Position numbers and translations under genes: made by a program. From Dermatophagoides farinae (Eukaryota; Arthropoda; Arachnida; Sarcoptiformes; Pyroglyphidae), in assembly GCF_024713945.1 (NCBI RefSeq), contig NC_134681.1, positions 4,069,501-4,133,500 of the forward strand: a DNA stretch of 64,000 bases, in the 5' to 3' direction. Positions 1 through 64,000 of this stretch are shown here, piece by piece. The notes beneath the pieces are model-generated. The model was not told the DNA's origin. It did no database searches and saw only the letters and a list, made by a program, of their open reading frames with translations. Numbering within the stretch: the stretch's first letter is position 1; each line of letters begins with the position of its first letter.

Positions 1-636
1 ACGACGACGACAACAACAACAACGCCAACGACGATTGTGTATCTTTCGTTTTCTCTCTCCCTCTCTCCATTTTTTTTCTTTTGATTGACATTTATACACC
101 GTTGAATAGTAAAAAAAAAATCCGTTTCAGCACAAAAACACACACACACAAAAAAACCATATCACCAGATAAATAATGAAAAAATAAAAAATAAAAATCC
201 ATCTCATGTGTGCATGTTTCTCTGCAATCACTTTTTTTCGATAATAATAATAAAAAACGAGACTCAAGTTGAATGAAAGAAAGAAAAATAAATCTAGCCA
301 ACAGGCATCTTAATAACCGATTGTTATTGATGTGATACTCATTTTTTTTTTTGCTGCTAAACCGGAAAATTATCACCAAAATCATTATTTGTGATTGTGA
401 TCTTGTTGTTTTTTTTTTCATTGTTTGTTTTGCATTGAAATTAATTAACTATACTAGTCAATCATCAATTATTGATTATTATTGATCATTTGTTTTTTTT
501 CTGTCTTTTTTTTTTGTTCATTTATTTGTTTATTATTATTATTGTTGTTGTTGTTGTTATTGTTGTTCTGAAACCGACTGAATCAAAAAAAAAAAAAAAA
601 AAAAAAAAAAAACAAACAAAAACCAAACAAACGAAA
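1..636. other. 5' flank of the MK2-like kinase gene
   Basis: No gene is visible. The stretch holds CA and GA simple repeats, ATT/GTT trinucleotide runs near 530-565 and a long A run at about 586-612 immediately before the kinase start codon. Part of it is probably promoter and 5' leader, but I see no convincing TATA box or upstream exon. Short open frames here are low-complexity translations only. Confidence 0.5.
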
Positions 637-2254
<1,618 letters not shown>

Positions 2255-2454
2255 CAATACCATACACACACACACAGAAAAAAACACAGCCATTTAAAAT
2301 CATGAATTGAATTGAATCGACACAAATTTAAATTTGTTTAACAACAAAAAAATTAGTCAAATGTTTTTTTTCTCTCTTTTTTGGTTTAGCTATATAATTC
2401 AGTGTTCATTACAAGAAACAAAAAATTATCATTAAAACTTTAATCATAAAATTA

Positions 2455-2460
2455 AATAAA
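2455..2460 (+). promoter_or_regulatory. Candidate polyadenylation signal of the MK2-like gene
   Basis: AATAAA about 200 bp after the kinase stop codon, in an AT-rich 3' flank. It is plausible by position only; the downstream sequence has no strong GT-rich element. Confidence 0.4.
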
Positions 2461-2531
2461 TAGTCATCATCATCATTATCATCATTATCCTTAAAAAAAA
2501 TGAAATTAAAAATTCATTAATTAATTAATTA

Positions 2532-2661
2532 ACTTGTATTCTACATTCTTATTATTATTATGTTTTGGGATTGAAAATTTTTTAACCGAAAAAAAGTGAA
2601 AAAAATGAAAATAAAATTTATAATTTTGATTGTTCACCAATAGATGGCTGTCTCGGAGTTG
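2532..2661. repeat. Dispersed repeat, copy 1 (pair with 3575-3694)
   Basis: About 130 bp that recurs nearly identically at 3575-3694. The two copies share ACTTGTATTC, TTATGTTTTGGGATTG, AAAATAAAATTT and the end CCAATAGATGGCTGTCTCGG, and differ by small indels in A runs. I see no terminal inverted repeats or coding sequence, so this looks like a small non-autonomous element or a duplicated 3' flank. Confidence 0.8.
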
Positions 2662-3006
2662 AGAAAGATTTCCATATCCCAATTTTTGCATACTACATCA
2701 TTTGTGGATGAACGTTACATTTTTTTTTTTTTGTAAATGCACGCTACATTTATGGTGATCCGTTACTTTGATGTGTGTGTGTGCAAAAAGATGTACAGAT
2801 ACTTTCGAATATCAAAAAAAAAGTTCTATTCTCGAAATCAAAGCACATGGTCCACACACGCTTTATATATTGTGATGATTTTCGATTTTCGATTCATTCT
2901 TTTCCACGTGGTCGTCGTGTCAACATCTCTAAGTCATTTGAATTTTTGAATTTTTTAAATTGTTTTTTTTATATTCAAAATTTGTGTTGATCAATCAACA
3001 AAAATC

Positions 3007-3103
3007 AATACGACATGATGAACATATAATCAAATTTGAGAAAACAAGACAACTCAAATACGACATGATAATCATATAATCAAATTTGAGAAAACAAGAC
3101 AAC
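3007..3103. repeat. 50 bp tandem duplication
   Basis: Two head-to-tail copies of a 50 bp unit containing TACGACATGAT and CATATAATCAAATTTGAG, differing at only two or three positions. This is a local duplication with no visible coding content. Confidence 0.85.
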
Positions 3104-3113
3104 GTAAGGATGA

Positions 3114-3368
3114 TTGTATTTAATAATATGTATTATATTAATTAATTGGTTTAATAATGATCAGCAGATTGATACTAGGTCATTGAGAACAATAATCGAA
3201 TCTCTAAAAAAATTTACGGAACAATCGATGATAATTTGGGCAATGATAAAATTAGAAATTTGTTCAATTTCAACAAGATTGATAAAGAATTATCATGGCA
3301 GCCATATTGAGCACCTTGATCGATGTAAACCATTGTTCAATAGAAGAATATCCTGAATATTTTAAGCC
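3114..3368 (+). pseudogene. Possible gene relic, family not recognised
   Basis: Base use here is less repetitive than in the flanks and looks codon-like in more than one frame. One frame reads an 80-residue open stretch to 3356. Another frame carries a short peptide ending in EEYPEYFKPEII just before a stop near 3389. No single frame holds the whole stretch and no start or splice pattern is convincing, so a decayed exon or fragment is the best guess. I do not recognise the family, and chance is possible. Confidence 0.2.
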
Positions 3369-3574
3369 GGAAATTATCTGATAAGCTAAATAATAATAAT
3401 AATAAATATATAAATTTATTTCAAAGATTAATCGTCAAAATTGACAAATTTTTTTTCCACACGTTCACCATATGAATACATAAAAACAAAATAAAATTAT
3501 ATATTTCTTTTACACAACTTTGTAAACGCTGTAATTATGTAATTTTTGATTCCCGGTACATATAATTGATGATG

Positions 3575-3694
3575 ACTTGTATTCAACATTCTTATTATCA
3601 TTATGTTTTGGGATTGAAAATTTTAATTGAAAAAAAAATGAAAATAAAATTTGTAATTTTGATTGTTCACCAATAGATGGCTGTCTCGGAGTTG
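3575..3694. repeat. Dispersed repeat, copy 2 (pair with 2532-2661)
   Basis: Second copy of the roughly 120-130 bp element, in the same orientation, ending in the same CCAATAGATGGCTGTCTCGG. The flanking sequences of the two copies differ, so the duplication does not extend beyond the element. Confidence 0.8.
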
Positions 3695-5478
3695 GTATTG
3701 TGTATGTGTGTGTGTGTGTGGTTTTTTTTTCATTCGGATCGCACACTTGTAGAGCTCAATTTTTTGTTTCCATTTTTAAGTGTGTATATATATCATCTAT
3801 GTGATTAAGTTTGAATTATTTCCTTCACTTTTTTGTTCCATTTTGGTTCCATTTGAAACATACATACACGTGGCTATACATCATACACATACACACACAC
3901 TTCTAACACGTGTTCAATTAATATGATAACATGTTTGAACAAAACAAAAACACACACACACACAAATTAATGCAACCACATCAAATCAAATCCAATCGAT
4001 AGGTAAGTTGTATCCATGATTTTTAGTTGTCATTGTTATCATTTTTTTTATGGTTAATTTCAATTTGAAATTAATCATGTCGATAATAATTGTAAATTTT
4101 TTGTATTTAATTTGACAATTATTATAATCAATAAATGAATCAAATCATTTTGGATGTGAAACTTTTTATTTTAACCATAAGATAATATAATACACCCACC
4201 ACTACCATCAATCAAGGTAGGCCATATGGTTACTGTGGTGTGTCTGGTATTTCTGTGTGTGTCTGTGTTTTGCTTCGTTTGATCTTCTCAAGATTGATGT
4301 GGTATGATTGTTGGTGGCTACAACGACGATTACGATACTACCTCATTTCAAGCAAAAGCAAAGCACTTGCCATCAACGAAGTGAAAATCAAAAAAAAAAA
4401 GACACCTTTCTCTCTCTCTCTCTTTCGGTAGTTTGACGAAAGAAACTCACTTTGCTCGCTATACACACATATGTATGTTTTTTTTTCGTTGAGTGATTGA
4501 AACAAAACAACAAAAAAAAAAACTAGCCAAACGAGCCACGATTTTAGTTTGGATTGATTTCCAATCGTTTTTGTTTTTTTTTCGTGGATGTCGTGGTTTG
4601 ATCATCATTGTATAGTTGATGATTATCTTCTCGTAGTATAGTAGTATGAATGTGGGAATTGAATTAGATTGACGTCGTCATCGAATTCATTTGTATATAT
4701 ATATAAATTATTATTCAACATCATAAAAAAATCAATTTTGCATCGATTAATTAATCAATCAATCTGTTTTTAATTTCCATTTTTTTTATGCATTTCAAAA
4801 TGTAAGTTTTAAACACACTGGTTCCATATTTATATTTTTATTTTGATTTAAAGAACTATAATAATAAACTACCTTTATTATCATTATTTGTTTACCTTGA
4901 ATTATGGCCTGTTTTTTTTTCGTTGTTGTTGTTGTTGTTCTCGTTTTTTTCCCTATGATAATCACTAATGGTGATGATTAATTATCAATCGTCATCAATA
5001 TTTTTTTTTGTTGTTGTTGTTATTGTTGTTGTTATTGTTTTCTTTTTCGAATCCATTTCTATTGATAATGATAATGTGTACAATATCACACACACACACA
5101 CATCGTCATCGGTTATTGAAATTTATTTTGGCAACACACACACGCTACAACTACCACCACCACCAAAACCAAAACCACCGCTATCAGAATAATCGTTTGA
5201 ATGGATTCTATTTTTAATATTAGTTTTTTTTTCCTTTTTGACTTTATTATTATTTTTGGCTCAATTTTTCATTATTATTATTATTCTTCATATGAATTCT
5301 TCTTAACCAAATTCGTATATGGTAGGTGTGGTTGTTGTTGTTGTTGTTGAATGGGTAAATGATTGACACATACAACATTGATGATGATGATTACAACAGT
5401 TGAAATTTTTTTTTTTTAATTTTGTTTTTGATGATTCTAATAGTTTTTTTCCATTTACAGATCATCATCATATATATA
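3695..5478. other. 5' flank and probable 5' UTR intron of the DLG5-like gene
   Basis: There is no protein gene here. Microsatellites (GT, CA, CT, GTT, TATA) dominate. A good 3' splice site, a pyrimidine-rich tract ending TTTACAG at 5460, precedes the DLG5-like coding exon, so an upstream non-coding exon is likely, but I could not place its donor. Confidence 0.5.
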
Positions 5479-5490
5479 ATGGACCTGTGA
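5479..5490 (+). promoter_or_regulatory. Short upstream ORF in the DLG5-like leader
   Basis: ATG GAC CTG TGA lies 28 bp before the main start codon, in a different reading frame, on the same exon after the acceptor at 5460. A minimal uORF like this could reduce initiation downstream. This is inference from position. Confidence 0.4.
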
Positions 5491-5518
5491 TTCAAAATGA
5501 TAATGAAAATTTAAAATT

Positions 5519-8500
5519 ATGTCTACATCATTAACCGAATCATCGACATCATCGTCGACATCAATAACGGCTCCAACTTCATCATCATCGTCATCATCAT
5601 CATCATCATCAAATAGTTCTGCTGAGAATTTAATATTCAATGATGAAATTGTTGCTATCGATGGTAATGATATAAACATTGTAAATATCGATTCATCATC
5701 ATCATCATCATCATCGACAATGATGATGATGGTGGACAATAATAAAGAATCAAAAATCAATGATGATGATAATGAGAATAGATCATCATCTAATACAATA
5801 ATTAATAAATCAATTATGATTCCATTATCATCATCAACAACAACAACAACGGCAACATCATCGCCTATAATATCAACGACTACAATAGTAACGTCGTTGT
5901 CATCAATTCCAGTTTCATCAAATACAATATCAACAACAATGTCAAATATTGAATATCCATTATATCAACAACAACAACAACAACAGAAACAACTTTCACC
6001 CCATTCTCATTCAATCCAAGAAGAATTGGATGAAACTAATAATGAACACTATACGAATCATTCCAAAAATTCAATTATAAATGTTTTATCTTCAAATTTA
6101 ATCAATAATAATGAACAATTGTTATGGCAATCACAACAGCAACAACAACAATCAAAATCATCGTCTATACCATTATTACGATCAATGTCTTCTAATAATA
6201 ATAATAATAACGATGTTTTAATGACCAATCGTTCACCGATTACAGCATCATTATTTTCACAACAATCAAATAATCATAATCGACAACAAATGATCAATTT
6301 GTCAATGGCATCAACAACTCAGCCATCATCATCATCATCATCATCAAATTTCATTATTGATGATTGTGATTATAGTGGCAGTAGTAATATTCTAACATCA
6401 AATCCATATCATTTAATGAATAATCCAAATGAAAATGGTAATAATGGTACATCTGGAGCAGCAACAGCAGTTATTGCTATTCAACAACAACAGCATAATA
6501 ATAATGCACAATCATCATCATCGGCATTGTTGAATCGTTTATCGGCCATTACATCGCCACCATCATCAGCTGCAATGCCAAATACATCAAATTCATATGG
6601 TAATCTTTATAGATCATGTGGTAAATCGACCACTTCCACATCATCATCATTATCATCATATGTTGAACCACGTAATGAATATGAATCATTAATTAAACGG
6701 TAAATATTACTATGATTGATTATGAAGAAAAACATAATTGGAATTTTTTTTTTCTTACATTAGATATGCCGAATTGGATAGTTTTCATGTTGAAGTTGTA
6801 ACTAAATTATCAATGACCGAAGCTGAAAATCGTCAACATCGTAAACGTAATAATGAAATTCTTCAACAATTGAATCAAGCAATGAATGCTCGTGAAACGA
6901 TGCAAGATGAATTACATTCATTAACAGCAAAATATGAGAAAGCACTGCGTGATATACAGGAACTAAATGATCAGCTAACAAAGGTGAAAAAACAACGCGA
7001 TGAAGCAAATAAAGAATGCCATAATGCAATGAATGGACGTAATAAAGCTAATCGTGAACGGCAACAAATGTATGAAGAACGTAATATTGCTATTCGTGAA
7101 TATAATCTTATAATGTCTGAACGGGATTCTGTTCATAAAGAAATTGAAAAATTACAAGAAGATCTACAGGATATACAAAAACGTAATGAAACAATTGATA
7201 AAGAATACAAAATTACGATGGAAGAAATGGAAACACTAAGACGTGAATTGGCATCCGCTTTACTTGATCGTGATCGAGCATTGAAAACATTTTCTGATTT
7301 ACGTGAAAAATATGGTGAATCATCAATGACATCACATCATTCACAGACTTCATTTAATCTTTATTCACTATTGCCATTTGCACAACAAGATTCACAGCAA
7401 TCGCTACAACAGCAACAAGATTTCACTGTCGATGGTATCCATACATCGCCAATAATTATCAATAACAATAACAATTTAAGCAGTAGTAGTAATAGTAGTC
7501 TAATTGGTAATATTGTTCAAATGAATCTTCGACAACAATCACCAACAATGGCAACAATTAAGAACTTATCATTGATGACTAATGTAAATAAAACAACAGC
7601 AGCAAATCCACCACAGCAACAACAAATTATCAATAATCAACAGCCAATGATGACGATGACAACATCATCTAGTACATCATCAGTATCAACATTTGGAACA
7701 TCTCAACAGCAGCAACAGCAGAATCATCATCAGCCATTAATTCATTCAACACCAAAAACAACATCAATAATTGATAATAATAATTCATCGAATAATTCAT
7801 TAGCATCACCAGTGGTAAATCTAGTCAATACTACTACTGTTGGTGGTATTTCTGAAACGGAATCACTTCGTGAACAGGTCAAAACATTGCAGCTAGAATT
7901 ACAACGTGCCTTACAAGAGATTGATTCATGGAAAACAAGACGTGATTGTGCCATAAATGAACGCGATAAAATCGTATTGGAACGTGAAAGTGTACGTGCA
8001 CTTTGTGATAAATTACGTCGTGAACGTGATCGTAAAATTAGTGATCTAGCCGATGCTTTACGTGAATTATATGAAAGTAGACGACAAAAAAATGAAACAA
8101 CTAAAGAAGTGGAATTATTAAAAGAAAAATTTGATTCAGCAATGAAAGCAAATAAAACGGCAATTAATCAATTGAATTTAAATGAAAAACAACAACAGAA
8201 GCAACCACAACAATCACAGCAACAGACAAATAAACCTAGCATCACTTGTACTAGTCAAGATTCCGCTATCGATGTTGATGATGCTCAGGCTGCTATTGCT
8301 CAAGCTGCTATGAATCAACAACAACAACAACAACAACCACCTCATCATCATCGTTATCTGAATAACAATCGTCCACGAACAATAGTTCAGCAGCAGCAAT
8401 CAAATAATAAATGTTCAATGCAGACAGTATCATTGCCAATTTTAATGAATAATAATAATAATGATTATTTAAATCAATCAATAGATACAGATTCTACAAT

Positions 8501-10471
8501 TGCAATTCGTCGTATGTTTGGTTTTGCTGGCGATCTAGTATTAATTGTTAATCATTTAACCCATCATAATAAACAACAATCGATTTCAGAGCATAAAAAT
8601 AACAATAATGTATTGAATCATAATGATCGTATTGTATCGATAAATGGCACATCATTGAATAAAATATTGTCCGGCCATCTATTTCAATTTATGTGCAAAT
8701 CTGCAAAATCATTGGATTCAGATTCGAATACGATTAAAGTTCAATTATATCGTTGTCAATCGATCATGTCATCACCTGGTTCATTATTACAAAATCAACA
8801 ACAACAACAACAACAATTGCATCCAACGACTGAATTGGATAAACAACATAATTATATAGCGAAAGTAAATGAATATACAAAACCTACAAATTTATTACAA
8901 CAAGCAGAACCAGAGAAACAATCATCATTAGCCATAATTGATTCTGTGGATGATGAATCTGAAATTGATGATGAACCACGTGCAACCGTTGATGAAGATA
9001 ATGATGCTGATGAAGATGAACCAAATAGTGATGTTGAAAATGAATCTGAAGTAAAAACTATTGCTAGATTAGATCAAATGTTGGAACAATATCAGATTGA
9101 AGATTCTACTTCTTCATATTATGGAATGATTGGTGTTGGTGGAAATAATGATGGATTAACTACTACTGTCACTGGTGCTCCATCGTCATTTATGAATGAT
9201 AATCATAACAATGTCCAATGTATATCATCACAACAGAAACAACAACATTCACCAACAACAACACTCCAGCATCCATCATCAAACACAATTACAGGCATTA
9301 TACGTCGTTCAAGTCGATCTAATAAAAAATCCATTAAACAAAGAAATTCAACATTAACAGCATGTGCACAATTAACAGGTGCAGCTAAAGAATTAACTGC
9401 TGCCATAAAAAATCAATTAACTGATTCGAATAATTCTGGCACCGGTGATACATGGCCACGTTATAGACCACATCAATTTCTATCATCAATGTTGCCATCA
9501 TTTTATAAGAATCATGGATTAAATGAATCGCAAAAAAATTCATCATCAGCCACATCCAAACAACAGCCACAAACAAATAAAACAGAAATGATGATTGGAA
9601 ATATGAAACATTTACGTACACCATTAGCCAATATGGATAATATTAATAGCTATGCAACGACAATAAATCGTCGTAAACATCAAAGAAAATCATTGGGTAT
9701 TTTTCTCGATATATTTCCTACAGCTGATTTGATGATGAAATCAAAATCACATTCACAATCAGAACAACAACAACAACAATCTAATAAAAATATGGATCAA
9801 TCCACTATTGTATCATCATCGGCAACACCACCAGCAACAACAACAACATCGATCCAACAACAATCGGTAGTTATCAATGCTGCATCACAATTATCAGCTG
9901 TTACATTACGACAATCACCACGTCATCGTGAACATTCACAATCTATGATAAATTATGAAAATCCATATGGTACAACGACAACAAATTCTGGCAATCAACG
10001 ATCAACCATTTTGCCGACAACGATGAATCCATTGAAAACACGATCATCACAGATAAATTATGATCATATAGCAGCATTGATCAATTATGGACAACAGCAA
10101 ACACAACAACAACATTATCATCGTTCATTACCATCGCAGCAACATGTTTTATTTCAACAACAACAACAACAACAACAGCCTCAATCACAACAGCAATATA
10201 TTTATTTAGAACAACAACCAACAACTGTTTCTTCTGCTTCCGCTACTGCTACATCAAAATTGACATCTTCATCAACATTACAACGAAGTTTAACATACAA
10301 TAGGTACAGGTTATTTGTTTATTTTAACCGAAAAAAAAAATTTCACTAATTTTGTTTTTAACACTTTATTTCAGCTTAAAAACTATGAATAATGAACAAA
10401 TTAGATATCTAATTGATCCACCTGCTAATAATAACGATACGAATAATTATTATTATCATATGAATGATAAT

Positions 10472-10503
<32 letters not shown>

Positions 10504-13157
10504 TAATCATTCCTCATCATCAACAGCGACAACAACAAATGGTGGTTATTTAAAACAAATTCATCAACGTTCACCATATTCAATGTATTCATCAACAATT
10601 TATGGTACTAATAATAAAACAATCGATAGTTCATCATCTGGTATTGTTGTTGTTGGTAAAGATTTGTTGTTGAAAAATAAAAATATAGCACAACAACAAC
10701 AACAACAAGCACAAACAAATGATTTATATGGATCCCATTATTCAACCAATCCACCACCACCACCACCACCAGCATCATCATCGTCATCATCAGCAGCAGC
10801 AGTATCATCATCATTAGTTGATTATTCTGTTGTATCAGCACAAGATGAAAAACTTTTAAAACATTATGAAATGCGTCAACAACAACAACAACAGCAACAT
10901 CATCACAATCATAATTATCAACAACAACCGACAACAGCTGGAACTATTACATCAACATCATCAAATACGAATCGTTCAAATTCATTATTTATGACCGGAT
11001 ATTTACCTAGTAATCATAATCATAGAATCAATACTACAGATCTATATGATATATATGGTCAAATTAGTTTTCGTCCAACAATTGCAATAACAACAACAAA
11101 TACGACAACAGCAGCAGCAGCTGCGGCAACGGCGACAGCTACAAAATTGACAACCGACAATCTATATGCTACACTTATTGGTGGTGGTGGTGTTAACAAT
11201 AACAACAACAATATTGATGTTGCTAATAATAATTTGCTAATTCGTAATTCGATGCCAATTACAGCTTCTACTAATAATAGTAATAATTATTATAATAATT
11301 TACAATCAGCATTAACAAATATTGGTATTCCACATTTACAACAATCACAACATCTTCATTATGCTGGTGGATCCATCTCAGGTGTTCAACGAACACAGCC
11401 ATCAATAATATCGATGAATAATAATAGTTCATCAGGATCATCATCATCGACAACAAATAAATCACAAATAATACTGCCACAGCAAAAACATATGAGACAT
11501 TCAATGAATCTATCATCGACAACTATTAAATCGGCTGTATTACCGACAATAGATTCAATTATGTTGCCATCGGCATCATCAAATAATAACAATAATGATA
11601 ATGGTAATATTAATAAGAATAATGATCATGAAAATATGATGATGATGATGATGAATTGGGATAATGAATTAGCATCATGTTCATCATCATCTATAACAAG
11701 TTCAAAACCAGGTATTTGTAGTAAATCTGGTCAAATTTCCAATAATAGCCGTCCATATAAAGAGAGGTAAGTTTATATATTTATTATTTAAAACAAAATA
11801 ATTGATTTATATCATTATTTTTAGCTCAAATTTTTCCACCATTTTTGATTCCAATGCCCTTTCATCGCGTGCAAGTATATCAAGTACACATAGTGCATCT
11901 GCTTCCATTTCTGCTGCGGCTGCTTCTGCTGCAGCCGCTTCTGCTACCGGTCATCATCAATATTCATTATCGGAAAATATTTATGGATCTACTATCGCTA
12001 ATAATAATGCTAAAACTACATCATCACAAGCTTCACATCCAATTATTGGTGGTGTTCAACAACAACAACAATATTATGATGATAATCAACATTACACATC
12101 ATTTGTATCGACAATTTCACGTTCACAAAGATTACGTATACCATCATCATCATCATCATCATCAACTTCAAATTCGATTTCAATACCACCGATAACAAAA
12201 ACAAATAATAATCAAAAAAATGTTTTCGGTATAACGACAACACCAACAACATTTAATGGACCAATAATGATGGTTAATAGCAATAATACACCACAAATTG
12301 TTAATCCTAATCATCATCATCATCATCCACTTGGATTAATTGGTGATCGTAATTCATATGTATCAAACACTGGTAGTAATGGACCACAGATTGAAGTAAA
12401 ATGGATCAAATGTTCAAAAGATGGTTCACCTGGTTCACCAATATTGGATCCAACTAAAGCACAACCGGATGATTATCGTCTGATCACTATTGATCGTAGT
12501 TCGGCTACATTAGGCATACGTATATTGCGAACATTGAATGATCAAAAAGGTGTTTTCGTTGAAGCCGTAACCGATGGTAGTTTGGCTGCGCAAGCCGGTA
12601 TTCGTGTCGGTGATCAAATTATCGATATATGTGGACTGAATATGCGTACAGCTGATTTTAAAAATGCAGCCAAAGTATTGAATCAATGTCGTGATCCAAT
12701 AACAATGTTGGTGCAGAAAAATTTGGATAAATTTCGTGAAACACAAAGTAAACAATTTCAATTTCAAACAACAACACCAACAACTACAACGACATCAGCA
12801 ACTATAACGAATTTGAATCAAAATGATAACGGTATTGAAAAAGAATCAAATAGTGGTAGTAGTGGAAATAATAATATTGAAACAACAATATTATCAACTA
12901 CATCACCACCACCACCGTCCACATCTGCATCATCATTATCTATTAAACATCATCATAATCAATTATCAAAACGACGTTCTTGTTTTGAACAACCAGAATT
13001 GGCCGCAGCAATGGCTGCCGATCATAATGCTGGCCGTTTACGTGCACCAATCGTTGGACATGAATCTTCAGATCTAGAAAATAATGTCGTAGTCATTGTT
13101 GATGATGATGATGACGATGACGATGACGACGATAATGATCGTAATGAATTTAGTTAA
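5519..13157 (+). CDS. DLG5: DLG5-like coiled-coil/PDZ scaffold, without SH3-GK
   Basis: Exons placed at 5519-6699, 6764-10303, 10375-11766 and 11825-13157, with continuous frame; 2,481 residues. Residues 1-390 are Ser/Asn/Gln-rich. Coiled coils follow at about 394-580 (EAENRQHRKRNNEILQQLNQ) and 755-870 (RERDRKISDLADALRELYES), both very close to the DLG5 coiled coil. A PDZ domain lies near 967-1059, then a long poly-Q/N region with an acidic patch, then a second PDZ near 2250-2335 (ATLGIRIL...VGDQIIDICGLNMR) like the third or fourth PDZ of DLG5. The tail is Asp-rich and ends without the SH3 and guanylate-kinase modules that close DLG5 in other animals. In that family the protein acts at adherens junctions and in polarity and trafficking. 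An in-frame stop just upstream supports the ATG at 5519. Confidence 0.85.
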
Positions 13158-13300
13158 TTTTCTTTTTTTTTTATTTTCTCTCTTCGTTTGAATTTAATTC
13201 ATTCATCAATTGAAGCGATTGATTTTTTTTCAATTTTTTTTTCTTGAATTTGATTTAATTTTTTATTTTTAAATTGAAATTAAAATTTTTTTTTCTCATT

Positions 13301-14384
13301 TTAACCTGCAAAACTTTCAATTGTAGTTATAGCTGGTTTTCGTCGCCGTTTTTGTACCAATGGATTTTTATACGATTTATGATGCTGTTGTGGTTGTTGC
13401 CGTTGTCGTTGTTTCGATGGTTTTCGATAAAAATTTTGATTCTTTCCATTATTATTATAATGAATGATTGTATGACGATTTCGGTATCGATTTGTTTGTC
13501 GATTACGATTTTGATTTGTATGATGATTACGATTAACGATTTTACTACTACTACTACTACCATAACGATTTCGATGATGATGATGATGAAAACGATTCCT
13601 TGTGGTTGTTGAATGTTTGTTATTTGTTGTAAAAAAATTTTGATTACCATGACTTCTTAATGATATATTTTCATCTGATAAACCACCATTTCCCGGTCCC
13701 ATTGGTTGTTCATTTGGTGGACCGATTGGATAATAAATACCATCCGGATTTAATGACGATGGTGTCATTTCTCCACCTATTTGTGGTGGTTGTTGTTCAC
13801 CACCATTTTCACCTTCGGGCAGTGTTTCCGGTCCTTCTGGTGGTATTTCTAGTTCACCACCTTCAGATGGTGGTTGTTCATCACCACCGCCAGGTAGTTC
13901 TTCTTCACCTGGTTCTGGTTCTGGTTCTGGTTCTGGCTCTGGTTCTGGTTCTGGATCAGGTTCGAGTTCAGGCAATATAGTTGTAGCTGGTTGAACTGTA
14001 AAAATAAAAAAATCTCCCAGAGAATGATAAGTGTGAAATAATATGAAATGATCAATGAATGGTTAACATACCATAATTGGGCGGTATTAACAAAACAATG
14101 ATTTGCCGTTTAAAGAAAAAATTATCTTTATACATTGGAAAATCTGATTTATAAGGATGATTTTCATTTGCAATGAAAATTGTTGATTTATTCGTATCGA
14201 ATGTTGATGAACCATGATTATCATCGGCATTATTAAATGTATTTATATTCAAACGACGTTTACCGGATACGATTGAAATCATTGTAATAAACAGCCATAT
14301 TGATCGAATTAATGATGTTAATAATAATAATGATGGACAGTGTTGTTTTTGACCAAATCCATTTTTATGATAATTTAGATTCAT
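13301..14384 (-). CDS. Secreted or membrane protein with Pro/Glu repeat and basic Asn/Arg/His tail
   Basis: Two exons on the minus strand, 14072-14384 and 13301-13995, joined through a GT-AG intron with frame kept; 335 residues. The start chosen is the first ATG in frame (14384). The N-terminus has a hydrophobic segment at about residues 19-37 (LLLLTSLIRSIWLFITMISI) followed by SGKRR, so it is a signal peptide or signal anchor with a possible dibasic cut. The middle carries about nine Glu-Pro dipeptides in a row and then Gly/Pro/Glu-rich sequence; the C-terminal 110 residues are Arg/Asn/His-rich and strongly basic. There are no recognisable domains. It lies tail to tail with the DLG5-like gene, 143 bp away. 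I do not recognise the family; a structural or cuticle-type matrix role is only a guess from composition. Confidence 0.6.
13912..13966. repeat. GGTTCT minisatellite encoding the Glu-Pro repeat
   Basis: Tandem six-base units (GGTTCT with GGCTCT variants) on the plus strand, read on the minus strand as alternating Glu and Pro codons of the neighbouring gene. Being in multiples of six it can change length without breaking the frame. Confidence 0.85.
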
Positions 14385-15532
14385 GGTCGAATACTTTGAC
14401 AGTAGTAATAACAATTTTTAATTATTTGTCAATTTATACTGATGAGACATAACTCTATCTGATTAATGAATGAATGAATTTTTCTTTTCATTCAATAATC
14501 GTTTGGATCAATTTCATTTTCATCATCATAATATAACAATAACAATAATATATAATAACCGACCGATATTGAAATTGAATGAAAATTTCAAATTTTTTTT
14601 TCTACTTTTTTTCCACATTATTTATACAACTGTACGTTGGTCAAAACAATGGCCATGCACCGAAATTGATGATGATTCAATAGTTATTTGCATTTTATTT
14701 AACAAAAAAAAATGAAATAAAATTTGAAATTGGCCAAAAAATACTTTTTTCATGAATGGACCAATGTAACATAATAATAATAATAATCGATCGATGTCTA
14801 TGTTTGCTAACATAATTGAATGATGATGACAGCGACAATTTTGTTTTGTTTTGTTTTGTTTTAAATTTTTGGCCATTTAATTGGATTTCAAATCGATTGA
14901 TTGATTGGTAATTATTTGTCTGTGTCTGTATTTTTTTTTTTGTTTGTTTTTTTCATACTGTTTTTTCAATCAAATCCAATTTCAACTGAAGAATTATTTT
15001 TCGTTTCTTTTTTTTCGAAAAAAATTCCCATATCGTTTCCGTTACAAAGAAACCAAAAAAAACCAAAAAAAAAAAAAAAAAATTATTTCAATCATCTGCG
15101 CGGCCACACCCTCTTAAAGATTAGCAAAGAAGTGGAGCAACATTTACATACAGACATATACAAACACACATTGGCCATCGTCACGCAAGCTTTTAGAAAT
15201 GGCGAGTCAAGTAAAAATAAAAAGCCAGGGTTGGTTTTTTGTTCACACCAGAGAAACACACGCACACACACACACACATAATGTGTAGTGGTTGCTGGTG
15301 GTTGTTGTGGTGGTGGTGGTGGTGGTGGTGATGGTATTGGTATTGGTTGTGGACCCTCAACCAACTGGTCAACAACAACACCAATATTTCCAAGTCAACT
15401 CACGAAACAAAGACGCCACAGAGAGGACATTGTGTCGTTTTTGTTCATTTGTTATTTCAACCAAGAAAAAAAAAAATTCAACAATCATTTTTTTTAAATT
15501 GTTTCACATTTATCGACAATCAAATTAAAATA
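14385..15532. other. Divergent 5' flanks of the Pro/Glu-repeat gene and the two-pass membrane protein gene
   Basis: About 1.1 kb between two genes transcribed away from each other, so it should contain both promoters. It holds a long A run near 15050-15080, a CA run near 15262-15282, and a GGT run near 15306-15332. I see no clear TATA box or extra exon. Confidence 0.5.
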
Positions 15533-18280
15533 ATGTCATCAACTTGTTGCGCTTGTCATCACCATACAAATCATCATATAAATGGATCAAATACATTACC
15601 ATCAAATTCATCATTTTCAGATTCAATTGGATCCTATAATAATAATAATAATAATAATAACAATAATAATAATGGAAATCATCAACATACAATCAATGTT
15701 GTAACCTGTAAATCATCATCATCATCATCCAATACAATTGATCATCATCATCATCATCAACAACATAATCATCATCATCATCATCATAATAATATGGTAT
15801 CATCAAATAATGATTGTGGTTATTGTTGTTTTCGGCCTGCTAGATGGTTATTCACATTATTATCATCATGGGCGCATAGAACAAATCGTCATCTAAGTTT
15901 AATAACATTATCATTTGTATTTATATTAATATGGTCATCAATATTATCATCAATAATGATTATACATTCATATCGTGAACGTGAATCAGCTACAAATATG
16001 ATTGAATTATTTACTATGCATAAAAATGTTGGCCAATTAGCGTTTGCTATTGGTAATGAAATGTGTAAGTATTTATTTATTGATTTTTTTTTAAATCCCG
16101 ATCACGAAACAATCAATTTTTTTTCGAGTTCATTTTCAGTGTCAACACTTAAACTAAATAAACAACAACAACAAATGATGAATAATACAACAAACAATGA
16201 TCAATTGAATCATACGAATACATCATCATTATATCAACAACAGAATGAAACCGATATGGCGGTGAAACAAATGCTCAATGCTTTAAAACAAAAAGGTTAT
16301 AATGGTGATCAGATTGAAGCGATGATTAATGAAAAATTACATTATTTACGATCAAAATGTAATAATTGGTCTATAAATATTAGCAACAATGAAATTGTCA
16401 CCAATTCAACCATTCATCATCGGAACCAGACTAAACAATCATCATCAATGATGATTGATTGTGTTCGAACATATGAAAAATTTTTCTACAATCTAGATAT
16501 GGAATTATTACCTGTTTATCATCATCAACAGCAATCGCAATCGCAACAACAAAATCAATCATGGTTATGGGAACGATATTCCAAATTAGCCATGACTGAT
16601 TTTTCATTACGTAATATGCCATATACATTATTTATTCGTGGTGTCATACAACGATATACGGCACTTGGTTTTGGTACAATATTGTTAGCCACAGCTGATT
16701 TTAATAATAAAAAATCAATAATGAAAACATTCAACATATCGGATTATTTTCATTATTATTATTCAAGTCGACAACAGATTGAATCATCATTTGTATGGAA
16801 TCAAAAATTTTATCAAAAATATCTGGAATTCGAACAATCAGAATATCAAACTGAAATGCTTGTTAATCATTTCAATCGATGGCTAATGGATATACAACAA
16901 CAATATAGCCAAATGAGTCAATTAATGATACGTTTATTCACACAAGAAACATTAAATCGTATGCATAGTTATTTGAAGAAAAAAAATGCTGAAAGTATTG
17001 AACGATTAATGTTTGTGAATGGTAATCGTACAAAATTTATCACTGATCAAGATGCTAATAATCAAATTAGTATAAATGTGGATAGTGATTTCATTGAATC
17101 ATTTGGTCTGCAAAGAATACAACATTTAATCAATATGGCACCACAACAACAACAAAAATCATCAACAATTGATGATGTTAACAATGTAATGAATGAACAA
17201 TATGAACAATTGACCAAAGATCAAGTACGATTCTTGATACGTGTACAAGATTTTCTAAATATATCAATGTATTCACATCTTGTACAAACAATGATCAATG
17301 AACAAACAAATTTCATTTATCATTCAATTGTTGTTACCATGTTAATCATATCCGTTGTTTCTGGTCTAATTCTCTTTATTTATATCTGTATTTGGTCATC
17401 ATATTTTCGTCATCAATCCTGTTGTATGATGATGAAATCCACTAATCATCATCATCATCATCATTCAGGTATATTTAATCGTCGTTGGTTTATACGAAGA
17501 AGACCATTCTGGAATCTATCATTACCATCAACATCTACATTTAAAACATATTTTTCATCAACAGCAACAAATCAACAACATTCAACAGGTTGTCATCATT
17601 GTCATCATCATCATCATCAATCATTGAATCATCGATCATGTAGATCATCATTGACAAATCATCATCATAATTATTGTGGTCCTATGACCTGTTGCTGTTG
17701 TTGTTGTTTTCAAATGATAATGAATCCTGGTTCACCAACAATCAATAATGGTAGATTATTAAAGAAAAATCATTGCCATCATACATCAACATTGGCAAAT
17801 GTTATATTTCCATGTTCAAATTCTAATAATGCATTTCTTATATCATCATCAACAAAACGAACAATTGCCGGTGCCGTCATAAATCGTTATTGTGCTACAC
17901 CAATTTCCTCTTCATCATCATCGAATAATCATCAAAATCAATCAATTAATCATAATACAAATAATAATAATCAAACAAAAACATCACTTTCAACATATAA
18001 ATTTGATAATACTCGTAATAATCATGGTAGTGGTAAAAATGCCATAAACAATGGTGATACAGTAGCTCCAATTGGTCCATCATTATCATCATCATCAACG
18101 ACATCGACAAATTCAAATCATCAAATTGATTGTAGTATAAAACATGAAAAATTATCATCAATAGCTGAAAAAAATTCTGAATGTCCAAAACAAAAAAACA
18201 ATGGAATTGATGATGATGATGATAATGGTAATGGTAATTTAGCCGAAAATAATGGATGTAATGATAATAATAACAAATAA
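15533..18280 (+). CDS. Two-pass membrane protein with large ectodomain, function unknown
   Basis: Start taken at ATG 15533; the frame is open further upstream but there it is leader-like. I infer one 75 bp intron (16065-16139), giving 890 residues; unspliced reading stays open and gives 915. Order: His/Asn/Ser-rich cytoplasmic leader, a first membrane helix at about residues 122-145 (SLITLSFVFILIWSSILSSI), roughly 430 residues of helical ectodomain with N-glycosylation sequons (NNT, NWS, NIS, NNT), a second helix near 600 (SIVVTMLIISVVSGLILFIY), then a long Cys/His/Asn-rich tail with a run of six Cys that could be palmitoylated. Helix, all-alpha ectodomain, helix is the layout of sensor receptors such as NIT-domain proteins, but the match is too weak to name one, and no kinase or cyclase domain follows. 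Confidence 0.75.
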   Translation: MSSTCCACHHHTNHHINGSNTLPSNSSFSDSIGSYNNNNNNNNNNNNGNHQHTINVVTCKSSSSSSNTIDHHHHHQQHNHHHHHHNNMVSSNNDCGYCCFRPARWLFTLLSSWAHRTNRHLSLITLSFVFILIWSSILSSIMIIHSYRERESATNMIELFTMHKNVGQLAFAIGNEMCKYLFIDFFLNPDHETINFFSSSFSVSTLKLNKQQQQMMNNTTNNDQLNHTNTSSLYQQQNETDMAVKQMLNALKQKGYNGDQIEAMINEKLHYLRSKCNNWSINISNNEIVTNSTIHHRNQTKQSSSMMIDCVRTYEKFFYNLDMELLPVYHHQQQSQSQQQNQSWLWERYSKLAMTDFSLRNMPYTLFIRGVIQRYTALGFGTILLATADFNNKKSIMKTFNISDYFHYYYSSRQQIESSFVWNQKFYQKYLEFEQSEYQTEMLVNHFNRWLMDIQQQYSQMSQLMIRLFTQETLNRMHSYLKKKNAESIERLMFVNGNRTKFITDQDANNQISINVDSDFIESFGLQRIQHLINMAPQQQQKSSTIDDVNNVMNEQYEQLTKDQVRFLIRVQDFLNISMYSHLVQTMINEQTNFIYHSIVVTMLIISVVSGLILFIYICIWSSYFRHQSCCMMMKSTNHHHHHHSGIFNRRWFIRRRPFWNLSLPSTSTFKTYFSSTATNQQHSTGCHHCHHHHHQSLNHRSCRSSLTNHHHNYCGPMTCCCCCCFQMIMNPGSPTINNGRLLKKNHCHHTSTLANVIFPCSNSNNAFLISSSTKRTIAGAVINRYCATPISSSSSSNNHQNQSINHNTNNNNQTKTSLSTYKFDNTRNNHGSGKNAINNGDTVAPIGPSLSSSSTTSTNSNHQIDCSIKHEKLSSIAEKNSECPKQKNNGIDDDDDNGNGNLAENNGCNDNNNK
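16065..16139 (+). other. Inferred 75 bp stop-free intron
   Basis: GTAAGT at the left edge and a pyrimidine-rich tract ending TTTTCAG at the right edge fit the intron style of this window. The length is a multiple of three with no in-frame stop, so retention would add 25 mostly aromatic and hydrophobic residues (YLFIDFFLNP...) to the ectodomain. Confidence 0.65.
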
Positions 18281-18491
18281 AATTTCTTTGATCAATTTTT
18301 TTTTCATATCTTTATCTTCTTTTTTTTGAAATAAAAATAAAAAATCAATTTTTTTCTTGCCAAAAAACAAAACAAAAAAATTTTTCTCATTGTTCTGATT
18401 GAAGCAATGATTTTTCGAGTACAATTTTTAATGTCTATACATGAAACAAAAAAAAAAAAAAAAAAGAAGTGTGTGTGTGTGCGTGTTTTTA

Positions 18492-21400
18492 CTAATAACT
18501 AATCATATTGGATGGATATTTAGTTGAAGGAAATTGTAAAAGCATAGATGATGATGATGTTGTTGCTGTTGTAGTTGATGCTATAGCTGTTGTTGATGAT
18601 AATGGGAGTGCTGGAGGTGGTGGTGGGGGTGGTGGTTGATGCTGTATAAAGGCTTGACTATTTATTGTATGTTGAGATGTTGGTAATGGTGTTGTTGGTA
18701 CTGGTGGTGGTGATGATGTTAATAATTGATGATTATTTGTGGCTGATATTCGGCCAGTAATAGATGATGATGATGGTGGGGGTGGTGGTGGTGGCGGTGA
18801 CATCATTGCTGTTGTGGAGAAAAATTCACCACCACCATAATTGTGACGAATTCTAAGTCTAACCGATGGCATACTTTGGCTAATAAGCTGTACAGCTTCT
18901 TGATGTGTCATACCAATTGTAGATCGATCATTAATTTCAAGTATCTCATCACCAATCTGTAATAATGAACTGGCTGGACCATTTGTTGCTATTGCCAATA
19001 TGAATAATGGCATACCATTGAATTCAGCACCACCACGTATAGAGAATCCATAACCATTTGTACCACGTATTAATTCACAGCTATAACAATCGGCTGGTAC
19101 GATTCGTAATAATAATGTATCGTCTAATCGTAAACAACAAGCAGCAATAAGAAAATTATTGAAAAAAACTAGAAAAAAAACTTACCAGATTCTTTGATTT
19201 TATTAACAATTTCTGGATGTGACATATTCGTAACATCAACACCATTCACGGCAATGATACGATCACGTATATGTAAACGTTGACAACGATATGCAGGACT
19301 ACCGTCAATTATTCGTCCAATCAATGCACAATTACCACATGAAATAATGACAAAACCAAAACCTTCATAATCTTGTCGATGTAATTGTACATCATATGCA
19401 TTTAGGTAACGTTTACGTCTTACAAGGATAGTAACCTGTGCACCAGTTTGTGCCATTAATTGTACCACTTCTTGGTGGCTTGAACCAATAACATATTGTC
19501 CATTTATAGCAATTAATTCATCACCTGCTTTTAATGTACCATCTTTATGTGCTGCTCCACCAATAACAATTGATCCAATTGCAACATTACTACCATCTTC
19601 AGAGCCACCAATAATACGAAAACCGAATCCCGTATCAGTACGATTCAATGTAATCTGATGATATTCATAATCTATATCAATTTGACCAAATAAATTACCC
19701 GTTGATGATAATGGTGGTGGTAATGATCGATCATCATTTGTAGTCATTGTTGATAATATTGGTGCCGATTGACTTGACTATAAAAAAAAATCAATAAAAA
19801 CATTGAATCCAAGTGAATGAAAAACAACTTACTTTCATTGATGAATTATTCATCATTACCATTGGAAAATTACTATAATCCATTTGCTGTTGTAGTGGTT
19901 GTTTTTGTAGCTGTTGATTACTATAAACATGATTATTATTATCACCACTAGCCATATTTATATTATTATTATAATCATCATTAGTATATAGATTATTATA
20001 ACATTGTTGATCATATTGATCATCAATATCATTGTTGTGATTATTATTATTATTATTCTGAGTATTTGTTATAGGATTCATCATCGTCATCATCGTTATT
20101 GGATCATTATTATTCCAGGTATCACCTGTTGCTGCTACCATCGGATTCGTTAATAATGGTAATGTTGTATTATAATTTCTATTATACATTGTTGATTGTT
20201 GTTTTTGCTGTTGCTGCTGCTGTTGTTGTTGTTGTTGTTGATAGAATAATTCTTCATTTGGTGTTTTACAATTCCGTATTATATTGCCCGATTGTTGTCC
20301 AATAGCTAAATTATCCATATCGATCATATTATTATCATTATTATTTGTCATTGGATTATTCATCATCATCATCATTGTTGTTGTTGATTGATTTGGTGTT
20401 TTTGATCGAAATCTTTTTTTACGTTTTACCATAAATTCTGTTGGTTCATCCACTGGACATTGTTTCAATAATTCGACAACATCCAAATGTGCTAATTGTG
20501 TTAAATCAACACCATTTATACTTAATAGAATATCACCTTGTCGTAATGAACAGCAACGTTCAATGTCAAGAATTTTCTTTACTTTTTGTCCATTATGACC
20601 TTCACTTATGGTGAATCCAAATCCTATGTGTGGTGGAGAGAAAAAAAAATTGTAAAAAATTCAAAAAAACAAATCAATTTTCAGTTCTCAATACCTTGAA
20701 ATCCTTTGATTATTTTCAGATTAATTATATCATAATCTTCATCACTAATACCGATTGGTAATTGATAACCACGTGCAAACGTTAAACGTACACGATCACC
20801 AACAGTAAATGTTGCAAATAATTGTGCAATATCTGAATGTTGATAACCGGCAACAGAAACACCGGCAACCGATACAAGTACATCACCTGGTTGTATAACA
20901 CCGGATGCAGCAGCTGAACCACCTTGTATCAATGATTTAACCACAATTAATCCTTTATCGATTTCAATCAATGTAAAACCAAATCCATTGATGCCTTTTA
21001 CTAATTCAATTTCATATGGTCGTTCATATTGTGTACGTTTATTGATATGATCAATATAATAAACACCATAATGTGAATCGGATATACGTTCCCAGCCATA
21101 TGGTAATGATGCTGCATCTATAGCAACAATATTCGATCGATTTCGTTTACGTTTTGCCATTGCTGTCATTGTTGACCATGATGATGTTGAATCCATTTTC
21201 ATGTTTGATTCATTCTTCATTATCATTGTTTCACTGTTTTGTAATTAAAAATTAAAATAAAATAAATATTTTAAAGGAAAAAAAATTATCCAAGAAAAAA
21301 AATAATACCTTGCCATCGTCGTTGGATTATTATAATCAGATGATGGTAAAGCTGTACCATAATAATAATTACAATAAACACCTGATTCTAATAATAATCC

Positions 21401-23425
21401 TGAACGTTCCATTTGTATAAATTGTTCTTTTGTAACAAATCGATAATCAACACCATCAATTTCAGCATCACGTTTTGGCCTAGTTGTTATTGGTATTGTA
21501 CGTGCATAAATATTATCACGAATTAGTTCCTGTAATTTATGATCCAATGAACCGCGTACAAAACGTCGTGATAAATATTCACGTAATTCTAATGGGAATC
21601 CATGTTGGCCACCAGTCAATACTTTAAATGAATGTCTTGATTGTCTTGATAATATCTGTTCAATATCGTATGATGTTAATCCAGCTATTTGTTCACCATC
21701 AATTTCGATAATAATATCTCCAGTTTCAGTAAAATAAGGCATTTGACCATAATCTGAACCTCCCGATATAAGATAATCTCCTGATTGATTTTAATAAAAA
21801 AAAATATGATCAGTGATCATCATGAAAAAAGAAAATCCAACAATCAAAATGACACACTTACCATTGGATAATGATTCACAAATGGCTATATTTTGTGACC
21901 AATGTGGTAATTTACCACCACTACTACCACCACCACCACCACCATATTGATGATGATCATTATTAACACTTTTGGCGACATTATCATCACCACCACCATT
22001 TTCATTAATCATTTCAATCATCATTGTTCTATCATTGTTTGATGAATTTTTATTATTATTATCCACTTGTTGCTGCTGCTGATAATGATGGCCATTATTA
22101 TTATTTGTTGATTTTAATGCTGATTTTTTTACATTTAATATTGATGAATGATGTGATGATGATGATGCATCAATATCTTCAACAACATCGCCACCACCAA
22201 TAACAACAACATCATTATCATCATCATCATTATCCACGGTATTATTGACAATATTTTCATTATTCATTGTTTTAGCCATCTTCTTTGTATTATTTTTTTC
22301 CAAAATAAATGATGATTTTGTTTGAGGTAATAATTTTGATACAAATGATGATGATGATGATGAGGTATTATTATGATTATTTTCATTTAACACTTTAATT
22401 TTTGTTGCTGATACATTTTCATTATTTATAATTTGATTATTATTATTATGATTATGATGATGATTTTTTATTATCGATGATGATGATGATGATGATGAAC
22501 CATTCATGGATATTGATGTTGGCGCTGCTGCTGCTGTTGTTGTTGTTTTTGTAGTTAAATCATTTAACCGATAGGTGTTACCATTATTATTATTATTATT
22601 ATCAATGGTCAAAGTTGATGATTTGGCTGCTGCCGCTGTAGTTGTTGTTGTTGTATTTGATGCTATTGACGTTGTTGTTGTCGTTGTTAATAATGATGAT
22701 GAGTCATGATGAAGAACAGCCATATCAACATCAACAACAGGTATGGTATCCGTATTGTATGGCTTAGTGTTGTTGCTGCTGTTCTTGTTGTTCTGGTTCT
22801 GATTATTATTATTATTATGGCTACCACTATCCAGAACATCATCATCATCGTTTATGATGATTTTATTTGATAATAATGATGATGATGCTAGCATATCTGA
22901 TTCTGGTTCTAGTTCTAATTTTAGTTTATGTTGTTGTGGTTGTTGTTTTTGCTCATTCAATTTTAGTTGTTTTTGCTGTGGTTGTTGTGGTGGTTGTTGC
23001 TTATTACCTGTCTGATGTTGATGGTGGTTGTTGTTGTTGTTATTATAATTGTTGCTGCCACTAGATTGTACACCATCATCATCATCATCATCATCAGTAC
23101 GTTTTTTATTATTTTTAATAATTTTTATTGTTCCACTTGGGTCAATCAATGATTCATTATTATTATTTGAATCATTTTGTTTTGATTTTAATTGTAAATT
23201 CATTAAATTCAATTCTAAATTATTTGATTCATTATCATCATGTTCATATGGTAATGAACTCGATGATGATGATGAAATAGTTGATAATGGTGATTGTTCT
23301 TTTGTCATTTCAATCATCATCATTTCAACTGTTGATTCAGATTTTTCTTGCTGTTCTTTTAATGATAATAATGATGATGATGATGATGATGAATCGGATG
23401 ATTGATGATTATCATCATCAGCCAT
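18492..23425 (-). CDS. Magi: MAGI-type inverted MAGUK scaffold (PDZ0-GK-WW-5 PDZ)
   Basis: Minus-strand exons 21862-23425, 21309-21780, 20695-21233, 19833-20623, 19186-19777 and 18492-19123; all GT-AG, continuous frame, 1,529 residues. After a 500-residue Ser/Asn/Gln leader comes a reduced PDZ0 and a guanylate-kinase-like region (REYLSRRFVRGSLDHKLQEL, GVDYRFVTKEQF, LLESGVY), then one WW domain (LPYGWERISDSHYGVYYIDH), then five PDZ domains at about 752-835, 850-935, 1158-1243, 1245-1332 and 1335-1420, each with a GFGF or GYGF loop. This order is diagnostic of MAGI proteins, which organise cell junctions and bind membrane-protein C-termini. The GK region lacks a visible ATP P-loop, as in the family. 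Only one WW domain is present; it resembles the second WW of other MAGIs. The tail is Pro-rich. The gene converges on the membrane protein gene 211 bp away. Confidence 0.93.
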
Positions 23426-26400
23426 ATTTTATTATTGATTAATTTCGTTTTTGGCTCACTTGAAAAAAAAATATTGTCAACGATTCACGATAACAACAAA
23501 AAAAAGAGGGTGGAGAGAAAAAGTCAAAAAAAGGACCAAAGAAAAACGAACCTGTGTGTGACACATGTTGCATATGGTTTTTTTCTGGTCTCACAACCGC
23601 TGCCACCACCACCACCACATTACTGCACACATACAAACACACACACACTTTGAATCATGACCGTTGAAATTATCCAAAACTAGAAAAAAAACAAACGGCC
23701 ACACATGTCACCATTTCCATTTTGATATACACTTAGGTCACAGATATATGCACATGTCACACATACACACACTCACACGAAAAAAAAATTTGTTTCTTGA
23801 TGTTGTGAGAAAATTTTTGTTTTCAAATTTTGTTGTTGTTTAGATCAATCATCAATAACAATAACTGAATGACGACGACGACGACAACGAACGTTGTCAT
23901 GGTATTTCTCTATGTCTCACTCTGCGGAAATAAATCAGACAAACACACACACACACACACTTTCAATGGATTTTGTCTGTCTGTGTGTTTGTGTTTTGAT
24001 TTGGATTCGGTTATTTTATTCATCGATAAAATGGATTTACATTTAGATTTTTGTTCACTTCCCATTTCATCATCATCATCATCATCAATATTAATCAATC
24101 AAATCAGATCAGATTCGGCATATGTATATTGATATATAATGTCTGTCTGTCTCTTTCTCTCTCTCTCTCTCACTCTCTTTCTCTTTTTATATGCAATTTA
24201 ATGATGTGTTTATGTGAGTGGATGATGTGGATTGATGATGATGTTGAATGTGGATATAGATGAATAAAATGTTTACAAATGAAATTCAATTCAATTCGAT
24301 CGATTGGATTGAATTGAATTTGAAAAAAAATTGTTTTTCAAAACAACAACAAATGGGCTTGTGATTTTTTGTTTAAATGATGACGAAAAAAAAAAAACAA
24401 AATCACAGAACAGAATTGAATGAATGTGAAAATAATGATGATGGTGATGATGATGATGAGTAACTTGTGATTAAATGAAGAAAAAATGAAAAAAAAATTC
24501 TTTGATATGAAACAAAGAAACAACAACAACAACAAAAGAAAAAAAAAACAATTGAAGCAAAAATAATGATGATGATGATGAACAATCAAGAATCGTGAAT
24601 AGTTGCCAAGAATTTTTTGTTGTTGTTGTTGTTGATGTTGCCGATTCTGTTTGAATGACGGGCGTATGTGTACGTGTGTATTTATGGCATCACAAATAAA
24701 CATTAAATAATTGTTAATGATGATGATGATGATGATAAGTAGTAAAAGTAAAAGAAAATGAAAAAAAAACCCGTAAAAGCAGCAGCAGTATTCTTTGATT
24801 CTTTAATTGATATTCTTGCCGTTGTTGTTGCTGTTGCTGTTGTGGTAGTAGAATTTTTATGTTTAAAGATTAAAAGTTGGTACTAATACACACTAATACA
24901 CCCACTATCGTAAGATCATAAGATGAATTCATGACTTTTAAACTTTTCATCATCAAATATATAATCATTAAGAAAGAAAAGATTACGATTTTGAGCATTT
25001 TATTCTTCAATTTCAAAAAATTTTTTTTTCATGGCAAATTTATTCTGTGTGTGTGCGTGTGTGCGATTGAAATTAACAACACAAAATGTTTTGCTATATG
25101 GATGGATGAATGGATGGATGGATGGTTTGTTTGTAGTCAAATAGAAAAATAAACATACAAAATGAAAACATTGAAGAAACTGCACTGGTCATACTACTAT
25201 TGCCACTATAGTCATATGAAATTATCATCATTTCATCAACAAAAAAAAAGATAGAAAAAAAATAACATTACCCGAAATAACCGGTAAAAAAAAACCTAAA
25301 CACACAAACTTACACATACAAACATTTAAAACAAAACGAAATAAAAATAAAAAAAAAAATGGAATGGAAAAAATTCAACACATTCACAGTCACAAGTGTT
25401 TGGTCGGTTTTTGATTTTAATGATGATGATGATGATGAACTTGTGCTACTTGGCCTGTTCTCTATCTCTATCTCTCTCTCTTTAGCTCTCTTGTTCTCTC
25501 TTCAGCTACCAATGTCTGGCTACACAAATGTTTAAAATTTTTCTTTTTATTTTCATTTTTGCTGAAAAATTTCTGCTAAAAACAAGATTTTTTTTTTTTT
25601 TGGCCAACTCTCTATGATGAAGCATACTTGATTCTGGATCATCAATTCAATTCAATTAAATTTAAAAATGGTCCGTTAAAACAACAGAACAGAACAGAAC
25701 AGAACAAAACAAAACAAAACAAAGAAAAGAAATTTTTCACATTTTCTTTTGATGTTTATCCTGGTTATATAAACATGTTTATATTACACCACATTCATTC
25801 ATTCACAAAGAGTGAAAGTTAATCTCATATGTGTTTATCTCAATCTCATCAACATTTTCCATCATAATAATAATAATAATAATAACTCATCATTTTGTCA
25901 GAAAAAAAAATTTTTTTTTTTTTGTTAATAATATATAGTGTGATGTCCATTGTGGTCATATGTGCATTATTATTATTATTATGTCGTGATGATTGATGTG
26001 AATGAATTTTAGTTGTTGTTGTTGTTGTTGTTGTTATTGTTGACTGACATAATCAATTGGCTATATGACTATAACAACAACAACAACAACAACAACAGCA
26101 GCAGCAGCACTGTATATGATTCTTTGAATTGAATGATGAAAATGTTTAAAGTTTGTTGTTGTTGTTGTTGTCGTAACAATTTTCATACATACACACACAC
26201 ACACACACAAATGATATGTCAATCATTTTTGAATTTTTCTTTTTTTGTTTTGTTTTTTGTTTTTGTTTCATTTTCATTCATTTTTTTTTAAATGAAATTT
26301 TTTTTTTCGACATCAATTGTTACACACGCAAACATACACACATACACACAGACGGTGGTCATATGGATAATTTGAATTTGGATCATCATCATCATCATCA

Positions 26401-29400
26401 TATGTGAAACTTTTCATTTATTTACTTGTAGTTATGGCCTACTTTTTATCTTTTTTATCTTTTTCTTTTTATCCGGTTAAAAACCGGTATAATAATAAAT
26501 TCAAAAGATGAACTGAATGATTGGCTAACTGACTGACTTGGCTGGATGGCTGGCTGGCTGACCAAACTGGAAATAGATTATGAAAAAATAAACTAAACGA
26601 AGAATCAAGTTATTTAATATACACACATGTAGAAATACACTTGAAAAATTTATAGCAGCCAAATCAATTTTATTTTATAGCCAATATCGTGCATGTCCAA
26701 TCGATTTTTTTTTTTTTTTTTTTTGGATACTGATGCCGATGATGATTGAGGCGTCATTCAATGTGAAAAAAAACAAAAAACAATTTTCCATCCCAATCAA
26801 TCAATCAATGAATAGATTAATTATTGGAATATAAATTTAATTATTTTATCGCCATCTATTGGCTAAAATCATAACAAAAATCAAAAATGTTTATAATATC
26901 AATCAATAGATGGAAACATTAGCAATCATGTGATGAAATTGGAATTTTGTTCCAAATAAAATTGAGCCATTATATATATAGAATAAGGTCGTCATCATGT
27001 GTTAATGATTGTTTTGACATTTTGAAAAAAAACTACATATGGTCAATGTTGTGTTTTCAGGAAAAAATTTAACAATTTTGAAATTTGAAATTGTAAAAAT
27101 TTTCATTGCCATGTGCAATATATACCATCAACATCATCAACATCATCTATATAATTATGACAATAATTATTGGCCAATAATTTATGGTCATTTTCATTGT
27201 CTCAATCGTTGTTGTTGTTGTTGTTGTGTGTGTGTGTGTGTGATCGAAAACATCTTAATATGTTCCAGATGGCCACACATATACAATAAACATGAAAAGA
27301 TCATATGATGACTATTATATTATTGTGTTGTCTTTTTTTTTTTGCTTGCTGCATTATGTACGCACACATCAAAGTCTAATTGTCTGTAAGTTATTGAATA
27401 TATATCCTCTTTATTTTTTTTTTCTTAATGCTTTTATATCATTTTTATTTATCTTTTGCCTTTTATATATATTTATTGTATGTATATGTATATTGTTGTC
27501 ACATACACACACACACACACGCAAACAGCTTATATATATGTCAGTTTATAAATGAAAGCCACGTATTATCATTTTTTTTGTTGTTGTTGTTGTTGTTGTG
27601 TTGTATTACCTTTGTCATCAATATGTGTGTCATGAAATGAGATTTTTTTTTTGTTCATAAGACGAAGAAAAGAAATTAAATTAAAAATGTCAAAGAGAAA
27701 AAATGGAAAGAAAATCAAATTGAATCATCTTTAGTTTTTTTTTTTTTTTATTTCTTCATGCCATGACCTCCTGTCACCGAAATCACTGTTCATCATCATC
27801 CAAGAAAATTGCTTTTTTATCATCATCATCATCATCATCATCTTCAATGCAAACATTCGTGCTTATAATTACATAATACACATACACACCTTGACTATAT
27901 TACCGAATCAGGTAGCAATTCTGGTTCATGTTTGTGTGTGTGTGTGTCTGTATGTTCATATAAACAACAACAAACATTCAATTCAATTCAATTCTCACAT
28001 ATATACACAATATAATGAATTACTCATGTTGTATACGCGCCCACTATTGAAAAAAAAACCAACACACACACAAAAAAAGAAAAGAAATTGAGAGAAAGGT
28101 CCACTATCTTTCTCTTTTTTTTCAGCGAAAGAACTATGTATAAGCCTTTGTCTGTATTGGACATCATCAACAACAACATGTAATCATAAATTCAAAGAAG
28201 AATTGAAATAGAAAAAAAAACACATTCACCAACACACACACACACACACACACCATGATATCCTTTTTTTTTATACATATATCGGTCTCTCTGAGATGTA
28301 TATGTGTGTTTGATGGTATAAGCAAACAACCACCAGTTGATTTTATTGTTGTTCTTCTCTGTCTGTATGTGTGTGTGTGTATTGAATAGAAGACAATTGT
28401 CATTCATTCATTCAGTCATCATCATCATTTATTGTGGGCTGAATTGATAATGATAATGATGGTGGGGATGATGATGATGATGATGATGATAGCCAAGCAG
28501 ATGTTCATTTCAGATGGTGGTTATTATTGTTCCTATTTATTTCATACGGCTGGCTAAATATTAGTAGATTTTTTGATGAATCCGTTATCCATTTGAAATT
28601 TCATTTTTGTTTGTTTTAATCAAGAATCTTTGATAATTCGTGCATGTTTTTTTTTGTTTATTTTGTTTTTATGTGATTCAAATTCATTTCATTCGACAAC
28701 AACAACAACAACAAAACACTTACAGACTTTATTCATGTGATTTTTTAAATTTTATACGTGTTTTAAATGATCATCATCAATAATCACAGCCATCATCGTC
28801 ATCATCAAAAAATGAATAATAATGGTATGGTATTTGAAAAGTAGTAAAAAAAAAAAATTTGAAATTTTTTTTTTTACTTCCGAAAAAAAATGAAATGAAA
28901 TGAAATGCGGAAGTCAATTTTCGCTTTCCAACAACAACAACAACAGTAACAATCAACGATGATTATTATCGATAGTGACAAACTAATAATAATAATGAGG
29001 ATTATTGTTATTCATTCGTTTGTCAATTAGAAACAAACCGAGAAAAATCAATGAACGAATGAGTTTTTTTTCCATTTTAATGAACTAAATCTCCATAGTG
29101 TTGTTCAGATTATTTGTGTGTGTGTGTGTGTGTGTGTTTTCAGATTGATTAGTTTTTTTTCATTTTCAAAAAAAAAAAAAAAAAATAATAACATAACGGT
29201 CCAATAAACGAAATAATAGCTGAAGCGTAACCAAATGTGAATCATTATATTTCATTGAATGTGCATGTGAAATTGAGTGACAGAGAGAGAGAGAATGGGC
29301 CACAATTTTGTTTTCAAATCTCTTATTTCATTTCATTTCATTTCAAATTTCATTTTAGTTGCAATCAGATATTGATCATTGCTGCTTCATATGTAATAAT

Positions 29401-29452
29401 ATTTTCGACGTTGAATAATTCTTGAAACGAAATCGAATCAGTAACAAAAAAA
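23426..29452. other. Six-kilobase gene-free interval
   Basis: This is the shared 5' side of two divergent genes, MAGI (-) and myosin VI (+), so promoters and non-coding 5' exons are expected. I find only simple repeats: CA/GT runs (23939-23961, 26187-26210, 27225-27242, 29110-29138), ATG/ATC runs, a GGAT run near 25105-25122, GTT runs, and an inverted repeat at 26852-26913. No open frame has non-repetitive, codon-like content, and there is no tRNA-like clover pattern that I could recognise. Confidence 0.6.
26852..26913. repeat. Short inverted repeat, 10 bp arms
   Basis: CCATCTATTG at 26852-26861 and its exact reverse complement at 26904-26913 are separated by 42 bp of AT-rich sequence. The left arm extends to GCCATCTATTGG, the reverse complement of the CCAATAGATGGC at the end of both repeats at 2532-2661 and 3575-3694, so it may be a related small element. 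Confidence 0.55.
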
Positions 29453-32400
29453 ATGGAAGCACAATTAATATGGGCACCAGATGCACAACATGGCTACGTT
29501 CTTGGCAGAGTTATTGATCTTAAAGCCGGTACAAATAATCTGGCAACCATACGTATTGAATATAATCAACCGATTGGTTTCAATGGTCAACATGGTGCTA
29601 GTGGTGGTGGTGGCCATCGCACAAATATCACCAAAGATGAAACGATTGAATGTTCAATTGAAAATGTATATCCAACCGAAATTGATTTACATGCCGAATA
29701 TGATGATAATTGTTCATTAATGTATCTGAATGAAGGTAATCTACTACATAATGTTCGTCTTAGATATTTTAAGAATAAAATCTATGTAAGTTGATTGATT
29801 TTTAATCAGTTTGATTGATTGATTAATTGGCGAAATTTTTTTTCTTTATAGACATATGTGGCAAATATATTGATTGCATTGAATCCATACCATGATCTTC
29901 GTGAACAGCTTTATTCATCAAAAATATTGAAATCATATCAGGGAAAATCATTGGGTAAAATGCCACCACATGTATTTGCTATCGGTAAGTTATTTGCCTT
30001 TGTTTTCTTGTTGAAATTTTAATTGGTTTCATTTTTATGAAAATATAGCTGATAAAGCATACAATGATATGAAAAGAATGTTACATTCACAATCAATTAT
30101 TGTTAGTGGTGAATCTGGTGCTGGAAAAACTGAATCAACAAAATATATTCTACGTTATATTTGTGAATCATTTGGTGGATCACAATCAGGTAGTGCCATT
30201 CAAATTGAACAATTAATTTTGGAAGCAAATCCATTACTTGAAGCATTTGGTAATGCAAAAACATCACGTAATAATAATAGTTCACGTTTTGGGAAATTTA
30301 TTGAAATTTATATGAATAGAAAATTTTCTGTTGCCGGTGGCCATATATCACATTATTTATTGGAAAAAAGTCGTATTTGTGGCATAAGTAGTCCATTAGA
30401 ACGTAATTATCATATATTCTATCAGCTTTGTGTTGGATTACCTGAACATTTATGGAAAAAACTTTGTCTAAAACCACCGGATAAATTTGGCTATCTAAAC
30501 AAAGGTTGTACGCGATATTTTCTAACCAAGGATGAAGATAAACGCTTGAATAGTGATCGAAAATCTCGCCAACATTTAAATGAAGGCCATCTTAGTGATT
30601 CAATTGTGAATGATTTGGCTGAATTTCATGCCATGGATCGAGCTTTACATCATTTTGGCGTCAAAGAAGCAGACAAAATGATTATCTATGAAATCGTTGC
30701 AGCTATTCTACATTTAGGCAATATACAATTTGAAGAATCACCAAATGATTCACATGGTGGTTGTCGTGTTGCCGAAAATAATGATAGTCAAATGGCGCTT
30801 AAAGATGCAGCACAATTATTAGGCGTCGATTTGGATCAGCTACAACAATGTTTACAGACAAGAATAATGCAAACACAAAAAGGTGGCTACAAAGGATCAA
30901 CATATATGGTACCATTAAAAGTACATGAAGCACAAAATGCACGTGATGCATTAGCTAAAGCAATTTATTCCCGGTTATTTGATTATATTGTATCACGGAT
31001 AATTAATCGAGCATTGCCAACAAACGATACAAATGATCCAATGAAACTTTATTCAATCGGTGTATTAGATATTGCTGGTTTTGAATATTTTCAAAATAAT
31101 TCTTTCGAACAATTCTGTATCAATTATTGTAATGAAAAATTACAGAATTTTTTCAATGAACGCATTCTGAATGATGAACAACGATTATATGAACAAGAAG
31201 GTCTTGGATTGAAACGTATTGATTATGTTGATAATCATGATTGTATCGATTTATTTGAAGCTAAAAGTAATGGAATTTTTGATTTACTTGATGAAGAATC
31301 ACGATTACCTAAACCATTGGCACAACATTTTACTGAAATGGTTCATCAAACGAATCGTTCGAAATTTCGGCTAGATGTACCAAGAAAATCGAAATTAAAA
31401 TTATATCGTGAATTACGTGATGATGAAGGTTTTATTATACGTCATTTTGCCGGTGCTGTTTGCTATCAAACTGGACAATTTATTGAAAAAAATAATGATT
31501 GTCTACACACTAATCTTGCATTTTTAATGCTTGAATCAAGTAATGAAATGTTGAAGAATTTTTTTCAAGCTGACACTCAAAATCAACAACAACAACAACA
31601 ACAGCAACATAATTTCGCATCAACTAGTTTAGCCGATAAATCGGTAAGATTAAGTGCAGAATCAGTTGGTTCAAAATTTCGTAAACAATTAGCCGATCTT
31701 ATTGGTAAACTTGAATCAACTGGTACACATTTTATTCGATGTATTAAACCGAATCTAAATATGGTTGCACAAAATTTCGACGGTGGCTGTATTCTATCAC
31801 AGCTTAAATGTTCCGGTATGACATCCGTTCTACATCTAATGCAATATGGATTTCCATCACGTGCCACATATGCTCAGATCTATGATCTTTATTCTACACG
31901 TTTACCATCACGATTATCCATGATTGAACCACGTTTTTTTTGTCATGCATTAATCAAAGCTGTTGGTCTTAACGATTCGGATGTTTGTTTTGGTGTGACC
32001 AAAGTATTCTTTCGACCAGGTAGATTTGCTGAATTTGATCTACTGCTCAAGAATGATGATCCAAAATCATTGGATCAATTAGTGAAAAAAGTTCAACATT
32101 GGCTTATTGCATCACGTTGGCGTCGTGCACAATGGTGTACATTGTCCGTTATTAAATGTAAGTTTTTTAAATGAAAATTTTCAATGAAAAAAAAATATTC
32201 AAAAAATTTTTTTTTCCAATCCAAACACAGTAAAAAATAAAATTCTATATCGTCGTCAATGTATAATAACCATACAGAAATATATACGTATGTTTCTGGC
32301 CATAAAACGTTATCGGCCACATTATGAATGCTGTAAACAGTTACGATTGATTGAAAAACATTTGATCAATGTTAAGCCATTGATTGAAAAAATACAAAAC

Positions 32401-33917
32401 GATCATGAACGGCAAACATATTCGAAACAATTGATGGTATTAAATAATGATTTTTCAGCTATAGCTGTCAATTCAACCATACCGAATAGTGTACCAAAAA
32501 TATTGGACAAGACTAAAGTTGTCAAACAAATCAATGGAATACGAACGAAAATTGATGAACTTGTATTGAATCTAGAAAATGCATTGAGTGAACAAGAATT
32601 ACGTTTGAAACGGCTACAAGAAACATTGGAACAAGAACGACTTAAACAAGCTGAAGAAGAAGAACGCCATAGGCAACAGGAAGAATTACGTCGTAAGAAA
32701 GCAGAATTAGAGGAACAGAAACGTCGTGAAATGGATGAACAACAACGTGAATTATTATTATCTAAACGACATAAAACGGAAGCTGTCAATCATCATCATC
32801 ATCAACAACAACAACAAAATGGATCATCACCAGATCAACCATCAAGTCTAATAATGTTGAATGATGAAGAAAGACAAAGACAAATTGATTATTTAAAACG
32901 TTTGGAACAGGAAAGACGTGATTATGAATTAGCATTACGATTATCACAGGATGGTGTTGTTGGTCAATCACAACAACAACAGCAACAGCAATCAACCAGC
33001 GTTGTTCATGATGAAATTCATTATAATCCATATGTGGTAAGTTTTTTTTCTTGTTTGTTTGTATTTTCAAAAACCATTGATAATTTTGTTTTTTATCAAT
33101 CAATCAATCAATCAGAATGTTCGACAAAATGATTCAATATCAAATAATAATAATAATAAGAAATATAAATTAGAAAGTTGGAATTATGCAAAATTACGTG
33201 ATACAATCAATACATCGAATGATATTGAATTATTGGAAGCATGTCGTGAAGAATTTCATCGTCGTTTAAAAGTATATCATCAATGGAAATATCGTATGAA
33301 TAATAGTAGATCATCAACATCGATGACAACAATGGCAACAATGGCTAATTCTAATGAAAAATCAATGAATAATAATCATCATCATCTTAATAATAATAAT
33401 ACTAATAATCGTGCACCTGTTAGTGTAATGAATCCATTCTATTCAGATATGGCTGCATATGCACATGAAGTACAAGCATATTTGAATCCAACAGCAACAA
33501 CAACAAAAACAGCAACAACAGTATCAAATAAAATACAGCAGCAACAAAGACAACGTTATTTTCGTTTACCATTTGATCGTCATTGTGGCCAATCAAAAGG
33601 TATTTGGTATGCACATTTCGATGGTAAATGGATTGCACGACAAATGGAAATACATCCAGAAAAGGAACCAATTCTATTGGTAGCCGGTAAGTGTGGTACA
33701 GAACAAAAAAAATAGAGAAGAAAATAATGAAAAATTTTAAAATTAAAAATAAATTTCAGGCATTGATGATTTAAAAATGTGTGAACTAAGCCTAGATGAA
33801 ACAGGATTGACCGGTAAACGTGGTGCAGAAATTTTACCCGAAGAATTTGAAGCTGTTTGGTGTCGTAATGGTGGCCAACCATATAATCGTCGCCATCATC
33901 ATCAACATCAAAAATAA
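29453..33917 (+). CDS. Myo6: Myosin VI, minus-end-directed unconventional myosin
   Basis: Exons 29453-29785, 29852-29984, 30049-32157, 32231-33036, 33116-33686 and 33760-33917; continuous frame, 1,369 residues. The motor holds the P-loop GESGAGKT (176-183), [18 protein letters not shown] (switch II) and FIRCIKPN. The lever region contains SVIKLKNKI, the start of the reverse-gear insert specific to class VI, with an IQ-like [17 protein letters not shown] charged single-helix segment ([20 protein letters not shown]) and poly-Q follow, then the cargo domain with the conserved FHRRLKVYH adaptor motif and [18 protein letters not shown]. The ATG at 29453 sits in an A-rich context and begins the family's N-terminus directly. 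Oddities: a Gly/His insert near residues 40-60, the WWY cargo motif reads IWY, and the C-terminus ends in a short His-rich tail, shorter than in vertebrates. It moves cargo to actin minus ends in endocytosis and epithelial organisation. Confidence 0.97.
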
Positions 33918-34004
33918 TGATGATAACAGCAACGACTATATATTTGAATTTTATTTTGGATTGAAAATGCATTCTTTATGTGAAAAATGGACAAAAAAAA
34001 ATGA

Positions 34005-34010
34005 AATAAA
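34005..34010 (+). promoter_or_regulatory. Candidate polyadenylation signal of myosin VI
   Basis: AATAAA 88 bp past the stop codon, followed within 15 bp by a T/GT-rich stretch (TTGTTTGTTCAGTGTTTTT). Position and downstream element fit a functional signal. Confidence 0.55.
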
Positions 34011-35964
34011 CGAATGATCATTGTTTGTTCAGTGTTTTTATTTGTTTTTTTTTGGCTCAATTTTAAACTTTGAAATTTATTGATTGATTGATTGATTGTT
34101 TTATATACGAATAATAAAAAAAAATTGGATCAGGTGCAGATCATATATACGATATATAATTTGATTTGATATATTTACGTTATGGGTGTTTGTTGTAACT
34201 AGAAAAAAAAAGATACGAAATAACCGCAGAAGATAAAAAAAAATCGATGGTCATTCATGTGTATAAAAACCGAACAAATAATAACTTCTTTTTTGGAAAC
34301 AATTTTCGTTTATTTTTCGCAATTTTTTTTCTCTTTTTTTTTGTATACAATTTAATTAGCTAATTGTTCGATCAACCAATCGATGAATTGACTGAAAAAA
34401 AAATTGTATCTAAGCACCGAGTTTGATGGACACCTGGTAATTCGTTTTTGTTTTTTTGTTTTTTTTTGATTTTCGATTCATTGTAAATTGAAATGATTAA
34501 ACTCTACTCTTGGATACAATAATCATCCCGGTTGATTTTTTTTAGATTTTCAGTTTTTTTTGGTTGGTTGGTTGGTTGGTTGGTTGGTCGATTTTTTTAT
34601 TTTTTGGTAATTTATTCGGAACAAGTTTGACAAGCTTGATTGTAGAACACAGTGGTGGTTGCGATGGCGGTGGTGGTGGCTTCCACATGATCATCATCAT
34701 CATCTGGATGATGAGAATCATGAGAGCCGGTGTTTTTCAGGTAGAAAGAGAGAGAGAGAAAAGACTATAAGTTTTTTATTCGACCGTATAAACTAAAAAA
34801 AAAATTTACTTTTTTTTTGTTTTGATGATCATCATTTCACAATAAGTTTAGTTTAAGTTTGGGTAAACTTGTGTGTGTGTATGAGAAACGCTTGTGTTTG
34901 TTGTTGTTGTTGTTGTTTGACCCAATAATCATCAATATCAAGTTTTGTTTTGTGTTTTTTTTTTCATTCTAAATCCAATTCATAATTTGATTATTTTCCC
35001 ATTGATTTTGTTTGAATTGAAATCATCTTCATATCGATATCGGTAAGTCAAAATGATTGACATCTTGATTGATTGATTGATTTTTTTTTTATTATTGACG
35101 AATTACAACAACCAACAACATTTTCTGCTGAAGAAAATCCGATTAAGAAATTTATTTTTATTGTTTTAAAATCGATATATTTATTTGATTTTTCGTCTAA
35201 ATTTAGATTTTATTTTTTTTAATTTGCAAATCAAATTAGAATTTTGTAATTTAAAATTCGTAAAATATAGTCTATACGTTTGACGACGTGTTTCATTGAT
35301 TGATCATCATCAATGTGTATAATTCAATTGATTGAATTTATCAAGTTTTTTTCCCCGTATCCCCGTTGAACAGAAAAGACACATGAAACCATTCATTTGT
35401 CGTTGTTGATCGATTTTTTAAAATTCATTTTTTTTTTTTTTTAAATGTCATAAACACACATATATACATTATATGTGGATTGTGACGTTTTGTAGACTAT
35501 TTTAAAAAAATCATCATCATCATTATTGGGGAGGAAATTTTACAGAAAAAAAAATTCAAAAAATCAAAAAATGCCACTGCCCTAAATTATTCGAGCAATG
35601 ATAATAATAATGATGATGATGATCTCCAATAGGGAAACTAACAAAAAAAAGGACATTTGCATTATTCGGATTTTTTTATTATCAGTTCCAATTGATGACA
35701 TACATTATAATCGATTTATATTGATGATAATTATTTATTTTTTTTTCTTATAAAAATTATATCTCACGATATTTATTCATTAAATTAATTAATCAATGAA
35801 AATGATTTATTGATTGATTGATTGATTATCTGGTTAATTGTATTGTATTTTTATATATATTTAGAGAAGACGAAAAATGTGAATGTCACCGAACCGAACC
35901 AAGCTGAACAACATCAAGGTTAAAGATTCAAGATTTTCTCTCTCTCTTTTGTCATTTTTTTTCT

Positions 35965-35995
<31 letters not shown>

Positions 35996-36121
35996 GATAT
36001 TGGGTCATCATATCGATTGATTGATCGATTGTCATCGATTTGGGGTGAACATCGCATTGATGTGACATTCAACAATATAAACAATTTTTTTTTGTTGTTT
36101 TGTTGGTACAAAAAAAAGAGC

Positions 36122-36273
<152 letters not shown>

Positions 36274-36460
36274 GAAAGAAAATTAGACATCAAAATCTTT
36301 TGTGAATTGTAAAAAAAAAATCAAAATGAATTGACTGAAATATAATCCAGTCATCAATTTATTGGACATTTTAGTAAGATCTGTTTTCTTTTTTTTTTGA
36401 TGATAAATACCGAAATATTTCTCTTGGAGAATAAAAAATAAAAAATAATCATGGATAAAC

Positions 36461-39834
<3,374 letters not shown>

Positions 39835-42800
39835 TTTGATAAACAAACCACCGGTAAAACATTTTTTTTTTCAATTTCATTCGAAACAAATTACACACAC
39901 ACACACACACCTCTATCCATCATAATGAAACATATCAATTTAACACCATCACCATCATCATCATCATCATTGCATGCAAAAATAGAATTTATCCATTCAT
40001 TACACGCATACACGTACACACGATGTGTTGAATTGAAAAATTCCAAATTCCAAATTTCAAAATATATCATTATTTTGTCCATGTCACTCACATATGCACC
40101 ACCGAAAACAAAACAAAAAAACTGGTCAAGAATGAAAAAAAACAAAAAAAAAATCATAAATCGTGACTATCAAAAAAAAAAAAAAAAAAATGATGAAAAT
40201 AAATTCATTTGAAACACCTAACCACTACATATATGAAAAGATCAAAAAAAAAAAAAAACATTCACTTGTATTCTGTATATTGCTACTGTTTTTTTTTTCA
40301 CTGTTATTTTGCTGAATTATTAACCTGATATTTTACAATAATATTCAATATATATTCAATATACGCCTATACAATGATGATTGGTTTGGCTAGTTTGTTG
40401 TTATTTAGATCATTCCATTCATGGATCCACATCATCTTTATTTTTTTTTTTTGGCCGTAAATAATAAATAATAGTGTGTGTGTGTGTGTCCAATTTCAAT
40501 TTCAAACAATTTTTTTTTCTCTCGTCGATGGTGGTCGTTGTCGTCATGGCACGTATCATATTATTATTCTCTGGGTTTTTTTTCTCTGGTACTTGGTGGT
40601 GGTAGCCATCATGAATCATTTATATATGTGTTTACGAAATGAGAAAGAAAAAAAACATCATTTGAGATTCATCATTGAATCCGATTAAATTTTGTTTTTC
40701 ATCATCATTATCATCATCATCATCATCATCATTATTTTTTTAAATAAACAAAAACAAGATATAAGATAAACAGTAAAATGATCACACAATCAAACGAAAA
40801 CCAAAAGAAACCAGAATTTCTTTTTCAAACATACAGAATATTCAAATAAAAAAACAAAATTATTCAGGTAATGGTCATTATCATCATCATCATCATTATC
40901 GAAACATTCGTGACTCTTATACATCCAGCATCAGCATCATCATCATCATCATCATCAACTATGGAATTCAATAAAATAAACTAAAAACATTACAGTATCT
41001 TTTGCAACAAGTGATGATGATGTTTTTATTGACGCTTATTATTTTTCCCGTTATTCAGCGCTTAATTTGATCAATTTCTTTCCATTCTTTATTTATTTTT
41101 GCTGTTGTTGTTGTTGTTGTTGTTGCTGATGTTGTTACAAATCACACATCTAACCTCTAACGTATATCTTCTATGTATCTATGTGTGTGTGATAAATGAT
41201 TCGTGATTCACGCCATATATATCCAGATATCGTGAATAATATACGTAATAATGATTGGGATGGACATAGAAAGAGCAAAAAAAAACAAAAACAAAAATTG
41301 ATGACAGTCCAGGTTTTTTCTTTCTCTCTTTGGTCAGTAAAAAAAAATTTTATGGTCATTTTGGGGCCAAAATAATTTTTATATTGAGGTAATAATAATG
41401 ATAATGATGATGATGATGATGATATACGTACACGCACGAATGGTTGTTTGAAGCTGTACACACACACACACACACACAAATCATACAGAATTCTGGTTGG
41501 TTTTTTTTTCATTTTTCTTTCTGGCAATTTATGTTTTTAGGTTTTATTTTCTTTATTTTCGGATAATAATAATAACAACAACCGTATTACAACAACAACA
41601 ACAACAACAACAACGACAGCGACAACAACAACAAAACGCTGGATTGAATTTCGATGATTGATGATCCAGAAACAAAACATTACGAGAAAATGAAATAAAA
41701 AAAGATTTCAGGTAACCGTTTGTGAGAGAGTGAAAATTTAATCTTTTCACCTATTGTGTGACAAATTAATTGAAAAAAAAATTTTAAATTAAACGAAAAA
41801 AAATCATAAAAAACACAATAAGAAAACAGTAACAACAACAACAATGATGATGATGAAAAGAATTTTTAATTGAAATTATGTGAATGTCATTTTTTTCAAT
41901 TTACAGAAAAAAAGTCGACATTTTTTTCAGAAAAACAACAACAACAACTATAACAACAATTCGCCAAAATAAAGTCTCAAATTAAGATTTCAAACAAACA
42001 ACAACATCATCATCCAGGTATGAAATAATTTTTTTTATTCTTGTTGGTGTTTGTGTTATTCATTTTTATTCATTGAAATTTAATTTTTCTTTTCATAAAA
42101 TAAAAATTTTCCCCGTGGGATTTGTTCGGTGTGTGTGTGTGTGTGTGGGTTGACATGATAATTATCATATGACAAGTTTGTCCACTTACCAACCTACATA
42201 CACACACACACACACAGACCAAAAGGTTTACATTATTCAATGATTCAATGATTCATTCGTTTGGAGAAAGAGGAAAATTTTCAGAAAAAAAAACCAAACC
42301 AGTGCCGAGAATAATTGTATTTTAATTTTTAAATTTTCACTATCTCTCTCTCTCTCTATCTATCTCTTTTTGAATGTCAAAGGTTTTTTTTTGGTTTTTT
42401 TTTTGGAATCAACCAATTAAATCAAATTCATTTGATTCATTTGATTTGATTCAATTCATGGCTAACGGATTTATTTTCACAGTTGAACAACTTTTAATTG
42501 CAAAGCAATTATTGCTCTTTTATTGCGTCAATGGCCAACCAAAAATCATGATCAAACAAAAAAAAATGTAATCCTTTGAGATTATTTCGGTTGTTGAGCT
42601 GAAATAGATTTTCTAATTCCGAATTTTTGTCTAGAATTGATGAATTTGTAAATTGGAAAAAAAATTATTTGAAAATAGAACGAAAAAGAAAACCGGAAAA
42701 AAATGAAACCAACATGAATTTGTACGCAAACGCTGGTTTTTGTTTTCATCAACAATATATACTATATTATTATTATTATTGGTTCCTGGTTACTGGTTTT

Positions 42801-45800
42801 TGTTCGTTTTTGGCCATCACCATTATTTGATGATTCTGGTTCAGGCTCAATACGTTGATGATGATGATGATGATCCATGCGCATCAAACAAACACACACA
42901 CACACACACACTAGGCATATATATTTTTTTTCCAGGTACCAGTTTTTTTTTTGAATTTTTTATCAAATAATAAAATGAAACGTGCGCGCCATTGTATACA
43001 ACACATACACAGCACACCGTATAAATACAGCCGGTCAAGTGTTTCATCTGTTAAGTTCGTGTGTGTGTGTGTGTGTGTTTCATCGGGTAAATTGAAAAAG
43101 GAAAAAAATATATTCAAAATTCTTTTCTGTGTAAATGTGTATTTTTGTATTTAGTCAGCACAAAATTATGGATTTTCATGTAAATCTTATCTGTCTCTCT
43201 CTCACTCTACATTTTAATATTTGCAAATAATAAAAATAAACATAATTATAATTATCATCATCATAATCATCATAAACTACTTTACCTGGCATGTGTTTGG
43301 TCCAGGATCCAGGAAAAGGTGGTATACAGACACACACACACACACAAAATTACATAAATTAATTGACCTTAGAAATTTTCTTTTCTCTTCATTACAATTC
43401 AAATTCAGTTTGGTTTTTCCATTTTCCATTCCATTCTATATATAAATATTCATTATAAATAGTTAATGAAACCAATAACAACAACAGTGACAGCAACAAC
43501 AACAACAACAACAACAACAGAAAAAAAAATTCAAATTCCATTTGTGATTTCAATATTCAAATCGTTGCCCAAGATATTGTGCTTATGCATTAAGCGTTTG
43601 GTTTCAGATGAACCATTTTTTTTTCTTTTATTATATAAATAAATACATTCGCAACATAGACACACACACAAACAGACACAAATAGATTTACCTTTCTTTT
43701 CCACTTTTACCATTTTTTATGGTTTTCTTTCACTCTCTCTCTCTTGCTCTTTATGTTTTGTCTGTTCAATTTGATTGCTTTTGCCATTTATATAAAAATT
43801 TTTTTTTTCATTCGATTCATTCACTGTGTTTACTTAAAAAATTTCAATTGAATTTAAATTTTCTTTTTTTCCATCCGCAAATACAATGATGATGTTGTTC
43901 CATTAGAAAGACAAGATCGACCAACAACCAAGTTATCTCATCGATGAAGATTTTTCTATGCATAAAAAAAACATTCAGTTTCATCATCATCATTCTAATT
44001 TCATCAATTAATAAACAACATTGTTGTAGTTACATTTGATTGACTTATTTTCTTTGGATGAATAAATCGATCCAAAATAATAATGATGATGATGATGATG
44101 ATTTTTTTATTTTGATGAATAACAAATGTACATCTTGTTTCTTTTTTTTTGGTATTTGTTGACGTTATTTTTTTTCTCTTATTATTCCAAATTTTTCTAG
44201 GATTCTAGGACTCAGTACCCAACACAAAAACAAAATATTTTCTTTTTGGTTTTTTTTTGCCGTTATTTTTTTTTATTGTTGTTGTCGTTGTTCAAAACAT
44301 CTTATACATTATTGATTATTGATTCGGCCATCGCCATATAATCACCATTTTCATTTTTTCTCTTTCTATTTTAGATCAAAATACCTGTGTGTGTGTATGT
44401 GTGTGTGTTTGTATACTATCACAAACACCACCACCACCATGATGTCAGCCAGCCAGCAAAATATTTTCTGCTGACTAGCTTGATTTTTTTTTTTTGGCAG
44501 TTTTTTATCATCACAATTTTTTTTTTGTTTGTTTGTTTGTTTCCGCAAAAAAAACACTTTCATTGCCATTTGGATGGCTGGTTTGGTTGGTTGTCTCGCT
44601 CTCTCTCTCTCCGTCTGTGTGTGCGTGTGTTCGATGATTATTATCGATATACTCTCCAGGCATCAAATGTAAGTTTTTTTTTGTTGTTGTTGTTGTTCTT
44701 TTGTTCTTTTATAATTTCAATTAAGATTATCACATTTTTTTTTGTTTCTGGATATTTGATTGTCAAATTAATCGATAAATTAATTAATTGTTTTTCTTTC
44801 AAATTCATTGAAATTTGTGGGGCAAAGTTCTGGCAAGATGGGTAAGAGATGATTGTGAAATCAGAAACAGAGAAAAAAAAAATTTTCCATCAACATTGGA
44901 AAGCCAAATTGATTAATTTGATTTTCAGGATTATCAATCAATTGATTGATTTATCGAAAACCTTTGTTTGTAATGATGATGATGATAATAATGATTAGTG
45001 ATCGATTTTATTCTTGATCCAAATCCAGAAAAAAAACAAAAAATCATCAGATTCATTTTCAATCAAAAGGATTTCGAAATGAAAATCGAATAAATTGTTT
45101 GGGATGGCAGAAAAAAAAAATTTTTTTTTCTTGTTTTTGAATTGAAAATTAAAATATAAAAAATCAACTTCCCATCTTATCAAAGCTATGTTCAAACACA
45201 ATGAATGTCAACAAGAAAAGGGAATTTTATTTTTATTTTTTTTGTTTCTTTCAAGCAGCCACCAGTCAGCCAGCCAGCCAGTCAGCCATGATCAACATTC
45301 AAAAACAGATATTTTTTTTTTGTTCACAAATTTAAAATTTTGAAAAATTAATGCAAAAGAAAAAATTGATTTTCATAATGATTCCATTAAAATGGTCCAA
45401 TCACATGATGTTGATGATGATTTTTTTTTACAACAGACCGGCATACGTTGTACTTGATAAGTGTTTGTTGTTGTTGTACATTTTTTTTTTTTTTGGTTCC
45501 AAATAAAAAAAAAATAGCTAGATTTTTTGTTTTTGTTTCTAGATTGTGTATGTGTGTGTGTGTGTGTGTGGGTTTTTCTTTTTTTTGACAGCTAGATTAT
45601 CAACAATTCGTTGTTCAATTTGTATTTTTGTTTTTGTTTTCATGGTTCAAATGGCTTGGAATTTTTTTTCTTTTTTCACCCTAATCACATTATTACCACC
45701 AATGAAAATGGTTCTCTCTCTCTCTTTCTCTCAACATTACAAAAACAAAAACACAATGTTTATAATTTTTCAAGTTGTTGTTGTTGTTGTTGTTTTTGCT

Positions 45801-46502
45801 TGTGACAACAGCTTTCATCGATTTAAAACATAGGTGTAACATATCCATATTATAGAAATGACCAAATCATTTGACGTTCCGCACATACATACACACACAC
45901 ACACACACAATCATTATGTTGATGTTGATGATGATGATGATGGAACGTTCCAGGACCAACTTTTTTTTTCTTGCCGTTTTTTTTTCTTCATTTTCGATGG
46001 ATGTGCACAGAATGCAAAAAAGTATTTTTCATTTTCTCACTCACTTTCACATTCACACTCAATTTTTTTTTGTTTCGTTTGCTGATGGATGCTTGATTGT
46101 TATCATCATCATCATCAACATAATGTTGTGTGATGAACAACAATTTTATCGACCAGAAAGAAAAACATCACACACACACACAGACATACTGAGAATCATT
46201 AAACACACATCTGAATGAATGAAAAGGGAAATTTTGAATTTACATTCCGGCTTAGATGAATGAATGAATGAATAAATAAATTTCAATCAAATTCTTTGGT
46301 TATAATAGCAGCCGTAGCTTTTTTTTGCCGGTCATTTTTAAATTGTTGAGCAATATATTACGAGATGAAGAAAATCTCGATATATACGATATAAAAGTTT
46401 CGAAAAAGTTCAATGGCATTCTAATATTTGAATTGACGTTTAATTTTTCTAAATTCAATTATCCATTATTTTTTTTCATTAATTAATCCTAATGTACCAT
46501 TT

Positions 46503-46685
<183 letters not shown>

Positions 46686-46693
46686 CAGTCAGT

Positions 46694-46790
46694 CAGTCAT
46701 TCAGCCATTCATCAAGCAGAAAAAAAAGAGAGAGGCAATTCAGCCATTCATTCATTCAGTCATTCAGCCATTCATCAAGCAGAAAAAAAA
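46694..46790. repeat. Direct duplication next to the AG microsatellite
   Basis: A unit beginning CAGTCATTCAGCCATTC and ending AGCAGAAAAAAA occurs at 46694-46727 and 46757-46790 (period 63 bp), with a short AG remnant between. It is likely slippage-driven duplication at the edge of the microsatellite. Confidence 0.8.
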
Positions 46791-47047
46791 AACATAAACA
46801 TTTTTGCAATTCCAAAAACTCTCAACTGTCACTTGAATTTTGCAGACACAGACACTATGACTATGTCTGTGTGTGTGTGTGTGTGTATGTTTTAGCTGTT
46901 AATTAGTTTAATTAGAATCAGAAATGGACGGTAATTTTTTTTTTTTGAAACTAAACAAATATAATGATTCTCATTTGTCGACTTTTTGTTGTTGTTTGTT
47001 GTTTTTTATGATTATCAAACAACAACGTTTCAGATAATGATGAATGA

Positions 47048-47317
47048 ATGATGACAACAACAACAACAACAACAAGGACAAGAGTGAATAATTTTTTTCT
47101 TTTTGACAAACAAACAAGAATAATCTCTATTTTTTTTGATAATTTTCATCATTCAAATTGCCATAACCATAAGCTGACTTTGGGCCAACAACAACAAAAA
47201 CAAAAACAATTTTACGCTGTAGATTTATCCGATTTGAATGGCCACGGATATCCGGTGGAACAACCAAACAAACAAATCAAGAAAAGAATAGATTCCCTAG
47301 AGCAAAAGTTATGCTGA
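47048..47317 (+). other. Short codon-like open stretch, unassigned
   Basis: The last 35 codons (QFYAVDLSDLNGHGYPVEQP and on to KQIKKRIDSLEQKLC) are far less repetitive than the surroundings and might be a terminal exon. The first part is Thr repeats and phenylalanine-rich noise. TTTCAG just upstream (47033) could be an acceptor. No family is recognised and chance cannot be excluded. Confidence 0.2.
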
Positions 47318-48371
47318 TGATGATCTGTTTCTTGAATCATAAACACAAAACACACATACACATATATTCATACATACGCGCACCTACAAAAAAAAAACAC
47401 ACAAATCAAAGATGTTTATGCGTGCGTATTGTATGTGTATGTGTATGTGTGTATGCGTGTTTTGTCACATTGTTCATCGATATCCATCAATCAAAAATGA
47501 ATTAACAACAACAATAACAAAACAAATCGTAAAACCAACTGATCATCTCATTGATTTATTGGATTTATTGATTTGTTGTTGTTGTTGTTGTTTGGTGTTC
47601 ATTTTTTTCATTATTATTTTCTTCGTTTATTTGAAGAAGAAAAAAAAAAAAAAAAAAAAATTTTCAAAAATCCAAAAACACGCTCATCTTGGCCTAACTT
47701 TTGCGTTTAGAGGAATCAATGTTCATCATTATCAACATCATCATCATCATCATCGTCATTCACTTTGGGCTATTTTGAATTATTTAACACTTGAACAATC
47801 AACTAGCAACGGTATTTGCTTTTGTTTGTTCATTTTCATTCTTTTTTTTTGATCTCATTGATGATGCATGACAGTGATATTATACCAATGCATGAAAAAA
47901 ATTTTTTTTTCTCTCCTCTCCATTCTCTTTATTCAATGAAAAACGTTTCTTCTTTCTTTCTTTTTTTCCAGTGAATGATGATGAATGAATATATTTAATT
48001 TTCTCAAGAATATAGAGTGAGCAAAAAAAAAAAAAAAAATAAAACACTGCTTCAAGCGTTTCAGAAAGCATGAAATGGCAACTAAAAAAAAAAAAAAAAG
48101 AAGTGAAAAGAATTATCAATCAGAATTAGTGATTTCCAAGGAATAAAAAAAAAGACAAAAAATTCAGATTTCTTTGCACTTTTTTTTATTATTTAGATAA
48201 CAAAATGTCAACATTAGTGAAAGAATAAAGTGTGTTTGAATGAAATGATTGATTTCATCATCACTATTATTATTATTATTAGACGAAAGATTTATCATTT
48301 GAAGCAACTGAAATTTTATTTCTTTTCATTATCATCATTCATTATTCATTATTCATTAATTGAAAATGTAA

Positions 48372-48941
48372 TTAAAAATCAAGATCGGCATCAATTTCCG
48401 TCATGGTAATCAAATTGTTACCATCTTTATCTAATTTCTTAAATTCAGCAATAATATTCATTGAAGAAATTTGATCATCCGTCAACGTGGTTTGAATTAA
48501 TTGTTCAAATTCTTTACTATTCAACATTTTATCATCATTTTGATCATTATCGATGAACATACGATACATAAGATCTGTTTGTGCACGTGAATCACTATTA
48601 TCCAATGACATTGTTAATGATGCTGGTTCTTCAATAAAATCTGATGTTTTATTTTGATTTTCACAGAATGCAGTATTCCAACACCATAATGCTGGATTAC
48701 CTTTACGGCAGCCACCATCACAATTACAACCGAATATATTACATGAACCATAACCACAATAAATATTTGCTTCTTCACAATCGGCACAACGTTTAGCAGG
48801 ATGATCTTTTGGTTCTGAACATTTAAAAACTGAATAACAACATTCGGCCGTGGCCATATCGAATTCAATCATTGCCATTATTGTAATAATAACAATGACC
48901 ATTGTTACTGTTGTTGCCATTACACTTTTCGTCATCATCAT
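48372..48941 (-). CDS. Secreted Diedel-like Cys-rich domain fused to two EF-hands
   Basis: Single-exon, 189 residues. The start is the first of three consecutive ATGs (48941); the leader to about residue 32 is hydrophobic (VTMVIVIITIMAMIEF) and reads as a signal peptide. Residues 33-95 hold twelve Cys, with YCGYGSCNIFGCNCDGGC at 61-78, which I recognise as the core signature of the Diedel family, small secreted immune modulators of insects with relatives in some insect viruses. After a linker with one N-glycosylation sequon (NKT, 97-99) come two EF-hand loops, 133-144 (D, N, D at positions 1, 3, 5 and E at 12) and 171-182 (D, D, N and E at 12, Asn instead of Gly at 6). This join is not one I know from the family. 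Calcium binding is inferred from loop residues; an immune role is inference from the domain. It has no close neighbours. Confidence 0.8.
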   Translation of the reverse strand: MMMTKSVMATTVTMVIVIITIMAMIEFDMATAECCYSVFKCSEPKDHPAKRCADCEEANIYCGYGSCNIFGCNCDGGCRKGNPALWCWNTAFCENQNKTSDFIEEPASLTMSLDNSDSRAQTDLMYRMFIDNDQNDDKMLNSKEFEQLIQTTLTDDQISSMNIIAEFKKLDKDGNNLITMTEIDADLDF

Positions 48942-50206
48942 TAAAAATCAAAAATAGTAATCAATGGGAAAAACAAAACAAAAAAAAACACAAATAAATT
49001 AAGATTAAACTCAATGTCTAAAATGTTGCCAATTTTATAGCCCAAAAAAACTAAATCATCCATCCAATAAATAATGATGATGATGGTACTTCAAACAAAA
49101 CAAAAAAAAAATCCAGAACAATCGAAAAAAAAAATAAAATTTTCAATTTCAATTTCAAGTACAAACAATACATAAAACAAAAAAATTTCCTCTCTTTTCC
49201 CTCTTCAATTTTTTTTTTGGTGATTTTGTTGATTTCAATTTCATCTAAATTTTATTGATGATAACCGATCAATCGATTTCTCTTTTTTTTGATCATTACA
49301 CACATTGATTATCATAAATATACGTGTACATGTTTGTTTGCATTTATTATGAAAAATTAATTGTTTTCATCCTCATTTGATTCTTTTGTACTTATCATTT
49401 TTATGAATCTCAGGTTTGTTTTGTCCTTCAAAAATAAAAAATAAAAAAATATTGCACATTAATTGATTCAATTGCTCAATGATCATGAAATAATGTTGAT
49501 GATGATGATGATTGTAATACCAGCCAAAAAAAAAAAAAAAATTTTTTTCTATTTCTCAATGACTAAGATTTGTTATTTGGTCAAAACAAAACCCAAATAT
49601 TTATACGATGACTATGACATTATCATGTGCAATGTTTCTCATCATCATCATCATCATCATTCTATTCAGTTTTGTTTGTTTTTTCACTGGTATAGATAGA
49701 ATATGGTGATCAAAAAATAGATTGGCCAGCAAAGTATCAATGTAATGGACATACACACACACACACACACACAAAAGACAATTAATCCATCCACATATCG
49801 ACCTGGAATAAAAATCTTTATCGATCCATCATATTGTCCCTTTGAATTTGTGTTTGTTTTTTGTTTTGTTTTTTTTTCGGTAGATAAAAATTTGCTATTT
49901 ATTCTTACTCCTTACTTGTCATAAGGTTTTTTTTTCTCATTATTTTCTAATACCATCACACCGTTCGTGGTTCGTGATCGATATTTTTATAATAATAATA
50001 ATAATAATAAATTTATTCGTCTAAATTTATAACGACTAAATGAAAAAGAAACAAATTGAAAAATTGCCCGGATATATAAACATGTGAGGATTATCGATCG
50101 ATCGATCCATCGATTGACATAACAACACAAAAAAAACACGAAAAAAAAACAATCCTGGATTTATTCCAATATACTAAACATTGTTGTTTTTACTGGCCAG
50201 ATTCTG

Positions 50207-50354
50207 GTTCTTTTGGATCCAGAAAAAGATGAATTTTTTGAATTGAAAAATAGATGGCGACTTGAATCACCATTCAAATGGTTCTTTTGGATCCAGAAAA
50301 AGATGAATTTTTTGAATTGAAAAATAGATGGCGACTTGAATCACCATTCAAATG
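50207..50354. repeat. Perfect 74 bp tandem duplication
   Basis: Two identical copies, 50207-50280 and 50281-50354, each starting GTTCTTTTGGATCC and ending CACCATTCAAATG. No difference was seen between copies, so the event is recent or the copies are kept alike. Each copy includes AATAGATGGC, shared with other repeats in the window. Confidence 0.95.
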
Positions 50355-50512
50355 ATTATTATTCACTTTTTTTTCATTTTGAATTAAATTTTATTATTAT
50401 TTTTTCGGGATTAAGAATTGAAATCATTATTATATTAGTAATTGTAATTGTAATAATCGGAACACTTTGAAAGGGTTAACAAAAAAAAAGTTCCGAATGA
50501 TTTAGTTGACAT

Positions 50513-50518
50513 TTTATT
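50513..50518 (-). promoter_or_regulatory. Candidate polyadenylation signal of filamin
   Basis: AATAAA on the minus strand (TTTATT as printed) about 20 bp after the filamin stop codon, followed by T-rich minus-strand sequence. It would give a very short 3' UTR. Confidence 0.4.
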
Positions 50519-50536
50519 GTAATGGTTGGTTAAAAT

Positions 50537-53500
50537 CTAATCAACAGTAAATTGAAGTACACCACCAGGTATTGGTTGACCACCATATTTCATTTCGATT
50601 GTATAATTACCCGGTTGTTTAACCTTATAATTAACACTATATGTTCCATCAGGATTACGTACAACTTTACAATCAATATTTTCTTGTGTTTCACGTTCGG
50701 TCTGTGTTTTGGTTTCACGTCTTGTTTCACGAATTAAACGTTTACCACCAGTCGGTGTTGTTTCAATTCTTTCCGTAACAGTTTCTTTACTTTCCGATGA
50801 TGATGTTACACGTGTCACTTTACATGTCAATGATCCCGGTCCAGCTTGTGATGCATCCACTTTAACTGAATATTCTTGATTGGCAACACATTTATCTTTT
50901 AATTCACCATCTTATTTGAAATTATTTTTTTTTCCAATGAATATAATGAGAATGAGAATAAATATTAAAATATATAACCATTGATGGATTACATACCGAT
51001 AATTTTGCATTTACTAGCATCACCAGTCTGTGTGACATCCACTTTGAATGGTGGTGCAACTTCTTGTCCATCGAATTTGACAACAATTTTATGTTCACCA
51101 ATATCTTCCGGTATATAAGTGATCTTATATGTACCATCTTTAAAATCGGTTTTCCAATAACGAATTCCTTTATCTTTTGGATTCTAATTTGATTTACAAA
51201 TACAATAAAATTCATTGAATTATGAATAAATGGATTGTACAGATTGTCATACCATAATGCCAACTTGTAAATCACCGATTCCAGCTTCTTTTGTATCGAC
51301 AATGAATTCAGCTGGCATACTTGCCGGAACTTTTTCCTTTAGACCACTGATTTTTACTTTATTTGGTTCAGATTTCTTTTTCACTTGCATCTTGAACGTA
51401 CTAATAAAACAGATAAATGGAGAAGAAAATATTGAAAAGTAAACATCATCATATACATACCTGCCCTTAATATCTTTACCACCATAAGTGACTTTAACAT
51501 TGCATGGACTACCTTCAGGTGGTGGTTTATAGCTAACATCATATGTACCATCACCATTATCTTTAATGACTGGTTTGTCCGGTATTGGACCTTTATCGCC
51601 ACTAATTTCAACACCAAGTGGAGCTTTAGCCGATTTTTTAGCATTCACTTTGAATGACAATGAATCAGTGGCACGACAATTATTCGGATCGACACCAGGT
51701 CCAGAAGCAGTAACTTTTGAAGCATCAACTTCACCTTGAACCGGTACTTTGAATGGGCTTCCTATTGTGAGCAACAACAACAAAAAAAAGATGTCAAACT
51801 CAGTAATAACGAAAAAAAACGAACAAGAATCGATAATACATTACATACCAGGCACTTGTTGATCACCAAATTTAACTGCAATATTATAGTTACCAGGATC
51901 ATCCGGTATATATTGAACCGTACATGATCCATCACGATTATCGATGCATGTAACTTTTGGTTCAGATGGACCTTCAATAGCAATACCTAATCCACCGTTA
52001 CCGGCACCAGCGGTGACAACAGTAAATTCATTCGGTTGATTAGCATAACCTTTTTCAATACCAGGTCCAAATACTTTGACTTTTTTAGGATCAAAACCGG
52101 CTTGTGCTTTAACTTTTTGTGGCATACCGGGTATTTGGCTATCATCATATTTGCAATCAAAAGTATATTCACCTAAAAAAAATAAGAAATTATAAATACA
52201 GGTAAATAAATAGCAAAAGAAAAACAATTTACCTTCTTCTGGTAGAATATATTTAACTTTATAAGTACCATCATTGTTATTATCAACAGAATTATGAATC
52301 TTTTTGCCAGTTGGTGAACGAATAGTACAGGATATCTTGCCATCACCAGATTTTTCGGTTCCTTGTGCATTAACAGTAAAACTGTTGATACAAGATGAAT
52401 ATTGATCTATGAAATGAAGAGAGAATTTTGGTTGCATTGGTCATCATATTTTATAACTTTTTTGTTTTGTTTTGTTTTTGTTTTGTTGATCGTTCACCAA
52501 TATGCAGTAGTAGTAGTAGTAGTAGTAGTAGTAATACGGTTAGTGAAAACAATTTGACAAGCAATACAATCAATCAATACAACATTTTGCGGCATGCCAA
52601 AACAAAGGCGACGATAATAATAAGGAAAATATATGGATTATATATGAATAATGATGATGATTTGAATCTGTAATCAATAAAGAATACTTCTTCGTTGAAT
52701 TGATGCATTAAATGATTTAGATCGTTGTGGTTGTTGTTGATAATGATACATTTTTCGATGGATAGTGGTGGATTTCATCATATCTTCGATTGATTGAAAT
52801 TTTTGTTCATCATTTATTACTTCCACACGATATGGTGAATTGGATAAATGATACATATTATACAATACTGATATATAATATATACCAATTTTTGTTGGTA
52901 TATATGCTATTGAACAACTACGATCACCATTATCTTTACAATAGATTGCTGCATGTGATGGTCCTTCGACAATCACTTTGACACTTGTAACACAAGCAAC
53001 AGAAGTATTTCCACTGTTACGTACTTGTTTTAGATCGACAACAAATTGACCTAAACGATTTACATGACAAACTGGTCCCAGACCTGGTCCATATGCACGA
53101 ACTTGTTGTGCTTGTTGTTCTTGTTCAAGTAATTGATAATCTTCATCCGTAATTGTAGGTAATATCGGTAATGGTAATACTTCCACTGAATATGGTGAGC
53201 CAGCAATATTGACACTGTTTAATAAAACTCTAATCTGATATGTTCCAGTTAATTTCGGTGTAAAATGTACAATGAATCCACCAGTGGCAACGGTCAATGT
53301 TGGCAATATGCTGATTCGTGGTGCTGTCGTTCGAATATTATTATCATCATTTTGTTCCATTGATACATAATAATCATTTGGTTCATCAATAATAACGGAA
53401 ACATCATCATATTGTCTACATCCAGGTCCAATCAATACACGAAATGTTTGCATCGAATTTATCATCATAACTTGGATCATGGTTATTGATTTGATTGATC

Positions 53501-56500
53501 GATATGATGAACGAAGAAAACATGTGACAACAACATGGAAACATAGATAGAATTCATACAATAAGGTTCATGTAGCATTTGACATTTTTTTTGTTTTGTT
53601 TGGGAATTTGAATGGATGATAATTCAATCGTAATAAAATCCATTCAAATCTCATTCTATCTATCTTCTATAAATATCAATCACTACGTATAATTGTCATG
53701 GCTAATTGTTGCGCATTATTTGTTTATTTTTTTTAATATTAAAAAAAGCTATATAGCTAATCACTAATAGCGTGCATATGGGCAAAAAAAATGTTAGTCA
53801 TATATAATATGTTAATAAATGTGTATATGAATTTTGCCAAACAAAAACTAAATGAATACATACTTGGTTCTAATCCTTCAATTTTCACTTTGGATACATC
53901 AGCAGCTGGTGTTACATTAACATCGACAGGTAATTTAGGAATTTGTTTACCGGCAAATGTAGCATTCACTTTATATTTGCCTGGATTTTGGGCAGTATAT
54001 TCGACAGTATATTGACCATTTTGATGATCGGTCACAGCTGTTGGTACATCATTGCCTTTTTCATCTTTGATCTGTGGAATCAATTCACCTGAACCGGCCG
54101 ATCGTGCATCAACAATAAAATGTGTTGTTTTGCCCGGTTTGACACCTTTTTCCAATCCAGGACCATATAATTTAATCTAGTAATTTAAACAAAAAAAAAT
54201 TGAATTCAACAAAAATCCAACAAATCTACATACCTTGGATGGATCAGCAACACCACCGACTTCTACTCGATATGGACTTTTAGCTACAGCTTGTCCACCA
54301 TAGTTAATCTGAACAGTATGTTTACCCAATTTATCTGGTGTATATTTCACTTTATAGGTACCATCTTTATTATCAGTGATTTTTGTTTCAACCTCTCGAT
54401 AATCAGTATTATCCATGACGGAAATTTCCATTGGAATATTCTTGCCACCAGCTTTTCGTGTATCGACAGTGAATTCAGTTGGCTGAGCAATAACAACTCC
54501 TTTTGGATTCAGTCCTGGACCAGTTGCCGTAACCAATTCGGGTTTGAAATCAGTTTTGGCCACAATAATTGGACAGTATGGCGATTTCGGTATATCCTCA
54601 CCATCGACAGTAATATGAACAGCATATTCACCCGGTGCGGTTGGATGATAGATAACTTCAGCCGATCCATCGCCATTATCATTACATTCAATTTTAGCAT
54701 ATGACGGTCCTTCAACTGAAAATCCTAATGTACCAGTTTCGCCATTAGTATCAACAGTGAATTTGGCTGGATAGCCAACAATACCGCCTTTTAATCCAGG
54801 TCCATAGGCAACAACTTTACTATCAATCAATGGTCCAACTTGAACCTCAAATGGACTTTGAAAGATTTCCTGATCACCAAATGAAACTTCAACCACATAT
54901 TTGCCTTCTTTCAATGGTTTATAATCACAATTATAAGTGAAACCATCTTTAGCTTTAAGAATATTGCATTTGACTTCTTTGCCTTCAGGTCCAATAACTT
55001 TGATTTTTGGTGTACCTGGACCGGCACCTTCAGTTGTAACACGAAAATCGGCAATATCATTAACACGAACACCAATAGGTTGTAGACCACGACCAAATGC
55101 ACGAACTTTTCGTGGATCACATGGTGGTGCAACAGTAGTTTTGAATGGGCTTTGTGGTACTGGTTTGCCAGCAAAATTAACCGCAACTTGATGTGGACCT
55201 TGTAATTGTGGAACATATTCACAACGATATTTCTTTTCATCTTCACCATCTTGACGCAAACGCATTGGAACCGAATTCGTTTTGCCATTCGGATCGGTAA
55301 TGACAACTTCCACTTGACCAATACCGGCACCATTTGTATCGACATCAAAATATGTTTGTTTACCAACTTGTGGTCCTTTTGGTTTTAGGCCAGGACCTTC
55401 ACATTTAACTTTAGATGGATCACCAGGATTACCTTTTACTTCAACTTCAAATGGTGATTTTGGCACTTCAGTTCCAGAATATTTGACAATTACTTTATGT
55501 TTTCCTTCCATTTTTGGCGTATAGGTGCAAGTATAAGTTTTGGCTTCATCATCATTGAATTTAACATCAACTGGCGTTTGTTTTCCTTTTGGATCTTCTA
55601 AAAACACTTGAACCTCACCATCACCAGCACTAAATGTTTCTACTGTGAAATTTGTTTTAGCACCATTAGTGACGCCGGTCTTTTGAATACCAGGACCGTA
55701 GCATCGTACACGTTTTGGATTGTGTCGTGGTTTGGTTGGCGCATTCTCTTTCAATTTAGCATTAGGAAATTGTGACAAAAAAGTCATCATTGATAATTCA
55801 TCTACTTTAGGATTAACCATTTCTTCAGCAGTAACCAATGGTGCTACACCTAAAAATTCTTCAGCTGTACTCATTGCTTTTTGAACATTTTTCAATGATT
55901 CATTTGGTTTCCATTTATCCCAATCCGGACATAAACCAGGTGCACATGCATCAACCAATGCGCCAAGTGCTACACCATTATTCCAATCACTGGTAAAATT
56001 ATTAATTGGAACATCGGGCACTTTATTTTGTATCCATGCCAATAGACGTTGTTTAGGTGATGGGCCACCTTTTTCTTTATACATTGATTCATCTTCACCT
56101 TCCCACATTGGCATCGATATCGAATAATGTAAAATCAATGTCCACATTACACCACAAATTAATTTCACTTTACCATCGACAACATCGATACTATCTATAA
56201 ATAATAAATAACAAGGAATGAAAAAAAAAATTACCATTCGAAAAAAAAACCATTAAAATACGATACCAATGTTGACGATGCGAATTTTTTCATCATTTTT
56301 CAAAAATTGTAATGCAATATTAACATTTTCAATTTTCTGTGCACGAACTTTTGGACGTTTATTATAATTGGGCAATCGTTTACCGGATAACACTTCAACC
56401 AATGCAATTAAACGAATACCATCGCTAAAATCGGTGGTAATATCAGCTATATGTTTATTGACCGTACGAAGATGTTCATTTGCCCATCTTTTCATTGTTA

Positions 56501-56716
56501 TTTTAATTGGGATTGGAATTTTTTTAGGGAAAGAAAGAGAGAGAGAGAACGAGAGTGAAAAAAAAACATAAATCAAATGTTAATTGAATACCTTGTAAAC
56601 GTATTGTGTTGCATTTTTTTCCATACTGCATCTTCGGCCAAATCTTTGGTCATACGATCTTCATCTTCATCCGGTTTGCCGGTACGTTTTTTTTCATCGG
56701 CCAATGGTTTGACCAT
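50537..56716 (-). CDS. cher: Filamin, actin crosslinker: two CH domains and 11 Ig-like repeats, frame break in exon 1
   Basis: Minus-strand exons: 56593-56716, 56267-56487, 54234-56194, 53864-54176, 52233-52406, 51849-52172, 51461-51761, 51253-51400, 50997-51183 and 50537-50910. From exon 2 on the frame is continuous. About 1,375 residues if exon 1 is in frame. CH1 has NEHLRTVNKHI and SDGIRLIALVEVLSGKRLP; CH2 has PSPKQRLLAWIQNKVPD and NNGVALGALVDACAPGLCPD; together they form the actin-binding domain. Eleven filamin repeats follow, most opening with a YGPGL-type strand and closing with SPF/SPY. Vertebrate filamins have 24 repeats and the fly long form about 20, so this one is short. Exon 1 encodes the conserved DLAEDAVWKK but an A run there is one base short, so the splice to exon 2 is out of frame from the ATG at 56716. 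A start at 56624 (MEKMQHNTFTRW) would be in frame. A 1.46 kb intron (52407-53863) contains another filamin-repeat ORF. Confidence 0.93.
52674..53480 (-). CDS. Nested filamin-repeat protein (two Ig-like filamin repeats)
   Basis: 268 residues from the first in-frame ATG (53480); the frame is open back to about 53566 without another ATG. It lies wholly inside a filamin intron and on the same strand. Two filamin-type repeats are visible: one ending NIAGSPYSVEVLP, and one opening RAYGPGLGPVCH and closing LSNSPYRVEVI, with the strand pattern VEGPSHAAIYCKDNGDRSCS. The C-terminus is a Gln/Ser/Arg tail ending RRSILY. It could be a separate small gene, or an alternative last exon of filamin: the preceding exon ends in phase 1 and an AG at about 53475 (CCAAG/TTATG) would keep the frame, but the tract before it is pyrimidine-poor. 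It is clearly different in sequence from the host repeats, so it is not a recent copy. Confidence 0.7.
   Translation of the reverse strand: MIQVMMINSMQTFRVLIGPGCRQYDDVSVIIDEPNDYYVSMEQNDDNNIRTTAPRISILPTLTVATGGFIVHFTPKLTGTYQIRVLLNSVNIAGSPYSVEVLPLPILPTITDEDYQLLEQEQQAQQVRAYGPGLGPVCHVNRLGQFVVDLKQVRNSGNTSVACVTSVKVIVEGPSHAAIYCKDNGDRSCSIAYIPTKIGIYYISVLYNMYHLSNSPYRVEVINDEQKFQSIEDMMKSTTIHRKMYHYQQQPQRSKSFNASIQRRSILY
56615..56620 (-). other. Six-base homopolymer that breaks the filamin reading frame
   Basis: In exon 1 the coding strand reads TATGG then six A then TGCAACAC. Six A leads to KKCNT and an out-of-frame splice; seven A would give KKMQHNTFTRW across the exon 1/2 junction, which is what filamins have at the start of CH1. 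This is either an indel in the assembly at a homopolymer or a real one-base deletion. Confidence 0.75.
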
Positions 56717-59700
56717 GGTTTTTTTTATCTTTGAATTTTGTTAATTGAAAGAAATTTAATCAGTAGAAATAAAAAAACAAACACAAAGACAAAATCTTGA
56801 ACAAAAATGAAACTTTAGTCAATTCAAGTATGGCATCGAATTCACTGAATCCAAATGAATAAGAAAAAAAAAATTTTCTGTGCTAAAAGGGATAATATCA
56901 ATGATGATAATGAATGATGGTGATGGTGATGGTGATGGTGATGATGATGATTACCCGCCGCTATATTGGTATGAAATCGAATGAAATTTGTGTAAAAATA
57001 TTTTCTGTCGTTGTAGGACAGTATTACAGGCGAAAATAATTACCATCACACACACACACACAAAAAAAAAACTGCTGAATTTTTTTTCTGCCTTTCTTTT
57101 CCTTGCAAAAAATTTTTTTTTTCGTTCAATATTTCTGTTTCTAATTGATGCCAAGTTGGATGGTTGAAGGGAGAAGAAAAAAAATATATCTAATTTCCCT
57201 TATTATAAAAGAGAAAATTTTTCTTTTCATACAAATTTTCCATCATCATCATCATCAGAATTTTACTGAAAAACGGTATTTTGTTTATTTATTCATGTGT
57301 TTTTGTGTTTGTTTGTTCATCAAGATTGGCATCATAATCATCTTCAAATTCAAATTTATTTTTTTTATTATTTCACCCGATCTGTACCCGGGATGTGTAT
57401 TTTTTTCTGTTTTTTTTTTGTTTTTTCTGCTTTCGCTTTCATTTTTTTTTATGATTACTATTTTCGTCGTCAATCCGGTTACATTATTTGATGATGATAA
57501 TGATGATGATGATGATGATGATGTTGGCGGTAATAATAATATTTGTTTGTTTTCAAAATCAAAATACAGAAAATGATGATGATGATGATGATTGCAACAA
57601 CAGGAATGCTCACTACTATATGAATAAGAGCAATAGACTTTGTTTTTTTTAGACGATTTTCTTGGTAAAACAATAACAATGACAACAACAACAACAACAG
57701 TGGTAGTTCAATTGATGAAAGTAAGAATAAAGAATCCAATACACACACACACAGCATATACTAAAATGGTTTCCAAAATTAGAATTTCATCATTTTAGAA
57801 TCACTTGATGAATGTTGGGGTTTTTTTATATGGCATGTGTGTGTGTGTGTGTGTGCAGTGATTACTTGTTCACAAATTTAATGTTTTCGTAGTAGTTGTT
57901 GTTGTTGTTTTTGTTGGAAGACATCATCGTCATCATCAAATGTCTAATTTTATCATCAAAAAAAAAATTCTGATGATTATTACAACGCCCATATGAATTG
58001 ACAAAACAAAACAAAAAAAAATTGAAAATTGAACTAAATCGAACGACAAGAATCAGATTAGAATGCAAAAAAAAACAAACAAAAAGTGTTTTTTTGCACA
58101 ATCAATGTAGAATTATTCAAATTGGGCGTAGGTGTGTCTGTATTCAATATTCTGATTTGTAGTCTTTTTTTTTTTAGTTCAATAATCAATCGATAAATTT
58201 TTTTTTCTTATGTTTCTAGGTTAAATCCTACGTATTTTTTGTAGATCATTAAAAAAAATGAATGGAATTCACATTTTTTCGGGTATTTCGAAATTCTTTT
58301 CTTTTCTATTTGATGGCAATGAGAACGAAGAAAAAAAAATTTCTTGTGAAGCAAAGTTTTTTTTGGTTCCATAAATTTTTCTCGTCAAATTCTGTTGGTT
58401 TTTTAATTTTTGTTCATTTTCAAATCAAAAAAAAAAAAAAAAAATAAAAAATGAAGCTGGAATTCATCAACAAATTCGATTGATCCGATTAAATTTCATG
58501 AATTTTTTAAATTGAATTTAGAATTTCGAAAATAAATGAAATGAACTATATGATGATCAAAACTTACCAGAATTTAGTGAATGGATTGAATATAATGGAA
58601 AAAAACAAAACAACTGAAAATTTGATGTGATAATCTCTTTGTCAGCCAACAAAAGTCGATTGGATTTGCTGTTGTGGTTGTTGTCGGTCGATGGATAGGG
58701 TTATATATTATAAGATGATGATAATTTGTTTTGTTTTTTTTTATTATTGTGAATGATGGATGAAGGAGAATGCAAAACAAAACAAACAAACAAACAAAAA
58801 ATCCACCTGAACAGTGAAAATGCCAAAAAAAAAACTACAAATACGTTCAAGTAGATGAAAATTTGAAATGTTTCGCTGTTGTCGTTGTTGTTGTTGTTTT
58901 CAAATTCGAAATAAAATAAAAAAAAACTTGTTAGCATCCATAAAGAGACACACTGTTGCATATACACAATTGAAAAAAATCAACAAGAAACGGGAATTCA
59001 TTCTTACTTACGTTGCAAATATTCTTCATTCATTCACATTTATTTTTTTTTCTGTTTATTTCGAGCATGCGAAATAAATGAGTTTTTTTTAAATTTGATC
59101 TACTAAACATCGATCACACCCATCACATCATCATCATCATCATCACCCGGATAAAATTGTAATTACGATGATGATATGTAAATGATGATTCGTAACAAAA
59201 TCGTATACAGTGGCTATTCGATTTACGAACATCATTCTGTTTATGGTTAACTATCATATATATATTGAACGAATATCGTATCACCAATCATCATCAAGCA
59301 ATTTAAATTAAAAATTAGAAAAATTCGAATTTTTCACTTTTCCACAATCCACATCAAGTTAATACATTGTGCAAGCACTTGCAGAGTATAAAAATTGCAA
59401 TTAAGCTTCTTAATAGATAGCGATAACATTTTTTTTATTATTATTAGTGCGCGTTTTTTCATGATGATGATGGAAATTATTGTTGCTGATTGAATTGAAT
59501 TGAATATTGGATTCTTCCATTTTTCTTTTTTTTTTCTTCTTCTTCTTCTTCGCCCTTCAACCACACACACACACGCTTTCATTCATGCTACTGCCAAAAT
59601 GACCATATCATCATCATCATCATTATCATCATTCTTGCTATACTTTATTTGTATCCACTCATCGTTTGTTTTGCTCGAAATATAACGTTGTTGATGATAT

Positions 59701-59915
59701 TATATTCGTTCATTTTTGATAACGTTAAACTGTTGAGCTCATTTGTCAATGTAAACAACAAGTGAAAGTTTTTGTTTCATGAGTTTTATTTTGTTTTCAT
59801 CCTCAAATTACTCAATTGATTTTTTTTCTACTTTTTGATTCATTGTCATCTTTTGTTTGTTTGTTTGATAAAAGTAATTTTTTTTTGCATTGATTTTAAC
59901 ACAATCATAGCCAAA
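56717..59915. other. Interval between filamin and the Argonaute-like gene
   Basis: This is the shared 5' flank of two divergent genes. It contains A/T runs, GGTGAT (56919-56946), CA/GT runs (57050-57062, 57838-57855), and ATG and AAC repeats. No open frame has codon-like content. ATCATAG at about 59910, right before the Argonaute-like ATG, may be the acceptor of a leader intron. Confidence 0.55.
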
Positions 59916-62022
59916 ATGTTGAGTCGTTCAAATTTTTTTATTATCAAATTTGAAAATGAAAAAAAAATATTCGAATATTCAACCAAATTCTCGCCACGAC
60001 ATCCACAACATGACCATAAAATAATAATCAAGGATTTTTTTAAATCTCATTCTCCATATCGATTTCGATTATATTATTTCCAGGATGATAAAATTTTCAC
60101 AACATTTCCATTGCAATCTGACCATATTGAATATAATGTAACCACAAATTCAGATGAAAAGATCAAGTTATCTATTAATTTGGAAAAATGTTATGATAAT
60201 TTCAAAGAATCATTGATTCGTCCTATTGAATTTGTTCGATTTGTTATTGGACACAAACGTAAACGGATTGGTTCCAATATCATTATTGACCATAAGATAT
60301 CAAATGATCGATTAATTTGCTTATCAACTGAATTTGTATCTAATAATGATTATGATGATATTGATTCACCAGCTTGTGAATTTGATTTTGATAATTTGCT
60401 CTTTATTTTCAAACAAAGATTTATGGTTGTTGATACAAATTTTAAACCTCTCCAAATGAATTATGATGACATTAATCAATTGATCAACAAACATTATGGC
60501 GGATTAACTATTGAAAACTACATCGACAAAATCAATTTGTCTGATTGTGTTTTTTTCAAAGAATTTGGCCTAGAATTCCAACATTTCGCGTTGACCTCCC
60601 ATGCGATGGTTAAACCAGTAATATTTCCATGCTCTTTTTCTGTATTCAATACTCCAGAGAAAAAGATTAAATGGGTTTTTTTTAACTTTGACAAAAACTT
60701 TCAAAATTCAAAAGAATTTGCCAAATTATTTAAAGAAAATGGTAAAAAATTCAACTTTAATATGGATGATTGTTATTTGCAACAACAATGTATTGAAAAC
60801 GTTGATTTTAATGAATTGGAGAATATTTTCCAAAATATCGTCGCACATGGTGTCGATTATGCCCTTTTTGGAATACCTGATGGTATGTGTATTTCTTAAC
60901 AAAAAAAAAATTAATTTCAATTTTTTCAATTTTTATTTATTTTTAAATTTAGATATGAAAATTAACGGTATATCTGCACACGACATTATCAAATATTTTA
61001 GTCTCATCAAGTTCGGTCAGCCATGTCAAATTTTTCGCACAAAAAACTTTAATCATAGAATCGATTTTGATGTCAGTTTATTCATCAAAATGTGCCATCG
61101 ATTAGGTGTATTTCCTAATATTATTAAACAAACATATTGGGGTTCTATTGGATTTAAAGATTTTTGCGATTCAATCATTATGGCTGTTAATTGTGATACA
61201 CAAGAAATTCAAGGCCAACCATATTGGATCATGTCACTAGTTGGATCAAAAAATCATAACTACATGTTGTACAATGAAGCTCATGTAATTGGAAAGAAAA
61301 GAAATTATGCACTTTTACGTGAACAATTGTATCAATTGATCTGCAAATATGAAAAACGACATGAACGAATGCCTAAAACCGTGATTCTTTATTACAATGA
61401 AAGAAATGAAAATGATCTCGTTCAGATTAAAAAAATGTGTAAACTTTCAATGTTTTCTAGTCAAACTGAATCGATAAAATGGGTGATCATCAATGTTGTT
61501 TCTCATAAAAATATGGCTGGAAAATTATTTGAAAAACCAGAAAATGAAGGTAGCTCATTTTTCATTGCTGATGACAAATTTTTGAAACCAAATGAATTCA
61601 TTCTTGGCCACGATTCAAATCATGATAATCCAACATCGGTAACTTTAAAATACAATCAATTGGTTGGTTTATATATTCATCTAATAATTTTTTTTGTTCT
61701 CTTTTTCGACTAGGAAACAATTTTAAAATGTGCTAAATTCGTAATCAATTCGGATCAAACCTTTTATGGAGATTTTGCAATCGCACATGTCACTGATTCG
61801 CTTTGTTATTTATACAGTGAAAGCCTTACCCTTAAGAATCAACCATTGCCATTAACATATGCAATCAATTCCACAAGACAAGCTTTCTCACGATTGAATG
61901 GAAAATTGACCGCAAACAAAGCATATTCAAATGATTACGATGAAGATGAATGGTTATCGATTCTCAATACATCAATGAAATTTAATTTTCTTCACAAAAA
62001 AATTGCTAATCCATTCGTCTAA
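59916..62022 (+). CDS. Divergent Argonaute/PIWI-domain protein, predicted slicer-dead
   Basis: Exons 59916-60882, 60953-61638 and 61714-62022 with continuous frame; 653 residues, short for an Argonaute (usually 800 or more). The C-terminal half follows the MID-PIWI order: EFGLEFQ and a KWVFFNF strand, then IIMAVNCDTQ, LVGSKNHNYM, LREQLYQLICKYEKR, TVILYYNERNEN, IKWVIINVVSHKN, FLKPNEFILGHDSNHDNP, and AHVTDSLCYLY before LPLTYAINSTRQAFSRLNG. At the catalytic places the usual first Asp falls on Asn 402 (Asp comes two residues later), the second on Asn 471, and the final His/Asp on Thr/Ser near 549-552. Between the N-terminal region and the linker before MID there is little room for a PAZ domain. 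The sequence is free of the poly-Q/N/S tracts of its neighbours. The alternative exon 2 donor at 61663 also keeps the frame but is a weaker consensus. It would act in small-RNA silencing without slicing, by inference. Confidence 0.75.
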
Positions 62023-62491
62023 AAAATGGAATTTTTTTTTTTTTTTTTGCTTACCTCAGGGTTGAATACCTTGATTTTTTTTCTCGTATTTACTCAAATT
62101 TTTATTTTTTCTTTATAAAGTTTTTTTCGATTTGATTTTTACCGGAAAATTGACACTTTTTTTTCATTATTCGTATGTATACGAAAAAAAAAAACGAAGA
62201 AGAAGGTTTTAATCAGTCATTTTTTTTGTGGGAAAAGTTTTCAGTTTTAAATGATACGAAAATTTTTTACTATTAATGACTATAAGATAATTTTTGTAAG
62301 TTTGTTTTTCTCTGAAAAAATTGATAAAATGAATAGTAAAAAAAGATAATGATTTTCTTCGAATAATAAACACAATACAATTATATAATATGATGATTAT
62401 GAATGTAAGTTGAATGATGACAAAATTTGATTATTAAATGAGTTTTTTTTTGTTGCTGTTGTTGTTGTTATTGATGATTAGTTATTTTTTT
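62023..62491. other. Convergent 3' flanks of the Argonaute-like gene and TMED2
   Basis: About 470 bp of T-rich and A-rich DNA between two stop codons facing each other. AATAATAAACAC near 62363 may hold the plus-strand polyadenylation signal. Nothing else is seen. Confidence 0.5.
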
Positions 62492-63219
62492 TCAAACAAC
62501 TCGCCGTACTTCAAAAAAACGTTTCAAATAGAATACCTGGCCCAATGTAATGGCAACCAATAATAATGCCTCAAAACATGCCCATAATAATACACGTGAA
62601 TTAGTGGAATCATTTATCTGTCTATGAATACGATCACGTACAGTCATATATTCTTGTTCATGTTTTACTGATGAAAGGCCACTAGTTAAATCTTTGACCA
62701 TTTCTTCTAATTTATTATGATCATTTGATCCAGATGATGAATCATGATGAGCACCACCAATACCATCTTTATTTTCATGTTTAGCTTTTTCTTCAACATC
62801 CATTGAAAACATTACCACTTTTGGTGTCATTGATGACATTTTATTACCAAAACAATATTGATAATCACCATCCATATGTGCAGCAAATGTATATTTTCCA
62901 CTTGATACACGTTCTTCATGATGAATTTCTTTATGATCGGGACCTAATATTTAAGATGAAAAAATAAGATTTTAAAAAAATAGCCATTTTATGTATTGTT
63001 ATTTAACATACCAACAATGGAAAGATCGAGATCAAGGAATCCACCTTCAACCACTTCGAATGTTAATCCCATTTTTGTACCGGATGCAACACGTTCAAAG
63101 AAACATTCTTCACCATGTGCATCTATCACAAGAAAATATGAATGAACAGAATTCAGGCAAATGGCTAGAATAATAGCCACAATAAAAATTGATTTTGATT
63201 TGACTGTCAGATTTTTCAT
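62492..63219 (-). CDS. TMED2: TMED2 (p24 beta family) COPI/COPII cargo receptor
   Basis: Exons 63012-63219 and 62492-62943 on the minus strand; 219 residues. A signal peptide ([18 protein letters not shown]) is followed by a GOLD domain with the two Cys expected to form a disulfide (EECFFERV and YQYCFGNK). Then comes a coiled-coil segment ([30 protein letters not shown]), a membrane helix ([20 protein letters not shown]) and the tail [12 protein letters not shown], identical to that of TMED2 in other animals: the FF pair binds COPII and the basic end serves COPI recognition. The protein cycles between ER and Golgi in p24 heteromers. It has a His/Ser/Gly insert of about 18 residues in the linker before the coiled coil, consistent with the low-complexity insertions seen elsewhere in the window. 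Confidence 0.96.
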
Positions 63220-63861
63220 TGTTCAATATATTTCTCACAATAACTATGATGATTGAACCGGACTGAAAAAAAACGATACAAAAATTCGTAGATTGAAACC
63301 AAATCAATTCACTTTCAATTTCAATATTTGTTGTTTATGGTCTGGAAATTCATGAAAAAAAAACAAATGCAATGATAGTTGATCAAGATTAAATGTTTCT
63401 GTTGGTGTGAAATTGTCGGTATTTTTCACCGAAGACACGTCACACTGAACGTTATTGTTGTGTATGTTTGATTCGATTTGATTTCCAAGAAAGTTTTTTT
63501 TTTACTCAATGTGTTTGCCCAGAAAATTTATCATCATCCTGTTGATTTTATATTTGGCCTAAATTGCGATTTTTATTTTTTGCACTTTCAATTTTTTTTT
63601 TCACTTGAATCAAGCTGTTTAAATATTTGGACAAAATGAACAATTGGAAATAATTTTTTTTTCATCGAAATTGTGAATTCATATTTTGTTCCAAAAAAAA
63701 AAATTTTTTTTTTACGCCAGTTATCATTTTGTTTATACAGCCAGCCATTTAATGTGTAGAGCTTTTTTTTGTTTCCGCGGTATAAAAATGATCAACAAAA
63801 TCGAAATGAAATTCTTGGATTCATCATCATCATCATCATTTCATCAAAAATTTAAAACGAA
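63220..63861. other. Divergent 5' flank of TMED2 and the right-edge gene
   Basis: About 640 bp with A/T runs and ATC repeats, expected to contain both promoters. GCGGTATAAAAATG at about 63777-63790 includes TATAAA 80 bp before the next start codon, which may be a TATA box for the right-edge gene. Confidence 0.45.
63780..63786 (+). promoter_or_regulatory. Possible TATA box of the right-edge gene
   Basis: TATAAAA lies about 80 bp upstream of the ATG at 63862, in a GC-richer patch (CCGCGGTATAAAAATG). Spacing would place a start site near 63810. This is positional inference. Confidence 0.35.
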
Positions 63862-64000
63862 ATGGAAATCTATTCGATGAGAATAATAATAGTGATTATT
63901 CTCAATCTTTCCATGGCATTATCAATGGATCGAATCGATGTTCAATTACGTCGTGAACAATTTCGATTATTTCAATTATATCAACAACAATGTTGGATAC
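63862..64000 (+). CDS. N-terminal part of a secreted protein, cut by the window edge
   Basis: 46 codons are visible and the frame is still open at base 64000. It begins MEIYSMRIIIVIILNLSMAL, a good signal peptide, then SMDRIDVQLRREQFRLFQLY and a Gln run before a Cys-Trp. The non-repetitive start, signal peptide and upstream TATA-like site support a real gene. Too little is present to name a family. Confidence 0.5.
   Translation, partial: MEIYSMRIIIVIILNLSMALSMDRIDVQLRREQFRLFQLYQQQCWI

Follow-up and report, generated by a model that had tools for sequence, protein, structure and literature searches.

Structure of the gene

The window analyzed is a stretch of 64,000 nucleotides of the Dermatophagoides farinae genome (contig NC_134681.1, positions 4,069,501 to 4,133,500, forward strand), and positions are counted from its first letter. 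A gene coding for an Argonaute-like protein, named gene E, is located at the limits proposed in the initial annotation. Its features are the following:

59916-62022, + strand: gene E, three exons, 653 amino acids, frame intact, with the ATG at 59916 and the stop codon ending at 62022
59916-60882, + strand: exon 1, coding for residues 1-322 and the first base of codon 323, and carrying the N-terminal strand, an L1-like part, a linker, L2 and the beginning of MID
60342-60509, + strand: stretch between the L1-like and L2 parts, where PAZ would sit (residues 143-198, 56 residues; from hhalign, the PAZ HMM and spacing)
60883-60952, + strand: intron 1, 70 nt, GT-AG, phase 1 (alignment columns 1012-1018)
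60953-61638, + strand: exon 2, remaining MID and first part of PIWI
60979-61101, + strand: putative MID pocket H332, K336, Q348, K368 and R372 (alignment; coordinates from the 653-amino acid model)
61189-61191, + strand: Asn402, aligned with D597, the first catalytic Asp
61396-61398, + strand: Asn471, aligned with D669, the second catalytic Asp
61639-61713, + strand: intron 2, 75 nt, GT-AG, phase 0 (alignment columns 1306-1311)
61714-62022, + strand: exon 3, C-terminal PIWI part with the stop codon
61864-61866, + strand: Ile602, aligned with H807, the fourth catalytic position (Asp in Argonautes of the DEDD type)

Exon 1 was established from its open frame, the coverage by the D. pteronyssinus orthologue P0002 and the splice model. 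The second donor (GTAACT, at 61639) was set after the public D. farinae protein P0001 (HUG17_0555, 371 amino acids), which begins within exon 1, spans only MID and PIWI and corresponds to residues 283-653 of gene E with one difference, at residue 560. An earlier splice model of 661 amino acids, with the donor at 61663, was replaced given P0001; it was the query of the first Pfam search, the PDB sequence search and some of the protein and orthologue searches. The protein has no homopolymer run longer than three residues.

Two other genes were recognized by eye in the window, one with filamin-like repeats upstream of gene E (51247-56237, - strand) and a p24/TMED-like gene downstream (62492-63219, - strand).

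Relationship to Argonaute proteins

A whole-protein HMM built from nine PAZ-bearing Argonautes (those of eight loci of the D. farinae genome and the scorpion protein P0005) matched gene E with an E-value of 1.6e-14 (Z = 20,000), and none of 200 shuffles reached E <= 10. With HMMs of single segments (Z = 1,000) the values were 1.2e-9 for MID, 4.4e-6 for PIWI and 200 for PAZ, in agreement with the MID-PIWI order initially read from the sequence. The N/L1 part was unrecognized (E 5.6, above the 4.9 of the best of 100 shuffles) and L2 was weak (0.15, best shuffle 0.77), the assignment of both parts resting on their resemblance to the related genes A and B described below. The D. pteronyssinus orthologue alone gave no match to the whole-protein HMM at E <= 10 and no MID or PIWI match in place with the segment HMMs.

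The Pfam search that had been suggested as a check assigned no family to the spliced protein as a single sequence, but Piwi was found on P0001 below the cut-off (20.3 bits, E = 3.7e-4, cut-off 28.9). A PDB sequence search with the 661-amino acid model returned nothing useful. Gene E is tied to Argonautes by profiles and paralogues. Its best paralogue in the genome is gene A (E = 3.9e-8), which has a plain Piwi domain (2.5e-27), and a profile built on these two genes together with D and P0002 retrieves the scorpion Argonaute P0005 at 2.2e-10.

Structure prediction, the other check suggested, was carried out with AF2 on the D. pteronyssinus orthologue and P0001 rather than on the spliced gene E protein. 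The first model (alignment of five PAZ-less rows only) had a mean pLDDT of 38 and the second (P0005 added, the fused fish model P0006 excluded) of 50, both of low confidence. All the best 50 of 1202 Foldseek matches of the first model (E <= 10) were Argonaute/PIWI proteins, but with TM-scores <=0.30, and the second model gave the same picture (TM-scores <=0.30). The first PIWI half of the second model superimposes on a Marinitoga Argonaute with an rmsd of 2.9 A across 108 residues. VIA-align on P0001 covered mostly residues 1-228; the rmsd was about 13-15 A where two domains were matched and 2.9-3.7 A over the first PIWI half. An Argonaute-kind PIWI domain is present according to the HMMs and Foldseek, the models being of low confidence, and so is a MID domain, with residues of a putative 5'-phosphate pocket. 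Gene E encodes a real, fast-evolving and very divergent Argonaute that is PAZ-less and slicer-dead.

The D. farinae genome contains at least five PAZ-less loci, of which A, D and gene E are intact; this count is a lower bound, since gene E was missing from the 20 candidates that were scored in a Piwi search of the genome. The four other loci, A-D, are found at G000:C2:6491700-6501494 and C2:11476-13393 (L026, L027, L028), and the public protein P0003 differs from gene A in 4 of 593 residues. Between B and C, dN/dS in exon 1 is 0.74 over 320 codons. No published account of the five loci was found, including by locus name, in the article passages searched.

Catalytic positions and 5'-phosphate pocket

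Three altered catalytic places had been proposed. The asparagines 402 and 471 were confirmed, but the Thr/Ser near 550 was discarded, as residue 550 adjoins the junction of intron 2 and it is Ile602 that takes the fourth catalytic position in the alignment. The place of the catalytic Glu falls in an alignment gap, and ungapped counting from N471 leads to Arg439 (Gln446 in D. pteronyssinus). The residues at the other three places are identical in D. pteronyssinus (N409, N478, I608), and the DEDX tetrad is absent from gene E. Some canonical Argonaute (AGO) members are also known without this tetrad.

The five pocket positions, which we take to be equivalent to Y529, K533, Q545, K566 and K570 of hAgo2, read H-K-Q-K-R in D. 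farinae and D. pteronyssinus, with four of the five kept or conservatively changed; L030, an Argonaute with PAZ, likewise has His at the Y529 place. Four of these residues (K336, Q348, K368, R372) are identical in both species, and the pocket is kept 5/5 in gene A and 4/5 in B. This conservation speaks against the strongest alternative, a protein that no longer binds guides and works as a scaffold or as a decoy sequestering Argonaute partners. Other data point towards such a role: net charge is 0 in gene E and -1 in gene A versus +10 to +35 in nine canonical cores (+12 in the D. pteronyssinus orthologue), Gln occupies the R812 place, the QKRHH motif is mostly gone (its Lys retained in D. farinae and lost in D. 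pteronyssinus), and relative D retains only one of the five pocket positions unchanged. The loss of positive charge argues against tight RNA binding, the gap being smaller for MID-PIWI alone (+2 in gene E versus -2 to +16 in canonical proteins). A non-cutting, guide-binding Argonaute is favored, and the scaffold or decoy role, although a serious candidate, appears less likely.

In two PAZ-bearing DEDD Argonautes, L034 (G000:C8:93001-98500) and L037 (G000:C2:662001-667500), Ser/Glu are found at the K533/K566 pocket places, a combination that might be adapted to guides whose 5' end is different.

Conservation of the gene

The orthologue P0002 (659 amino acids) spans the whole of gene E with 44% identity, a value obtained with the 661-amino acid model, and 289 of 617 aligned residues are identical. 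Conservation is highest in MID/PIWI, with 41/56 identical residues in the pocket block and 45/133 in the N/L1 part. The only gene E orthologues recovered by protein searches were those of the two Dermatophagoides species, and one of these searches additionally returned a scorpion Argonaute and a fish Piwi; as the method requires shared five-letter words, absence of orthologues outside the genus cannot be concluded from this result.

The rapid divergence between the two species would also be expected of a dying paralogue, open by chance, and signs of decay are found nearby in the family. The intron-1 donor of B is changed relative to C, C is frameshifted relative to B, and a C-terminal fragment of gene E with 39 residues, 62% identical and with an internal TGA, lies at G000:C5:4285132-4285263 (L013, L029). 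Decay of gene E itself is nevertheless unlikely: its frame is open, both introns are GT-AG, and D. pteronyssinus has an orthologue along the full length, MID/PIWI being the most conserved part.

Absence of the PAZ domain

The distance from the N-terminal strand to the MID tryptophan is 246 residues in gene E, 238 in its orthologue, 243 in A, 244 in B and 181 in D, versus 401-473 residues in canonical Argonautes (six measured of the eight PAZ-bearing loci in the genome). The protein is thus shorter, as had been stated, but by 155-164 residues compared with five of these six loci and by 227 compared with the sixth, rather than by 200. There is indeed little room for PAZ, with 56 residues between the L1-like and L2 parts and a negative PAZ HMM.

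Of the 12 stretches located by a genome-wide PAZ search, nine fall on the eight canonical loci and three lie at other places, none of them being gene E or its four relatives. In leave-one-out analysis, the PAZ-segment HMM recognized 9/9 PAZ-bearing Argonautes at 5.8e-17 or better, and 7/7 PAZ-less rows gave E-values no better than 36, although one row, B exon 2, could not contain PAZ in any case. One of 100 control shuffles reached 0.0011, so weak scores of this HMM carry little meaning. In profile alignments, the A/B/C set started on the N domain (1.3e-6) and ended on L2/MID (3.1e-13), the PAZ columns being skipped. Exon 1 of gene E with its orthologue aligned with this set over 267 columns (hhalign, 8.8e-12), and the alignment of gene E with the canonical N/L1 part was weak (0.012).

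Neither a clear PAZ domain nor intact DEDX residues (N402, N471, I602) appeared after correct splicing, and PAZ is missing from the predicted protein. A PAZ diverged past recognition, which the weak conservation and poor modeling of the first 250 residues might hide, is highly improbable in a gap of only about 56 residues and in a span that falls about 160 residues short of that in five of the six measured canonical loci, with the PAZ HMM negative.

Introns and phylogeny

The tetrads of the eight strong PAZ-bearing loci are DEDH-like in two cases (L031 with Asp at the Glu place) and DEDD in six, which equals the published count of Ago1-2 and Ago3-8; the six DEDD loci were equated with DfaAgo3-8 by this count and the DEDD motif, not by accession. 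Intron 1 (phase 1) occupies an equivalent place in gene E, A, D and five of the six DEDD Argonautes, and intron 2 (phase 0) in gene E, A and all six, L037 among them, equivalence meaning agreement within 1-6 alignment columns around gaps.

The phylogeny, with six PAZ-less and nine canonical rows (gene C left out, B as two pieces in one row), separated the PAZ-less rows from the canonical ones with support of 98/96. The tree with mite Argonautes that had been proposed as a check placed the DEDD and PAZ-less rows together on the same side of a branch (100/99). In the best tree, however, which has long branches (about 2.5-2.6), the six DEDD rows group without the PAZ-less rows (84/84). Grouping of gene E with L030, L031 and P0005 was rejected (p-AU 0.005). 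The two intron positions and phases common to E, A and five of the six DEDD Argonautes suggest that the PAZ-less group probably arose beside the DEDD-type lineage and then lost PAZ and slicing. One single loss of PAZ in the group is likely, not proven given the long branches.

Comparison with known Argonautes

D. farinae has no Piwi proteins and has a divergent Argonaute clade, according to PMC5805368, in line with the piRNA loss and divergent Argonautes mentioned for astigmatan mites in the initial annotation. The members of this published class, DfaAgo3-8, were compared there over PAZ, MID and PIWI and carry the DEDD motif. They resemble gene E in genome, equivalent introns and phases, and MID and PIWI, with weak likeness in L2, but they have PAZ and D-E-D-D, whereas gene E has no PAZ and Asn/Asn/Ile. 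Between that class and a new one, the latter is favored, and since its predicted protein has neither PAZ nor DEDD, gene E is distinct from all eight published D. farinae Argonautes. For D. pteronyssinus, PMC7659050 describes Ago1 and Ago2a-2g, with DDH or DDD.

Two precedents are known for the loss of PAZ. Prokaryotic Argonautes of the long-B type, for example AfAgo with AfAgo-N (PMC10954474), share with gene E the arrangement N-L1-L2, MID and dead PIWI with no PAZ; the same article proposes that PIWI was inactivated first and PAZ binding decayed afterwards. Unlike these prokaryotic proteins, gene E is spliced, lies on a mite contig and has mite-Argonaute introns; as these introns link gene E to the Argonautes of mites, the resemblance would be due to convergence. 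The PIWI-like protein of Leishmania is a eukaryotic PIWI protein without PAZ, and PMC3528672 describes it as a mainly mitochondrial protein of 133 kDa with a PIWI domain only and DDH kept. Gene E differs from it by the presence of MID and by a dead PIWI in which DDH is not kept.

Proposed role and significance

Gene E would descend from a common ancestor with mite DEDD-type Argonautes of the DfaAgo3-8 kind, in a lineage that would have lost PAZ and the PIWI active site, as part of a small PAZ-less group in two Dermatophagoides species. The gene structure, the absence of PAZ, the loss of catalytic residues, the common introns and the orthologue are established by the present analysis, while we infer the order of these losses, and likewise guide binding and pathway. 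Most likely, its MID would still grip the 5' phosphate of small RNAs, and the protein would act by RNA pairing or hand-over without cutting; the setting may be the Dicer/RdRP siRNA system that substitutes for piRNAs in these mites. A probability of about 0.5 is given to the reading of gene E as a PAZ-less, slicer-dead relative of DEDD Argonautes that binds 5'-phosphate guides without cutting in the siRNA pathway.

Beyond this gene, it is tentatively proposed that Dermatophagoides, having lost piRNAs, may have evolved non-cutting Argonautes that grip only the 5' end of the guide and leave its 3' end free, converging on PAZ-less inactive prokaryotic Argonautes and used for targeting or hand-over in siRNA-based transposon control. 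If true, this would be an animal Argonaute group devoid of PAZ and the active site and yet kept open in more than one species, and it would allow one to ask which parts of an Argonaute remain necessary after the loss of cutting, in animals whose transposons are silenced by means other than piRNAs.
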